The position numbers were made by a program, and so were the translations under genes. Shown one piece after another: positions 1 to 64,000 of a DNA stretch of 64,000 bases. The notes under the pieces were generated by a model. It had not been told where the DNA came from and made no database searches. It worked only from the letters and a program-made list of their open reading frames with translations. The number at the start of each line of letters is the position of its first letter. Within the stretch, counting starts at the first letter, position 1. The DNA is from Synechococcus sp. Tobar12-5m-g (GTDB lineage Bacteria > Cyanobacteriota > Cyanobacteriia > PCC-6307 > Cyanobiaceae), in the NCBI RefSeq assembly GCF_024345415.1, contig NZ_JAGQBB010000004.1:62001-126000 (forward strand). Direction: 5' to 3'.

Positions 1-158
1 GCCGGAAGCAGCATGAGCACCTGGCCGCCGATGGCGCTGCTGGCACCCAGGCTCTGAACACCGATCAGGCTGGCGGCCAGACCCATCGCCCCCCAGCGGA
101 AAGCCCAGGGGCGGACCGAGCCGGAACGGGTGCTGGAATCAACCTCGCCTCTCCCCAT
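1..158 (-). CDS. N-terminal part of an unidentified membrane protein (runs off the left edge)
   Basis: Reading the minus strand from an ATG at 158 gives about 52 residues without a stop to the window edge. They begin MGRGEVDSS and continue with a Gly/Ala/Leu-rich stretch (WGAMGLAASLIG) typical of a first membrane helix. The start lies inside the end of the upstream gene (stop at 139-141), a 20-nt overlap that suggests translational coupling at the end of the ilvB-led minus-strand run. Too little is present to name a family; a transporter is possible but is only a guess. Confidence 0.5.
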   Translation of the reverse strand, partial: MGRGEVDSSTRSGSVRPWAFRWGAMGLAASLIGVQSLGASSAIGGQVLMLLP

Positions 159-414
159 GGTCCATCGCCTTCGGCGGTGGCAGGTTAGGTGGCTCTCCGT
201 CCACTGCTGGCTCCTTGTCAGGGACAGGCCCGGCAGGCTCCGGCAGCAACTGGCTGAGCAGGCCCGTGGCCAGCAGAATGGCGCCCAGGGCTGCGGCCAG
301 GGTCCTGTTACCCCCCCCCTCTGCCTGGCTCCAGACGCTTGCGGACAGGAAGGCTCCCCCCAGCAGAAGACTGGGGACGAGCACGATGCCCTTGGCCGTG
401 CGGTTCAGGCCCAT
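139..414 (-). CDS. Small conserved-looking two-helix membrane protein
   Basis: This 91-residue protein starts at ATG 414 (MGLNRTAKG). Hydrophobic stretches lie at about residues 9-28 (IVLVPSLLLGGAFLSASVW) and 38-56 (LAAALGAILLATGLLSQLL). A Pro-rich, charged tail follows. Its start overlaps the stop of the upstream nuclease-like gene by 10 nt and its end overlaps the next gene, so the three are probably co-translated. I do not recognise a family. It is called real because of the coupled overlaps and clear membrane-protein composition rather than known homology. Confidence 0.6.
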   Translation of the reverse strand: MGLNRTAKGIVLVPSLLLGGAFLSASVWSQAEGGGNRTLAAALGAILLATGLLSQLLPEPAGPVPDKEPAVDGEPPNLPPPKAMDHGERRG

Positions 415-800
415 GGCGGGGAAGTCGCAGCCAAGGGAGGGCAACCCACCGGGGCGCTGGACTGATCCAGCCCGGTGGCCAGGCCCTCCCTCACCAGGCC
501 AGAGCCGAGATCCTCCCCGGTCGAGAGAATCGACACCCTGGCGAGCAAGACGCCATCGGTGCTGCCCAGCGGCCGGAGGTTCACGCGGGTGCGCCGCGGC
601 AACGCCTGACGCAGCCACGCTGTGGCGGCCAGGGAGTGGGCGGCATCCACGGCGACGCAACCCAGCTGAACGGGATAGCTGCGATTCTGATCGCCGACCT
701 GCAAGAGGTCTGCGCCCCTCACCTGCAGGACCTCGGCGGCTTGGGCCCTCGGAGCTGCCGCGAAAAGCACCAGCAGAGCGACCATGAAGGCCAGAAGCAT
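405..800 (-). CDS. Secreted staphylococcal-nuclease-like protein, probably without nuclease activity
   Basis: The 131-residue protein starts at ATG 800 with a signal peptide (MLLAFMVALLVLFAAAP, likely cleavage after AQA). The rest resembles the SNase/TNase fold: a strand region around YPVQLGCVAVD, then a helix with WLRQALP, then a strand with LLARVSI and the LVREGLA motif that usually closes the domain. The arginine and glutamate that catalyse hydrolysis in micrococcal nuclease are not evident: the usual V-R-L is VQL, and the R of the GR-LA motif is missing. It lies 41 nt downstream of ilvB on the same strand. Role unknown; a periplasmic binding or structural role is an inference. Confidence 0.65.
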   Translation of the reverse strand: MLLAFMVALLVLFAAAPRAQAAEVLQVRGADLLQVGDQNRSYPVQLGCVAVDAAHSLAATAWLRQALPRRTRVNLRPLGSTDGVLLARVSILSTGEDLGSGLVREGLATGLDQSSAPVGCPPLAATSPPWA

Positions 801-841
801 CGACCATGGGTTGGATCGATGGCGCGGCTGGGGGATGGCGC

Positions 842-2695
842 TCAGAGCTTGGCGCCGCAGGTGGGGCAGAACAGGTGGGCGCTGACCGTGGTGGATCCAC
901 AGGACCCGCACTGCCGGGTGGTATCGATCGCCAGCTCGGGATGGCTGGGCAAGCCGACCATCTGGGCATTGCTGGCCCCGGGGGGGACCATCGGGTAACA
1001 GTTCTCGTTGCGGCGGACCCGCACATCGATCAGAGCCGGGCCGGGATGGGCCAGGGCGGCAGCCAGATCGTCCAGCAACCTGGAGCGATCGGTGATCAGC
1101 ACCCCCCGGACTCCGAAGGCTTCGGCAAGGGCCGGGAAATCGGGCATGCCAGCGCTCATCTCGGAGGCGGAATAGCGCTCGCCATAAAAACTTTCCTGCC
1201 ATTGGCGCACCATGCCCTGCCAGCCGTTGTTGATGATCACGATCTTTACCGGCAATTGATATTGCGAGAGGGTGCCGAGCTCCTGAATGTTCATCAGGAT
1301 GCTGGCATCGCCCGCCACGCAGACCACCGCTTCGGAGGGGTGTGCCACCTGGACACCGAGGGCGGCTGGCAGGCCGAAGCCCATCGTGCCGAGGCCAGCG
1401 CTGCTGATCCAGTGGCGTGGTGGGTTGTTGAGGAACTGGGCCGCCCACATCTGGTGCTGGCCCACGTCCGTGGTGATGAAGGCATCGGGGACCAGTTGGC
1501 GCAGGGCCAGGAGGACCTCCTGGGGAGCGATCGGCCCCTTGGGTTCGGGAACCACCAAGGGGTAATGGCGCTTCCAGCTGTCGATCCGCTCCAGCCAGGC
1601 TGTGGTGCGGTTGGTGGCCGGTTCATCGGCTGAAGCCGCCAGCAGGGCCTCAAGGGCCTGGCGCACATCGGCAACGATCGGCACCTCGGGAACACGAACC
1701 TTGCCCACCTCGGCCGCATCGATGTCGATGTGAATCACCTGGGCGCGGGGAGCGAAACTGTCGATCCGGCCGGTGACGCGATCATCGAAACGGGCACCTG
1801 CAGCAATCAGCAGGTCGCATTCGGTGACGGCGAAGTTGGCATAGGCCGTGCCATGCATGCCGAGCATGCCCACCGCCAAGCGATGGCGCTCATCGAAGGA
1901 TCCCTTGCCCATCAAGGTGGTGGTGACCGGAAGGGCAAACCGTTCGGCCAGTTGCTTCACCGCTTCATGGGCCCCGGAGCCGACGGCGCCGCCACCCACG
2001 TAGAGCAGGGGCCTCCTGGCCTGCCTGATCAGATCCAGGGCCCGCTGGATCTGCTGAGAGCGAGGTGGAGCTGGCAGCTGATACCCCGCAGGGATCACAC
2101 AGCCGGGCTCGACCGGTTCGTAGAGGAACTCCTCGAGGCCCACATCCTTGGGCACATCGATCAGCACCGGGCCGGGCCGTCCGGTGGAGGCCAGCAGAAA
2201 GGCTTCCGCCACGATCCTGCCTATCTCCGCCGGATCACGCACCACCCAGGAGTGCTTCACGATCGGCAGGGTGATGCCGAAGATGTCGGTTTCCTGGAAT
2301 GCGTCGGTGCCGATCGAGGCGCGGCTCACCTGGCCGGTGATCACCACCATCGGCACCGAATCCATCTGGGCGGTGGCAATGCCGGTGACCAGATTGGTGG
2401 CACCGGGTCCGGAGGTTCCGAAACACACGCCGACCCGGCCTGTTGAGCGGGCATAGGCATCAGCCGCATGGGCACCGCCCTGCTCGTGGCGGACCAGGAT
2501 GTGCCTGAGCCAGCCGCGGTTCTCAGCCTGATGGAGGGCGTCGTAGATGGGCAGGATGGCGCCACCCGGATAGCCGAAGATGTGCTGGACGCCATGGCGA
2601 TGCAGGGCATCCATCAGGGCGTCGGCACCACTCATCCGTGCGGGGACGGCATGGTCGGCGGTGGTGGCCGCTGGAGAGAGGGATGTGAGGGTCAC
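842..2695 (-). CDS. ilvB: Acetolactate synthase large subunit with C-terminal zinc ribbon
   Basis: This 617-residue thiamine-diphosphate enzyme condenses pyruvate with pyruvate or 2-oxobutyrate in branched-chain amino-acid synthesis in the cytoplasm. The N-terminal PYR domain carries [14 protein letters not shown] and the catalytic Glu71 in [16 protein letters not shown] central FAD-binding-like domain ([10 protein letters not shown]) follows. The C-terminal PP domain has the ThDP motif beginning GDASILMN and ending IINNGW. After the normal end come about 25 extra residues with two CxxC knuckles (Cys596/599 and Cys610/613), a zinc-ribbon arrangement. The ATG start at 2695 gives the expected N-terminus. 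The small subunit IlvH is not in the window. Confidence 0.97.
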
Positions 2696-2729
2696 GGCAG
2701 CGGGGACACACTCAACCAGAGAGCCAACA

Positions 2730-3305
2730 TTAAGGTCTGAGCTGGCGCGATGAACGACTGATGGCCATGGCCCGCAAGATTACGCCAGGATCGAGCCACC
2801 GACCCCGGTAGCTGATCGCCCAGTGAAGATGGGGTCCCGTGGTGCGGCCGCTCATCCCCACGTGGCCGATCACCTGGCCGGTTCTCACGGGCTGGCCGAC
2901 CACCAGGCGGAGCGGCCCGCTGGTGTAAGTGCGGCCACTGACCTGGCCGGCCAGGTGACAGTAGAGGTGGTCGTACTCGCCCGAGCGGATCACCACGCCA
3001 AGGCCGCAGCGACCGTCGTTGACCACCGCCTGAACAACGCCCCCCCACCAGCCGCGGATCGGAGAACCCAGCGGCGCGGCGATGTCCAGGCCGCCATGGT
3101 GCTCCTGAACCCCGCCCGGTCCGATCCGCCCCCCGAAGTGGCTTGTGTAGCCCAGGAACTGAACCACAGGGAAAACCCCATGCCGCCAGCGGGGCTCGGC
3201 CAGGGCCCGGTCAGGCCAGGCCGGCCAGATCAGCAGGGCGTAGCCGGCGGCGACCAGACGGTTCGCCCTACAGAAGGCCCAGGGCATGCAAGGGACCTTT
3301 GCCAC
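2730..3305 (-). CDS. M23-family (LytM-like) metallopeptidase
   Basis: This 191-residue protein has the zinc-peptidase motifs of family M23: [10 protein letters not shown] (HxxxD), HLYCHL and GPHLHWAI (HxH). A hydrophobic N-terminal segment ([14 protein letters not shown], then ALAEP) looks like a signal peptide, so it probably acts on peptidoglycan in the periplasm. The start at 3305 lies inside hemH (38-nt overlap); internal starts at Met6 or shortly after would shorten the overlap. It lies between ilvB and hemH on the same strand. All expected zinc ligands are present, so an active endopeptidase is plausible rather than a degenerate regulator. Confidence 0.88.
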
Positions 3306-4443
3306 TGATCAGTTCCAGCAGGAACGCGGAGAATCCGAGCATGGCCAGCCTGCCATTCCAGACCTCGGAGCTGTTGTTCCAGCCCCAGACCCATTTCTCC
3401 TGGGGATAGAGCTTGACCTTGGTGGGCAACCGGGCCGCCTGGTCGAGGTTGACCTCCGGTCCGGCCAGGGCGCTCTCGACGAGGTCGGCAAGGCCGCGAA
3501 TGAAGGTGGGATAGGTGTCGAGGGCGGGCACACGACGGAACATCGTGATGCCGGCTTCCGTGGCGATCTCCCGGTATTCGATGTCGATTTCCTCCAGGGT
3601 TTCGATGTGCTCGCTCACGAAGCTGATCGGGATCACCACCAGGTCCTTCACCCCCTCGGCACCGAGGCGCACAAGGGCTTCGTCGGTGTAGGGCTTGAGC
3701 CATTCCACCGGCCCGACCCGGCTCTGGTAGGCGAGCGTGTGGGGGTTGGTGTGGCCCAGTTGGTGCTCCAGCTCGGTCATCACCAGGGCGGCCGAGGCCT
3801 CGATGTGCTGCTGGTAGGGGTCACCGGCCTCCTCCACATAGCTCTTGGGAACCCCATGGGCACTGAAAAACACGTGGGCGGTGGCTGGATCCCGGCAGGC
3901 GCGGATTTCGGTGGCGGCCAGCTCGGCCATCGCCTTCACATAGCCGGGATGGTCGTACCAGCTGCGGATGCAGCGAATCGGCAGACGGCTGAAGGCCGGA
4001 TCGGCCTTGCGCAGCCGCTGCAGCTCCCGGAAACTCGAACCGCTCGTGCTGATCGAGAAGTGGGGATAAAGCGGCAGGACCACAACTTCATCAACGGCGT
4101 CGGCCTTGATGTCGGCGACGGCGGATTCCGTGAACGGATGCCAATAGCGCATCGCCACATAGGTGGTGGCGTTAACTTGGCGTTGACGCAGCTCACTCTG
4201 CAGCTCGCGGGCCTGTTGTTCGGTGATCCGCCGCAGCGGTGAGCCACCGCCGATCGAGCGGTAGGCCTCCTGGGACTTGCTGCTGCGCAGGGTGCTGATC
4301 AGCCAGGCCAACGGCTTCTGGAGCGCCGGTATCGGCAACCGAATGATTTCGGGATCCGAGAAGAGATTGAACAGGAAGGGACCAACATCCTCGATCCGCT
4401 CGGGTCCGCCGAGGTTCATCAGCAATACGCCGACCCTGGCCAT
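3268..4443 (-). CDS. hemH: Ferrochelatase with C-terminal chlorophyll-binding-like helix
   Basis: This 391-residue enzyme inserts Fe2+ into protoporphyrin IX, the last step of heme synthesis. It starts [15 protein letters not shown], the standard opening, and has [12 protein letters not shown] with the catalytic His and [15 protein letters not shown] with the conserved Glu. The last 45 residues, linked by a Pro-containing stretch, form a single CAB-like helix (NGRLAMLGF) as known from cyanobacterial and plastid ferrochelatases. That helix is thought to tether the enzyme to thylakoids or sense pigment. The ATG at 4443 is well supported. It is divergent from the recombinase gene, with 90 bp between. 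Confidence 0.97.
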
Positions 4444-4533
4444 GCCCGATCTGTTCCGTCTTGTGGGCTGAGCGTAACGCTGTCACCTGTCCCCTGGCCG
4501 CTGAAGGCCCCGATCGATAGGGTCGGCCAAAAC

Positions 4534-5736
4534 GTGGCGACAGGTCTGGAGGCAAAGGGTTTGGACCCGGCATGGATCGATCCCGAACTGCGCCGGCAGA
4601 ATGCCCTGCTGGCGGCCAGCGGGGTGTCGTTGAGGCTGGAGCGGCGAGGCCAGCGGCTTGGCCTGCGTGGACCGCTGCCCTGTCGCCGAGGTGGCGGCAC
4701 GTTTCCAGTGCAGCGGATCAGTCTCGGGCTGGCCGCCAGCGAGGAGGGCCTGGGGCAGGCGCGCCGCGAGCTGCGCCGATTGCAACAGCAGCTGCAGCAA
4801 CAGCGCTTCCACTGGCGGGAGTGGGGAGCGGTGAGCGCCAAGTCGGCGCCAGCAGCGGTCGGCACACCGCCATCAGAGGATGTGCTGGAGCGGTTCGAGG
4901 CCAGCTTCTTCTCCGATCCCCGCCGCCGCCGCAACCCGGCCGGAAGCCGCTCCACCTGGCTGGGGGCCTATCTCCCCTACTTCAGACGCCTGCTGGCGGC
5001 TGGAGCGAGTCGGCCCCAGGGGTTGAACGCCGAGCTGTTCCTCGAGGTGCTCGACAGCTATCCACCTGGCAGCCGCAGCCGCCAACAGGGCGGCACCGCC
5101 CTGGCGGCCCTGGCTCGCGAGCTGGGCATCACCCTGCCGGCGGACTGGGCGGAGCGAGCCGGAGGCTACGGGCTTCACCAGGCCCAGTTCCGCCACCTGC
5201 CCACCGATGGGGAGGTGCAAGCCCTGGTGGAGAGCATTCCCAGCCCGCGCTGGCGGCTGGCCTACGGATTAATGGCCACCTACGGACTCCGCAATCACGA
5301 GGTGTTCTTCACCGATCTCTCGGCCCTGGCTCCGGGTGGTGATCGGGTGCTGCGGGTGCTCCCCACCAGCAAGACCGGCGAGCATCAGGTCTGGCCCTTT
5401 CAACCGGAGTGGGTCGATCAGTTCGAACTGGTCAGGCTGGTCGAATCCAGCGCGGCTCTTCCACCAGTCTGCACCGACCTGCGCCGCACCACCCTCCAAC
5501 AGGTGGGCCGGCGAGTCGCCGAGCAATTCCGCCGCTACGGCCTGCCGATCACCCCTTACGACCTTCGTCACGCCTGGGCGGTGCGCACGATCCACATCGG
5601 CCTGCCCGACACCGTGGCTGCTCGCATGATGGGCCACTCGGTGGCGATCCACACCCGCACCTACCACCACTGGATCACCCGCCGGGACCAGCAGCAGGCG
5701 GTGGATGCGGCGCTGGCCCGGCGGCAGGCGGCCTAG
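4534..5736 (+). CDS. Tyrosine recombinase (phage-integrase family), stand-alone
   Basis: This 400-residue protein has a complete tyrosine-recombinase catalytic set: Arg253 (YGLRNHE), Lys280 (TSKTGEH), His346 and Arg351 (DLRHAWAVR), His368 (MMGHS) and Tyr377 (TRTYHHW). The N-terminal half is rich in Gln/Arg and probably forms the DNA-binding arm domain. The start is a GTG at 4534. No excisionase, attachment repeats or other phage genes are nearby; the neighbours are hemH and cobO. Composition looks like the rest of the window. It may be a resident chromosome recombinase rather than a prophage integrase, which is an inference. Confidence 0.88.
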   Translation: MATGLEAKGLDPAWIDPELRRQNALLAASGVSLRLERRGQRLGLRGPLPCRRGGGTFPVQRISLGLAASEEGLGQARRELRRLQQQLQQQRFHWREWGAVSAKSAPAAVGTPPSEDVLERFEASFFSDPRRRRNPAGSRSTWLGAYLPYFRRLLAAGASRPQGLNAELFLEVLDSYPPGSRSRQQGGTALAALARELGITLPADWAERAGGYGLHQAQFRHLPTDGEVQALVESIPSPRWRLAYGLMATYGLRNHEVFFTDLSALAPGGDRVLRVLPTSKTGEHQVWPFQPEWVDQFELVRLVESSAALPPVCTDLRRTTLQQVGRRVAEQFRRYGLPITPYDLRHAWAVRTIHIGLPDTVAARMMGHSVAIHTRTYHHWITRRDQQQAVDAALARRQAA

Positions 5737-5777
5737 GTCGGCCAGAGTGCAGGCCCTCAATGGTTTTCAGAATCAGC

Positions 5778-6479
5778 ATGGTTGACCGCGATCCCGCCGC
5801 CTCCAGCCGCGCACCGGCAACCCCTTCCCTCGATGAACGGGCCGCTGAGCTGGGACCAGGAGGCGTTCTGGCCCCGGAGGCCGATGCGGAGGGTTACCGC
5901 AGGCGGATGGAGCGCCGCCGGGAGGTGCAGCAGCAACGGGTGGGGGAGCGAAACCTCGAAAAAGGCCTGGTGCTGGTGTTCACCGGCGAGGGCAAGGGCA
6001 AGACGACGGCAGCCCTGGGGCTGGTGCTGCGCACCCTGGGCCACGGCGAGCGGGTGGCGGTGGTGCAGTTCATCAAGGGGGGCTGGCAGCCTGGCGAGGC
6101 CAGGGCGCTGCAGCTGTTCGGCGAGGCTCTGCACTGGCATGCCCTGGGGGAGGGGTTCACCTGGGAAACCCAGGACCGGGAGCGGGATCGGCAGCTGGTC
6201 CAGCAGGCCTGGTTGCAGTCGCTCGCCTACCTGGGCGATGCCAGCCGCAAGCTGGTGGTGCTCGATGAGGTGAACGTGGCCCTCAAGCTGGGCTACCTGG
6301 AGCTGGATCAGGTCCTCGAAGGGCTGGACCGCCGCCCGGCCCTCACCCATGTGGCCCTGACCGGACGGGGCGCACCCAGCGCCCTGGTGGAGCGTGCCGA
6401 CCTGGTCACCGAGATGCGGCTGCTGCGCCATCCCTTCCGTGAGCAGGGGGTCAAAGCCCAGGCCGGCATCGAATACTGA
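5778..6479 (+). CDS. cobO: Cob(I)yrinic acid a,c-diamide adenosyltransferase
   Basis: This protein of about 233 residues transfers the 5'-deoxyadenosyl group of ATP to cobalt in corrinoid synthesis. It has the CobO/BtuR P-loop variant [15 protein letters not shown], the VVQFIKGGW motif and [16 protein letters not shown]. The Asp/Ala-rich N-terminal extension of about 45 residues ends in a helix with [14 protein letters not shown] before the catalytic core. The ATG at 5778 is chosen; an in-frame ATG at 5760 would add six residues. Together with cobK further right it indicates de novo cobalamin or pseudocobalamin synthesis. Confidence 0.95.
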
Positions 6480-6531
6480 GGCCGCGCGGTTGCTACTGTT
6501 CGGCCGTTTGCATGAGCTGAGCGCTCGACCG

Positions 6532-7245
6532 ATGGCTTACCGGCGCGTCCTCCTCAAGCTCAGCGGTGAGGCGCTGATGGGGGGTCAGGGCTACGGCATC
6601 GATCCGGCCATCGTCAAGTCCATCGCCAACGACGTGGCGGAGGTGGTGGCCGGGGGTACCCAGCTGGCCATCGTCGTGGGTGGCGGCAACATCTTCCGGG
6701 GCCTCAAGGGATCGGCCGCCGGCATGGAGCGCGCCACGGCGGATTATGTGGGCATGCTGGCCACGGTGATGAACGCGATCACCCTCCAGGACGCTCTGGA
6801 GCGTGTGGGCGTGCCGACCAGGGTCCAGACCGCCATTGACATGCAGGAGCTGGCCGAGCCCTACATCCGCCGCCGGGCCATTCGACACCTCGAGAAGGGC
6901 CGGGTGGTGGTGTTCGGGGCGGGCTGTGGCAATCCCTTCTTCACCACCGACACCGCCGCGGCCCTGCGGGCCGCCGAGATCAACGCCGACGTGGTGTTCA
7001 AGGCCACCAAAGTGGATGGGGTGTACGACAGGGACCCGGCTCATTACCCCGATGCGATCCGCTACGCCACCTTGACCTTCCAGGATGTGCTCAGCGGGGA
7101 GTTGGCCGTGATGGACAGCACCGCGATCGCCCTCTGTAAGGACAATGCCATCCCGATCCTCGTGTTCGATCTGTTCGGCCCCGGCAACATCGGCAAGGCG
7201 GTGGCCGGCGAAGCGATCGGCACCAGCATCACCCCCGCCGGCTAG
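6532..7245 (+). CDS. pyrH: UMP kinase
   Basis: This 237-residue amino-acid-kinase-fold enzyme phosphorylates UMP to UDP. Visible family motifs are [13 protein letters not shown] at the N-terminus, [40 protein letters not shown] and [10 protein letters not shown]. The length matches bacterial PyrH. ATG 6532 gives the canonical N-terminus. It is followed after 26 bp by frr, the widely conserved pyrH-frr pair, and lies 52 bp after cobO, so cobO-pyrH-frr and the next gene are probably one transcription unit. Confidence 0.98.
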
Positions 7246-7271
7246 TCCCGGACCTCACCCCTTCCCCTGCC

Positions 7272-7811
7272 ATGGACATCGAAGCCAGCATGCGCAAGTC
7301 GGTGGAAGCCACCCAGCGCACCTTCAACACGATCCGCACCGGCCGCGCCAACCCCTCCCTGCTCGACAAGCTCTCGATCGATTACTACGGCGCCGAAACC
7401 CCGCTGCGGTCTTTGGCCACCCTCTCCACCCCCGATTCCCAGACGATCCAGATCCAGCCTTTTGACAGAGGCTCGATGGCCCTGATCGAAAAGGCGATCG
7501 CCATGAGCGACCTGGGCCTGACCCCCAACAACGACGGCAAGGTGATCCGCATCAACATCCCCCCCCTCACCGAAGACCGCCGCAAGGAGTTCTGCAAGCT
7601 GGCCTCCAGGTACGCCGAGGAGGGCAAGGTGTCCCTGCGCAACATTCGCCGCGAAGCGATCGACGTGGTGAAGAAGCAGGAGAAGGAGGGGGAACTCTCC
7701 GAGGATCAGAGCCGCGATGCCCAGGAGAAGGTGCAGAAGCTCACCGACCGCTTCATCGCTGAACTCGAGAAGCATCTCTCCGAGAAAGAGATCGACATTC
7801 TCAAGGTTTGA
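7272..7811 (+). CDS. frr: Ribosome recycling factor
   Basis: This 179-residue protein splits post-termination ribosomes together with EF-G. The family landmarks are [13 protein letters not shown] in the first long helix, YYGAETPL in the small domain and the C-terminal helix beginning [19 protein letters not shown] and ending KEIDILKV. Length is as expected (about 180-185). It follows pyrH by 26 bp. Its TGA stop overlaps a TTG start for the next gene, implying coupling. Confidence 0.98.
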
Positions 7812-8953
7812 GCCCCCCAGCTCCCGGCCGGCTGGATGCCGACGTGATCGTCGTCGGCGCTGGGGTTGCCGGCGCGGCAGCTGCCTATCATCTGGCCGCC
7901 CGGGGCCACAGGGTGCGGCTGCTTGAGGCTCTGACCATGCCCCGCGCCAAACCTTGCGGGGGCGGGATGGCGGCCTCCGTGCAGCGTCTGTTCCCCTTTG
8001 ATCTGTCGCCGGCCGTCGATCAGGTGATCACCCGGGTGCGCTTCACCTGGTGCCTGGAGGATCCAGTGCTCGCCGACCTGCCCGGTGAAGCCCCCTTCTG
8101 GATCGTGCGGCGGCAGCGCTTCGATGCCTTCCTGGCCGATCAGGCGATAGCGGCGGGCGCCGATCTGCTCGATGGCTGTCCGGTGCGAACCCTCCAACGC
8201 TGCGGTGACCATTGGCGGGTGGAAACCGAGGGCAGTCCCCCTCTCCTGGCCCGAGCGGTCGTGGTGGCCGATGGGGCCCGCTCCCGCCTCAACGTTCCGC
8301 TGGGCCTTGGTTCTCCCAAGCCGCGCTACGCCTCGGCCCTGGCCCTTGAGGTGGAAGGAGCGGTGCAGGAACCGGACACCGCCCACTTCGAGTTCGGCCT
8401 GGTGCGCCATGGCTTCTGTTGGGCCTTTCCCCGCCATGGTGGCTTCAGCATCGGCGTTGGCACCTTTCTGGGCCGGGAGCTGAGCGATGCCGACGCGGTG
8501 CTCGCCGAGCTGCTGCCCAGCCTTGGGCTGCCGGCCGATGCAGGCGTGCGAAGCCACTGGCCCCTGCGGGTGTGGGACGGCCACCACCGCTTGCACGGCG
8601 ATGGGGTGGTGGTGGTGGGGGATGCCGCCTCGCTGTGTGATCCCTTTCTGGCCGAGGGGCTGCGCCCGGCCCTGCTGAGCGGCAGCAGGGCCGCCGAGGC
8701 CCTGGACCGATGGCTGAGCGGTGAAGCGGGCGCCCTGGCGGGATACAGCGAGGCAATGCGGCTGGAATGGGGCCAGTCGATGGCCTGGGGACGACGGATC
8801 GCCCAGGTGTTCTACCGCTTGCCCCGGGTGGGCTACCAGCTCGGTATCAAGCGGGCCACGGCCCCGCAGCGGATTGCCCAGATCCTCTCCGGAGAGATGG
8901 GCTATGGCGACATCGCCCAGCGGGTGATTCGGCGCCTGCTCTTCAACGGCTGA
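7808..8953 (+). CDS. FAD-dependent oxidoreductase of the geranylgeranyl-reductase family
   Basis: The 381-residue protein has an N-terminal dinucleotide-binding motif [18 protein letters not shown], the KPCGGGM motif of geranylgeranyl reductases and [19 protein letters not shown], the second FAD motif of this flavoprotein group. It is a relative of ChlP, but its length and sequence suggest a paralogue, so the substrate is not assigned. The start is TTG 7808, overlapping the frr stop as TTGA; a GTG at 7844 would remove the 12 leading residues and start directly at the FAD motif. Its TGA at 8951-8953 begins a 19-bp tandem repeat. Confidence 0.85.
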
Positions 8954-9026
8954 GGCGGTCTTGAAGGCTTGAGGCCGTCATCAAGGCTGGAGGCGGTGCT
9001 CAACCCTTGAGGCAGTCCTTGAGTTG
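8951..9026. repeat. Imperfect 19-bp tandem repeat, about four units
   Basis: Four adjacent 19-bp units start at 8951, 8970, 8989 and 9008. The common core is TGAGGCGGTCTTGAAGGCT with substitutions; units 1 and 2 agree at about 16 of 19 positions, unit 3 is more diverged and unit 4 matches mainly in its first half. The array begins at the stop codon of the reductase gene and contains the stop of the convergent cyclic-nucleotide-binding gene (9000-9002). It could be a replication-slippage product or a paired terminator-like structure. Confidence 0.7.
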
Positions 9027-9377
9027 CCGAAGACGCTCATCGATCGAGCCAAGCAATTCGACCGCGAACATGGGCGACTCCTGGACGGCAAAGAGGAACT
9101 TCTCCCGATTCATCAGCAGGATGCGGCAATGGGTTAAGGCCTTGGCTTCGCCATAGCGGCGGTGATCAGCCGTTACCAGGGCACCGGCACCAAACACGTC
9201 ACCGGCCTTGATCACCTCTTGGCTGGCCCCGTTGTTCCAGCTGAGCTGGACGGTGCCGTCCAGGACCCCGTACATGCAGTCACCTGAATCGCCCGAGCTG
9301 AACACGATCTCCCCAGGCCCGAAAGAGCTGACATCCCCCTCATTGGCAAGGGCACGCATGGTGTCGAGAGCATTCAT
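9000..9377 (-). CDS. Stand-alone cyclic-nucleotide-binding-domain protein
   Basis: This 125-residue protein is essentially one CRP/cNMP-type beta-roll: SFGPGEIVFSSGDSGDCMYGVLDG, then a GDVFGAGALV segment and a C-terminal helix. The phosphate-binding cassette arginine expected in true cAMP binders is not obvious, so the ligand is uncertain. No helix-turn-helix or effector domain follows, so it is not a complete transcription factor. ATG 9377 is used. It is convergent with the reductase gene and 57 bp downstream of transaldolase on the same strand. It may be a regulatory subunit acting on another protein. Confidence 0.8.
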   Translation of the reverse strand: MNALDTMRALANEGDVSSFGPGEIVFSSGDSGDCMYGVLDGTVQLSWNNGASQEVIKAGDVFGAGALVTADHRRYGEAKALTHCRILLMNREKFLFAVQESPMFAVELLGSIDERLRQLKDCLKG

Positions 9378-9434
9378 GGGCGAAGCGAAAGCAAAGCAAC
9401 CTCTCCATCCTGCAGGCAGGACGTTAAGGAGTAG

Positions 9435-10613
9435 TTAGCTGGCCGCCGTAGAAAGGGCCAGGGGGGCTCCCAGCCCGCCCCGCACGTCCTCGGGGATGAG
9501 TCGCCCATCGTGATCGGTGTCGAGGGCATCGAACACCGCATCGCTGCCCAGCCACTCCTCCCGGGTGATGCAGCCATCACCGTCGAGGTCGTTGAGCAGG
9601 AAGATCTCCTGGGCGGCATGGGCAAAGGCGGCCTCCCCCTCCAGCTCGCCCAGGCGGTGGGCCAGCTGGGCTTCCAGGGTTTCGATCGCCTTGCTGAAGC
9701 CCCGGATACCCTCATCAAGCTTTTCATGGGCCATCCGATCGGCGGCCATGCGCTGCTGAAAATCGGCGGCACTCAGGGAGAAGCGGGCTTCACTCGGGCC
9801 TGGGTCGAAGGGGTTGAGCCGCCGCTGGAGCTCACCCTGCTGCTGGCGCAACTGGTCAAGGAGCTTGGGGGAGATGGTGAGCAGATCACACCCAGCCAGT
9901 TCGATGATCTCTTCGATGTTGCGGAAACTGGCACCCATGACTTCGGTCTTGTAGCCGTGGGTCTTGTAGTAATTGAAGATCTGGGTGACCGAGATCACGC
10001 CGGGATCTTCAGGTCCAGGATAGTGATCCCGGCCGCTGTCATTCTTGTACCAATCCAGGATGCGACCCACGAATGGAGAGATCAGGGTGACCTTCGCCTC
10101 GGCGCAGGCCACGGCCTGGGTGAAGCTGAACAGCAGGGTGAGGTTGCAGTGGATCCCTTCCTGTTCCAGCTGCTCGGCGGCCTTGATGCCTTCCCAGGTG
10201 GAGGCGATCTTGATCAGAACCCGGTCCTTGCCGATGCCGGCATCGTGATACAGCCCAATCAGTTTGCGGGCTTTGGCGATCGTGGCCTCGGTGTCGAAGC
10301 TCAGCCGGGCGTCCACTTCGGTCGAGACCCTCCCAGGCACGATCTTGAGGATCTCTTTGCCGAAGGTGACGCAGATCTCATCGAGCGCTTCGAGCACCAC
10401 CGCCTCCACGGGGGCTTCGGCTCCGATCAGGTCCCGGGAGGCCCGCAAAGAGGTGTCGATCAATCCCTGGTAGAGGGGGATCTGGGCGGCGGCCAGGATC
10501 AAGGAGGGGTTGGTGGTTGCGTCCTGGGGGGTGAACTGCTTGATCGCTTCCAGCTCGCCGGTGTCGGCGACCACCACGGTCATCCCGGCGAGTTGGTCGA
10601 GCAGGTTGGCCAT
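9435..10613 (-). CDS. tal: Transaldolase with C-terminal EF-hand pair
   Basis: This 392-residue enzyme of the pentose-phosphate pathway transfers dihydroxyacetone units. It starts [19 protein letters not shown], has DATTNPSL and the Schiff-base lysine in [12 protein letters not shown]. The transaldolase barrel ends near residue 325. The rest holds two 12-residue calcium-loop matches, at 342-353 (D-L-D-G-D-G) and 365-376 (D-T-D-H-D-G), a paired EF-hand. ATG 10613 is preferred to a TTG at 10628. The fusion suggests calcium responsiveness of carbon flow, which is inference. Confidence 0.96.
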
Positions 10614-10677
10614 GGAGCGATGCACCAAGATGAGCCTTCAAGCTAACCAGGGCCCGTCGAGTCCATCGGAAGGGTGG

Positions 10678-12510
10678 TCATCCCCGAACGAGCGGTGTGC
10701 TCGGCGGCACCTTCTCGATCACCAGCAGGGCCTCGATGATCTGCTTCGCCACTGGAATGGCCACAGTCGAGCCATAGGCATTGCCCCCCTGCGGCTCATC
10801 CACCACCACCAGCACCACGTAGCGGGGGTCGTCGATCGGCAGAGTGGCCACGAAGCTGCAGATCCGCGCCCCGGGGATGTACACCCCGTTGAGGGCCTTC
10901 TGGGCGGTGCCGGTCTTGCCGCCGATCCGGTAGCCCTCCACCTTCACCCCTTTGCCGCTCCCCTTCTGCACCACCGTTTCCATCCAGGCCGTCACCTGGC
11001 GGGTGACGGCGGGATCAAGCACCTGGATGCCGTTGCTGGGGCCGCCGGCGCTGGCCAGTCCATCGCCGGAACGGAGTCCCCGGGTGATGTGAGGGCTGAC
11101 CAGTCGGCCGCCGTTGGCGACCATGGCGTGCAGCTGCAGCAGCTTGAGAGGGGTGAGCGAGAAGCCCTGCCCGAACGCCGCAGTGGCCGGTTCGATCGGC
11201 TGGCTGGTGAACTGCTCGCGGCTCTTGAGTTCTCCGGCCACGGCCCCCGGCAGATCGGTGTCCGGAACGGAGTCGATGCCGATCTTGTGCAGCCATTGCC
11301 AGAAATGGCCGGGCTTGACCTGCCGCATCGCCTGGACCATGCCGACATTGCTCGAGACCTGAAGGACCGTCGGGAAATCGATCAGGCCGTTGCCGCGCCG
11401 GTCGTGGTTGAAGATCGGCCAGCCGCCGATCGTCAAGGAGCCAGGGTCGTTCACCTTGCCATCGGCCTGGATGGCCTTCTCCTGGAGGGCGATGGCCAGG
11501 TTGATCGGCTTGAAGGTGGAGCCAGGTTCGTAGAGATCCTGCACCGACCACTCCCGGAACAGGGCAGGGGAATACTTCCAGAACTGGTTCGGGTCGTAGC
11601 TGGGGGCCGAGGCCAACGCCAGCATTTCCCCATTGCGCACATCCATGACCAGGACCGCGCCTCGCTTGGCTTTCCACTGCTTGAGCTGGCGCGACAGGGC
11701 CTGCTGGGCCACCTGCTGCAGGCGGGCGTCGAGGGTGAGCTGCAGCCGCAGGTCATCGGTGTAGAGCACGCCTGCCTGGAGCCCATCGGGCAGCGGCGTG
11801 CCATCGGCGCCACGCCGCATCGAGCGCACGCTTTCCTGACGCCACATCTCATGATCGCGGCTTTGCTCCAGCCCTGCCTGGGCCACCCGGTCCTGGTTGA
11901 GAAACCCAACCACATTGGCGAACAGCTGGCCCTGGGGATAAAGCCGCTGGGGGAAGGGTTCGAGATCAAGCCCGCTGATGCCGAGCTTGCGGATTCGGTT
12001 GGCGGTCTCGGAATCCAGGTCGGTGGCGAGTTTCACGCCGCTCTGGCGGTTCCCCATGCTGCGGGTCAGATCGGCGGCAGGCAGGGCCATCAGCTCCGAG
12101 AGCTTCTCTGCCACATCGAGGGGACTGCGCTTGACGGTGGGGTCATCCCCCGGGAAATTGAAATAGCGCGGGTGGGCCCAAAGGGTGAAATGCTCCTCAT
12201 CCAGGGCCACGAGTTTGCCCTGCCGATCCACGATCTCGCGACGCTTGCCGATTGGCTTGACCTGCTGGGTCTGGATCGCCCTGGCCCGGGCCTGGAGCCT
12301 GTCGCCTTCCTTGACCTGCAACCAGGCCAACCGCAACCCCAGACCCGCCAGGCCGCCGACCAGCAGCAGGTAAACGAGCATCAGCCGACCGGCCGGCACC
12401 GGCTGGAAATCGACCACGCGACGCTGCTTGGCTCCTGTGCTCTGACGGGTTTGGCGCCCCCTGGCCTGGATCGGAATCGGCTGGGCTCGAGGCGATGAAC
12501 GTGTCACCAC
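10678..12510 (-). CDS. ftsI: Penicillin-binding protein 2/3, septal peptidoglycan transpeptidase
   Basis: This 610-residue class B penicillin-binding protein cross-links septal peptidoglycan in the periplasm. One N-terminal membrane segment (LMLVYLLLVGGLAGLGLRLAW) is followed by the PBP dimerisation domain and a transpeptidase domain with the three active-site motifs: STFK (EPGSTFKPI), SSN (VSSNVGM) and KTG (GGKTGTAQ). The basic N-terminus is cytoplasmic. The start is a GTG at 12510. The gene directly upstream, 1 bp away, encodes a small bitopic protein, a position often held by ftsL-like genes. Confidence 0.94.
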   Translation of the reverse strand: MVTRSSPRAQPIPIQARGRQTRQSTGAKQRRVVDFQPVPAGRLMLVYLLLVGGLAGLGLRLAWLQVKEGDRLQARARAIQTQQVKPIGKRREIVDRQGKLVALDEEHFTLWAHPRYFNFPGDDPTVKRSPLDVAEKLSELMALPAADLTRSMGNRQSGVKLATDLDSETANRIRKLGISGLDLEPFPQRLYPQGQLFANVVGFLNQDRVAQAGLEQSRDHEMWRQESVRSMRRGADGTPLPDGLQAGVLYTDDLRLQLTLDARLQQVAQQALSRQLKQWKAKRGAVLVMDVRNGEMLALASAPSYDPNQFWKYSPALFREWSVQDLYEPGSTFKPINLAIALQEKAIQADGKVNDPGSLTIGGWPIFNHDRRGNGLIDFPTVLQVSSNVGMVQAMRQVKPGHFWQWLHKIGIDSVPDTDLPGAVAGELKSREQFTSQPIEPATAAFGQGFSLTPLKLLQLHAMVANGGRLVSPHITRGLRSGDGLASAGGPSNGIQVLDPAVTRQVTAWMETVVQKGSGKGVKVEGYRIGGKTGTAQKALNGVYIPGARICSFVATLPIDDPRYVVLVVVDEPQGGNAYGSTVAIPVAKQIIEALLVIEKVPPSTPLVRG

Positions 12511-12511
12511 C

Positions 12512-12976
12512 TCAGTAGCCGGGGCGGATCAAGGGGACAGGGACCGAGCGCGCGTCCCCCGGGACCGATGCACGGGTGGGGGTGGGCTTGGCCGCGACGG
12601 AATCGGGAGCGGGCAGGTAGATCAGTTTCTGGATGCTGGTGGGAACGAGCTGGCCGGGGCGTTTCGCCATCGCCATGTGGTGCTGCTCCAGCACCGCCGA
12701 AGACTCATGAAAGCGATGCTCGAGGAGCTGGGAGGCCTCCAGTCGCTGAAAGCTATGGGTCCAGGCACCCTGCCAGTGCAGCGTCAGGGCGGCCAGTCCG
12801 ATCATCGAGCCCCCCAGGGCCAGCAACAGTCCGTCGGCCATGCGGTGCAACCCCGCCAGCACCGGCGCCTGACGGGCCACCCTCCGCGACGACATCGATC
12901 GCTGAATCAGCGAACCCTGAACCAGGGCGAAGGGATGCCGACGGCCGGAACCTTGGGGTGACGGAGTAGCGACCAC
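12512..12976 (-). CDS. Bitopic membrane protein upstream of ftsI (FtsL-like position)
   Basis: About 154 residues: a basic cytoplasmic N-terminus (RRHPFALVQGSLIQR, then SSRRVAR), one membrane helix (MADGLLLALGGSMIGLAAL), a helical periplasmic stretch (FQRLEASQLLEHRFHESSA) that could form a short coiled coil, and a Pro/Ala-rich tail. It ends 1 bp before ftsI on the same strand. Topology and position fit an FtsL/DivIC-type division protein, but I see no decisive sequence motif. The GTG at 12976 is chosen because the residues after it look coding; an ATG at 12895 would give 127 residues. Confidence 0.65.
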   Translation of the reverse strand: MVATPSPQGSGRRHPFALVQGSLIQRSMSSRRVARQAPVLAGLHRMADGLLLALGGSMIGLAALTLHWQGAWTHSFQRLEASQLLEHRFHESSAVLEQHHMAMAKRPGQLVPTSIQKLIYLPAPDSVAAKPTPTRASVPGDARSVPVPLIRPGY

Positions 12977-13037
12977 CGGATCCAAACATGCGTCTTTGCA
13001 AGTGAACCACGCGCCTGGAGGCTCAGCAAGGCACAGA

Positions 13038-14399
13038 TCAGCTCCCCAGCAAAACCAGATTGCTGAAGGTGAGGCCGTTCCAGAGGGCATGGAGCCAGAT
13101 GCTGGCGCTGAGCCTGCCACTGGAAAGCCGCATCCAGCCCAGGGCCAGCCCCAGCACGAACAGCGGCGTCAGCTCACCGAGGCTCAGGTGGGCCAGGGCG
13201 AACACGGCGCTGCTGACCACCACGCCCCAACCAGCGCCCACCCGGCGCACCATGACCGGCAGCAGCACACCGCGAAAGATCGTTTCCTCGAACAGCGGAG
13301 CCAGCACGATCGCCGTGAAGGCGAAGCAGAACAAGGTGAGGGGGCTCGTGCTGCGCAGCACCAGTTCGAGCAGGGGATTGCTTCCACCGGGATCGCTCCA
13401 GGCCAGTTGCTGCAACCAGCTGGCCAGGCTCACCAGGGGCAGGGCGATCAACAGCCCTTTCAGGGCTTTGCGCTGGGCGCTTCCCACCGGCCGCCAGCGG
13501 TACTGCAGCCAGCCTCCCTCGGGCCGATCACCCCGCAGCATCAGGGCCAGGATCGCCAGGGGGGCCGCCATCAGGCCGAGGTACAGAAGCAGCACCGTGA
13601 GGCCATCGGCCAGGGGCGATTCAATCGCCAGGGTGGCCAGCAACCCGGTGATCAACGGTGTGATCAGCAGCGGCGTGATCAGTTCGCCCAGGAGCACGAA
13701 GCCTCCTGCAACCAGCAGGATCACATCGGTCACACCCAGGCAAGGACCCAGCAGCGGAGGCAACTCCGGTCCATAGCCCCGCCAACGCAGCCAGATCTCC
13801 CGGCCGATCAACAGCACCCCGGCCAGCACCGCCAGGGTCGGCAGCAGGGTGACACCGAGCAACTGAAGCAGCGCCTGCCCCTCTTCGCGGGGCAGGGCAC
13901 AGTCGGAGCGGCTGCCGCCGAGGGCGCGGCAGCTCAGCCTTCGCAGCAGGGGATCGGGGGGCAGGGCCAACCCGTCGAGTCGAGCGGGTCCCAGCGGGGA
14001 AGGCCCGTCCAGCAACCTCGAGATCAGGGGGCTAGAGGAGGGATCGCTCCGGTCGCGCAGGGCCTCGAGCAGGGGCCTCGCCCGCCCAGGCTCAGGGCCG
14101 TTCAGCAATAGCAGGGCCCGCAGCAGCTCGGTGTCCGGGGCAGCCTGGTGGTCAATTTCCTCGAGCAGGGCTGTTTCCGGTCGCTCCCCGACCAGGAGGG
14201 GTTGCAGCGCGTTGGGCAGCCGGGGTGCCGCCAGGGCCGCCAACTCCAGTTGGCGGATCACCAGGTCATTCCCGACGGAGGGGCGATCCAGGCTTTGCAG
14301 CAGCCCGTTGATCCACAGCAGAAGGCTGAGGGCCAGGCTGACCAGGGCCAGCGCCACCTTCCACCCTCCGGGGCGCTGCCGTTCGCCGCCTGCTGTCAA
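13038..14399 (-). CDS. CPBP-family intramembrane metalloprotease
   Basis: This 453-residue multi-helix membrane protein ends in a CPBP (Abi/CAAX-protease-like) domain with the motifs EETIFRG, FALAHLS and WLHALWNG carrying the conserved Glu and His residues. The first 170 residues hold one membrane helix followed by a large Leu/Arg/Pro-rich soluble domain of unknown role. Six or more helices follow. The start appears to be TTG at 14399, right after which comes the basic segment before helix one. Substrate unknown; it is divergent from the tandem phosphatase gene with 47 bp between. Confidence 0.88.
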   Translation of the reverse strand: MTAGGERQRPGGWKVALALVSLALSLLLWINGLLQSLDRPSVGNDLVIRQLELAALAAPRLPNALQPLLVGERPETALLEEIDHQAAPDTELLRALLLLNGPEPGRARPLLEALRDRSDPSSSPLISRLLDGPSPLGPARLDGLALPPDPLLRRLSCRALGGSRSDCALPREEGQALLQLLGVTLLPTLAVLAGVLLIGREIWLRWRGYGPELPPLLGPCLGVTDVILLVAGGFVLLGELITPLLITPLITGLLATLAIESPLADGLTVLLLYLGLMAAPLAILALMLRGDRPEGGWLQYRWRPVGSAQRKALKGLLIALPLVSLASWLQQLAWSDPGGSNPLLELVLRSTSPLTLFCFAFTAIVLAPLFEETIFRGVLLPVMVRRVGAGWGVVVSSAVFALAHLSLGELTPLFVLGLALGWMRLSSGRLSASIWLHALWNGLTFSNLVLLGS

Positions 14400-14446
14400 C
14401 CGCCGTCTCCCGCTGGCTCGATTCTCCCCTGAAGCCCTCCAATACG

Positions 14447-15799
14447 ATGGCCCCGCTGTCGGCTCGACGACTTGTGCCCCTCAGGCTCCTCTTGGTCAGG
14501 CATGGGTTGAGCAGCTTCAACCTCGAGCATCGGGTGCAGGGCCGCGACGATCTCTCCTGCCTCACCGAACAAGGGCAGCGTCAGGCCCATGCCACCGGTG
14601 CCGCCCTTCAGGACCTCCCGATCCAGGCGGCCTACAGCTCCCCACTCCGGCGGGCCCACCAGACGGCCGCGATCCTGCTGGCCGCCCAGGGGGGCTCCAT
14701 GACCGCCCAGCTGGACGACGACCTGCTGGAGGTGGATCTCGAACCCTGGAGCGGCTTGCTCAGCAGCGAGGTCAGGGAACGCTTCCCCGACCAGCATCAC
14801 CAGTGGCGCCATGCGCCCGAGCAGCTGGAGCTCAGCCGTGCTGGCGGGGGACGCTACCGGCCGATCGTGGAGCTGATGGCCCAGGCCAGCACTTTCCTCG
14901 ACCGCTTGCTCGCGCGCCACTCCACCGACACCGTTCTCGTGGTGGCCCACAACGCCATCCTGCGCTGCCTGGTGCTGAATCTGTTAGGGCTTCCGGCCAG
15001 CCGCTTTCAGCACCTGCGGCTCGATAACGCCTCGCTCTCGGTGTTCAACATCCGTTGGTCTGGCGCCGGGGAACAGGAGGTGCAGATCGAATCCTTGAAC
15101 GGCACGGCTCACCTGGGTGAGGGTCTGCCGGCGAAGGGCGCCGGGCCCCGGCTTCTGCTGGTGCGCCATGGCGAAACGGAGTGGAACCGCCAAGGCCGCT
15201 TCCAGGGCCAGATCGACATCCCCCTCAACGCCCAAGGTCGCGCCCAGGCTGAAGCGGCCGGCCGCTGCCTGGCGGGGGAGCCGATCCAGCGGGCCTACAC
15301 CAGTGCCATGGCCCGTCCGCGCCAGACCGCAGAGCTGATCCTGGCCGGCCGCGCCGGCATCCCCCTCACCAGCCTGCGGGGCCTGGTGGAAATCGGCCAT
15401 GGCCTCTGGGAGGGGGAGCTGGAGGAGGCGATCCACCAGGGCTGGCCGGACCTGCTCGCCGCCTGGAAGCGTTTCCCCGAAACCGTCCAGATGCCCGGGG
15501 GTGAGAACCTCCAGGAGGTGTGGGAACGCTCGCTCGCCACCATCGAAACCATTTCCAACAGCCTGGAAACCTCGGAAACAGCCCTGGTGGTTGCCCATGA
15601 CGCGGTCAACAAGACGATCCTCTGCGCCCTGCTCGGTCTTTCGCCGGCCGACATCTGGATGGTGAAGCAGGGCAATGGTGGTGTCAGCGTGATCGACTTT
15701 CCGGTCGCTCCCCTCCCAGGCCATGCCGTGGTGACCTGCCTCAACCTCACGGCCCACCTCGGCGGTGTGCTCGATCGCACCGCCGCCGGCGCCCTCTGA
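14447..15799 (+). CDS. Tandem histidine-phosphatase (phosphoglycerate-mutase-like) protein
   Basis: This 450-residue protein contains two complete histidine-phosphatase domains. The first begins LLLVRHGLSSFN at about residue 14; the second begins LLLVRHGETEWN at about residue 230. Each has the catalytic RHG, and downstream histidines (VVAHNAILR in the first, VVAHDAVNK in the second). Substrate is uncertain: cyanobacterial relatives include phosphoserine phosphatases and alpha-ribazole phosphatase (CobC)-like enzymes, the latter of interest because cobO and cobK are in the window. The ATG overlaps nothing upstream; its TGA overlaps the next ATG by 1 nt. Confidence 0.9.
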   Translation: MAPLSARRLVPLRLLLVRHGLSSFNLEHRVQGRDDLSCLTEQGQRQAHATGAALQDLPIQAAYSSPLRRAHQTAAILLAAQGGSMTAQLDDDLLEVDLEPWSGLLSSEVRERFPDQHHQWRHAPEQLELSRAGGGRYRPIVELMAQASTFLDRLLARHSTDTVLVVAHNAILRCLVLNLLGLPASRFQHLRLDNASLSVFNIRWSGAGEQEVQIESLNGTAHLGEGLPAKGAGPRLLLVRHGETEWNRQGRFQGQIDIPLNAQGRAQAEAAGRCLAGEPIQRAYTSAMARPRQTAELILAGRAGIPLTSLRGLVEIGHGLWEGELEEAIHQGWPDLLAAWKRFPETVQMPGGENLQEVWERSLATIETISNSLETSETALVVAHDAVNKTILCALLGLSPADIWMVKQGNGGVSVIDFPVAPLPGHAVVTCLNLTAHLGGVLDRTAAGAL

Positions 15800-17067
15800 T
15801 GCGGCCTCGCCTCCTCCAGCAGGTCCAGATCCTGGAGGGGCCAGCTTCGCCCCTGCGCCGTGAGGATGTGCTGCTCGAACAGGGGCGGCTGGCGGCGATC
15901 GGCCCGGCCGCGCTCGCTCGCGGCCAGGCCCTGGGCATGGCCCCCCAGCCGGCCGCAGGCTTGTTGCTGGCACCGGCCCTGGTGGATCCCCACAGCATGC
16001 TGGAGCAGCCCTATGGCGCCGCCGCCGAGACCCTCGACAGCTTGGTGCGCTCCGCTACCGCCGCGGGTTACGGCACTGTGGCACTCCTGCCCAGGGGGCG
16101 AAGCTGGCGAGACCGGCCCGAGCGGCTGCAGCTCCCGGCGATGGGGCCGTTCCGTTTACCCCTCTGGGCCAGCTTCAGCCTGGGCGGAGACGGGGTTGAG
16201 CTGGCCCCCCATGCAGATCTGATCGCGGCGGGGGCGATCGGCCTGGCTGAGAACGACAACCTGCCCCCCCTGGCCTTGCTGGAGCGGGGGTTGCGGCTCG
16301 CTGAGGCGGGCGGGCGGCCGGTTTTGCTCGCCCCCCGCGACCCCTCCCTGAGCCGGGGAGGCTTCGTCCGTGAAGGGGTGGAGGCCCTCAGGGCGGGCTG
16401 GCCGCTGGATCCAGATCTCAGCGAGACGCTGCCCCTCCAAAGCCTCCTGGCCCTGGAGGCCGACCTGCCGGCTTCGGAGATCAGGCTCTGCAATCTCTCC
16501 ACGGCAGCGGCGATGGAGCTGTTGCGGAACCACCCCAGAAGGGTGCCCGCCAGCGTCTGCTGGTGGCACCTGGTGGGCGACAGTAGCCGGCTCGATCCGG
16601 TGGACGAGGGCTGGCGGCTTCTCCCCGCCCTGGGTGGCCCGGCCGATCGCCGCGCCCTGGTAGCAGCGTTGGCGGAGGGTCTGCTCAGTGCCGTGGCCGT
16701 GCACCACGTACCCCTCGATGCGGAGGAGCGCTTGCTGCCGATCGACCAGCGCCGCCCGGGTCTGGCGGGCCATCGCTTCGTGTTGCCGGTGCTCTGGCAA
16801 GAGCTGGTGGTGGGAGCCGGCTGGAGCGTCGCCGCCCTCTGGGAGGCCCTCTGCTGGGGACCGGCCCGGTTCCTGGGCCTGGCCGAGGAGACGCTCCAGC
16901 CAGGCAGCGACCGTTGGATCCTGTTCGATCCGGCGATGGCCTGGGAGCCCAGAGCCGACGCGGAGGCCTCCCTGGCCGCCAACCAGCCCTATGGCGGCGC
17001 CACGCTCACCGGTCAGGTGCTGGCAACGGGACTGCTGCCGGAGCTCTGGCGGGGGAGGGGACCCTGA
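15799..17067 (+). CDS. Dihydroorotase-like protein lacking metal ligands (probable pseudoenzyme)
   Basis: The 422-residue protein has the overall layout of a class I dihydroorotase/amidohydrolase: an N-terminal beta-sandwich with LLQQVQILEGP, LLLAPALVDPH, a barrel with GAIGLAENDNLPP, and a C-terminal part with GPARFLGL. The zinc ligands are largely gone: the HxH motif reads HSM, the histidine after the VLL strand is Ala (LLAPRD), the HxST histidine is Asn (CNLST), and the Asp of the D-H-A-P motif is His (VHHVP). By analogy with noncatalytic PyrC partners it may scaffold aspartate transcarbamoylase. It starts at ATG 15799, 1 nt overlapping the phosphatase gene. Confidence 0.85.
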   Translation: MRPRLLQQVQILEGPASPLRREDVLLEQGRLAAIGPAALARGQALGMAPQPAAGLLLAPALVDPHSMLEQPYGAAAETLDSLVRSATAAGYGTVALLPRGRSWRDRPERLQLPAMGPFRLPLWASFSLGGDGVELAPHADLIAAGAIGLAENDNLPPLALLERGLRLAEAGGRPVLLAPRDPSLSRGGFVREGVEALRAGWPLDPDLSETLPLQSLLALEADLPASEIRLCNLSTAAAMELLRNHPRRVPASVCWWHLVGDSSRLDPVDEGWRLLPALGGPADRRALVAALAEGLLSAVAVHHVPLDAEERLLPIDQRRPGLAGHRFVLPVLWQELVVGAGWSVAALWEALCWGPARFLGLAEETLQPGSDRWILFDPAMAWEPRADAEASLAANQPYGGATLTGQVLATGLLPELWRGRGP

Positions 17068-17785
17068 GCGGGTCCCGGTCGATGAGTGAACCGAAGCGGT
17101 CGAGGGGCCAGAACCGATAGAAGGCCCGACCGATGATCTGGTCCTGGGGAAGGAAGGGACCTCCCGGCCAAAAGCGGCCATCCCAGCTGTTGGCGCGGTT
17201 ATCGCCGAGGGCCAGCACATGGCCAGGGGGAACCACCGTGTTGAGGGTGCGGCAGGGCCCCACCCCCTGCTTGTCGACGGGGCAAAGGTTGCTGACGTAA
17301 GGCTCACGCAACTTCTGATTGTTGATCCAGGCCTGACCACGGGGGTTGACCACCACCCGATCGCCAGGGATCGCAATCACCCGTTTGATGTAGGCATCGC
17401 AGGCCGGGGATTGAATGCCGGGAATCGATCCCAGCAGGGGCAGGTTCACCACCAAGCAGCGCAGCGGACCGGCCTGATGGTCCCCCCGCAGGGCGGGATC
17501 GAAATGAAAGGGGGAATTGAACACCACGATCTCGCCGCGCCTCGGGCTTCGGGTGCGATAGCTGACCTTCTCCACCAGGAGGCGGTCCTGAATCTGCAAT
17601 CCCGGCAGCATCGATCCTGAGGGAATGAAGCGTGCTTCGAGCAGGAAATGGCGGATGCCCAGGGCCACCGCCAGGGTGAGCAGAACACTGCGCCAGAAGG
17701 CCCAGGCGCTCTCCGGTGGGGTATTGGTTTCGGCTCCGGGGGCGGGCGGCTCCAGGGGTGGTGACGGGGCGTCCTCGGCTCTCAA
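17006..17785 (-). CDS. lepB: Signal peptidase I
   Basis: The protein, about 259 residues, cleaves signal peptides at the membrane surface. One anchor helix (SVLLTLAVALGIRHFLLEA) precedes the catalytic serine in FIPSGSMLPGLQIQDRLLV; the general-base lysine is in YIKRVIAIPGD, and the conserved GDNRANSWDGRFWP box is present. The start is unclear: there is no ATG before the anchor, so TTG 17785 is proposed. The 3' end overlaps the convergent dihydroorotase-like gene by 62 nt. It is divergent from the large membrane protein at 17903. Confidence 0.95.
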   Translation of the reverse strand: MRAEDAPSPPLEPPAPGAETNTPPESAWAFWRSVLLTLAVALGIRHFLLEARFIPSGSMLPGLQIQDRLLVEKVSYRTRSPRRGEIVVFNSPFHFDPALRGDHQAGPLRCLVVNLPLLGSIPGIQSPACDAYIKRVIAIPGDRVVVNPRGQAWINNQKLREPYVSNLCPVDKQGVGPCRTLNTVVPPGHVLALGDNRANSWDGRFWPGGPFLPQDQIIGRAFYRFWPLDRFGSLIDRDPLRVPSPARAPAAVPLPAPDR

Positions 17786-17902
17786 AGCACCTGTGGCGGC
17801 ATGAAGTAGGGCAAGCAGCCTGGGCAGCCGTCCCGGCCTCGACCCTAGGTGCTGGGGGCTGCGGACCTCCTGCCTACGCTTGGGCGGATTGCAGCTGCCC
17901 CC

Positions 17903-19438
17903 ATGGCCCGGCCCCGCTGGCAGAGGATCCGAACGATCGGCAACAGCCGGGTGGGACGCCGCTGGGACCAGTTTGTCGCGCTCTGGGCCAGCCTCAATCT
18001 CCTCTGGGTCTGCTTCGATCTCAGCTACGTACCGCTGCGCACCTTCTGGCTGCAGCGCAACCTCTACCCGCTCCCCTCGGTCCCCCTGGCGCTGCAGCTC
18101 AGCTGGTTGCCGGACATCACACCCTCCTACGACCCCGTCAAGGGGATCGAGCCCCACCGGGAAACCCAGGCCTTCCTCGACCGGTTCGAGCAACTCGACC
18201 AGTCGATGGGTTCTGGATCGGCGGCGACAGGGCTTCGGCGCGGCCAGGTGCAGTTGACCCAGGAGATGATCCAGGACAACCCGTTTCTGGCCTCCGGAGG
18301 TTCCGGCACCCTCGAGAAGATCAAGAACAGGCTGCGGCAGCGGGCCAATCTTCCCTCCGCCCGGGAAGCCGCGGAACGCCTGCTGAGCGACGACTGGCTG
18401 CAGCGCCATTCCTGGACGGAGGAACGCCTGTTCTGGCGACAGCAGATCCTGCCCCTGGTTGCTACCAATTACTGGCGTTCGATCGATGAGAACGGCCGCC
18501 CGACCGATCACTTCTGGCGGGGTGATCTGCTGCTGTTCCAGAGCGTCTTTCTGGTGGACATCCTGTTGCGGGTGGTGCGGATCCGGCGGCGCGTCCCCGG
18601 CCTGAGCTGGGGTGGGGCGCTGCTGCGTCGCTGGACGGACCTGCCCCTGCTGCTTCCTTTCTGGCGCCTGCTGCGGCTGATCCCCGTGGTGGAACGGTTG
18701 CAGACCAGTGGCCTGGTCAGCTTCGAGCCGCTGCGGGCCGTCGTCAGCCGGGTGGTGGTGGCCCTGCTGGCGGTGGAGCTGTTCGAGGTGCTGGCCCTGC
18801 AGTTGATGGACGGAGCCCAGGGGTTGATCCGCTCGCCCCAGTGGCCCCAGCGGATCCGCCGGTTGCGCAGCCACCAGAGCGTTGCCGCCAGGAACGAGCG
18901 TGAATTGGTGGAGCTGCTGCGGATCTGGGCACCCCTGCTGTTGCAGCAGGTGGCGCCCCGGCTCGAGCCCGAGCTGGAGGCCGTGCTCAGCCACTCCCTG
19001 CAACAGAGCCTCCAGGGCCTGGTGGTGCCGCCAGGACTGCGCCAGCTCCAACCGCTCCTGCAGATCGAGCGGGGGTTGTCACGGCAACTGGCCAGTGGGA
19101 TGGTGATCAGCCTGTTGGAGCTATCCCGAAACACCGGGGAACGGCTTCAACAGCAGGACAATCAGCAGATTGATCTCCTGCAGCGGTTCGTGGATCGTTT
19201 CTGGGAAGAGCTGGCGGCTTCTCTTGAGAACGGCCTGGCCCTGGAGCGCAGCCAGCAGCTGCTCTGCAACCTGCTGGAGGAACTCAAGCTGAACTACCTG
19301 GGCCAGATCAACCGGGTGGGAATCAATGCCCTGATCAGGGAGCTCGATGAGCTGATGGTTCCGCAGGAGAACCCAGAAGCACCTCGGCCCACTGCTGAGG
19401 GTCAAACCCCACCAGCACCAGCGAAACATCCGCTCTGA
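17903..19438 (+). CDS. Unidentified multi-domain membrane protein
   Basis: This 511-residue protein starts at ATG 17903 (MARPRWQRI). A first membrane helix (FVALWASLNLLWVCFDLSYV) is followed by about 150 soluble residues. A hydrophobic pair comes next (LLLFQSVFLVDILLRVVRIRRR, shortened here, and LLLPFWRLLRLIPVV) with regularly spaced arginines reminiscent of ion-channel voltage-sensor helices. Another helix (VVVALLAVELFEVLALQ) and a long Gln/Leu-rich helical C-terminal domain complete it. I do not recognise a named family; channel-like topology is only a suggestion. The 3' end overlaps the convergent ArsC-like gene by 104 nt. Confidence 0.8.
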   Translation: MARPRWQRIRTIGNSRVGRRWDQFVALWASLNLLWVCFDLSYVPLRTFWLQRNLYPLPSVPLALQLSWLPDITPSYDPVKGIEPHRETQAFLDRFEQLDQSMGSGSAATGLRRGQVQLTQEMIQDNPFLASGGSGTLEKIKNRLRQRANLPSAREAAERLLSDDWLQRHSWTEERLFWRQQILPLVATNYWRSIDENGRPTDHFWRGDLLLFQSVFLVDILLRVVRIRRRVPGLSWGGALLRRWTDLPLLLPFWRLLRLIPVVERLQTSGLVSFEPLRAVVSRVVVALLAVELFEVLALQLMDGAQGLIRSPQWPQRIRRLRSHQSVAARNERELVELLRIWAPLLLQQVAPRLEPELEAVLSHSLQQSLQGLVVPPGLRQLQPLLQIERGLSRQLASGMVISLLELSRNTGERLQQQDNQQIDLLQRFVDRFWEELAASLENGLALERSQQLLCNLLEELKLNYLGQINRVGINALIRELDELMVPQENPEAPRPTAEGQTPPAPAKHPL

Positions 19439-19736
19439 TCAGGAACGGACGGCGGATCAGCTTGCCGTCGGCGGCCAGGGCTGAAATCGCCTGCTCCGCC
19501 GTCATCGCCCTGGCGGTGGCGGCGCCCAGGGACCGGTAACTCAGCCCACTGGTGTTGAAGAGCCGCTGGGGCGGTTGAACGGTCTGCCAGGCCAGGGCCA
19601 GCTCCTGGCTGGAAGGCGGTGTCAGGGTGATGTCCCGAACGGTGACCGCGATGCCCTCGTGCTGGAGCCACTGGATCGCCTTCCGGCAGGTGGAGCAGCG
19701 GGGGTAGCTGTACAACCGCAGGGGGCTGGCACTCAC
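19335..19736 (-). CDS. ArsC/Spx-family thioredoxin-fold protein
   Basis: This 133-residue protein has the family opening LYSYPRCSTCRKAIQWL with a CxxC, RDITLTPPS, LFNTSGLSYR and the C-terminal RRPFLI strand with the conserved arginine. Such proteins are arsenate reductases, Spx-like regulators or uncharacterised YffB-like reductases; the sequence does not decide among them. It starts at GTG 19736, overlapping the ferredoxin stop as GTGA, which suggests the two redox proteins are co-translated. Its last 104 nt lie antisense to the end of the large membrane-protein gene. Confidence 0.85.
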   Translation of the reverse strand: MSASPLRLYSYPRCSTCRKAIQWLQHEGIAVTVRDITLTPPSSQELALAWQTVQPPQRLFNTSGLSYRSLGAATARAMTAEQAISALAADGKLIRRPFLIRADVSLVLVGFDPQQWAEVLLGSPAEPSAHRAP

Positions 19737-20095
19737 TTCCGGCCGACCAGGGACTTGAGGGCCCCGACCAGGCTGTTGGACCCCTTGCCCACCGCCGCTT
19801 CGGGTCTGGTCCGCACCGTGACGTCACCGTTGACGGAGGTGCGGCAGCTCAGCCGGAAGTTGGCGGGGCGATCGGCCAGGTAAACCTGCTCCACGTCACT
19901 GCGGGGGGACAGGTTGCGGGCACCCTCCAGCACTTCCATCACGCAGGTGCCGCACTGGCCGAGGCCACCACAGTTGTTGAAGTTGTTCAGCCCCTTGTAG
20001 GGGTTGATGCCGGCATCGAGGGCCGCCTTGCGGAGGTTGGCTCCTTCGATGCATCCGACCTGCTGGCCTTCCTGTTCGAAGCGGATGGTGGGCAC
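19733..20095 (-). CDS. [2Fe-2S] ferredoxin, CX5CX2C type
   Basis: The 120-residue protein carries NNCGGLGQCGTCVMEV and a later LSCRT, giving the four cluster cysteines. The spacing CX5CX2C differs from the CX4CX2C of the main photosynthetic plant-type ferredoxin and is that of adrenodoxin/bacterial-type proteins. A Lys/Gly-rich C-terminal tail of about 25 residues follows the fold. ATG 20095 gives a standard N-terminal strand. It is coupled (GTGA) to the ArsC-like gene. The electron partner is unknown. Confidence 0.9.
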   Translation of the reverse strand: MPTIRFEQEGQQVGCIEGANLRKAALDAGINPYKGLNNFNNCGGLGQCGTCVMEVLEGARNLSPRSDVEQVYLADRPANFRLSCRTSVNGDVTVRTRPEAAVGKGSNSLVGALKSLVGRK

Positions 20096-20212
20096 GGAAT
20101 GCGACGGTACACGGCGCCATCAAACTTACCTGCTGAGGGGGTCGCTGACGAAAGCCGCGCAAGGGTTCTTGGTGACCGGACCGCTAAAATCAAGGCTTGC
20201 AACGGCTGATCC

Positions 20213-20911
20213 TTGGCTGCAGATTTCGGGCCGGAGACCACCCACGACCGCACCGCCGCCGGGTACGACCTGGTGGTGCAGCGCCTGATCCCCGGCTACG
20301 CAAGCCTGGCGCGTCTGGCTGTGGCCTTGCTGGCGGCCTCGCCGCTCGCCAGCTCCACCGGTTCGGAAGTGCTGGTGGCCGGCTGCGGCACCGGCGCAGA
20401 ACTGGTGGAAGCGGTGGGGCAACGACCCGACTGGCGGCTCACAGCCCTCGACCCATCCGCCGCGATGCTGACGGCCTCTCGCCTGCGGCTCGGCGAGGAG
20501 GCCACGATCGACTGGCGTCGTTCGAGCGTGGAAGCCTTCGACGCCAACGGGCGGTTTGCCGGAGCGCTCTGCGTGCTTGTGCTCGACTCCCTCCCCGACG
20601 ACGGTAGCAAGTTGGCTTTTCTCACTGCCCTCGCCCGCAGCCTCCAGCCTGGCGGCCAGCTGGTGCTGGTGGATCTGATGCGTCCGGCTCTGCCCCTCCT
20701 GAAGGACCAGATGGCCGACGCCCTGCTGGCTTTCCAGAGCGCCAGCGGTCTTGAAGACGATAGGGAAATCGTGCAATCGCTCACCCAGGGTCTGCATCCG
20801 ATCGGTGTGGCCCGCTTCACCGCCCTGGTGAATGCGGCGGGCTTCGGTGACCCGGCCCGGGTGTTTCAGGCCCTCGACTACGAGGGCTTCCTGTTACAGC
20901 GCGCCAGCTGA
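20213..20911 (+). CDS. SAM-dependent methyltransferase
   Basis: This 232-residue class I methyltransferase has motif I VLVAGCGTGAELVEA, the acidic strand end LTALDPSAAML and a later LQPGGQLVLVDL. The N-terminal HDRTAAGYDLVV resembles small-molecule methyltransferases of the UbiE-like group. Substrate unknown. The start is TTG 20213; no ATG fits before the conserved region. A possible minus-10 hexamer TAAAAT lies at 20185-20190. The 3' end overlaps the convergent pyrophosphatase gene by 34 nt. Confidence 0.85.
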   Translation: MAADFGPETTHDRTAAGYDLVVQRLIPGYASLARLAVALLAASPLASSTGSEVLVAGCGTGAELVEAVGQRPDWRLTALDPSAAMLTASRLRLGEEATIDWRRSSVEAFDANGRFAGALCVLVLDSLPDDGSKLAFLTALARSLQPGGQLVLVDLMRPALPLLKDQMADALLAFQSASGLEDDREIVQSLTQGLHPIGVARFTALVNAAGFGDPARVFQALDYEGFLLQRAS

Positions 20912-21423
20912 TCACGTTCGGCGGCGGCGATGCAGCGGGCCAGCAACGGTGGCACCCGATCGGCATCCTGCCAGCAGTTGATTTCGCTCACCCGGCCCTC
21001 CAGGCTCTTGTAGGTGCGAAAGAACTCTGCCACCTCCTCCAGCTGGATGGCGGCGATCTGGGCAATGCTGGTGATGCTGCCCTGGGCGGAGTCGCAGACC
21101 GACACGCAGAGCAGCTTGCCGTCGTAGGCACCTCCATCGACCATGTCGAGGATGCCGATCGGGCGGGCGGTGATCAGGCAACCCGCAAAGGTCGGTTCCG
21201 CCATGATCACCATGGCGTCGAGGGGGCAGCCGTCTTCGGCGAGGGTGTTGGGAATGAAGCCGTAATCAAAGGGGTAGCGCACGGAGGAATGCAGCACCCG
21301 CTCAAGGGACATCAACCCCGCCTTGGCGTCGTAGTGATATTTGTTGCGGCTACCGGCCGGGATCTCCACCACCAGGTGCACCAGCCCAGGGGCTGGGGAG
21401 GCCGCCAGGTTGCTGATGTCCAT
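20878..21423 (-). CDS. Inorganic pyrophosphatase-like protein, family I, Asp-to-Cys in active site
   Basis: This 181-residue protein has most family I landmarks: EIPAGSRNKYHYD, SSVRYPFDYGFIPNTL, DMVDGGAYDGKLL and FRTYKSLEG. The signature normally reading D-G-D-P-x-D is DGCPLD: the middle aspartate, proposed general base of E. coli pyrophosphatase, is Cys. A second gene at 41197-41784 has a full signature. Either activity is reduced or altered here, or this is a lineage variant. ATG 21423. The end overlaps the convergent methyltransferase gene by 34 nt. Confidence 0.88.
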   Translation of the reverse strand: MDISNLAASPAPGLVHLVVEIPAGSRNKYHYDAKAGLMSLERVLHSSVRYPFDYGFIPNTLAEDGCPLDAMVIMAEPTFAGCLITARPIGILDMVDGGAYDGKLLCVSVCDSAQGSITSIAQIAAIQLEEVAEFFRTYKSLEGRVSEINCWQDADRVPPLLARCIAAAERDQLARCNRKPS

Positions 21424-21658
21424 GGATCAGGGCTGAAGGGTTGTCGACCACCGTTGTAACCGGGAGGCTGATGCGATCGGCCATCACCCCACCGATTGGC
21501 ACGAACAGGGAAAGAATGGCGATCACAGCCCCGAAGAAGGAGGAGCCGGTTTCGAGCATGGCGCTCGGACTGAAGGGGTCCTCGGCGGAGTCAGAGGCTT
21601 GCTCGTGGCTGGGATTGCGCGGGCCGTCGGCGGTGTTTTGGGGCTGGGCGGAGTCCAT
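21350..21658 (-). CDS. Small single-helix membrane protein (tentative)
   Basis: The 102-residue reading frame starts at ATG 21658 and has a Ser/Asp/Pro-rich N-terminus, one clear membrane helix (SSFFGAVIAILSLFVPIGGV) and a short tail. It overlaps the start of the pyrophosphatase-like gene by 74 nt in another frame on the same strand, which is unusual. The well-formed helix favours a real gene, but I do not recognise a family and the C-terminal part inside the overlap may be frame drift. Confidence 0.5.
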   Translation of the reverse strand: MDSAQPQNTADGPRNPSHEQASDSAEDPFSPSAMLETGSSFFGAVIAILSLFVPIGGVMADRISLPVTTVVDNPSALIHGHQQPGGLPSPWAGAPGGGDPGR

Positions 21659-21838
21659 GGAGGGGGATTGAGGGACAGCCCCCCGTCAACTGGAGCCGAA
21701 CGGCCTGGGCCGCGCCTGGAATTGGACGGGAAGCAACAGCCGCCCAGGGGGTGCCCCGGCTGATTTCAGGTCGGCCAGATCACCCGCCGAAAACGGACTG
21801 TCGCGTCAATCCTGCCACCAAAGGGGGGGCGACATCAC

Positions 21839-22354
21839 TCAGGCCGCAGGCCGGGATTGGTCCAGGCCCTCCCGTTTGCGGCCGAGATCGATCGGAGCGC
21901 TCTCCATGCCGTGAAGCAGGCCGCGAATGGCCTGGAGTTCCTCCAGAATCGAGCCCAGCAATTGTTGCGTCACCGTGGAAGGGGAATTGAGCACCTCGAC
22001 GGTGACCTCCTTGATGCGCAGCACATCTCGGGCAAAACGAGCCACTTCCTGGGGGTGGAACTGCAGGGGCTCCTTCTGGTCGGTGCGGTACTCGGGGTTG
22101 AGGCGGCGTGGATTGAAGGGTGGGTTCAGGTTGCGCGGATCGGTGTTGGTGTAGCGGTAGACGGAGGCGCGGGAGCGATTCAGGGCGTTCTGCACCTCGT
22201 CGATGCCGATCAGAGCCTCAGCTGCTCCTGGCCCTGTGGCGGCGGGAAAGGGCACCAGGGGTGAGCCCCCCGGGTGGGCAGGAAAGGTGGCCGGTTCAGC
22301 CCGGAGACCGGCTGACATGCTCCCCCCACCGGGATCCTGCGATGCCGCAACCAT
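21839..22354 (-). CDS. Putative DNA-binding protein (helix-turn-helix-like), unknown family
   Basis: This 171-residue protein has a Pro/Ala-rich N-terminus, then a compact region IGIDEVQNALNRSRASVYRYTN at about residues 48-69 (21 residues shown as two overlapping helices with a Ser-Arg-Ala-Ser turn) that resembles a helix-turn-helix, then basic NPRRLNPEYR and a helical C-terminus (TVTQQLLGSILEELQAI). No enzyme motif is seen. The start is ATG 22354, or 22318. It is divergent from proS across a 162-bp gap with a strong inverted repeat, suggesting autoregulation. The function is inferred from shape only. Confidence 0.7.
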   Translation of the reverse strand: MVAASQDPGGGSMSAGLRAEPATFPAHPGGSPLVPFPAATGPGAAEALIGIDEVQNALNRSRASVYRYTNTDPRNLNPPFNPRRLNPEYRTDQKEPLQFHPQEVARFARDVLRIKEVTVEVLNSPSTVTQQLLGSILEELQAIRGLLHGMESAPIDLGRKREGLDQSRPAA

Positions 22355-22406
22355 GAGACAATCCTGAGACTAATAGGACAATTCTGCTGAACCTAGCAGA
22401 AGTCTC
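22355..22406. promoter_or_regulatory. Inverted repeat with direct repeats between putative regulator and proS
   Basis: A perfect 7-bp inverted repeat TTCTGCT (22382-22388), 6-bp loop, AGCAGAA (22395-22401) lies between the divergent genes. Outer arms GAGAC (22366-22370) and GTCTC (22402-22406) are also complementary, though asymmetrically spaced. GAGAC occurs again at 22355-22359, making an 11-bp direct repeat next to the start codon of the regulator. TAATAG / TATTAG at 22371-22376 could be a minus-10 element on either strand. It may be an operator or a proS leader hairpin. Confidence 0.5.
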
Positions 22407-22516
22407 TCGCCTTTGGGCCAGGGCGTCCAGAGTGCCCGGCCCAATGGGCAGCCGTGCTCCGGCAAGCCACACAGCAGCTCGGTGATAGGTTCCACGACCC
22501 TTTGCCGGCCACTTCC

Positions 22517-24334
22517 ATGCGCGTGTCGCAGCTGCTCCTGGTGACGCTGCGCGACGACCCGGCCGAAGCGGAGATTCCCTCGCACAGGTTGCTGCTTCGG
22601 GGTGGCTACATCCGACGGATCGCCGCCGGTGTGTACGCCTACCTGCCGCTGCTCTGGAGGGTGCTGGTCAAGATCAACGGGATCGTGCGCGAGGAAATGG
22701 ACCGCACTGGCGCCCTCGAAACCCTGCTGCCCCAGCTTCAGCCGGCCGAACTCTGGCAGCGAAGTGGCCGCTGGCAGGGCTACACCGCCGGTGAGGGGAT
22801 CATGTTCCACATGGTCGATCGCCAGGATCGCTCCCTGGGGCTCGGGCCCACCCACGAGGAGGTGGTGACGGCCCTGGCCGCCGACCTGCTGCGCTCCTAC
22901 CGCCAGCTGCCGGTGTGCCTCTATCAGATCCAGACCAAGTTCCGCGATGAGATACGCCCCCGGTTCGGGCTGATGCGGGGCCGGGAATTCATCATGAAAG
23001 ATGCCTACTCCTTCCATGCCGACGCGGCTTGCCTGACCCAGACCTACCAGGCGATGGATCTGGCCTATCGGCGCATCTTCCTGCGCTGCGGGCTTCGAAC
23101 CGTGGCGGTGGAGGCCGACAGCGGCGCGATCGGCGGATCCGCCAGCCAGGAGTTCATGGTCACTGCCGAAGTCGGGGAGGATCTGATCCTCTCCAGCCCC
23201 GACGGTCGCTATGCAGCCAACCAGGAGAGGGCCCTCTCGGTGGCGGCTCCGGCGGTGCCGCTGGATGACGGCCTCGCCTCGGGCGAGCTGATCACCCCAG
23301 GCCAGAGCTCCATCGCCGCGCTCTGCGACGGCCATGGCCTGGCGCCCAGCCAGATCCTCAAGGTGCTGCTGCTGCTGGCCCGGTTCGCCGACCTTCCAGC
23401 GCAACCGGTGCTGGTGTGCCTGCGGGGTGACCAGCAGCTCAATGAGGTCAAGCTCAGGAACGCCCTCTCCCAGCGGGCGGGCTCAGGCAGCCATCCCTTG
23501 CTCGATCTCCAGCCCCTCACCCCGGAGCAGCTCGAAGCCCAGGGCCTCGCCCCACTGCCTTTCGGGTTCCTCGGCCCCCAGCTCGATGATGCCGTTCTGG
23601 CCGGTGCCCACCAGTGGCGCCCCCAGTTTCTGCGGCTGGCGGATCCCAGCGTCGCTGGCCTGGGGCGGTTCGTCTGTGGGGCCAACAAGCCGGATCTCCA
23701 TCGGGTCGTGGATGGCTGGGAGTTACTCACCCCGCTGCCGGAGCTGGTGGACCTGCGGTCCGCCCAACCCGGCGATCCCTGCCTCCACGACCCGGACCAA
23801 CGGCTGGTGGCCAGCCGGGGCATCGAGGTGGGCCACATCTTTCAACTGGGCAGGAAGTATTCTGAAGCCCTTGAGGCGCGCTTCACGAGCGAAGACGGCA
23901 GCGAGGAAGCCCTGTGGATGGGCTGCTATGGCATCGGCGTGTCCCGGCTGGCCCAGGCGGCGGTGGAGCAGCACCACGACGACCAGGGCATCTGCTGGCC
24001 CTTGGCGATCGCCCCGTTCGAAGTGATTATCGTGATTGCCAGCAACCAGGACGCCGACCAGGGGAGCCTGGGCGAGAGGCTCTACGGCGAGCTGGCGGCG
24101 GCAGGAATCGAGGTGCTGCTCGATGACCGCAGCGAGCGGGCGGGTGTGAAGTTCAAGGACGCCGACCTGATCGGCATCCCCTGGCGGGTGGTGGTCGGCC
24201 GCGGGGCCGCCGCCGGAACGGTGGAGCTGGTAGAGCGGGCCAGCCACAGCCGGGAAGACCTGCCCGCCGCGGAGCTTCTGGCCCGGTTGCAGCCGCGCAT
24301 CCTGGCCCAGCGCCAGGGACTGCAGGCGCACTGA
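22517..24334 (+). CDS. proS: Prolyl-tRNA synthetase (bacterial type)
   Basis: This 605-residue class II synthetase charges tRNA-Pro. It starts MRVSQLLLVTLRDDPAEAE and has motif 1 region YAYLPLLWRVL, motif 2 FRDEIRPRFGLMRGREFIMKDAY (shown in part), the inserted editing domain between motifs 2 and 3 (INS, about residues 230-390), motif 3 GCYGIGVSRL and the anticodon-binding domain with DRSERAGVKFKDADLIG. Length fits bacterial ProS with editing domain (about 570-600). ATG 22517 is preferred over earlier in-frame codons. A long inverted repeat lies 110-150 bp upstream. Confidence 0.97.
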   Translation: MRVSQLLLVTLRDDPAEAEIPSHRLLLRGGYIRRIAAGVYAYLPLLWRVLVKINGIVREEMDRTGALETLLPQLQPAELWQRSGRWQGYTAGEGIMFHMVDRQDRSLGLGPTHEEVVTALAADLLRSYRQLPVCLYQIQTKFRDEIRPRFGLMRGREFIMKDAYSFHADAACLTQTYQAMDLAYRRIFLRCGLRTVAVEADSGAIGGSASQEFMVTAEVGEDLILSSPDGRYAANQERALSVAAPAVPLDDGLASGELITPGQSSIAALCDGHGLAPSQILKVLLLLARFADLPAQPVLVCLRGDQQLNEVKLRNALSQRAGSGSHPLLDLQPLTPEQLEAQGLAPLPFGFLGPQLDDAVLAGAHQWRPQFLRLADPSVAGLGRFVCGANKPDLHRVVDGWELLTPLPELVDLRSAQPGDPCLHDPDQRLVASRGIEVGHIFQLGRKYSEALEARFTSEDGSEEALWMGCYGIGVSRLAQAAVEQHHDDQGICWPLAIAPFEVIIVIASNQDADQGSLGERLYGELAAAGIEVLLDDRSERAGVKFKDADLIGIPWRVVVGRGAAAGTVELVERASHSREDLPAAELLARLQPRILAQRQGLQAH

Positions 24335-24415
24335 GTGCTTGAGCCTCACAAGGAAGGGGATCAAATCCAAAGCGAGCTGCTTCTACACTGAATCACCAGT
24401 GAATTCAGGGCGCCG

Positions 24416-24880
24416 ATGGCTGCAGCGTGGGATCGACAGGCCGCTCGGGCACCCTTTCGGGCCCTGGTCAATGCCCTTGGCCTGGGGCTGAAACGCTCGA
24501 TCGCTGCGCTGCTCGCTGTCTGCCTGGTTGTTTCGCTGGGGGCCTGTGCGGGGCCCGGCGGCCCCCTGAGCGGCTCCTACGTCGATGACACGATGACGGT
24601 GGCCGAGGCCCTGCTGGGCACGATCGCCATCCCGGCGGACGATCCAGGCCGGGCCGAGGCCGAAACGGCAGCCCGCGGACTCGTGACCAACTACGTGGCG
24701 TTCTACCGCCCGAAGGCCAAGGTGAATGGACTGAGTTCCTTCACCACGATGCAGACAGCGATCAATTCCCTGGCGGGCTACTACGCGAACTATGCGAACC
24801 GCCCCCTGCCTGAGGACCTTCGCTCCCGCCTGGCCAAGGAGCTCAAGAAAGCCGAGGCGAGCGTGGTCCGCGGCGCCTGA
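24416..24880 (+). CDS. psb27: Photosystem II assembly lipoprotein Psb27
   Basis: The 154-residue precursor has a signal segment (SIAALLAVCLVVSLGAC) ending in a lipobox with Cys44, then the Psb27 four-helix domain: SGSYVDDTMTVAEALLGTI, AAETAARGLVTNYVAFYRP (parts shown) and LRSRLAKELKKAEASV. It binds CP43 on the lumenal side during assembly and repair of photosystem II. The N-terminus before the signal helix is longer than usual (about 25 residues) so a later start is possible. It stands alone between proS and purA. Confidence 0.95.
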   Translation: MAAAWDRQAARAPFRALVNALGLGLKRSIAALLAVCLVVSLGACAGPGGPLSGSYVDDTMTVAEALLGTIAIPADDPGRAEAETAARGLVTNYVAFYRPKAKVNGLSSFTTMQTAINSLAGYYANYANRPLPEDLRSRLAKELKKAEASVVRGA

Positions 24881-24976
24881 ATCGATCTCTTGCTCGCTCC
24901 ACTTCTTTGACGGAAGGGCCATCGATCTGACAGGCTCCAACCTTGTGCTTTGAAGCGGCTTCGGGCCGCTGTGTCC

Positions 24977-26290
24977 TTGGCCAACGTCGTCGTCATCGGA
25001 GCACAGTGGGGTGACGAAGGAAAAGGCAAGATCACCGATCTGCTGAGTCGCTCCGCCGATGTGGTCGTCCGCTATCAGGGTGGGGTCAATGCCGGCCACA
25101 CCATCGTGGTGGACGACAAGGTGCTCAAACTGCATCTGATTCCATCCGGAATTCTCTATCCAGAAACCATCTGCCTGATCGGATCGGGAACAGTTGTAGA
25201 TCCGAAGGTGATGTTGGGGGAACTCGACATGCTGCTGACCTATGGCATCGACATCGCGGGCCTGAAGCTGGCCTCCACCGCCCACGTGACCATGCCCTAT
25301 CACCGCCTCCTCGATCAGGCGATGGAACAGCGGCGCGGTGACCGGCGCATCGGCACCACCGGACGGGGCATCGGCCCCACCTATGCCGACAAGGCCGAGC
25401 GCAACGGCATCCGGGTGATCGACCTGCTGGATGAGGAACGGCTGCGCGATCGCCTGGTGGCGCCGCTGGTCGAGAAGAATCTGCTGCTCGAAAAGATCTA
25501 CGGAATCGAGCCGCTGGATCCGGAGGCGGTGATCGGCGAGTACACCGCCTACGGCAAGCGCCTTGCCCCCCATGTGGTCGACTGCACCCGCACGATCCAC
25601 CAGGCGGCCCGCGCGCGCAAGAACATTCTCTTTGAAGGGGCCCAGGGAACCCTGCTCGACCTTGACCACGGCACCTATCCCTACGTCACCTCCTCCAACC
25701 CCGTTTCGGGCGGGGCCTGCATCGGTGCCGGGGTCGGTCCCACCCTGATCGACCGGGTGATCGGCGTGGCCAAGGCGTACACCACCCGGGTGGGTGAGGG
25801 GCCCTTCCCCACCGAACTGCAGGGCAGCCTCAACGACCACCTCTGCGACCGAGGTCACGAGTTCGGCACCACCACGGGCCGCCGTCGGCGCTGCGGCTGG
25901 TTCGACGGAGTGATCGGCCGCTACGCCGTCGAGGTCAACGGGCTCGATTGCCTGGCCATCACCAAGCTCGACGTGCTCGATGAACTCGATGTGATCCAGG
26001 TCTGCGTCGCCTACGAACTCGACGGCGAGCGGATCGAGCACTTCCCCAGCAGCGCCGAGGCCTTCGCCCGTTGCCGGCCCATTTTCGTCAGCCTGCCGGG
26101 CTGGCAGTGCTCCACGGCCGATTGCCGGCAGCTCGAGGAGCTTCCCGCCACCGCGATGGCCTACCTCCGCTACCTGGCGGAGTTGATGGAAGTTCCGATC
26201 GCCATTGTGTCCCTCGGGGCCCATCGGGATCAGACCATCGTGGTCGAGGATCCCATCCACGGACCGAAACGAGCCCTTCTCAATGCCTGA
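24977..26290 (+). CDS. purA: Adenylosuccinate synthetase
   Basis: This 437-residue GTP-dependent enzyme makes adenylosuccinate from IMP and aspartate. It has the N-terminal [16 protein letters not shown] loop, [41 protein letters not shown] and [12 protein letters not shown]. The canonical N-terminus [12 protein letters not shown] begins at TTG 24977; upstream GTG 24971 and TTG 24950 are alternatives. Its stop overlaps the next ATG by 8 nt, so purA and the PfkB kinase are likely coupled. Confidence 0.97.
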
Positions 26291-27302
26291 CTCCACCAAG
26301 GCCATGCCCGACGCCACCAAGACCCTTGATATCGTCGCCATCGGCAACGCCATCGTTGATGTGCTCGTCCAGTCGGACGACAGCTTTCTCGCCGACCACC
26401 AGCTCACCAAGGGCACCATGGCCCTTGTCGACGAGGCCCAGGCCGAGAGGCTCTATGCCGCCAGTGGGCCTGGCCTGGAAACCTCCGGTGGCTCAGCGGC
26501 CAACACCCTGGCCGGCATTGCCCAGCTCGGCGGCAGAGCCGCCTTCATCGGCCGGGTCCGGGATGATCAGCTCGGCGCGATCTTCGCCCACGACATCCGC
26601 TCGGTCGGGGCCGGTTTCGACACCCCGCCAGCCACCAGGGGCCCCTCCACGGCCCGCTGTCTGATTCTGGTCAGCCCCGATGCCCAGCGCACCATGTGCA
26701 CCTACCTGGGCGCTTCGGTGGGCCTGGAGCCCGAGGATCTGGATCTCGATCTGGTGCGCCAGGCGCGGTTGCTCTATCTGGAGGGTTACCTCTGGGACAG
26801 CGAAGCCGCCAAGCGGGCCTTCATCGCCGCCGCCGAGGTGATGCGCCAGAGCGGCGGGCAGGTGGCCCTCAGCCTCTCGGACGCCTTTTGCGTCGATCGG
26901 CACCGGGCCAGTTTCCTGGAGTTGGTCGATGGCCATGTCGACCTGCTGTTTGCCAACGAATCAGAGATCACGGCGCTCTATGAAACCTCCAGCTTCGAGG
27001 CAGCGGCCGAGCAGGTTCGGGGCCGCTGCCAGGTGGCCGCCCTCACTCGGAGCGAGCGGGGCTCGGTGCTGCTGAGTGGCTCGGACACCGTTGCGATCGA
27101 TGCCTACCAGCTCGGACCCCTGGTGGACACCACCGGTGCCGGGGATCTCTACGCCGCCGGCTTCCTGTTCGGCTACTCCCGCGGTGACGACCTCGAGCGC
27201 TGCGGTCGGCTCGGCTCCCTTTGTGCTGCTCAGGTCGTCACCCAGTTGGGGCCCCGCTCCCAGGTGTCCCTGCCGGAGCTGGTCGCCACCCATCTGGGCT
27301 GA
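26283..27302 (+). CDS. PfkB-family sugar/nucleoside kinase
   Basis: This 339-residue ribokinase-fold kinase has [13 protein letters not shown] at the N-terminus, [19 protein letters not shown] (substrate-binding Gly-rich motif) and the PfkB signature [14 protein letters not shown] with the catalytic Asp. The pattern resembles adenosine-kinase-like cyanobacterial members, and the overlap with purA fits purine salvage, but a sugar substrate cannot be excluded. It starts at ATG 26283, overlapping purA by 8 nt. The 3' end overlaps the convergent cobK by 65 nt. Confidence 0.9.
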
Positions 27303-28116
27303 GTGCAGGGACGCCCAGCTGATCGATCAAGGCCGGGAGGTCCAGACCGCACACCCCCTCCGGTTCCGTCGGCCGGGCCAGCAGCAACAGGCGCAGGCCC
27401 AGGCTGGCGCAAAGGGTTTGCCAACCCTCTTCTGTGTGGCCGCCGGATTGGCGGCAAACCACGGCGGTGATGGCCCACTGACGCAGCAGGGCCCGCTCCA
27501 GGGCCAGCTCCCCCAGCCCCGTCGGCTCACCGGGCCGGTGGCAGGCCAGGTGGCCAGCGGGCAGCCCCGCCGCCCCGCCCCGCCGCAGACTTTCTGGGCT
27601 TGGCAACAGCCGGGCGAACGGCAGCGCTCCGGCGGCCAGAGCCACGGCCCGCGGCAGCTGGCGGGCCCCGATCGCGAACAGCAGGCGCTGCCCCCGCAGG
27701 TCGAGGCGGCCCAGGGCGTCGAGGTCGGCAAGCAGGGTGCGATCCAGGCTGGCCGGGGTCTGCAGCAGGGGCCGTCGCAGGCGCAGCAGTGGCTGGCCCA
27801 ACCGCCGGCAGACCGTGGCCAGGTCGGCCGTGACGCGGCTGGCGAAGGGGTGGCTGGCATCCACCACCCAGACGAAGGCTGAGCCCTTGTCACGGGCCTG
27901 CTGCAGCCGCGCCGCCATTGCCGCTTCACTCGCCAGGGCTCCCACCTCCAGCTGCAAGCGGAGGTGGGCTGGGTAGGCGCGGCGGGCGGAGCTGCTCACC
28001 ACCGACACCGAGAGCCCCCAGCCCCGTTCCAGCAGAGCGGCGGCCAGGACAGGCCCCTCCCCGGTGCCGGCGATCAGCCAAAGCCGCCGCTGGTGCCAAT
28101 CAAGGGCGTCTTGCAT
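27238..28116 (-). CDS. cobK: Precorrin-6A reductase
   Basis: This 292-residue protein fits CobK/CbiJ, which reduces the corrin macrocycle with NADPH: LWLIAGTGEGPVLAAALLERG at the N-terminus (parts), VVDASHPFASRVTADLA, the conserved DASHPFA motif, and CRQSGGHTEEGWQTL near the C-terminus in place of the usual K-x-S-G. The Pro/Gly-rich last 20 residues lie in the overlap with the PfkB gene. Divergent from the SSB gene by 31 bp. With cobO it marks corrinoid synthesis. Confidence 0.88.
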   Translation of the reverse strand: MQDALDWHQRRLWLIAGTGEGPVLAAALLERGWGLSVSVVSSSARRAYPAHLRLQLEVGALASEAAMAARLQQARDKGSAFVWVVDASHPFASRVTADLATVCRRLGQPLLRLRRPLLQTPASLDRTLLADLDALGRLDLRGQRLLFAIGARQLPRAVALAAGALPFARLLPSPESLRRGGAAGLPAGHLACHRPGEPTGLGELALERALLRQWAITAVVCRQSGGHTEEGWQTLCASLGLRLLLLARPTEPEGVCGLDLPALIDQLGVPALSPDGWRPAPAGTPGSGAPTG

Positions 28117-28147
28117 CAGGATGTGGCCCGCTGTCGCGATCCTGGTT

Positions 28148-28633
28148 GTGAATCACTGTGTGCTGGAAGTGGAGGTGCTCGAGGCCCCCCAGGTGCGATA
28201 CACCCAGGACAACCAGACCCCGGTAGCAGAGATGGCAGTTCAGATCGAGGGTCTGCGGCCGGATGATCCCCCCTGCCAGCTGAAGGTGGTGGGCTGGGGC
28301 AATCTGGCGCAGGACCTGCAGAACCGGGTGCAGGTGGGGCAACGGCTGATGCTTGAAGGCCGGCTGCGGATCACCACGGTGACCCGGGCCGATGGCGTCA
28401 AGGAAAAGCGGGCCGAGTTCACCCTGGCGCGGCTCCATCCCGTCGCCGCCGCTGGCGCGCCGACCCCACCAGCTCCAGCTGGCCAGGCTGCTCCACGCTC
28501 CATTCCCCGACCAGTCCCGGCCCGGCCCATCCCGGCGGCGTCCGGCGCCCCAGTCCTCACCCAGGAGGCCCCCACCTGGAACACCTCGCCACTGGTGCCG
28601 GATCTGGCCGACGACGACGACATTCCCTTTTAA
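28148..28633 (+). CDS. ssb: Single-stranded DNA-binding protein
   Basis: The 161-residue protein has an OB fold (APQVRYTQDNQTPVAEM, LKVVGWGNLAQDL, LMLEGRLRITTV, KRAEFTLARLHPV), a Pro/Ala-rich flexible linker and the acidic tip DDDDIPF used to recruit partner proteins. The start is GTG 28148; other cyanobacterial SSBs begin with the same MNxC pattern. It is divergent from cobK across 31 bp. Replication and repair partners priA and alkB-like genes are elsewhere in the window. Confidence 0.95.
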   Translation: MNHCVLEVEVLEAPQVRYTQDNQTPVAEMAVQIEGLRPDDPPCQLKVVGWGNLAQDLQNRVQVGQRLMLEGRLRITTVTRADGVKEKRAEFTLARLHPVAAAGAPTPPAPAGQAAPRSIPRPVPARPIPAASGAPVLTQEAPTWNTSPLVPDLADDDDIPF

Positions 28634-28714
28634 ATCGGCTTTCAATCGGCCCTTTGGATCGATCCATTCAATTCAATTGGCCCATCTGATGCGGGCTGGA
28701 TGTCGGAGCCGTGC

Positions 28715-28942
28715 TCAGCGGTTCGCCAGGCGTTCCTTGGCCAGATCGAGCATCTGCCCGAGTTCCCGCTCCAGAGCCGCCAGATCGAGGCGCAGATCGG
28801 CCCATCGGCCCTCGTCGATCTGGCGCAGCAGCCAGAGCCTCTCGGCGCTGAGTTGGTCGATCAGTTCTGCGGCGCTGCTTTCGGCCGATGGTGCCTCTGG
28901 CCCTGGCGCCGAGGCAGGTTCCGTGGAATTCACCGTAGTCAT
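28715..28942 (-). CDS. Small helical protein, unknown
   Basis: The 75-residue frame starts at ATG 28942, has a Ser/Pro/Ala/Glu-rich N-terminal third and a long amphipathic helix (ELIDQLSAERLWLLRQIDEG, then LRLDLAALERELGQML). It is divergent from the DUF2854 gene with only 19 bp between start codons, so the promoters must lie inside one or both coding regions. No family recognised; composition is that of a small coiled-coil protein. Confidence 0.6.
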   Translation of the reverse strand: MTTVNSTEPASAPGPEAPSAESSAAELIDQLSAERLWLLRQIDEGRWADLRLDLAALERELGQMLDLAKERLANR

Positions 28943-28961
28943 GGCAAGGGCATGCGGGAGA

Positions 28962-29543
28962 ATGACAGCCATGCAAGCACTCACCTCCCCCGGCAGCCTG
29001 CTCACGATCCTGGGAGCCGTGCTCACCGTGGTGGGCAGCATCGCCTACGCGACGGACAGCCCCAACATCAGCCTGGCCGGCGTGTTCTATGGCATCCCCC
29101 TGCTGCTCGGCGGGCTGGCGTTGAAGTCCTCGGAGCTGGCGCCGGCAGCGCGTCTGAGCCAGCCCGACGCGTTCCGATCCCTGCGGGAGCAGCCCGCCAG
29201 CGAGCCCCTCAGCGCCTTGCTCAAGGACGTCACCCGCTGGCGCTACGGCCAGAAGGCCCATCTGGAGAGCTCCCTGCAGGCGCTGAAGCTCTGGGACGAC
29301 GAGCAGCCTCCCGAGTTGCTCAGCGTGGGGGAACTGGAGAGCCATGGGGGCTATGGCCTCGTCCTCCGGTTTCGCTGCCCCGGGGTTCCCTTCGAGCGCT
29401 GGCAGGCGAAGCAGGAACGGTTGGGCCGTTTCTTCGGGCCCGGCCTGGTGGCGGAGTTGGACCAGCATGCTGCAGCCGAACTCGATCTGACCCTCTTGCC
29501 GATGTCGCCAGCCATCGCCAGCCTGGAGTCTGATCAAGCCTGA
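28962..29543 (+). CDS. DUF2854 membrane protein
   Basis: The 193-residue protein starts at ATG 28962 (28971 is a second choice). Two membrane helices ([18 protein letters not shown] and [15 protein letters not shown]) are joined by TDSPNISL, followed by a soluble domain with [17 protein letters not shown]. The layout matches the cyanobacterial/plastid DUF2854 family, of unknown function. It is 29 bp upstream of argB. Confidence 0.85.
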
Positions 29544-29572
29544 TCCCAGTTCGTTTCCCTCGGTTGCCACTC

Positions 29573-30469
29573 TTGAACCAGGACCCCTTGATCAGTCCCC
29601 AGGACAGCCTGCGGGTCTCCGTTCTCAGCGAAGCCCTGCCCTACATCCAGCGGTTCGCCGGCCGCCGGGTCGTGGTGAAGTACGGCGGCTCCGCCATGGC
29701 GCATCAGGAGCTGCGCGACGCCGTCTTCCGGGACCTGGCTCTGCTGGCCTGCGTGGGGGTGCAGCCGGTGGTGGTCCATGGCGGTGGGCCTGAGATCAAC
29801 CACTGGCTGAGCCGCCTGGCGATCGAGCCGCACTTCATCGATGGCCTGCGGGTCACCGATGCCGACACCATGGACGTGGTGGAGATGGTGCTGGTCGGCA
29901 GGGTCAACAAGCAGATCGTCAACGGCCTCAACCGGCTGGGCGGCAAGGCGGTGGGCCTCTCCGGCTGCGATGGGGGCCTGGTGGAAGCCCGCACCTGGGG
30001 CGACGGCTCCCACGGCCTGGTAGGAGACGTGGCGGCGGTGCATCCCGAGGTGCTCACCCCCCTGCTCGAGAACGGCTACATCCCTGTGATCTCCAGCGTG
30101 GCCCCGAATCCCCAGGGCCAGTCCCACAACATCAACGCCGACACCGTGGCCGGCGAGCTGGCCGCCTCCCTGCAGGCTGAGAAGTTGATCCTGCTCACCG
30201 ACACGCCTGGAATCCTGCGGGAGCGCACCGATCCCAGCTCCTTGCTGCGCCAGCTCAGCCTCTCCGAGGCGCGAGAGCTGATCGCCAGCGGGCTCGTGAA
30301 TGGTGGCATGACACCCAAGACCGAATGCTGCATCCGCGCCCTTGCCCAGGGGGTGGGCGCGGCCCACATCGTCGATGGGCGTGTCCCCCATGCCCTGCTG
30401 TTGGAGGTGTTCACCGATGCCGGCATCGGCACCATGGTGCTGGGAAGCTCCCTGCCGGGCCATGGCTGA
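29573..30469 (+). CDS. argB: N-acetylglutamate kinase
   Basis: This protein of about 298 residues catalyses the second step of arginine synthesis and in cyanobacteria is the PII-regulated step. Landmarks: [44 protein letters not shown], and [16 protein letters not shown] with [11 protein letters not shown]. The N-terminal segment ([19 protein letters not shown]) matches the extended N-helix of arginine-sensitive hexameric enzymes that bind PII. The start is TTG at 29573 or 29564; no ATG fits. Its stop overlaps the next ATG by 8 nt. Confidence 0.96.
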
Positions 30470-31586
30470 GGATCCGCTGCTGCCGGCCCGGTTGGCGCTC
30501 GAGCGGGGCGAGTACGGCAGCTGCCTGCGGCTGCTGGAACCCCTGGCCGCCGCCCATCCAGCCAGCACCGGCCTGGGGGGAACCCTGCGGCTGCTAATGG
30601 TCACGGCCCTGCTGGGTCAGGGAAACGATGCAGGTGCCGTGGCCTGTTGCCGCAGCCTGCGTGCCTGCCTGGACCTGGATGTTCGGTCACAGGCCAAGGA
30701 TCTCCAGCTGATTCTCGAGGCACCTCCCCTGCAGCGCCCCGCCAACTGGTCGCTCAGCCTGCCGGTTCTCGGTGGCGCCGATGCCCTCGAGGGCCGCGCC
30801 AAGGCCACGGCCAGCCAGCGCCGCCAGGCCCCAACTCCTGTTTCGCCGCCACCGCCGCCGGTGGGCCCCACCCGCGCACCGGTGGGGTTCGCCGTGGTGG
30901 TGGTGGCCGTCCTGCTGCTGCTGACTTCGCTGCTCTCCGGCTGCCTGCGGGTCGACACCGACCTGCGCTTCGGCCCCCCGGGGCGGCTCCAGCTGCGCCA
31001 GACCCTCAGCAGCAAGACCGGACGCCTGTTGCCCTGGCAGCGGCAGTTCGTCTCGGACCTCAAAGCAGCCCCTTTGGAGCGGGCTACAGCGCTGGGCATC
31101 GAGACCCACCGGGGGGTCGTCAGCCTCACCAGCGCCAGCGTGGCCTCCCAGGAGATCAACCGCCTGCTGGCTCTCACGGCGACGACCGCAGCTGACCTGG
31201 GCGGACTGGCGCTGCCACCCCCGACCCTGGCCCTGCGGGAACGCAACTGGTTGCTCGGAGCCCAGCAGCAGTTCAGCCTCGAGGTGGATCTGCGGCAGGT
31301 GGGAGCGCTGCCTGGCCTCGACCTCAGCGTGGCGCTCGGCCCCCTGGGACGGGGGGCGGTGCGCTCAGCCCAACCCAGGGCCAGCCAGCCCGAGGGCGAT
31401 GGGGTGCGCTGGGGCCTGGCGATCGGCGCGCTGAACCGCTTGGAGCTGGTCAGCTGGCGATGGAGCCGCCTCGGCCTGGGCGGGATCGCCATCCTGCTGC
31501 TGCTGGCCCTGGCATTGGCCCTGCAGCGGTTGCGCTGGCAGGCCGGATTCGGCTGGCCCGAACTGCCGGCGCCTGAGAAACCCTGA
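30462..31586 (+). CDS. DUF3153-type membrane protein with N-terminal helical domain
   Basis: The 374-residue protein has an N-terminal repeat-like helical region ([20 protein letters not shown]), a Pro-rich linker, a first membrane helix ([20 protein letters not shown]) ending in a lipobox-like SGC, a soluble domain ([20 protein letters not shown]) as in DUF3153 proteins and a C-terminal membrane helix ([16 protein letters not shown]). Function unknown. The ATG overlaps the argB stop by 8 nt. It is convergent with priA, only 6 bp apart. Confidence 0.8.
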
Positions 31587-31592
31587 AGGTGG

Positions 31593-33881
31593 CTACAGCG
31601 CCAGCGGATCGGGATCGATGCTGAGACTCACCTGGCCGCCGAGGGCCGCGCGCAGTTCCGCCTCCGGCGGCAGGGGCAGGGGGGAGCCGGCTGGTCCATG
31701 CAGCAGCAACTGCCAGCGATGGCGGCCGGCCACCCGGGCCACTGGGGCGGGCGCCGGTCCCACCAGCAGCCAGCCCGCCTCCTGGAGCGGACAGCGGATG
31801 CGCTCAGCGAGGGCGGCGGCGGCGGTGGCGGTGGCGGTGGCAGAAGCCCCGGCCAGCCGCAGCAGGCAGGCCCGGCTGAACGGCACCAGACCGGCCTGCT
31901 GCCGCACCAGCCGCTCCGATTCGAGGTAGCGGTCGTAGCGGCCATCGATCAGGTGACGAATCACCGGATGGTCGGGGGAGTAGGTCTGCACAATCACTTC
32001 GCCGGGCCGCTCACCGCGGCCGGCCCGGCCCGCCAGCTGAAGCAACAGCTGCAGGCATTGTTCACCGGAGCGCAGATCCGGCCGATGCAAGAGTCCATCG
32101 GCGGCCAGAACCGCCGCCAGGGTCACCCGGGGCAGATCGATTCCCTTGGTGAGCATCTGGGTGCCGACAAGCACGTCGGCCTCACCGGCGGCGAACTGGG
32201 CCAGCAGGCGGCGATGGCCATCCCGGCCCCGGGTGGTGTCGCGGTCGAAGCGAAGCAGACGCAAGCCCTCCAATTCCTTCTCCAGCTGCTCGATCACCCG
32301 TTGGGTTCCGGCGCCGAAGGGCTTGAAGGCGGTGGAACCGCAGGAGCCGCAGCGGAGGCTGGGTTCCTGGCGATGGCCGCACCAGTGGCAGCGCAACGAC
32401 TGGTGTCCATCCCGGTGGCGATGGACGGTCAGGGCCACATCGCAATGGGGGCATTGCACCACATCCCCGCAGCTGCGACAGCTCAGGAAGCTGCTGTAGC
32501 CGCGCCGGGGCACGAGCACCACTGCCTGGCCGTCCTGGTCCCGCAACCGATCCAGTCGTCCCCGCAGGGCCCGGCTGATCAGGCGGCGATTCCCCTCCGC
32601 CAGTTCCAGCCGCATGTCGACAACCAGGACCGGGGCATCCCGCTGGCCACTGATCCGCTCGGGCAGCCTCACCAGGGTGGTCGGCGGGACCGGCTGTCCC
32701 AGCTCCTGGCGGCAGGCCAACCAGGATTCGAGCGACGGGGTGGCGCTGCCGAGCAGCAGGCGAGCCCCACTGAGCCAGGCGCGTCGCTGGGCCACGGCCC
32801 TGGCGTGATAGCAGGGCATCGGGCTCTCTTGTTTCCACGAGCTGTCGTGCTCCTCGTCCAGCACGATCAAGCCCAGCACCGCCAGGGGCAGAAAGATGGC
32901 GGAGCGGGTGCCGACCACGACCACGGGCGCCTGCCGATCGGCAGCCAGACAGCGCCTCCAGGCGACGATCCGCTCGGGTTCACCCAGGCCACTGTGGTAG
33001 GCTATCACCCGCTCGCCGAAGCGGGCCCGGCACCGGTCCAGCAGCTGGGGAATCAGGCCGATCTCCGGGGTGAGCATCAAGGTGCTTGCTCCTTCCACCA
33101 GGCAGGCCGCCGCCGCCTGCAGGTAGACCTCCGTCTTGCCGGAACCGGTGATGCCCCAGAGCAGCAGGCTGGCTCCCGGCGGGGCTGAGTCGATGGCCTC
33201 GAGGGCCTGGCCCTGGGCGGCATTCAAGCGGCGGGGTGGCTCCAGCCCTTTGGGACTGGAGCGTTGGGGGCCTGATCGGGATTGAAGCCGCAGGAGTGAG
33301 CGCTCCAGCAAGCCCTGAACCACCGAGCGGCTGAAGCCCCACTCGGTAAGGATCTCCTGCAGCCAAGCCCCCTCCGGTTGCAGCCTCAGGCGCTCCAACA
33401 ACTGACGCTGCCGTGGGGGAGGAGGGTCAAGGGCCACGTCCTCGGCCAGCGGCTCCACCCATTGCCGCTGGCGGGGCCGCAGCGGGGCCGCAGCACGGAG
33501 CTGGCCCAGCCAGCCAGGCGGCAGGGCTGTTTTGAGGGTCCTGAACAGGCTGGAGTGGCAATCCACCGCCACCTGCTGGAGCAGGCCCTGCCAGAGGGGA
33601 TCGACGGCGGCACGCTGATGCACCGCTTCGATCGGCAGCAGCTTGCCCGGATCCAGCTCAGCAGGCAGACCGTCCAGCTGCTCAACCACCAGACCGATCT
33701 GCCGCCGCCCCCGCAGGGGAACCCTGACCAGATCGCCGGGTGCCAGGGGCAGGTTCTCCGGGTTCCCGTAACTGAAGATCCGGCCTTCCCGGCCAGCTTC
33801 CACCCACACTTGCCAGCAGATCAGCCCGTCGCCTTGCAAACCCGGTGGCAGTTTCTTAGAATGAATGGGTTGAGCAGTCAT
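31593..33881 (-). CDS. priA: Primosomal protein N' (replication restart helicase)
   Basis: This 762-residue 3'-5' helicase reloads the replisome at stalled forks. The N-terminal DNA-binding domain (LVRVPLRGRRQIGLVV) precedes a helicase core with Walker A GITGSGKTEVYLQA, DEEH box (VLDEEHDSSWKQ), and motif VI region QLAGRAGRGERPGEV. Between the helicase lobes the zinc-binding domain shows paired CxxC knuckles (CRSCGDVVQCPHC, CHWCGH, CGSCGS). ATG 33881. Length is typical. Confidence 0.96.
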   Translation of the reverse strand: MTAQPIHSKKLPPGLQGDGLICWQVWVEAGREGRIFSYGNPENLPLAPGDLVRVPLRGRRQIGLVVEQLDGLPAELDPGKLLPIEAVHQRAAVDPLWQGLLQQVAVDCHSSLFRTLKTALPPGWLGQLRAAAPLRPRQRQWVEPLAEDVALDPPPPRQRQLLERLRLQPEGAWLQEILTEWGFSRSVVQGLLERSLLRLQSRSGPQRSSPKGLEPPRRLNAAQGQALEAIDSAPPGASLLLWGITGSGKTEVYLQAAAACLVEGASTLMLTPEIGLIPQLLDRCRARFGERVIAYHSGLGEPERIVAWRRCLAADRQAPVVVVGTRSAIFLPLAVLGLIVLDEEHDSSWKQESPMPCYHARAVAQRRAWLSGARLLLGSATPSLESWLACRQELGQPVPPTTLVRLPERISGQRDAPVLVVDMRLELAEGNRRLISRALRGRLDRLRDQDGQAVVLVPRRGYSSFLSCRSCGDVVQCPHCDVALTVHRHRDGHQSLRCHWCGHRQEPSLRCGSCGSTAFKPFGAGTQRVIEQLEKELEGLRLLRFDRDTTRGRDGHRRLLAQFAAGEADVLVGTQMLTKGIDLPRVTLAAVLAADGLLHRPDLRSGEQCLQLLLQLAGRAGRGERPGEVIVQTYSPDHPVIRHLIDGRYDRYLESERLVRQQAGLVPFSRACLLRLAGASATATATAAAALAERIRCPLQEAGWLLVGPAPAPVARVAGRHRWQLLLHGPAGSPLPLPPEAELRAALGGQVSLSIDPDPLAL

Positions 33882-34207
33882 TCAGGCTGCAGTCGGAGCT
33901 TCGCAGTGTTCCGTCCAGAGGGAAGACTTGAAACAAAAGCCGGATGGAGCCCATCTCCCGCCGGCCTCCCAGTCTGCGACCACCCCTGACAACCCTGCAA
34001 AGGCATCCGTGCCGTTCCTTGACTGATCGATTCTCATTCAATGGCCTCCGCTCCCGACTGAACCCTTGCAGGCAGTCGGCTCGGTGTGCCTAAGGCCACC
34101 CATTTTGCTTTGGTTTCCATGCGCCTTGGCGCCGTGGAGCCAGCCATACCGCTGTCGGCCTCCCCAATCTCGTCCGCCCGACCCCGCTCCCCTTCCCGTT
34201 GATCCCT
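33882..34207. other. Intergenic region upstream of the principal sigma factor
   Basis: This 326-bp stretch separates divergent priA and the sigma-factor gene and probably carries both promoters. I see a TTGACT at 34017-34022 that could serve as a minus-35 element and an A/T-richer segment near 34028-34042, but no convincing minus-10 at the right spacing, no T-run terminator and no coding frame with sensible composition. Confidence 0.5.
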
Positions 34208-35620
34208 ATGAGCCCTGTAGCTGCCCTGAAGTCCACGAAAGCTGAACCCGAAATCCTCGCGGTCGCGACTCAGGCGGGAGATCAGGTCACTGTCGAGCTG
34301 AAGACCAAGGCCCCACGGGCCAAAGCCAAAGCCAAGGCCAAGCCGGCATCGAGCCCCGGCGAGCCTGAACCAGCCACGGATTCAGGTGCCCCGGCAAACA
34401 AGGTCAGCCGCACCCGCAAACCGGCGGCCAGCAAAACCACGACGGCCAAGGCTCCTGCAACCAAAGGGGCTTCAAGCAAGGGGCTTTCATCAAAAGAAGC
34501 GGCCGCCAAGGCCAAGCGCCCGCCTGATGGGCTTGCCGCCCCTGATGTCGGGCAGGATCTCGACGACGCGGCCGAGCAGCTCCTGGCCGCCACCGACGCC
34601 ATCGAGGCGATCGCCGACAAGAAACCAGCCGGGGCCAAGGCCCTGGCCAGCATCAAGGTCGGGCCCAAGGGTGTCTACACCGAGGATTCGATCCGGGTGT
34701 ACCTCCAGGAGATCGGCCGGATACGCCTGCTACGGCCCGATGAAGAGATTGAGCTGGCCCGCAAGATCGCCGATCTGCTGCTGCTCGAGGAACTCGCGAA
34801 TCAGTTCGAGCAGGACAACGGTCATTATCCCGATAACAAGGAGTGGGCCGTTCTCGTCGACATGACCCTTCTCAAGTTCCGCCGGCGCCTGATGCTGGGC
34901 CGCCGGGCCAAGGAGAAGATGGTGCAGTCGAACCTGCGGCTGGTGGTGTCGATCGCCAAGAAATACATGAATCGGGGCCTCTCCTTCCAGGACTTGATCC
35001 AGGAAGGCAGCCTCGGCCTGATCCGTGCCGCCGAGAAGTTTGATCACGAGAAGGGCTACAAGTTCTCCACCTACGCCACCTGGTGGATCCGTCAGGCGAT
35101 CACCCGCGCCATCGCTGATCAGAGCCGCACGATCCGACTGCCGGTGCACCTGTACGAAACCATCTCCCGCATCAAGAAAACCACCAAGGTGCTGAGCCAG
35201 GAGTTCGGCCGCAAACCCACTGAGGAGGAAATCGCCGAAAGCATGGAGATGACGATCGAAAAACTGCGCTTCATCGCCAAATCAGCCCAGCTCCCGATCT
35301 CCCTGGAAACCCCGATCGGTAAGGAAGAGGATTCCCGGCTTGGTGATTTCATCGAAGCCGACATCGAGAACCCCGAGCAGGATGTGGCTAAGAACCTGTT
35401 GCGCGAGGATCTCGAGGGTGTCCTGGCCACCCTCAGCCCCCGGGAGCGGGACGTGCTGCGGCTTCGTTATGGCCTCGATGATGGCCGCATGAAAACCCTG
35501 GAGGAAATTGGCCAGATCTTCGATGTGACCCGGGAACGCATCCGCCAGATCGAGGCCAAGGCCCTGCGCAAACTGCGCCATCCCAACCGCAACGGCGTGC
35601 TGAAGGAGTACATCAAGTAA
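34208..35620 (+). CDS. rpoD: Principal RNA polymerase sigma factor (RpoD/SigA type)
   Basis: The 470-residue group 1 sigma factor has an Ala/Lys-rich N-terminus with KAKAKAK repeats, region 1.2 ([16 protein letters not shown]), region 2 ([55 protein letters not shown]), region 3 and region 4 with [20 protein letters not shown]. The conserved 2.4/4.2 residues match housekeeping sigma factors. The basic N-terminal tail is cyanobacterial in style. ATG 34208 is chosen over TTG 34199. Downstream is a decaying gene region. Confidence 0.97.
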
Positions 35621-35685
35621 CCTTCCGCAGCTTCGAATCCCCCGGATTGGCACCATCCCCTTGGACCTCCATCGGAGCAGGTCCA

Positions 35686-36470
35686 GTGTCGGCGCCGCGG
35701 GAGTCGATCATGCTTCCCACCTTCAACGAGGGGCCACCATCACGCCGATCGTGCAGCAGTTGTTGCTGCTGAGCGATCGCTGGAGAATGGAGCTGATTGT
35801 CGTCGTCGTCGACTCCGCCGATGGCACCGCCGAGCTGGTCAGGCAACTCGCCCACAGGGAGCCTGAGGTTCTCTCCCCCCGCTGGGCCGCCATCAATCCG
35901 GCCTATCCGGAGTTTGCTCAGTCGTTGAGCAGATCCCGGCCTTCCCTAGCTGCTGGCGGTCGTGCTGGCCACCCCGGCGATCGGTCTGGTGCTGCTGCTG
36001 CTGCTGCGGGCAGGGCAACCCCACCTGCTCTGGCTGCAGAATCTGGCCGGATTCGCAGGGGTGCTGCTGTTCGTGGTACCGCCGCCGGCGCCGCTGATGC
36101 AGAACCAACGGCAAACCCCCGTTCGCGACCTGGCCATCCTGGCCGGATCGGTGTCGAAGATCCACGAAGACTGCTGGGGATCGGCTATGAGCGCTACAGC
36201 GTTGTGTATTACAGCGAACAGCCCGTGACCTTCTTCGACACAATGTAAGGAGCCCGCGAGCAGCTGGTCAAGCTTGCTGCACGCCCTGGCCAAGCTTCGG
36301 AGCCGCGACCCTCAGCCCCCACCGTGCTGCTGTTCGGTGAGGCCTCCAAGCACGGGGAGTTCAACCTGGATCCGTCCCGAATCCAGACCTTGGGAAGCCG
36401 TGGCAACCTCCGGCTGTGGCGGGTGCAGCGGGGCGATCTGAGCGAACAAGCCAGCGGGATTCAGCCTTGA
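35686..36470 (+). pseudogene. Decayed glycosyltransferase: GT2 N-terminus joined to GT39 C-terminus
   Basis: From GTG 35686 the frame reads SAPRESIMLPTFNEG, the opening of a polyprenyl-phosphate GT2 enzyme. It then shifts frame near 35733 to continue TITPIVQQLL and VVDSADGTAELVRQLA. After about 75 residues homology jumps to an ArnT-like GT39 C-terminal part (WAAINPAYPEF). The frame shifts near 35948 to LATPAIGLVLLLLLRAG and back near 36170 to GYERYSVVYYSEQPVTF. A TAA at 36246-36248 follows, then GAREQLVKLAA and a C-terminal GEFNLDPSRIQTLGSRGNLRLW. Three frameshifts, one nonsense codon and a large internal deletion mark a pseudogene. Confidence 0.8.
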
Positions 36471-37139
36471 GCGGCCTGCGGACCTGGTTCCGCTGCCTCG
36501 GAGCCTGGCGCCTGGCCCTCTGCTTCGTGGCCACCCTCGTGGTGATCTCGATTGAGCTGGCGATCGGCAACCACGTCACGCCGGAGCTGGATGAAGCCGG
36601 GCTGGCCTGGCTGGGGGACGTGATTCCCCCACCCTTGGGCCGGGCGTTGGTGGTGGTGTATGTATCACGTGAGTGGCACCCGGTTCACGCCCTTGCTGGT
36701 GCTGGCGTCCCTGATGGATCTGATCCTGAAGCGGGCCTGGGATGAACTGACCTGGTTGAGCGTGGGAACGGCGGGGTTTCTGCTGATCGTCGATCGATGG
36801 CTCAAGCCCCTGTTCGATCGCGCCAGACCCCACGAAACCCTGGTGGAGGTGAGCGGCCGCAGCTTTCCGAGCGACCATGCCACCGGTGCCGTGGTGTTCT
36901 ACTTCCTGATGTGTGCCTTCCTCTCCAAGCGCTATCCCCAGTGGCGCCGACCGCTCTACATCGGCTCGGCGATTTGGGTTGCGCTGATCTGGATCAGCAC
37001 CCTCAATACGCGGGTGCACTGGCCCACCCACATCGTGGCCGGTGCCAGGGTGGGCTTCATCTGGCTGAGCGTCTGCCTGACCAACTGGAAGCTGGCTGCA
37101 GCCCGGCAGAGTGAACGGAACCGCGTCCTCGCTCCTTGA
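36467..37139 (+). pseudogene. PAP2-family phosphatase broken by a 4-bp duplication
   Basis: From TTG 36467 (overlapping the preceding stop as TTGA) a membrane protein reads LALCFVATLVVISIELAIG up to GRALVVVY. At 36657-36664 the sequence TGTATGTA shifts the frame; removing one TGTA restores VVYHVSGTRFTPLLVL in continuous reading. The second half has the PAP2 motifs KPLFDRARP, RSFPSDHATG and RVHWPTHIVAG and further helices. Otherwise intact, so this is a recent lesion, a sequencing error, or a phase-variable site. It was probably a lipid-phosphate phosphatase partnered with the adjacent glycosyltransferase. Confidence 0.8.
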
Positions 37140-37534
37140 CCAGCCAAACCAATCTTGCCTCCCTGGCCGACCTCTGCGGTTTGCGCACCGCTCCCGCCCT
37201 CACTGGGTTACAACGCGATCGGATCCGGCAGGAGCTGGAGACACGGCTGGCCGCTTGCAGCTGGTTCACGGTAGGCGTGATGGCCCCCTCCGAGGCGGCG
37301 GCCCTCGAGGCCCTGCGCACCTGTGAGCGGGCCCTGGGCTGGGAAGCTCTGGTGGGCGAGGACCTACCGGCGTTGTCAGGCCAGGTGTTCCTGAAGGGAA
37401 ACCAGAGCACCGGCCTGTTCAGGATCCGGGCCGAAAGGGGCCTCGGTGCCGGGCTGCTGATCACCGGCCATCACCACACGGATTCCGAGGCCGAAGGGAC
37501 CTGGGGACCCCTGCCCCTGGATTTCTTTGCCTGA
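37136..37534 (+). CDS. DUF1824 protein
   Basis: The 132-residue protein matches the cyanobacterial DUF1824 family in length and motifs: LADLCGLRTAPALTG at the start, VFLKGNQSTGLFRIR, GAGLLITGHHH and the C-terminal TWGPLPLDFF. Function unknown. The start TTG 37136 overlaps the stop of the broken phosphatase gene (TTGA), so loss of that upstream frame could affect its translation unless it has its own initiation. No membrane segments or enzyme motifs. Confidence 0.88.
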   Translation: MTSQTNLASLADLCGLRTAPALTGLQRDRIRQELETRLAACSWFTVGVMAPSEAAALEALRTCERALGWEALVGEDLPALSGQVFLKGNQSTGLFRIRAERGLGAGLLITGHHHTDSEAEGTWGPLPLDFFA

Positions 37535-37628
37535 TCACGATCTTGCCAGGTAGCTGGGGGCCACGGACGACCTGTCCTTAGGCTGGGCGGCTGTTAGACG
37601 GCCCACGGCCGGTTTGAGGACGGACTGA

Positions 37629-38582
37629 ATGGCTGGCTCCACCCTGCGCATTGCCTCCCGCCGCAGTCAGCTAGCGATGGTGCAGACCCACTGGGTGCGC
37701 GATGAACTGGCCCGGGCCCACCCGCAGCTGGAGATCAGCATCGAGGCGATGGCCACCCAAGGGGACAAGATTCTCGATGTGGCCCTGGCCAAGATCGGCG
37801 ACAAGGGCCTGTTCACCAAAGAGCTCGAAGCCCAGATGCTGCTGGATCGGGCCGATATCGCCGTCCACAGCCTCAAGGACCTGCCCACCAATCTTCCCGA
37901 AGGATTGGTGCTGGGTTGCATCACCGAACGGGAAGACCCGGCCGATGCCCTGGTGGTGCACGCCCGGCACACCGACAAGACCCTCGCCACCCTGCCGGAA
38001 GGCAGTGTCGTGGGCAGCAGTTCCCTGCGGAGGCTGGCCCAACTCCGCCACCACTACCCCCATCTGGTGTTCAAGGATGTGCGCGGCAATGTGATCACCC
38101 GGCTGGAAAAGCTCGATGCCGGCCACTACGACTGCCTGATCCTGGCGGCGGCGGGGCTCGGGCGCCTCGGCCTGGCCGGGCGGATCCATGAGCGGATCGC
38201 CCCGGAAATCTCCCTCCATGCGGTGGGCCAGGGTGCCCTCGGCATTGAGTGCCGCTGCGGCGACGACCTAGTCATCGAGCAGATCAGGGCACTGGAGCAC
38301 GTCCCCTCCTCCCGCCGCTGCCTGGCCGAGCGGGCCTTTCTCCGCCGACTGGAGGGGGGATGCCAGGTGCCGATCGGCGTGAACACCTGCTTCGAAGGCG
38401 ATGAGCTGGTGCTCACCGGCATGGTGGCCAGCCTCGATGGCCAGCGGCTGATCCGTGATCAGGCCCGCGGCAACCAGGCGGACCCTGAGGCGATCGGCGT
38501 CTCCCTGGCCGATCGCCTCAGGAGCCAGGGGGCTGGGGAGATCCTGGAGGAGATCTTTGCAGCCGTTGGCCGCGAGCACTGA
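37629..38582 (+). CDS. hemC: Porphobilinogen deaminase
   Basis: The 317-residue enzyme polymerises four porphobilinogens to hydroxymethylbilane. It shows [32 protein letters not shown]-like [25 protein letters not shown], and the dipyrromethane cofactor cysteine in [14 protein letters not shown] 37629. Length typical. Its end overlaps the start of the ClC gene by 17 nt. The third tetrapyrrole gene in the window with hemH and hemE. Confidence 0.97.
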
Positions 38583-40542
38583 TCTGAGCGGGGCCCCCCT
38601 CGCGCCGGAGCAGGAGGCGGAGGCCCGCGGACTGCCCTTCCAGTGGAATCTGCTGGCCTGGGCCGCCTTGGTGGGGGTGCTCACCGGGCTGGCCGTGGTG
38701 GGCTTTCATTTTCTGCTGGGTTCCATCAACCAGTTTCTGTTCGGAACCCTGGTGGAATCGATCATGGCTCTGGTGGGCTCGGTGACGACCCCGGAAACCC
38801 CGCTGGAACTGTTCAACCCGGCCGAACCCGAATCCAGCACCCCGCTCAAGGCCTTGCTCCAGCTTGGCCTCGGCGGAATCGGCTTCCTGCCGCCACCCCC
38901 GGCACCCCCGGAACCGTTGCCACCCCAAACCATCACCGTCAGCTGGTTGTCCTCCTGGCCCGTGCTGGTGGTGCCGATGCTGGGGGGGCTGTTGGTGGGC
39001 CTGCTGCGGCAGCTGGGCAAGGACCTCGGACCTGGGCTGCCCAGCCTGATGGCGATGGCTGACGGGATGGTGCGGGCCGCCCCGAAGCTGCCGATCCTGC
39101 GGCTGGTGGCCGCCTCCCTCAGCCTTGGCAGTGGCGCCTCCCTCGGACCGGAGGGTCCAAGCGTGGAAGGCGGTGGAAACATCGGCCTCTGGGTGGGCCT
39201 GCGCAGCTCCCTCTCTCCTGAATCCCAGAAGGCGCTGGTGGCGGCGGGGGTTGCGGCCGGTCTGGCGGCCGGGTTCCGTGCTCCGATCGCTGGGGTGTTC
39301 TTCGCTTTCGAAGGGGCCTACAGCACGATTCCGGGTCGACCCAGTCTGCGGGCGGTGCTGGTGGCCGCGGTCAGCTCCACCCTGGTGACCCAGCTCAGCC
39401 TGGGGGATGAGCCGATCTTCCGGCTGCCCCTCTACGAGGTGCGCTCCCCCCTGGAATTGCCGCTTTATCTCGGCCTCGGCGTGGTGGCCAGCCTGATGTC
39501 CTGGGCGCTGGTGAGTTTGCTGGCGGCGGGCCGCAGCGGACCGGTGCAACGCCAGTTCAGCCGGCTCGATCCGTGGCTGCTCAACGGTCTGGGGGGGCTG
39601 GGGGTGGGGGTGATGGCCCTGGGATTCCCGGAGGTGCTCGGCGTGGGCTACGACACGATCGAGGCCCTGCTTGGCAATGAAGGCGGCATCGCGCTGGGCA
39701 CCCTGCTCGCCCTGCTGGTGGTGAAGTTGTTGGCCACGGGGTTGAGCAATGCCACCGGGTTCGTGGGGGGTGGCTTCGCCCCGTCGTTGTTTCTCGGTGC
39801 GGTGCTGGGTAATTGCTACGGCCAGCTGCTAGGTGATGGTGGCCTCCAACTGGCCGTGGCCGAGCCACCGGCCTACGCGATGGTGGGCATGGCGGCGGTG
39901 CTGGCGGGCAGCGCCCGGGCTCCGCTGACGGCCCTGTTGCTGCTGTTCGAGCTCACCCACGACATCCGCATCGTGCTCCCCTTGATGGCCGCAACGGGCT
40001 TGAGCGCCGTGCTGGTTGAGCGTTGGCAGGGGTTCCAGGATCGTGGGCTGCTCGGGGCCGATCCGATCGAGGACCGTCGCCGCCATCAGCTGGCTGGGCT
40101 CTCGGTGAGCGAGGCGTTTGGGCCTGAGGCTCCCCTCGTGATGGCGGCGAACACCTCAGCGGCGGTGGCCGTGGCTCGCTTGATCGAGGCCCATGGCCAT
40201 TGTCTGATCGCCGCGGAGGAGAATCGGGCCGTGGCCCTGGTCACCCTGCAGGATCTTCAGCGCGGCCTCAGTGCGGGGGTCGAGCGCCAGCAGGCTGTGA
40301 CCCTGGGCGATTGCCGACGCAGTGAACTGGTGTGGCTGCCTCTGACGGCGCGGTTGGACCGGCTCGAGGACCAACTCACACCCAACGGGCTGCGGCAGAT
40401 CCCCGTCTTCGATGTGGCCGAAGGGGTGGGGGGCCACCTCCCCCATGGACTGCCCACCGATGGCTTGCCGATCGCGGCGCTGCGCGGCCTTGCCAGCCGC
40501 GATGGCCTGGCGCTGGCCCTGGCCCGCACCCTCAGCGTTTGA
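38566..40542 (+). CDS. ClC-family chloride channel/antiporter with CBS region
   Basis: This 658-residue protein has about ten membrane helices with ClC signatures: [21 protein letters not shown] containing the gating glutamate, [11 protein letters not shown], and [12 protein letters not shown]. The C-terminal soluble part ([20 protein letters not shown] and LRQIPVFD) is a CBS-type pair that senses nucleotides in relatives. The large insert after helix 2 (residues 50-120) is Pro-rich. The start is TTG 38566 or 38557; both overlap hemC. The 3' end overlaps the convergent transpeptidase gene by 11 nt. Confidence 0.92.
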
Positions 40543-41155
40543 CCACCACGGGAGTGCCGACCTCCACCTGATCGAACAGGGCCCGGACATGGGGGGTGAG
40601 CATCCGCACGCAACCGTGGGAGACGGCCTCACGGCCTTTGACGGTCCATTCCCAGGCGGTGGGGGTGCCGTGGATGCCGTATTGGTCTTTCGTGGTGGTG
40701 TGGAAACCGATCCAGCGATCCCCCAGGGGACCCTGGGCACCTCTGGTTGGGTTGACCTTGCCGCTCTTGGTGCTCTGGTACTGGGGATTGAGCACCTTGT
40801 TGCGCACCTTGAAGGTGCCGGTGGGGGTGGGGGTGGCGGGATCTCCGACCGCCACCGGCCAGCTGCCGATCACCTTGCCGTTGTCGAGCAGGCTGATGGT
40901 GCGCTTGCCGAGTTCCAGCACGATCTCCTTGGTGCTGGTGATCGCGGCGGTGCTGGGGTTGGCTGGTGTCGGAGCTGGCTTGGCTTCCGGTGTCGCCCCC
41001 GGGCTGGCCGCCGAGGACGAGGCCACGGGGGTCGGCACAGCCGGTGACGGCGAGGTTGGGGCGCTCTGCTGGCTCAGGCCCGGCAGGGCGGCCCCCAGAC
41101 CCAGGGCCACCAGAGCGACGGTGGCAGTAACGAGGCGGAAACGGATCGCGCGCAT
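40532..41155 (-). CDS. L,D-transpeptidase (YkuD family)
   Basis: The 207-residue precursor has a signal peptide (FRLVTATVALVALGLGAALPG), a Pro/Ala/Thr-rich linker of about 45 residues, and a YkuD domain with DRWIGFHTT, GIHGTPTAWEW and the active-site SHGCVRML with catalytic Cys. Such enzymes cross-link peptidoglycan or attach proteins to it in the periplasm. ATG 41155. It lies 41 bp after ppa on the same strand and is convergent with the ClC gene. Confidence 0.92.
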   Translation of the reverse strand: MRAIRFRLVTATVALVALGLGAALPGLSQQSAPTSPSPAVPTPVASSSAASPGATPEAKPAPTPANPSTAAITSTKEIVLELGKRTISLLDNGKVIGSWPVAVGDPATPTPTGTFKVRNKVLNPQYQSTKSGKVNPTRGAQGPLGDRWIGFHTTTKDQYGIHGTPTAWEWTVKGREAVSHGCVRMLTPHVRALFDQVEVGTPVVVKR

Positions 41156-41196
41156 GGGGAGGGGAGGGTTGGTGGTCTTGGAACGGGTCGGGAACT

Positions 41197-41784
41197 TCAG
41201 TTGACGAGCTTGGCTTCGATTTCGCCTTTGTAGCGTGCTTCGCAGGCCTTGACGATCCGCACCGCCTCCTCGATTCCAAAGAAGCCGTTGACATGGCAGG
41301 TGCCGGGCTTCTTGAGATCCTTGTAGTGCTCCCAGTAGTACTCGGTTTCCTTGACCCACTGGGCACCGAGCTGCTCATAGCTGGTGATGTGGTCCACCCG
41401 CTTGTCATCGGCCAGCACCGCGATCACCTTGTCGTCGACTTCACCGCCATCGTCGAAGGTCATGATGCCGATGATGCGCGCTTCCACCAGGCTGCCCGGC
41501 ACCAGCGGTTCAGTGACGTTGACAATCTCGATGTCGAGGGGATCGCCGTCCTCATCCCAGGTGCGGGGGATGCAGCCGTAGGCGAATGGATAGGCCAGGG
41601 AGGAGTAGCCGACGCGATCCAGCTTGAGCTGCCCGGATTCGGTGATCAGCTCATACTTGTTGATCGTCATCGAATTGACCTCGATGATCGCGTTCAGCCG
41701 CAACTCGGCCTCATCGGCGAAGGCCGGCAGCACATGCAGCAGGTTGAGCATCGTGCGGCTGGGAGCCTGATCGATGTTCGCCAT
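41197..41784 (-). CDS. ppa: Inorganic pyrophosphatase, family I
   Basis: The 195-residue enzyme hydrolyses pyrophosphate. It has EVNSMTINKYEL, DRVGYSSLAYPFAYGCIPRT, the complete signature DEDGDPLD, DDGGEVDDKVIAV and HYKDLKK, so all expected catalytic acids are present, in contrast to the protein at 20878-21423. The N-terminus is longer than in E. coli (residues 1-30). ATG 41784. It is between the L,D-transpeptidase and M32 genes on the minus strand. Confidence 0.94.
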   Translation of the reverse strand: MANIDQAPSRTMLNLLHVLPAFADEAELRLNAIIEVNSMTINKYELITESGQLKLDRVGYSSLAYPFAYGCIPRTWDEDGDPLDIEIVNVTEPLVPGSLVEARIIGIMTFDDGGEVDDKVIAVLADDKRVDHITSYEQLGAQWVKETEYYWEHYKDLKKPGTCHVNGFFGIEEAVRIVKACEARYKGEIEAKLVN

Positions 41785-41820
41785 GGCGACGGGGAAGGGG
41801 GGAAGGTTGCGGCGGCGATC

Positions 41821-43392
41821 CTAGGGATCCCCGGCCGCGAGCCTGTCCAGCTTGCTTTCCAGGTAGCTCAGGAAAGCGGTGGGATCGAGGGGAGCACCGC
41901 AGACCCGCTCCACCAAAGCCTCACCTGTGACGCTGCGGCCGAGGGGGTGCACATGAACCCGCAGCCAATCCCGCAGGACAGCGTCCTCCCCGGCGGCCAG
42001 GCGGGCCTCGATCGGCCCGGTTTCCCGTTCCATCGCTTCGGCCAGCTGGGCCGCAATCAGATGGCCCAGGGCGTAGGAGGGGAAGTAGCCGAACAGGCCT
42101 TCGCTCCAGTGGACGTCCTGGAGGCAGCCTTCGGCCGCATCGGCGGGCCTGACGCCCAGCAGCTCCACCATCAACCGGTTCCATTCCGCCGGCAGCTCCT
42201 CCACCGGCAGATCGCCTTCGAGCAGGGCAAGCTCCAGGTCGAAGCGCAGCACGATGTGGAGGCAGTAGCTGAGCTCGTCGGACTCGACGCGGATCGCACC
42301 GGGCCGGCGGGGATTGAGGGCTCGCCAGAACTGATCGGGATCGTCCCAGGCCCCGGCTGCGCTTTCGGCCAGTGCCTGGCGGAAGCGGGGCTGCCAGCGC
42401 CGCGCGAAGGCCTCGCTCCTGCCGACTCTGCACTCCCAGAACAGGCTCTGGCTTTCGTGCACGCCCATCGAGGTGGCCTCACCCAGGGGCCAGGCGAACC
42501 ACTGATGGTCGTGGCGGGGCAGGCCCTGTTCATAGAGGGAATGGCCCCACTCGTGGGCGGTGGCCAGGAAGGCGGAAAACGGCTGGCCGGGCACCACCCG
42601 GCTGGTGATCCGGAAGTCGGAGGGGCCCAGGGTGGTGGAGAAGGGATGGGGGGAGCAGGCCAGCACCGCGCAGCTGGCGTCGAAGCCCCACTCCTGCAGG
42701 AGTTGCCGGCAGAGCTGCTGCTGCACCGGATCCGGCAGCGCCAGCCCGGTTGGATCCCAGCCAGCATGACCGCCGCCGCTAGCCGGGGCCGGGCTTCGCC
42801 CGTAGCGCTCGATCAAGGTCGGCAGCCGTTGGCGCAAGGGCGCGAACAGCGCCGCCAGCCTGGCCTTGCTGATTTCCGGCTCAAACGGCTGGGCCAGGGT
42901 TTCCCAGCAGCTGCGCGGCGAGCCGCCTTGGCCATGCTCGACGGAAGCGAGTTGGCGGGCCTGCTCCTTGCGCAGGGTGATCAGCTCGCCGAGGGCGGGG
43001 GCGAAGCGGCTGAAGTCGGCCTGGCTGCGGGCCTCCTGCCAGAGGGCGTAACCCCGGGCCTGGGCCAGGGCCAGGGCCGCCACCAGGGCGGGATCGAGCT
43101 GCCTCTGCCGCTCCAGCTCCTGGCGCAGCAGGGCCAGGTTCCGTTGCCAGGGGTCGCTGGATCCAGCGGGCGGCAGTTCAGCTTCGGCGGCGGCCAGCAG
43201 CTCCGCGTAGGCGTCGCTGCTCTGGCGCTCGTGGAGTTGCCGTGCCAGAAGGGCCAGTTGTTCACCCCGCCAGGCCGCACCCGCCGATGGCATCAGCGTG
43301 TTCTGATCCCAGTAGAGGATGCCGTGGATGCTGCCCAGCAGCCGCGTCTGGCGCACATGGGCACCCAGCCTCTCCAGCGCCAGCGTTGCCAT
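41821..43392 (-). CDS. Metallocarboxypeptidase, M32 (Taq) family
   Basis: The 523-residue enzyme removes C-terminal residues from peptides in the cytoplasm. The zinc motif HEWGH lies in ATAHEWGHSLYEQGLP; other family motifs are GILYWDQNTLMP near the start, GEATSMGVHESQSLFWE, VESDELSYCLHIVLRF and HWSEGLFGYFPSYALGH. ATG 43392 gives MATLALERLGAHV; the frame open upstream has no better start. Its 5' end faces the DUF2721 gene 67 bp away. Confidence 0.95.
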   Translation of the reverse strand: MATLALERLGAHVRQTRLLGSIHGILYWDQNTLMPSAGAAWRGEQLALLARQLHERQSSDAYAELLAAAEAELPPAGSSDPWQRNLALLRQELERQRQLDPALVAALALAQARGYALWQEARSQADFSRFAPALGELITLRKEQARQLASVEHGQGGSPRSCWETLAQPFEPEISKARLAALFAPLRQRLPTLIERYGRSPAPASGGGHAGWDPTGLALPDPVQQQLCRQLLQEWGFDASCAVLACSPHPFSTTLGPSDFRITSRVVPGQPFSAFLATAHEWGHSLYEQGLPRHDHQWFAWPLGEATSMGVHESQSLFWECRVGRSEAFARRWQPRFRQALAESAAGAWDDPDQFWRALNPRRPGAIRVESDELSYCLHIVLRFDLELALLEGDLPVEELPAEWNRLMVELLGVRPADAAEGCLQDVHWSEGLFGYFPSYALGHLIAAQLAEAMERETGPIEARLAAGEDAVLRDWLRVHVHPLGRSVTGEALVERVCGAPLDPTAFLSYLESKLDRLAAGDP

Positions 43393-43459
43393 TCGATCCG
43401 TGCTCCCTTGGGGTGCGTGGTGCTGGGTACATTGAAGCCAATTGCCACGACCGGGGCCG

Positions 43460-43906
43460 ATGAGTCTGCGCGACGCCTCGGCGGTGGCCGGCCTGTCCCG
43501 GGCCATTCAGTTGTCGGTGGCGCCTGTCTTTCTACTCACGGGCATCGGCGGCCTGCTGGGCACCTTCACGGCACGTCTCAGCCGCATCATCGACCGCACC
43601 CGCCTGCTGCAGGAGGCGATGGAGAGGGGAAACATCGCCCAGGCCAAGCGGTTGAAGGCGGTGTTGATCGTGCAGCGCCGCCGCCTCTTTCTGATCAACC
43701 GGGCGATCCTCTGCGCCACCGTCACCGCCCTGCTGGTGTCCGGGGTGGTGGCGGTGCTGTTCATCAGCGCCGTCGCGGCTGTTGATCTAGCCACGATCGT
43801 GGTGCCGGTCTTCGTGCTGGCAATGGTTTCGCTGATCGCGGGCCTGCTTCTGTTCCTGCTGGAGGTGCAACTGGCGATTTCCCAGAACCCGCCTCGGTAC
43901 TACTGA
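43460..43906 (+). CDS. DUF2721 membrane protein
   Basis: The 148-residue protein has a first hydrophobic stretch (LSVAPVFLLTGIGGLLGTF), a cytoplasmic helical segment RLSRIIDRTRLLQEAMERG and QRRRLFLINRAI, and two more helices (ILCATVTALLVSGVVAVL; IVVPVFVLAMVSLIAGLLLF). The pattern is that of DUF2721, a family of unknown function. ATG 43460 is preferred to a TTG at 43442. Confidence 0.85.
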   Translation: MSLRDASAVAGLSRAIQLSVAPVFLLTGIGGLLGTFTARLSRIIDRTRLLQEAMERGNIAQAKRLKAVLIVQRRRLFLINRAILCATVTALLVSGVVAVLFISAVAAVDLATIVVPVFVLAMVSLIAGLLLFLLEVQLAISQNPPRYY

Positions 43907-43929
43907 GCCGTCGGTATGCTCCGAAACAC

Positions 43930-43973
43930 GTCAGGGAATCCTGACCCTGGCTTGCCATCCGGGGGGTTCCCTG
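43930..43973. promoter_or_regulatory. Nested inverted repeats between DUF2721 gene and LuxR regulator
   Basis: GTCAGG (43930-43935), GAAT, CCTGAC (43940-43945) forms a perfect 6-bp hairpin. CAGGGAA beginning at 43932 is also complementary to TTCCCTG at 43967-43973. There is no T-run, so an intrinsic terminator is not supported. Placed 28 bp before the LuxR-type regulator, it could be a binding site or a leader hairpin. Confidence 0.4.
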
Positions 43974-44000
43974 GATCATTGGAAGCTACGGACAGGGGTG

Positions 44001-44762
44001 ATGGACATCACACCACTGCTCGGGCGCGAATCCCTGGGAAGGGAACAGGCGATTGAGCTGTTGCGGGATCAAACCCTGATGATCGTCAGTGGGCGACGGC
44101 TGCTGATCACCCTGATCACCGGTACAATCGGCCAGCCCGATCAATGGCTGGGAGCAGCCACCTGCGAGGAGCAGGGTCTGGCACTGCTGGCGAGGCAGCG
44201 CCCTGACCTTCTGTTCGTGACCGACCCCCTGGAGGCCGGCAGTGGATATGGCCTGGTGAAGCGGGCAAAACAGCTCTACCCTGATCTGGCTTGCCTGCTG
44301 TTGCTGGAACGGGATACCCCCGACATACTGCTGGCAGCCCTCGAATCGAACTGCGACGCCATCTGCCTAGAGAGGATGGGCCTTGGCAATCTGGTGGCGG
44401 CGATCCGGGCCGTGATCATCGGGGGTGAGGTCTACATGGACGCTTCGGTGGCCGCGATGTTGCACCGGACCCGCCGAGAGTGGATCAAGGGAGAGCCCCA
44501 ACGCCTTACCCCCAGAGAATTGCAGGTGCTCGAAGAGATGCTGAAGGGCTTTAAAACCCGCGAAATCGCAGCGCGACTTTTCATCTCCCTGGAAACGGTG
44601 CGCAGCCACAGCAAGGCGATGCTGGCCAAGCTAAAGGCCCGCAGTCGGATCCATGCGGCGGTGATCGCCCTAAGGCTGGGACTGGTGCGATTGGACCTGC
44701 CAGACGCAGCCGACGATCGATACCACCGGACGGAGGTGTCCTCTTACTTGCGGCGGCAGTAA
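44001..44762 (+). CDS. LuxR-type regulator with degenerate receiver domain
   Basis: The 253-residue protein has an N-terminal receiver-like domain and a C-terminal LuxR/NarL helix-turn-helix (LTPRELQVLEEMLKG, TREIAARLFISLETVRSHSK). In the receiver the candidate phospho-Asp is present (DLLFVTDPLEAGSG), but the acidic pair after strand one is absent (MIVSGRRLLI), the Thr/Ser switch position reads LLLLERD, and the conserved Lys is replaced (CDAICLERMG). It is therefore probably phosphorylation-independent. The start is ATG 44001 (or GTG 43998). The end overlaps the convergent Cys-rich gene by 19 nt. Confidence 0.85.
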   Translation: MDITPLLGRESLGREQAIELLRDQTLMIVSGRRLLITLITGTIGQPDQWLGAATCEEQGLALLARQRPDLLFVTDPLEAGSGYGLVKRAKQLYPDLACLLLLERDTPDILLAALESNCDAICLERMGLGNLVAAIRAVIIGGEVYMDASVAAMLHRTRREWIKGEPQRLTPRELQVLEEMLKGFKTREIAARLFISLETVRSHSKAMLAKLKARSRIHAAVIALRLGLVRLDLPDAADDRYHRTEVSSYLRRQ

Positions 44763-45007
44763 CCGCCGCCGATGTTCATCCAGCCCGCAGGGCAGGCTTC
44801 ACCGTTGGTGGGAGTGACCGTGTAGCTCACCACCCCGAGGGTGCTGCACTTGCCGTTGAACGTGTCCACATAGCCGAGGGGGCACAGGGCCTGGAGCTTG
44901 GGGATCACCTCCTGGGCCGAAGCCGGAGTGCCTGGAACCAGCAGGACCGCAGATCCCACCAGGCCAAGGGCCACCGAGAGGATGAAACGGGACGGGCAAG
45001 GGCCCAT
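44744..45007 (-). CDS. Small secreted protein with two 13-residue Cys modules
   Basis: The 87-residue precursor starts at ATG 45007 with a signal peptide (FILSVALGLVGSAVLLVPG, cleavage likely after ASA). The mature part contains two copies of the pattern C-P-x-G-aromatic, then two positions, a hydrophobic or Thr, two small residues, G-x-C: CPLGYVDTFNGKC (42-54) and CPAGWMNIGGGYC (72-84). Each probably forms a disulfide loop in the periplasm. No family recognised; conservation cannot be checked here. Convergent with the LuxR regulator. Confidence 0.7.
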   Translation of the reverse strand: MGPCPSRFILSVALGLVGSAVLLVPGTPASAQEVIPKLQALCPLGYVDTFNGKCSTLGVVSYTVTPTNGEACPAGWMNIGGGYCRRK

Positions 45008-45086
45008 GGGATGACAGGCCAGTTGAATCAATCCTCAGAGTATGGGGCCCTGGCCATTGATGACGCTGGACCACTGTGACACTCCC

Positions 45087-45455
45087 ATGGATCCCCCCGC
45101 CACGCCGGACCTGAACGTCCTGGCGACACGGATGGAGCAGCTGGAGAAGGAAATCAAGGCATTGAACACCCTGCTCACGGCGCTGCGACCCATCCTGGAG
45201 CGGCTGCTCGAAACGGTTGAACCCCACCAGGGGCAAGCCCCGCCATTCGCGCAGGATCCAGGCTCCATGGCACCGAAGGACTCCCCGCTACAGGCTGCGG
45301 CGCCAGGAACCTCGACACTGTTGGCGCGCCGCAATGCCGAGCGCCTCAACGCCGAGGTGATGCGCCGCAGCGCCCGGGGCCTCGACCCCGACAACGACAC
45401 CGAGCTGGATCTGCTGATCGACCGGCTGCATGAACTTTCGGAGGAGCAGCCCTGA
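45087..45455 (+). CDS. Small coiled-coil protein, unknown
   Basis: About 122 residues from ATG 45087 (45060 would add nine). A strong heptad stretch (LATRMEQLEKEIKALNTLL, then LRPILERLLETV) predicts a coiled coil; a Pro/Ala linker precedes a second helical part (RRNAERLNAEVMRRSARG) and an acidic end (DPDNDTELDLLIDRLHELSEE). No family recognised. It sits 90 bp before the pterin dehydratase gene. Confidence 0.65.
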   Translation: MDPPATPDLNVLATRMEQLEKEIKALNTLLTALRPILERLLETVEPHQGQAPPFAQDPGSMAPKDSPLQAAAPGTSTLLARRNAERLNAEVMRRSARGLDPDNDTELDLLIDRLHELSEEQP

Positions 45456-45544
45456 GAGGCCTCGATGGAGCAGGAACTGAGCACCTTTTGCCGTTGGCCG
45501 CGGCAACCCTGCCAGGCTGAGGGGTGTCTGTGATGGAATCCGCC

Positions 45545-45835
45545 ATGGCCGCCAGTCCCCTCTCTCCCGAGGAGATCACCGAGCTCAGCTCCAGCCTGCC
45601 CGACTGGAGCGTGGTGAACGGCAAGCTGCACCGGGGCCTGATCTTCGATTCCTTCGTGGAGGCGTTCGGCTTCCTCACCCAGGTGGCCTTGATCGCGGAA
45701 TCGATGGGTCACCATCCAGAGCTGGGCAACATTTATAACCGCGTGATGATCGATCTCATCACCCATGACACCGGCGGCCTCTCCAGCCTGGACCGGGACC
45801 TGGCCCTGCGGATCAATGGGCTGCTGAAGGCATGA
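45545..45835 (+). CDS. Pterin-4a-carbinolamine dehydratase
   Basis: The 96-residue protein (from ATG 45545; 45533 and GTG 45524 are alternatives) is the small DCoH/PhhB fold: LPDWSVVNGKLHRGLIF, then SFVEAFGFLTQVALIAE, MGHHPELGNIYNRVMIDLITH and a final helix DRDLALRIN. The HHPE and TH residues form the active site. It recycles oxidised pterin cofactor; in cyanobacteria lacking an obvious hydroxylase the substrate is debated. The end overlaps the convergent kinase/AAA gene by 23 nt. Confidence 0.93.
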   Translation: MAASPLSPEEITELSSSLPDWSVVNGKLHRGLIFDSFVEAFGFLTQVALIAESMGHHPELGNIYNRVMIDLITHDTGGLSSLDRDLALRINGLLKA

Positions 45836-47446
45836 GGCCGGGGCCGGTGTGCTCCGCCCACAGGGTCCAGATCTCCATCAACAGACCGGAGACCTCGACG
45901 GGCTCGCTGGGTTGATCAGAGGGCCGATCGTTAGCCGGATCTGCGCCAACCACCAGGGTTCGCGTCGCTTCCTCGGGCAGGAGCGCTTCGCTGCCCAATG
46001 CCTGCGAGGCCTGGACGGCCGCGTCGGCGTCACTGGGGTCATCGTTGCGGCGGCTGCGCTGCTCCAACCGCGCCTCGATCAGGGTCTGGGGGGTCTGCAG
46101 ATCGAGGATCAACCAGGGGCACCCCAGGGAGCTGGCCAGCTCGGCCGCCCTGGCGCGGCTGGCGCGGCCCAGGTGGGTGGCATCGAGCAGCACGGTGCGG
46201 CCCAGCGCAAGGCTGGCGCGCGCCTCAGCCAGCAAGCCGTCCTCGGTGCGCTGGTTCGCCGCCGGCCCGTAGAGCTGATCCCGCTCAGGGCCGCTCGGCC
46301 GGGCCAGGGGAGGCAGGCCATGGAGCCGCTTGCGAATCCTGTCGCTCTGGTGATGGTCGGCCAGCAGCCAGGGGGCCAGCTGCCTGGCGAGGTGACTCTT
46401 GCCGCTGCCGGAAGACCCCCGCAACAGGACCAGGCCCGGTGGCGCCTGGCCGCAGCGGGCATAGGCCAGGGCAAGGCTGAGCTGGGCCCGGGCCAGCTGG
46501 GTGGCCCGCTGCCGCTGGGCCCGCGGCACCTCCGGCTCCAGGCTGGTGGCGGCCGCCACCTTGGCCCGCACATGGGCCCGGTAGGCGCAGAACAGCGCGA
46601 ACACTCCGGGCGCGATCGGCCGCCCATAGCCCGCCAACAGCGGAGCGATCAGCGCGCCATGGCCGCTGGCTTGCAACTCCATCGCCAGGAAGGCCAGATC
46701 GGAGCCCGCATCGATCCGGCGCAAGCTCGGGTTGAACTCGACACAGTCCACCACGGCGATCGGATCCAGCAGCAACACGTGCTCGAGCCGCAGGTCTCCG
46801 TGACCATCCACAGCCCAGCCGGCCGAGAGCCGCTGCCGCAACTCCCGCCGCTGGGCCAGCAGAGCCCGGGCCAGGAGATGGTCAAGCAGGCGATGCACCA
46901 CCGCCGGCACCAGGGCCGGCACGCAGGCGCGGGTGGAGCGCAGGTTGCTGTGCAACACCCGGGCGAAATCACTGAGCAACGCGGCGGGCGCGACCTCCGC
47001 CAGGAGATGGCCCTGGTGAAAGCCGGCAATGTGACGCCCGACCGCCTCCAACTCCGCAGCCCCGGCGCGGCCGGCATCGAGGCGGTTCAAGAGAGTGTCG
47101 GCGATGTCGAAGCGGCGCATCAACACCACCGGCTCGGGGCCCTCCGGCGTGGCCAGGCTGGTGACCCCGAGGTAGAGATCCGGCGCCAGGCGGCGGTTGA
47201 GCCGCACTTCCTCCTCGCACCAGTGGCGGCGGAGCTCACGGCTGCTGTAATCGAGCAGATCCCACAGCCGCAGGGGCTTCTTGAGCTTGTAGGCCCGTCG
47301 GGGCGTCAGAAACACCACGCTGATGTGGGTCTGGATCACCTCCACCCGCCGCAACTCCGGGGCAACCCCCTCCCAATCGGCAGCTGGATAGGTCGACGGC
47401 AGGGAGAGGGCCGCGATCAGGGGAGCAAGGCTCTGATCGGCCCCAC

Positions 47447-47450
<4 letters not shown>
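45813..47450 (-). CDS. Aminoglycoside-phosphotransferase-like/AAA ATPase fusion
   Basis: This 545-residue protein has an N-terminal APH-like kinase domain ([37 protein letters not shown] with the catalytic [22 protein letters not shown] with the metal-binding Asp) and a C-terminal AAA_33/zeta-toxin-like kinase domain with Walker [15 protein letters not shown] and DRIRKRLHG. The pairing of two phosphotransferase modules is a known but uncharacterised bacterial architecture. The start is GTG 47450, overlapping the clpB stop as GTGA. Coupling to clpB suggests expression with stress genes. Substrate unknown. Confidence 0.88.
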
Positions 47451-50074
<2,624 letters not shown>

Positions 50075-50227
50075 GGCTCGTTCCCTGCAAGGGATGGTGT
50101 TCCAGAACCGTATGCGGGATCCCTCAGCTTCCACAGGGTGGGCTGCCCGAATCAAATGGCGAACCAACCGAACCCGAGGCGGCGCACACTTTTAGCGTTC
50201 CATCCGAGCGCGGCGCCCCAGGCCTCC

Positions 50228-50848
50228 ATGCCTCGTTTCATCTCCATGACCGCCCCGATAGCCATGGCCGCCGCCAACTTGAGGCTGCGCCATTGGCCGG
50301 GCTGGCTGACGGAAGCCGACGCCAGCCTGGAGAACCTGCTGAACGAGGTGCCCTGGCAGCAGGAGTCGATTCGGCTGTTCGGCCGTCGCCACCCCTTGCC
50401 CCGGCTCACCTGCTGGATGGCGGATCCCGGTTGCGACTACAGCTACAGCGGCGCCCGCCAGATCCCCCAGCCCTGGAGCCACGCAGTTCTGGCCCTGCGG
50501 GAACGGCTGGGCGCCCTGGGGGGCTCTCGCTTCAACTCGGTTCTGCTCAACCTCTACCGCGATGGCCGCGATGGGATGGGCTGGCATGCCGATGACGAGC
50601 CCGAACTTGATCCCACCGCACCGATCGCCTCGCTGAGCCTGGGGGCCTCCCGCAGCTTTCGGTTCAAACCAAAGGGCAAGGGATCTCATCAGGATGAGCG
50701 CCAGGGTCTGGAGCTGGGCCACGGCGATCTGCTGCTGATGGACCCCCCCACCCAGCAGTTTTGGCTGCACGAAGTGCCCCGGCGCCGTCGGGTGGAGCGG
50801 CCCCGCCTCAATCTCACCTTTCGGGTAGTGCGACGGCAGGGCGCTTAG
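50228..50848 (+). CDS. AlkB-like 2-oxoglutarate/Fe(II) dioxygenase
   Basis: The 206-residue protein (ATG 50228; 50246 would give 200) has LTCWMADPGCDYSYSGA, FNSVLLNLYRDGRDGMGWHADDE with the iron-binding HxD, and QFWLHEVPRRR with the distal His, then RPRLNLTFR carrying the 2-oxoglutarate-binding arginine. This is the DNA/RNA alkylation repair family, resembling the eukaryotic ALKBH2/3 group more than E. coli AlkB. Divergent from clpB by 153 bp. Confidence 0.92.
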   Translation: MPRFISMTAPIAMAAANLRLRHWPGWLTEADASLENLLNEVPWQQESIRLFGRRHPLPRLTCWMADPGCDYSYSGARQIPQPWSHAVLALRERLGALGGSRFNSVLLNLYRDGRDGMGWHADDEPELDPTAPIASLSLGASRSFRFKPKGKGSHQDERQGLELGHGDLLLMDPPTQQFWLHEVPRRRRVERPRLNLTFRVVRRQGA

Positions 50849-50861
50849 CGGCTCGATCCAC

Positions 50862-51107
50862 TCAGAGCTCAATCCCCCGGGTGGGCTTGGGGCAAAGCTT
50901 GCGAGGGCAGCCGTCCGGGCCGTAGATGGCGTCGGCGGGGGAAAGGCAACCGGCGGCGTTCTTGCGGGACACCTGGGAGGGGGGCAGGCGCTTCGGCTGC
51001 AGAAACGACTCCTGGCGGGGCACCAGCAGGGGGCAGCTGTTCTGGGCCAGACCCTCGGCCGGCAGGGCAATCAGCCCAAGACCCAGAAGCAGAAGCCTCG
51101 CCTTCAT
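50862..51107 (-). CDS. Small secreted Cys-containing protein
   Basis: The 81-residue precursor starts at ATG 51107 with a signal peptide (MKARLLLLGLGLIALPAEG, cleavage after LAQ). The mature part has four cysteines (NSC, AAGC, PDGC, RKLC), with YGPDGCPRKLCP near the end. No family recognised. Convergent with the AlkB-like gene (13 bp gap) and divergent from the following small gene by 30 bp. Confidence 0.65.
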   Translation of the reverse strand: MKARLLLLGLGLIALPAEGLAQNSCPLLVPRQESFLQPKRLPPSQVSRKNAAGCLSPADAIYGPDGCPRKLCPKPTRGIEL

Positions 51108-51137
51108 GATGGGCGCATCCAATCACCGCACTGAAGC

Positions 51138-51344
51138 ATGGCAAGCGAAAGCCAAGAGGATCTGGTGGTCAGGCTGGCGGAGGAATCCCGCCGTTTCGAC
51201 ACCACCGGCAAGGATCCTGAGCGCAACTGCTGGCTGGCGGTCCACCAGCACGCCCATGGAGTGTTGCCCAGCGAATACGACATCCGGGAGGTTCCCGAAG
51301 CTCTCTACCTCGCCGTGCTGGCTTGCCGGCTCGAGGGGAATTGA
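51138..51344 (+). CDS. Small hypothetical protein
   Basis: The 68-residue frame starts at ATG 51138: SESQEDLVVRLAEESRRF, NCWLAVHQHAHGVLPSEYDI and EALYLAVLACRLEG. Balanced composition, well-placed start and a compact globular pattern favour a real gene. Family and function unknown. Confidence 0.6.
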   Translation: MASESQEDLVVRLAEESRRFDTTGKDPERNCWLAVHQHAHGVLPSEYDIREVPEALYLAVLACRLEGN

Positions 51345-51369
51345 GCCGGGCGGCCCAGGACCGTGGACC

Positions 51370-51399
51370 AAAAAAAAGCCCGTCCATCCTGGACGAGCT
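51370..51399 (-). terminator. Intrinsic terminator of the cytochrome c6 gene
   Basis: On the minus strand a stem of CGTCCA pairs with TGGACG around a 3-nt GGA loop, extended by an AGC/GCT outer pair with one mismatch, and followed by eight T residues (the A-run 51370-51377 on the plus strand). It lies about 70 nt after the petJ stop. Immediately before it the transcript has a pyrimidine-only tract from 51424 to 51400. Confidence 0.85.
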
Positions 51400-51470
51400 G
51401 AAGGAAGAAGGAAAAAGAAGAAAACGGGTGAGTTCCTGGAATCCTGGAACAGACCTGAAGCCACGGCGGA

Positions 51471-51812
51471 TCAGCTCCAGCCCTTGCCGGCCATCTCCTC
51501 GACGTAGGCGGCCACATCGGCAATGTCAGCAGGGGTGAGCTTGCCGCCGAAAGCCGGCATCGCATTCTTTCCGTTCGTGACCTGCATGGTGATGGCCGCT
51601 TCGTGGTCGGCGCTGTAATCAGCCAGATAGGACTGGAGGGCGTCTTGCTTCAAGGTGCGCTCGGCGTTCACCACATTGCCGCCTCCCATGTGGCAGGCGG
51701 CGCAGTTGGCCGAAAAGAGCTGCCCACCATGGGCCGGATCGGCCGCGAAACTGGGGGAGGCGCCCAGCAGAAGGGCAAGGCAGAGAGCAAAGAAGCTGAG
51801 CAGGCGGCGCAT
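51471..51812 (-). CDS. petJ: Cytochrome c6
   Basis: The 113-residue precursor has a Sec signal (FFALCLALLLGASPSFA) and a mature class I c-type cytochrome with the heme motif CAACH (Cys37, Cys40, His41) and the Met ligand in NAMPAFGGKL. The end VAAYVEEMAGKGW is typical of c6. It carries electrons from cytochrome b6f to photosystem I in the thylakoid lumen. ATG 51812. A clear intrinsic terminator follows. Confidence 0.96.
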   Translation of the reverse strand: MRRLLSFFALCLALLLGASPSFAADPAHGGQLFSANCAACHMGGGNVVNAERTLKQDALQSYLADYSADHEAAITMQVTNGKNAMPAFGGKLTPADIADVAAYVEEMAGKGWS

Positions 51813-51932
51813 CGAAAACGGGCAACGGAACAAAGCTAGAGGGGGGCCCTGCCAGCCAGGAGGGCGGGTGGCCAGGATCGAAACAATCTCGTAACCCGGC
51901 ATCACGGCACGATCCTATGAATCCTGACGGCC

Positions 51933-52949
51933 TCAGCGCAGCGGACCCCGCCGCGGCAGCCTGGCGGTTTCAAAGGCCAGCTCCAGGGTGGGGGCCAGGC
52001 TCACCAGGCCAAACCGCTCCGGCGGGCTGATCGGATCATGCACGAAATGGCGCTGGCGGATGCTGAAGCGATCCCAGGCATTCACCTCGATCGGCAGCAC
52101 CTGGATCAGGGCCTCGATCAGCCAACCGCTCAAGGGGAGCCCAAACCAGGGGCGTCCGATCCCGCGCCAGCGGCAGAGCCGCGTCACGGTGTCATCCACC
52201 GTGACGGCCGGCTGGCCGAGAACCAGGCGCCGCAGGGGCCCCTGACCGGGCTCAGGGTTGGCCTGGTGTGGCTGAAGCGTCAGGTTCACGCAAACCCGGG
52301 CAATATCCTCGGCGTGGATGAAGTGAAAGCTGGCCTCGGCCCTCAGCCAGCGGGCCAGCCACAGCCAGCGCGCCACCTCCTTGAGCCCGGCCGTGAGGTA
52401 ACTGGTGGGGAGCGTGCCCCCGGGCTGCACCGAGCCGCCGAACACCAGGGTGGGGAACACCGCCACGATTCGACCCGCGAGGGGGTGGGACTCGAGTTGC
52501 TGCAGGCAGAGCGCCTTAGTCTGGATGTATTCGGTGCCGTAGGCCGACGCTTCGGGAAGCAGCTCTAGGTGGCAGTTGAGGATGCTGGCGGTGGAGAAGT
52601 AGATCACCTGCTCCAGACGCCCAGGATCGGTGCGGCCCAGCAGCTCCTTGACCGCCACCACATTGACCTGATGAGCCCGCTCCGGATCACCCCAGGCCGT
52701 GGCGGTGTGGATGATCCGCTGCGCCGTGGCGATCGCGGCGGCATGGGGCTCCTGATCGCGCAGATCGCCAACCAACAGGGTGATGCGGGGGTCGTGGCGG
52801 GGAACGGAAGTGAGCTTGGCAGGGTCCCGCAGCCAGAGCAGCAGCTCCACGTCCGACTCCCGGTAGAGCTGCTGGGCGATCGCCTGGCCCACGCAGCCGC
52901 TGGCTCCGGTGATCAGGACCCTGGCCGGAGCGCTCACCGCAGCACTCAA
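51933..52949 (-). CDS. NAD(P)-dependent epimerase/dehydratase (extended SDR)
   Basis: The 338-residue Rossmann protein has [18 protein letters not shown] at the N-terminus, GDLRDQEPH, the active-site YIQTK (YxxxK) and a serine-threonine stretch YFSTASIL. Substrate unknown: relatives include sugar epimerases and steroid-dehydrogenase-like enzymes. It starts at TTG 52949, overlapping the hemE stop as TTGA, so it is translated with hemE. The role may relate to tetrapyrrole or lipid metabolism, by position only. Confidence 0.88.
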
Positions 52950-54004
52950 ACAGCCGCTCCGAGCAGCTCGTTCACCGTCTTGCCGGCTTCGAAGAACACG
53001 CGGGCATTCTCCTCCGGCGTGCCCGGCAGGATTCCATGGCCGAGGTTGAGGATGTGGCGCCGTCCACGGGCCTTGCGCACGGTGTCCACCACCCGGGCTG
53101 TGATCGCCTCCGGGGTGCCGAACAGCAGACCGGGGTCCACGTTCCCCTGCACACCGAGGTGGGCTGGCAGGCGGGTGAGGCCGTCGGCCATGTCCACCGT
53201 CCAGTCGAGCGAGATGAAATCAACCCCCGTGGTGGCCATGCGCTCCAGCACCCCGGCGCTGCCGGAGATGTAGAGGATCAGGGGGGTGTCGGGATGGGTG
53301 GCCTTCACCTGATCCACCACGCGTTTCTGATAGGGGGCCGCGAAGACGTCGTAGTCGATCGGGCTGAGCTGACCCGCCCAGGAATCAAAGAGCTGAACCA
53401 CCTGGGCGCCGGACTCGATCTGGTAGCGCACGTAGGTGGCGATCGCATCGGCCAGGTGGCCCAGCAACTGGTGCAGCAGCGCAGGCTCCCGGAAGGCCAT
53501 CGCCTTGATCACGGCGTAGTTCTTGCTGCTTCGGCCCTCCACCGCATAGGCGGCCAGGGTCCAGGGGGCGCCGACGAAGCCGAGCACCGCCGCCTGGTTG
53601 CCGACGCTCTGGCGGAGACGCAGGAAGACCTCTCCGACGAAGGGCAGGGCCTCGGCGGGGTTCAGGATGCCCAGGGCATCCACCTGGGCCTGGCTGCGGA
53701 TGGGGGGATCGATGATCGGCCCCTTGCTTTCGACGATGTCGAAGTCGATGCCGATTCCCGGCAGGGGGGTGAGGATGTCGGAGAAAAGGATGACACCGTC
53801 GGGCTGGAAGGCCCGGAACGGTTGCATCGAGATCTCATAGGAGAGATCGGCGTTCTCGGAGCGCTCGCGGAAGCCGGGATGGCGATCGCGCAGATCCCGG
53901 TAGACCTTCATGTAACGGCCGGCCTGGCGCATCATCCACACCGGCGGCCGCTCCACCTGCTCGCCTCGGGCGGCGCGCAGCAACAGGGGGAGGGAATCGG
54001 CCAT
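52946..54004 (-). CDS. hemE: Uroporphyrinogen decarboxylase
   Basis: The 352-residue enzyme makes coproporphyrinogen III. Landmarks: [19 protein letters not shown] with the substrate-binding arginines, [18 protein letters not shown] with the catalytic Asp, [16 protein letters not shown] and the C-terminal [21 protein letters not shown] 54004. The gene follows glgB by 45 bp on the same strand and overlaps the SDR gene by 4 nt. Confidence 0.98.
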
Positions 54005-54049
54005 GGGAGAAAAGCGGTGCCGGGGGCAGAGGCGAAGCCAGGGGCGAAC

Positions 54050-56380
54050 CTACCCGACCAGAAGACCGCCGGCAGCGGCTTCGTCACACAGACCCTGGCT
54101 GCGCGCCCCATCCCTCTGGAACACCAGCACACTGAGCGGTGGCAGGCAGAGGTTGAGGGAGTGGCTATAGCCGTGCATGGCGGTTTCCTCGCTGAACTTG
54201 CCACCGAGATTGCCGAGGTTGCTGCCGCCATAACGGCTGCCGTCGGTGTTGAACACCTCCGCGTAGAACCCTTCCAAAGGAACGCCGATGCGGTAACAGG
54301 CATGGCTCTGGGGGGTGAAGTTGGCTACCACCACCAGCCAGCGTCCTGTGCTTTGCTCCCGGCGCATGAAGCTGATCACCGAGTGGCGGTTATCGCTGCA
54401 ATCGATCCACTGAAAGCCATACTGCACGAAGTCGTCCCTCCAGAGGGCCGGCTCGCGGCGGTAGAAGCCGTTGAGGTCATCGACCAGGTTCAGCAGACCC
54501 TGATGGGGGTCGTACTGGAGCAGGTTCCACTCCAGATCCCCCCAGACGTTCCATTCGGCCCGCTGGCCGAACTCCATGCCCATGAAGATGGTCTTCTTGC
54601 CGGGATGGGTCCACATGAAGGCGAGCAGGGCCCGCACATTGGCGAACTTCTGCCAATCATCACCCGGCATCTTGTTGAGAAGATTGCTCTTTCCATGAAC
54701 CACTTCATCATGGCTGAGGGCGAGCATGAAGTTCTCGGTGTAGTGATACCAGATCGAGAAACTGATGTTGTTCTGGTGGAACTGGCGCAGCCACGGGTCA
54801 AGCTCGAAGTAATCGAGCATGTCGTGCATCCAGCCCATGTTCCACTTCAGGTTGAAGCCAAGGCCGCCCAGGTGGGTGGGCTGGGTCACCATCGGCCAGG
54901 TGGTGGACTCCTCGGCGATCGAGAGGGCTCCAGGAAAGTGATGAAACAGCACAGTGTTGGCCTGCTGCAGGAAGCGCACCGCTTCGAGGTTCTCGCGGCC
55001 GCCATGCTCATTGGCCAGCCATTCCCCATCGGGGCGAAGGTAATCGCGGTAGAGCATCGAGGCCACCGCATCCACACGGATGCCATCGATGTGAAATTCT
55101 TCGAACCAATAAATGAGGTTGGCCACGAGGAAGTTTCGCACTTCGTTGCGGCTGTAGTTGAAGATCAGCGTGCCCCACTCCTTGTGCTCGCCGATGCGGG
55201 AATCGGCGTTTTCGTAGAGGTGCTGGCCATCGAAGAAGGCCAGCCCGTGGCTGTCCTTGGGGAAATGGCCAGGCACCCAGTCGAGCAGCAGGCCGATCCC
55301 CTCGGCGTGGCACTGGTCCACGAAGGCCCGGAACTCATCGGGGCTGCCGTAGCGGCTGGTGGGGGCATAGAACCCCGTGACCTGATACCCCCAGGAGCCA
55401 TCGAAGGGATGCTCGGCGATCGGCATCAACTCGATGTGGGTGAAGCCCCGCAGCTTCACGTACGGGATCAGCCGATCGGCCAGTTCCGGGTAGGTGAGCA
55501 GCCGAGCGCCGGGCTTGAGATCGGCCGCCGCCACAGGCGGCCTTGACGTTCCATCGGCTTCGCGGTATAGCTCCTCGCTGGAGCCGTGCATCCAGCTGCC
55601 GAGGTGCAGCTCGTAAACGGCGATCGGCTGGTCGAGGGGATCGCGGCGATCACGCTGCTCAAGCCAGGCCTGGTCGCTCCAGCGGTAGTCCCCGAGGCGG
55701 GCCACCACCGATCCGGTCTGGGGGCGCAGTTCGTGCTGAAAGCCATAGGGGTCGGCCTTCTGGTGGCAATGGCCCTCGGGGCTGCGGACCTCGTACTTGT
55801 AGACCGTGCCCACCGCCAGGCCGGGCAGGAACAGTTCCCAGATACCCCCGAGCCGCCGCTGCATCGGATGGTGGCGGCCATCCCAGTTGTTGAAGTCGCC
55901 CAGCATCGCCACGCTGCGGGCGTTGGGCGCCCAGAGGGCGAATTGCACGCCGTCAATGCCATCCCGCTGGCAGGGGTGGGCGCCGAGCCGGTGCCAGATG
56001 TGGTGGTGGTTGCCCTCGGCGAAGAGATGGCGGTCGAGCTCCCCCATCCACTCCTGGCGGAAGGCCCAGGGGTCGTGCTGGCTGTGCTCAAGGCCGGCAC
56101 GATTCACCTGCAACCGGTAGGAGCATCCCGGATCCGAAGCCAGGGTCGCTTCGAACAGCCAGGGATGGTGGGGTGTCGCCATCGCCTGGCTCTGCCCATC
56201 AGCCAGCAGCAGGTCCACCCGATCCGCCTCCGGCATCCAGGCGCGCACCACCCAACCACCGGCTTGGGGCTGGGGTCCGAGCACCGCGAAGGGGTCATCG
56301 TGAACGCAGCTGGCCAGGCTCTGGCCGGCTTGGATGATCCCGTCGAGGCTGGCGGCGGGAATCATGGAAGGTGCGCACAT
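54050..56380 (-). CDS. glgB: 1,4-alpha-glucan branching enzyme
   Basis: The 776-residue GH13 enzyme introduces alpha-1,6 branches in glycogen. An N-terminal carbohydrate-binding region (residues 1-120, [11 protein letters not shown]), a second N-domain ([21 protein letters not shown]), the barrel with [15 protein letters not shown] (catalytic Asp), [10 protein letters not shown] (Glu) and [12 protein letters not shown] (Asp), and a C-terminal beta domain. ATG 56380 is used; 56365 is an equally plausible start. Followed by hemE. Confidence 0.97.
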
Positions 56381-56442
56381 GAAAGATGAACACTAGATCG
56401 CCACGGTTGGGTGATCAGGCGGCGATCAAGCTTTGTAAGGGT

Positions 56443-57162
56443 TCAGGGCTTGACGGGGCCGTCCTGGCGCTTGAGCTCCTCCGGAAAGTCGATCCCGATG
56501 ATGTGGTTGCTGGCGTCGAGAATCACGAAGAGATTGTCGGTGAGTCGGTTGAACTGGGTGGTGACCAACACCAGCTGCTGGTCGCCGCCCTGGCTGGCCA
56601 CCACCGTCCCCCGCACCCGCTGGAACGTGCCGGTGAGTTTTTCGAGATCCTTCCAGCGGTTGAGCATGTCCTGGGGCCTGAGCTGGCCCTGCAGCTCCAG
56701 GGAGAGGAGACCGCGCGCCTCCACCACCTTCCCCTGGCTGAGCGCATTGACGAAATTGGCTGCAACCTGCTTGATCGGCGTGTCATTCAGGTCGCGCTCC
56801 CAGCCCAGCAGCCGACCGCGGTCGTCGACCACCAGCACCAGGGGCCTGGTGCCCTTGGCGGTGATCAGGTCCGCCTCCACCGTGCTGTCGTCGGCGCCCC
56901 CCAGCACCTCCTTGATCCGGCTGCCCAGGATCGGCTCCTGCAGCTGCAGCCGCTGACGAATTCTCTCGGGTGTGGTGGCCCGCTGCAGATCCGGGGCCAG
57001 CAGGTTGTAGATGGCCTGGCTGTCGTTGCGGCGCAGCCCCTCGATGATCGCTTCAGCGGCGCTGCGGGCCTGGGCCGGGTTCAGGCCCGAGGTGGCAAGA
57101 GCCGCTGGAAGCGAAGCGCTGCAGGCCAGAACCAGGGCCAGCAGTGGGGCGCGCAGATTCAC
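56443..57162 (-). CDS. Secreted protein with two DUF3887-like domains
   Basis: The 239-residue precursor has a signal peptide (LLALVLACSASLPAALA) and two similar alpha/beta domains of about 100 residues each: the first with AAEAIIEGLRRNDSQAIYNLL and LVLVVDDRGRLLGWE, the second with AANFVNALSQGKVVEARGLL and LFVILDASNHIIGIDFP. This internal duplication matches the DUF3887 pattern, function unknown. It starts at GTG 57162, overlapping the CocE-like stop as GTGA. Confidence 0.82.
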   Translation of the reverse strand: MNLRAPLLALVLACSASLPAALATSGLNPAQARSAAEAIIEGLRRNDSQAIYNLLAPDLQRATTPERIRQRLQLQEPILGSRIKEVLGGADDSTVEADLITAKGTRPLVLVVDDRGRLLGWERDLNDTPIKQVAANFVNALSQGKVVEARGLLSLELQGQLRPQDMLNRWKDLEKLTGTFQRVRGTVVASQGGDQQLVLVTTQFNRLTDNLFVILDASNHIIGIDFPEELKRQDGPVKP

Positions 57163-58775
57163 AGGGTGGGATCAGACGATGAAGCCAGTCTGGCCGATGG
57201 CCAGGGCATCAGCTCCAGTGAGGCGCCAGGAAGCACCAACTGGAGGGTGATCGGCCGATGGCCTGGCCCGGCCGGCCCCAGGGGTGTCTCCCCGGTGCCG
57301 GGGTTGACGGCGATCTGGGGCCAGGCGGCGGCGGCGATTGAGAGCCTCAGCCGCTCGCCGGGCGCAACGGTGGCCAGCAGCGGTTGAAACAGAATCCGCC
57401 GCCGCTGAAACCGCAGGCACTCCGGCCCCAGGAAACGCCCCACTCCCGTGCTGATCTGAAGCACCTGAGCTCCCTGGCGCCGCACGATCGAGAGGGCGCC
57501 GCAGAGGTCGAAGCCGGGCTGATCGGCGGCAACCTCCAGCTCCAGCTCAGCTTGCCCCTCCAGGCGCAGCGTCTGGGCCATGGGTGCGGAGGTGAAGCAG
57601 GCCACATCACCGCGCCGGTCCAGGTCGCCCCGCTCCACCGGGCCGGCATCCAGACCGAGGTGGCCGCCCCGACCAGGCACCGGCCGCCAGGGGTCATGCA
57701 CCAGCCAGACCTCGCCTCGGCCGGACTCCTCAGGCCCCAGCAGCTCCCCCTCGCCGGCATCGATGGCGGCGAGGCCGTTGCTGGCCAGCCGCCATCGGGG
57801 CGCCGGGGGGGCGAAAGGGGAAGTCTCCGACCAGAGACCGCTGCCGAGGTCAGCGCTGCGTTGGCGGGGTTGGGGCAACGGCGGTGGTCGATCGCGCAGG
57901 TGTTGATCGAAGAAGGCGAGCTGGAGGCGGTCGATGCCGCCCTGCCAGTCGAGGTGGGTCCAGGCCCCGATCCGCAGCAGGGGCTTGCCGCCGGCGGCAA
58001 GGCTGCGCCAGTAGAGATCGAGGCCGCCGCTGAGCTGGGCATCCCACCAGCCGCCCACCACCAGCATCGGCTTGCGCAGCAGCGCCGCAGCGGGTCGATG
58101 CCGGGTCCAGCCCCCGTCGCTGGCGGGATCCAGGCTGAACCAGCCCAGGCCCATGGCGCCGGGGTCATGACGCTCCAGCAAGGCCAGCCCATGGTCGAGA
58201 CAATGGCCGCTGCGCAGGCTGCGCTGGATGGTTCTCCAGGCCACTTCATTCCCCCGACGCCGTACGGTTTCGGCGGCCAGCTGGAGAGCCCAGGCGAGGC
58301 CGAGGGCCCAGCGGTGGGCGCCCCCCTCGCTGGCCCAGTGCAGCCGTTCATCCAGGCCGGTCATCGCCGGTGCCAGGCAATCGGGCGCGAGGGCGGGGTC
58401 GTCGCTCAGCAGCTGGGTGAGCCCCTGGTAGGAAAAGCCGTAGGTGCCGAGGCGTCCGTTGCACCAGGGCAGGCTGCGGGCCCAGGCCAGGGCCGTGGCG
58501 CCATCGCGGGCCTCCTGGGCGAAGCCAGCGAAATCACCGCCAGAATCCCCCCGTCCCCGCACGTCCTGAACAGCCACCCCATAACCCTGGCTGGCGTACC
58601 AATGGGGGTGGGCGCTGGTGACGGTGGAGGCGATCGCCCGGCCATAGGGCTGGCGCATCAACAGCAGCGGCCAGGGGCCAGCGCCAGAGGGTTTCCAGAT
58701 TCGCGTGGCCAGCCTCACGCCATCGGGGCAGGGCATCCAGGCGTCCTGGGATTCCACCGAAAGCGGCGGGCTCAC
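57159..58775 (-). CDS. CocE/NonD-family alpha/beta hydrolase
   Basis: The 538-residue enzyme has an N-terminal alpha/beta-hydrolase domain (LATRIWKPSGAGPWPLLLMRQPYG, shown in part; DVRGRGDSGG), the nucleophile in GTYGFSYQGLTQ, the Asp in GGWWDAQLSGG and His in WTHLDWQGG, and a C-terminal X-Pro peptidase-type jelly-roll. Relatives include cocaine esterase, X-Pro dipeptidyl peptidases and acylases; substrate unknown. No signal peptide is seen. It starts at GTG 58775, directly after the stop of the small gene upstream, in a five-gene minus-strand run. Confidence 0.9.
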   Translation of the reverse strand: MSPPLSVESQDAWMPCPDGVRLATRIWKPSGAGPWPLLLMRQPYGRAIASTVTSAHPHWYASQGYGVAVQDVRGRGDSGGDFAGFAQEARDGATALAWARSLPWCNGRLGTYGFSYQGLTQLLSDDPALAPDCLAPAMTGLDERLHWASEGGAHRWALGLAWALQLAAETVRRRGNEVAWRTIQRSLRSGHCLDHGLALLERHDPGAMGLGWFSLDPASDGGWTRHRPAAALLRKPMLVVGGWWDAQLSGGLDLYWRSLAAGGKPLLRIGAWTHLDWQGGIDRLQLAFFDQHLRDRPPPLPQPRQRSADLGSGLWSETSPFAPPAPRWRLASNGLAAIDAGEGELLGPEESGRGEVWLVHDPWRPVPGRGGHLGLDAGPVERGDLDRRGDVACFTSAPMAQTLRLEGQAELELEVAADQPGFDLCGALSIVRRQGAQVLQISTGVGRFLGPECLRFQRRRILFQPLLATVAPGERLRLSIAAAAWPQIAVNPGTGETPLGPAGPGHRPITLQLVLPGASLELMPWPSARLASSSDPTL

Positions 58776-59036
58776 TCAGCGAACATCGGGGCAGTGGAGG
58801 CCCACCACGTAGGTGGTGACGATCTCGGCATCGGTCGGGCTGATGTTCTGGCGCTTGGCCACCATGTCAATTGCCTGGGGTGAGGTGGAACGCACGCCCT
58901 GGCTGTTGAGCTGGCGCAGCTCGTTGCAGAGGCTCTTGGCGAGCTGGGGGTTCTGCTTCACCGATTCCAACAGTGGTGAGGCGGCCATCGCCGTGGCGAC
59001 GTTGAAGAGAAAGCTGAGGGCGATGACCTGGGTCAT
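58776..59036 (-). CDS. Small secreted protein, unknown
   Basis: The 86-residue precursor starts at ATG 59036 with a signal-like segment (MTQVIALSFLFNVATAMAA). The mature part is helical with two cysteines (SLCNELRQLNSQG and VVGLHCPDV) that could form one disulfide. It is immediately upstream of the CocE-like gene with no gap. No family recognised. Confidence 0.65.
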   Translation of the reverse strand: MTQVIALSFLFNVATAMAASPLLESVKQNPQLAKSLCNELRQLNSQGVRSTSPQAIDMVAKRQNISPTDAEIVTTYVVGLHCPDVR

Positions 59037-59170
59037 GGCCTGACCCAGCCGATGAGACGGCCCGCGGCTGCGGAGCGAATGGCGACGATCACAGCTCACG
59101 GACAACCCATCCCAGAAGGGAATACATCTCCATTTGAGGGCTCCCTGGGCACGGCCAGGGCGGCATCGGG

Positions 59171-59587
59171 TCAGTTTGGGGAGCGACCGGTGGTACTGCG
59201 GGCCAAGCTGATCCAGCGCCGCACCGTGGTGGCCGTCAGCAGCGGCATGGCGGTGCCGGTGAGCGAGCGTTGCAGACGGCCGAGCTGAACCAGCAGTTGC
59301 TGGGGGGACGCCACAGCCAGCCCATCGACGGAGGCGATGCCGGCGTAGAGCAGCAGGGCCGCCTCCGCCGGCGCCAGGCCCACCGCCGCGATCAGGCGGG
59401 CCTGGCCACGCAGCTTGATCAAGCGCTGCTCGGAAGCCCCGTGGCGGGCCAGCCGCCGCAGGTCGCCATCAGCCAGCCCGGCAAGTTCGCTCCAGCGGCA
59501 GACCCCATCGGCCTCGAGTTGGCCCTGCTCCGCCTGGAAGTGCGATGGCAGCGGGCCGATCGGCCCATCGACGCCGGGGAGGCTCAA
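59171..59587 (-). CDS. DUF4332-type helix-hairpin-helix protein
   Basis: The 138-residue protein is helical: LAGLADGDLRRLARHG, LRGQARLIAAVGLAPAEAAL, GIASVDGLAVASPQQLLVQ. The repeated hairpins with Gly at the turns match DUF4332/HhH proteins, which may bind DNA or RNA. The start is TTG 59587, overlapping the ycf51 stop as TTGA. Confidence 0.75.
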   Translation of the reverse strand: MSLPGVDGPIGPLPSHFQAEQGQLEADGVCRWSELAGLADGDLRRLARHGASEQRLIKLRGQARLIAAVGLAPAEAALLLYAGIASVDGLAVASPQQLLVQLGRLQRSLTGTAMPLLTATTVRRWISLARSTTGRSPN

Positions 59588-60051
59588 GGCAGCAGGAGCG
59601 CCACCTCGCCCTGGCTGTTGCGGGTGGCTTCGGCCAGAAGCACAGGCCGGCTGACGCCCTTCCCCACCGATTCCACCCGCCGCAGGCGCACGTGCACGAG
59701 CCCATCGGGGCTGTTACGGCCATTGCCCCGCAGGTTGAGGGCGAGCTGCTCGACGGTGGGGGCGAAGGCCTCCGGAGCCAGGTCGGGGCCGGCGGTGGCC
59801 ACCACCAGGTTGGTGCCGTTGTCGAAGACGATCGGCGCCCTGACCGCCCCCTCCACCTGCACCCGCGGGTTGTAGCTGATCGCGAAGGCCAGGCAGGAGA
59901 GCGCCAGAAGGGCGGTGAAGCTGGTGATCCCCACCAACCGGAAGCGGATCCCCCAGCCCGCCACGAAGCCCGCCACCATCAGCACGGCGAGAACGCCGCT
60001 GGCGGCACCCAGCCATTTCCCCACGGCGAGCAGCACGGGATCAACGGGCAT
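59584..60051 (-). CDS. ycf51: Ycf51 family membrane protein
   Basis: The 155-residue protein has two membrane helices (WLGAASGVLAVLMVAGFVAG and LVGITSFTALLALSCLAFAI) around the conserved WGIRFRLVGITSF motif and a soluble C-terminal domain. This is Ycf51 (DUF2518), found in cyanobacteria and some algal plastids, function unknown. ATG 60051. It leads the minus-strand cassette and is divergent from the TamB-like gene by 71 bp. Confidence 0.88.
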   Translation of the reverse strand: MPVDPVLLAVGKWLGAASGVLAVLMVAGFVAGWGIRFRLVGITSFTALLALSCLAFAISYNPRVQVEGAVRAPIVFDNGTNLVVATAGPDLAPEAFAPTVEQLALNLRGNGRNSPDGLVHVRLRRVESVGKGVSRPVLLAEATRNSQGEVALLLP

Positions 60052-60081
60052 GGGGGGGGCTGGGCGAGGGCGAAATCACCT

Positions 60082-60087
60082 TATAGA
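60082..60087 (+). promoter_or_regulatory. Possible minus-10 element of the TamB-like gene
   Basis: TATAGA lies 36 bp upstream of the TamB-like ATG in an otherwise G+C-rich 71-bp divergent gap. No good minus-35 hexamer is seen. Assigned by position only. Confidence 0.35.
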
Positions 60088-60122
60088 TTGCGGCCACCTC
60101 AGCCGGTAACCACAACGTTCCG

Positions 60123-63100
60123 ATGGGGTTGCCCAAGGCCGACTGGCGCCGCTCCCTCGTTTTCGGCGGTGCTCTGCTCACTGCCGCCAGCCTGGGGGGG
60201 ATCTGGTTCGGCGCCGACCAGCTGGCCGGTCGCCTCTACCAGCACTGGCGCCCCCAGCTGGAGCGGCAGATCGGTCGGGGCCTGGGCCGCCCTCTCCAGC
60301 TGGGGCCCTACCAAGGCCTGCGACCCTGGGGGCTGACGATCGGCCCGAGCCGGCTGTACGCCGGCCCCGCCGACGGCTCCAGCGCTTCGGTGGGGAGCCT
60401 GGAGGTGTCGGTCGCACCACTGGCCAGCCTGCGCCAACGGCTGCCGGTGATCCAGCTGGCCGTGGAGGGGGGCGACCTCCAGCTGGTGCGCAACCCCCAA
60501 GGCCGCTTCTGGGTGTTCGGGGGCGGAGCGGCGAAGCAGCCCCCCCGACTGTCCCTCGGGATCCGCCTCGCCGACAGGACCCGGGTGCGGGTCCAGCCCT
60601 TCGGCCTCGACCTGGCGGTGGGCGGCGGCCTCGCCGTGGCGCTGCACCGCCAGCAGGTGGACTGGAACGGGCTGGCACAGCTGCCTGCTGCCCCTGGTGG
60701 CGAACCGCCGGGTCGCTTCCAGCTGGAGGGTGGGGCCAACTGGGGAAGCGGCGACCTTCGCCTGCGGCTGGGGGTGCTCGAGCAGCCCCTCGCCCCCCTG
60801 GCGCGGCTCTGGCCCAGCCAGCGCCCCGGTACCCGCCTGGCTGGGCGGCTGGCCGGCCGCCTTGTGCTGGCACGATCAGGCGGCCGGCCCCGCTGCGATG
60901 GCAGCCTGCGCCTGGGCGGCCTGATCGTGCAGGACCGGGCCTTACCGGCTCCCCTGCAGGTGGAGCGGCTGGCCCTGCGCTGCGCTGGCGATCGCCTCGC
61001 CCTGGCCAGCAGCCCCTGGACCATGGCGAACTGGCGTGGCAGCGCCTGGGGCGCCCTGGCGCTGAACCGATGGGTCAACCTGAAGCTCAGCGCCGAGGAC
61101 CCGAAACGGGGGGATCAGCTCAGTCTCGACCTGCGCGGGCCGTGGCTGCAGCCACGGTTGGAGCTCGCCGGCCTGGTTCCCCTGGGTCGCGGCACCCCGG
61201 CCAGTCCGGCGCCCTTGCGGCTCAAAGGGGAGATCCAGGTGGATCGGCGACAGGCCCTGGGCCTCCAGCTGGCCAGGCTGCGGCTCAGCACAGGGAGATC
61301 GGAGCTGCAGGCCGAGGGAAGGCTGTGGCCCCGGCTGGAGCTGCGCAGCCGCTCCCTGAACCTCCACCCCTCCCTGTGGGAATCGGCCCCCTGGCTGCGG
61401 CCCCTGCTGGACGCCAACCAACCGGTGGCAGGCCAGTTGCGCGCCAGCGGCCCCTGGAACGAGCCGCGGCTGCGGGGCGTGTTCGTCCAGGCCGGCCGGA
61501 CCCTGCTGGAGCTGGAAGCCAGCCGCAGCCGCGCCAACGGCATCAGGGGCGAGCTGCGGGCCCCCGCCGGGCTGCGGCTCAACCAGGCTGCCGTGCTGGG
61601 GCCCGCTAGCGCCAGCCTGGCCTGGGGCAGCAACCTGCTGCGGCTCACCGCGCTGCGCAGCCCGGAGCTGCGGGCCCGCGGCCAGCTCCCCCTGCGCTGG
61701 CAGAAGCGGCTGGGACTGGTGGCGGGGGATCTTGCCCTGGACCTCGAGGCGGCTCCCTTCCAGCTCCAACGGCTCAGCCCCCTGCTCGGGGTGGCCCTGG
61801 GCGGCGATCTGGCCGCCAGCGGCAGCCTGCGCGGTCCCCTGGGGCGGTTGCGCCCCGACCTGCAGCTGACCCTGCGCGATCCGGCCAGTGGACCTCTGCG
61901 GCTGCGGGAAACCTGGCGGGGGCGCCTGACGGCCCAGGTCGGGGCTGGGGGGGAGCTGCGCATGCTGGCCCAGGCTCCCGCCATGCCGGGGGAGTTGCAG
62001 GCCAGCCTGGCCCCTAACTGGCTGCCACGGCAGGTGCTGCTCCGGCGGGGGCAGGGCTCCCTGCGGCTGAGCGGGAGCCCCCAGCGCTACGGCTGGCAGG
62101 CCAGCAACCTGCCGCTTGAGGGCCTGCTGCTCAGCGTGGGAGCCCGGGCAACGCCGGGCCCCCTGGGGGGGCGACTGGGCGGCCAAGGCTTCCTGGAACT
62201 CCAGCCCCTGGCGATGGGGGGGGAGATCAGGCTGGAGCGTCCGGTGCTGCTGCAACTGCAGGGCCAGCGACTGACGGCCTCCGGCCGTTACCGCCAGCAG
62301 CTCTTCCAGCTGAAGGGCAAGCTGCAACCGCTGGGGACTGGAACTGTGGCGATCACCGCCCAGGGTCGCCGGGCCGGGCCGCTGCGGGCCCGCCTGGAGG
62401 GCCGGGGGCTGCCCCTGAGCTTCTTCGAACAACTGGCGGAGGCCTGGCCCCAGATCCAGGGGGCGCCAGCACGGCCAATGGGCCCGGCCAGGGTTCTCGG
62501 CAACGGCTGGATCGCCAGCCTGGGGAGCACGATCGATCACCAACTGGCCGCCCTGGATCGGGCCCGGCAACGGCTCGACACCTTCCGGTTGGCACCGCTG
62601 GATCCCCCCCGCTTCCATCCCGAGGATCTGCGCGGCCTGGTCGATGCCGATCTCAGCCTGCAGGGCCCCTCGATCCAGGCCCTGCGGCTGGACCTGGCCG
62701 CCAAGGCCCACCTCTGGCAGAAGGGGGACAACCAGGACGAAGCCCTGCTGCTCGATCCCCTGGTGGTCACGGTGCAGGGACCCCTCAGCGGGGGGCCAGG
62801 TCGCTTCGGCGTGGAGGGGCTACCGCTCAGTCTGCTGGCCCTGCTCACCCCGGTACCGCGGGGCCTGCGGGGAGCCCTCGACCTGGAAGGCGACTACCGG
62901 CTGGCCGGAGCCCGGAGCAGGGTCAGCACCAACGTGGCGCTGCGCCAGGGAAGCCTGAACGACACCCCCCTGCGCCTGGAGCAGGCGGATGTGACCCTGA
63001 ACGACGGCACCGTGGCCTTCCAGGCTTCCCTGCGCGGTGGCGACGCCGAGAACAGCGTCGATCTGATCGGCACGGTGCCCCTGGATCCGGCCACCGAGGG

Positions 63101-64000
63101 CCTGAGGCTGCGGGTCTCCAGCCGCGGCGACGGCCTCCATTTTCTCAACGATCTGACCACGGCGGAAACGATCTGGCGCAAGGGAAGCGCCGACCTGGAG
63201 CTGCTGGTGCGCGGCAGCCGGCGCGAGCCGGTGGCCAACGGCTTCCTCCGCTTCCGCGGGGGCGAATTGCGACTGGCTGGCCAGACGGTGCGCCAACTGG
63301 AGGCCACGGTCCTGTTCGACTTCCAGGAGCTGCTGGTGCAGGAGTTAACCGCCCAGCTCGGGGAGCGGGGGACGATCAAGGCGTCCGGTGGCCTGGGCCT
63401 CTTCGAGGCCACCCCCCAGCGCAACCCCCTGGCGGTGGAGGTCAGCGAAGCCCAGATCAGCGTGCCCCGGCTCAAGGCGCGCCTCGATGGAGATCTGGGC
63501 ATCAGCGGCAGCCTGCTGAAACCAACCCTCAGCGGCGAGCTGCAGGTCAGCCGGGGCACGATCAACGGACAACAAGGGGAGCTGGCCCGCGCCGATGCCA
63601 AGGGCACCGTGCGGCCCGCGACGATTCCCCGGCTGGTCGAGCAGGGCTGGGACTTCCAGCAACCCCTGCTGCTGCTGGGCCCGGAGGTGGAAACCAGCAC
63701 GGGCCTGGCCCTGCGCGAGGCAATCCCGAATTTCGCCTACCTGAGGCTGAGCGACCTGCGGCTCCGCTTTGGGCCCGACCTGCTGGTGGTGTCGCCGCCG
63801 GTGGCGGCCTTCAAGACCGGCGGCCTGCTCACCCTCAACGGCCCGATCGACAGCTCCCTGCGGGCCAGTGGGGTGGTACGGCTCCTGAGCGGCCGGCTCA
63901 GCTTCTTCACCACCACCTTCAGCCTGGATCCCCAGGCGCCGAACGTGGCGGTCTTCACCCCCAGCCAGGGCCTGGTGCCCTTCGTGGACATCGCCCTGCG
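60123..64000 (+). CDS. TamB-like envelope protein (runs off the right edge)
   Basis: From ATG 60123 the frame is open to the window end, 1292 residues so far. One N-terminal membrane anchor (SLVFGGALLTAASLGGIWFG) is followed by very long, repetitive beta-rich sequence of alternating hydrophobic and Gly/Arg/Leu residues (many LRL, LQL and QGRL-type strands), an AsmA/TamB beta-taco. The last visible part (NVAVFTPSQGLVPFVDIAL) fits the start of the conserved TamB C-terminal (DUF490) domain. Such proteins move lipids or assist outer-membrane protein assembly across the periplasm. Confidence 0.9.
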   Translation, partial: MGLPKADWRRSLVFGGALLTAASLGGIWFGADQLAGRLYQHWRPQLERQIGRGLGRPLQLGPYQGLRPWGLTIGPSRLYAGPADGSSASVGSLEVSVAPLASLRQRLPVIQLAVEGGDLQLVRNPQGRFWVFGGGAAKQPPRLSLGIRLADRTRVRVQPFGLDLAVGGGLAVALHRQQVDWNGLAQLPAAPGGEPPGRFQLEGGANWGSGDLRLRLGVLEQPLAPLARLWPSQRPGTRLAGRLAGRLVLARSGGRPRCDGSLRLGGLIVQDRALPAPLQVERLALRCAGDRLALASSPWTMANWRGSAWGALALNRWVNLKLSAEDPKRGDQLSLDLRGPWLQPRLELAGLVPLGRGTPASPAPLRLKGEIQVDRRQALGLQLARLRLSTGRSELQAEGRLWPRLELRSRSLNLHPSLWESAPWLRPLLDANQPVAGQLRASGPWNEPRLRGVFVQAGRTLLELEASRSRANGIRGELRAPAGLRLNQAAVLGPASASLAWGSNLLRLTALRSPELRARGQLPLRWQKRLGLVAGDLALDLEAAPFQLQRLSPLLGVALGGDLAASGSLRGPLGRLRPDLQLTLRDPASGPLRLRETWRGRLTAQVGAGGELRMLAQAPAMPGELQASLAPNWLPRQVLLRRGQGSLRLSGSPQRYGWQASNLPLEGLLLSVGARATPGPLGGRLGGQGFLELQPLAMGGEIRLERPVLLQLQGQRLTASGRYRQQLFQLKGKLQPLGTGTVAITAQGRRAGPLRARLEGRGLPLSFFEQLAEAWPQIQGAPARPMGPARVLGNGWIASLGSTIDHQLAALDRARQRLDTFRLAPLDPPRFHPEDLRGLVDADLSLQGPSIQALRLDLAAKAHLWQKGDNQDEALLLDPLVVTVQGPLSGGPGRFGVEGLPLSLLALLTPVPRGLRGALDLEGDYRLAGARSRVSTNVALRQGSLNDTPLRLEQADVTLNDGTVAFQASLRGGDAENSVDLIGTVPLDPATEGLRLRVSSRGDGLHFLNDLTTAETIWRKGSADLELLVRGSRREPVANGFLRFRGGELRLAGQTVRQLEATVLFDFQELLVQELTAQLGERGTIKASGGLGLFEATPQRNPLAVEVSEAQISVPRLKARLDGDLGISGSLLKPTLSGELQVSRGTINGQQGELARADAKGTVRPATIPRLVEQGWDFQQPLLLLGPEVETSTGLALREAIPNFAYLRLSDLRLRFGPDLLVVSPPVAAFKTGGLLTLNGPIDSSLRASGVVRLLSGRLSFFTTTFSLDPQAPNVAVFTPSQGLVPFVDIAL

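Follow-up and report, generated by a model that had tools for sequence, protein, structure and literature searches.

On the minus strand of the 64,000-nucleotide stretch analysed here (the window), positions 44744–45007 hold what is, judged by its conservation, a genuine and vertically inherited gene for a small exported protein. The frame opens with ATG at 45005–45007, closes with a stop codon at 44744–44746 and encodes 87 residues, MGPCPSRFILSVALGLVGSAVLLVPGTPASA followed after the predicted cleavage site by QEVIPKLQALCPLGYVDTFNGKCSTLGVVSYTVTPTNGEACPAGWMNIGGGYCRRK. Its product represents an uncharacterised, lineage-restricted family whose leader is predicted to direct export and whose mature part carries two cysteine loops, the sequences pointing to an internal duplication of approximately 30 residues of which the loops are the two halves. 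The family lacks annotation, is carried by roughly half of the genomes sampled from one family of picocyanobacteria, an ecologically important group, and is notable for its clean duplicated cysteine-loop architecture. In addition, an apparently ancestral, translationally coupled neighbour encoding a DCC1-like oxidoreductase offers a concrete way into testing both proteins, neither of which has a known function. The coordinates of the features are collected in Table 1.

Table 1. Features of the miniprotein gene and its surroundings, in window positions.
Feature	Position	Strand	Basis
CDS of the predicted exported miniprotein, subfamily A, 87 amino acids	44744..45007	-	ATG-started open frame, homologues, purifying selection
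Predicted signal peptide, residues 1–31 (MGPCPSRF...TPASA), without lipobox Cys at the cleavage site	44915..45007	-	Read from sequence
Predicted mature miniprotein, residues 32–87, 56 residues, QEVIPKLQALCPLGYVDTFNGKCSTLGVVSYTVTPTNGEACPAGWMNIGGGYCRRK	44747..44914	-	Conserved block
Repeat unit 1, residues 34–54, containing loop 1 (C42–C54)	44846..44908	-	Internal repeat test
Repeat unit 2, residues 64–84, containing loop 2 (C72–C84)	44756..44818	-	Internal repeat test
NarL/LuxR-type regulator with degenerate receiver domain	43998..44762	+	GerE 4e-18; Response_reg below cut-off
Divergently oriented neighbour of unknown function, with 45087 as a possible start	45042..45455	+	Synteny cluster C13
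Pterin-4a-carbinolamine dehydratase (PhhB), syntenic neighbour	45524..45835	+	Pfam PF01329 7e-26; synteny
DUF2721 protein, syntenic neighbour	43442..43906	+	PF11026 3e-31; synteny
Presumed M32-type carboxypeptidase-like protein, syntenic neighbour	41821..43506	-	Synteny cluster 2

The leader reads as a Sec-type signal peptide, MGPCPSRFILSVALGLVGSAVLLVPGTPASA, ending in AxA before Q, and A31-Q32 at the predicted cleavage site is invariant in homologues; the remainder of the leader diverges quickly between relatives. The mature part shares 71–95% identity with 14 relatives and ends in G-Y-C-R-R-K, a basic C-terminal tail (CRRK, CRKK or CKKK) being found in the family. Cysteines occupy residues 42, 54, 72 and 84, and all four are kept in 73 of 73 distinct full-length homologues with the spacing C-x11-C-x15/17-C-x11-C; two of the 73 carry an extra Cys beside the second cysteine. 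An earlier note on this DNA had described a small exported protein of two repeated cysteine loops; the analysis supports this, export being judged by the leader. With its export signal and conserved even number of cysteines, the protein would be a candidate for the small disulfide-rich exported proteins, which is a structural class and not a homology family. The loops, CPLGYVDTFNGKC (loop 1, residues 42–54) and CPAGWMNIGGGYC (loop 2, residues 72–84), are separated by 17 residues, and the positions that the note had given without a strand match the 87-residue minus-strand frame exactly. The frame is short and the antisense frame of the same segment is also open, as might be expected of a chance reading frame; conservation refutes that reading, to which we assign next to no probability. 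Homologues are present in four of the four genomes of the genus, the cysteines are invariant, and dN/dS amounts to 0.05 in the comparison with the closest relative, Synechococcus sp. CS-1325, and rises to 0.43 with the most distant relatives tested (0.05–0.43 over all non-saturated comparisons), values that indicate purifying selection on the gene. A lack of homologues with conserved cysteines, which had been named as the sign of a chance frame, is the reverse of what was found: homologues are abundant and keep all four.

Residues 34–54 and 64–84 align without gaps (VIPKLQALCPLGYVDTFNGKC and VTPTNGEACPAGWMNIGGGYC) and share the consensus V-x-P-x5-C-P-x-G-[YW]-[VM]-[DN]-x3-G-x-C over about 21 aligned residues, in which V, P, C, G, Y/W, D/N, G and C are the best conserved. 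With the cysteines held fixed, this alignment obtains a score of 36, shuffled sequences giving −2 ± 9 (P = 3e-4); a family-profile version of the test gives P = 1.7e-4; the P values are somewhat flattering, the frame having been picked after the repeat was seen. It is the width of the aligned repeat, greater than that of the loops alone, that argues for an internal duplication. The protein falls in no known family: no match above cut-off was obtained in Pfam, NCBIfam, PHROGs or the PDB (the last searched by single sequence and by profile). The repeat is larger than had been noted. The shared loop pattern is present in the window protein and is not kept throughout the family: a Pro behind the first Cys is invariant in loop 1 but not in loop 2 (25 of 42), and subfamily B, described below, lacks the G-x-C ending of loop 1. 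The pattern suggested for a search, C-P-x-G-[YWF]-x(6)-G-x-C, is one residue too long, both loops having x(5). Over 194 genomes of the phylum it matched in 46, with roughly 60 matches against roughly 50 for a reversed-pattern control, and none of these matches fell at a gene of the miniprotein family.

A scan of named genomes yielded 15 loci, which lie in Synechococcus, Vulcanococcus, Cyanobium and related bins. A profile search picked up the miniprotein or its paralogue in half of the sample taken from the taxonomic family (200 of 400 genomes), a count that admits E values up to 0.1 and includes a few weak matches to other proteins. Outside this taxonomic family, the profile search of phylum and class samples returned only fragments with E above 0.005, several of them with stop codons, and searches of phages, viral contigs and plasmids returned no homologues. 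Most of the listed small genomes lack the miniprotein. Two paralogous subfamilies are recognised, A (the window gene; CPLGYVDTFNGKCSTLG) and B (CPLGYVNTLGTTCVSPIYYE..., often with a KKKTLGIF tail). Many genomes contain both; only A is present in the window genome. In one genus, B stands in tandem after A (L063, L065–L067) and is followed by DUF6737. Some marine genomes contain copies of the family broken by in-frame TGA (L120, which is G140:C1:781106, and G130:C1:1166641), probably decaying paralogues. In one marine genus (L151–L154) the subfamily B gene has beside it, convergently where the orientation is given, a gene for a thioredoxin-like protein that contains a WCPAC motif and is predicted to be exported.

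No description of the miniprotein family was found in the literature, nor any expression or proteome evidence. A weak match to the CPW-WPC domain (PF09717, TIGR01492; Pfam E 0.0044, best NCBIfam E 0.0058) covers 16 of 59 profile positions, in loop 2, and scores 18.3 bits against a curated cut-off of 23. The likeness consists of a C-P-x-G-W-x5-G-x-C stretch in a cysteine-containing protein of repeated modules that is secreted, in the case of the miniprotein by prediction; CPW-WPC proteins are apicomplexan surface proteins. Of the N-terminal signal peptide and the secreted or surface location expected in that family, a predicted signal peptide with a conserved cleavage site is what the miniprotein sequence shows. 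However, each CPW-WPC domain has six conserved cysteines and six aromatic sites (PMC11285972) and ends in W-x-C (WPC; PMC3637178), whereas the miniprotein has two cysteines per repeat, four in total, and no WPC end. With the score under the cut-off and the six-cysteine, six-aromatic and WPC features missing, membership was rejected, and the resemblance is probably convergent. The EbfG proteins of Synechococcus elongatus PCC 7942 are small secreted proteins that promote biofilm formation (PMC9260433) and, compared by description, resemble the miniprotein as small secreted cyanobacterial proteins. EbfG proteins have a secretion motif of the microcin type and require PteB, whereas the leader of the miniprotein is of the Sec type and its surroundings contain no genes of that kind. 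A second predicted-secreted family was noticed in Prochlorococcus and marine Synechococcus (L122:440–1099, minus strand; L123:769–1248, plus strand), with the pattern CxxAKDYxGCVxAMxG ... CPxG[YF]xxxGxGxC ... KCPxGEPxxGxNSTC. It has matches in 20 of 81 family genomes, is absent from the window genome and corresponds to no Pfam family. The L122 and L123 proteins carry CPSGFADVGGGNC / CPTGYAYIGQGYC, which match loop 2 of the miniprotein (E 0.0016–0.01), within open frames of 159–219 amino acids whose overall architecture is unlike that of the miniprotein.

As to function, we favour a passive, disulfide-stapled binding or structural module of the envelope or cell surface, a reading to which we give about an even chance. 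Duplication of a unit of approximately 30 residues with one 13-residue cysteine loop would have built a 56-residue Sec-exported protein, the cysteines of which would oxidise after export, most simply within each loop. The oxidised form would be a small stable scaffold, mostly loop and strand, in which Gly and aromatic residues are conserved and the C-terminal tail is basic; it might hold to an anionic envelope component in the periplasm or at the cell surface, acting as neither enzyme, toxin nor signal. We infer the pairing within each loop, the location and the envelope-binding role from these sequence features, by which the periplasm, the thylakoid lumen and the outside are indistinguishable as the site of the protein. 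An AlphaFold model made from 15 sequences, without subfamily B, reached a mean pLDDT of 61 and a pTM of 0.38, so that fold and disulfides are not confidently predicted and the model is too weak for use. The similar loop type in the second, larger predicted-secreted family of the same group counts for the proposed role. Being small, basic, exported and cysteine-rich, with paralogues that stand in tandem in one genus, the protein might instead be a secreted peptide signal or a bacteriocin-like antimicrobial; this is improbable given its high conservation, purifying selection and single fixed locus, neighbours that look housekeeping with no recognisable immunity gene or transporter adjoining, and a Sec-type leader where a double-glycine leader would be expected. 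The variable distribution that, together with such a leader and immunity or export genes, characterises bacteriocins and microcins was likewise not seen, nor was a mobile-element distribution, and the lack of phage, viral-contig and plasmid homologues speaks against a mobile toxin. Hardly more probable is a small lumenal or periplasmic subunit whose loops dock on a bigger assembly such as a photosynthetic complex: the limitation to one cyanobacterial family, the conserved Gly and aromatic residues and the absence from most small genomes would suit it, but no neighbouring gene comes from such a complex, and a protein missing in many picocyanobacteria is not a core subunit.

Subfamily A occupies one syntenic place in many genera, in the order PhhB (−), C13 (−), YjbQ (UPF0047; −), miniprotein (+), ..., DUF2721 (−) and M32-type carboxypeptidase-like (+), and this fixed locus fits a resident gene. 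In 23 of 54 distinct subfamily-A loci the miniprotein gene is directly followed, on its own strand, by a gene for a DCC1-like thiol-disulfide oxidoreductase (PF04134; E 5e-25 and 1e-29), the start of which overlaps the miniprotein stop as ATGA or GTGA in at least eight loci (L011, L016, L134, L138, L139, L146, L164 and L165); in one further A locus the DCC gene lies upstream. Since the arrangement occurs in widely separated genera, we take this operon-like order to be ancestral. The DCC1-like proteins form a separate family that has the operon-like arrangement in common with the miniprotein, no homology being claimed; AT1G52590, one of its plant representatives, figures in a list of plastoglobule proteins (PMC12587418). 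Such an order could mean that the oxidoreductase encoded downstream has the miniprotein as its substrate or partner, or as a reporter of thiol-disulfide state, and a DCC gene, 64% identical, is still kept on another contig of the window genome. We nevertheless regard this as rather unlikely: the DCC proteins seen have no signal peptide ahead of the CxxC-containing domain, with which they begin directly, and look cytosolic, whereas the miniprotein is predicted to be exported; the pairing has been lost in the window's genus and others with the miniprotein retained; and the subfamily B loci seen have no DCC neighbour. Less probable again is an ancestral picocyanobacterial pair made up of the exported module and a DCC protein that is cytosolic or membrane-associated, the two together sensing thiol-disulfide state, or transmitting it, across the envelope or thylakoid; if true, this would give the DCC protein a biological role. 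The favoured passive envelope module, in its pure form, leaves this operon partner of many lineages unexplained.

In the window, the place held elsewhere by the DCC gene is filled by the LuxR-type regulator gene, which is convergent with the miniprotein gene, overlaps its 3′ end by 19 bp and is found in 9 of 54 subfamily-A loci, those of the window's genus and its neighbours. The earlier note had mentioned this adjacency; the orientation and the narrow occurrence led us to reject the regulator as a functional partner, and the presence of the DCC gene at its place in other lineages implies that it says little about miniprotein function. The acidic pair with which receiver domains usually begin seems to be missing from the regulator, whose receiver score is under the cut-off, and phosphorylation-independent action would be plausible from its sequence. 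No NtcA, HLR1, Pho or Zur box was found upstream of the miniprotein gene. The product of 41821–43506 is presumably an M32-type carboxypeptidase-like protein. The short product of 45042–45455, the gene of which is syntenic across many genera, has no Pfam or NCBIfam family above cut-off and possesses a conserved C-terminal motif, DTELDL[LM]IDRLH[DE]L.
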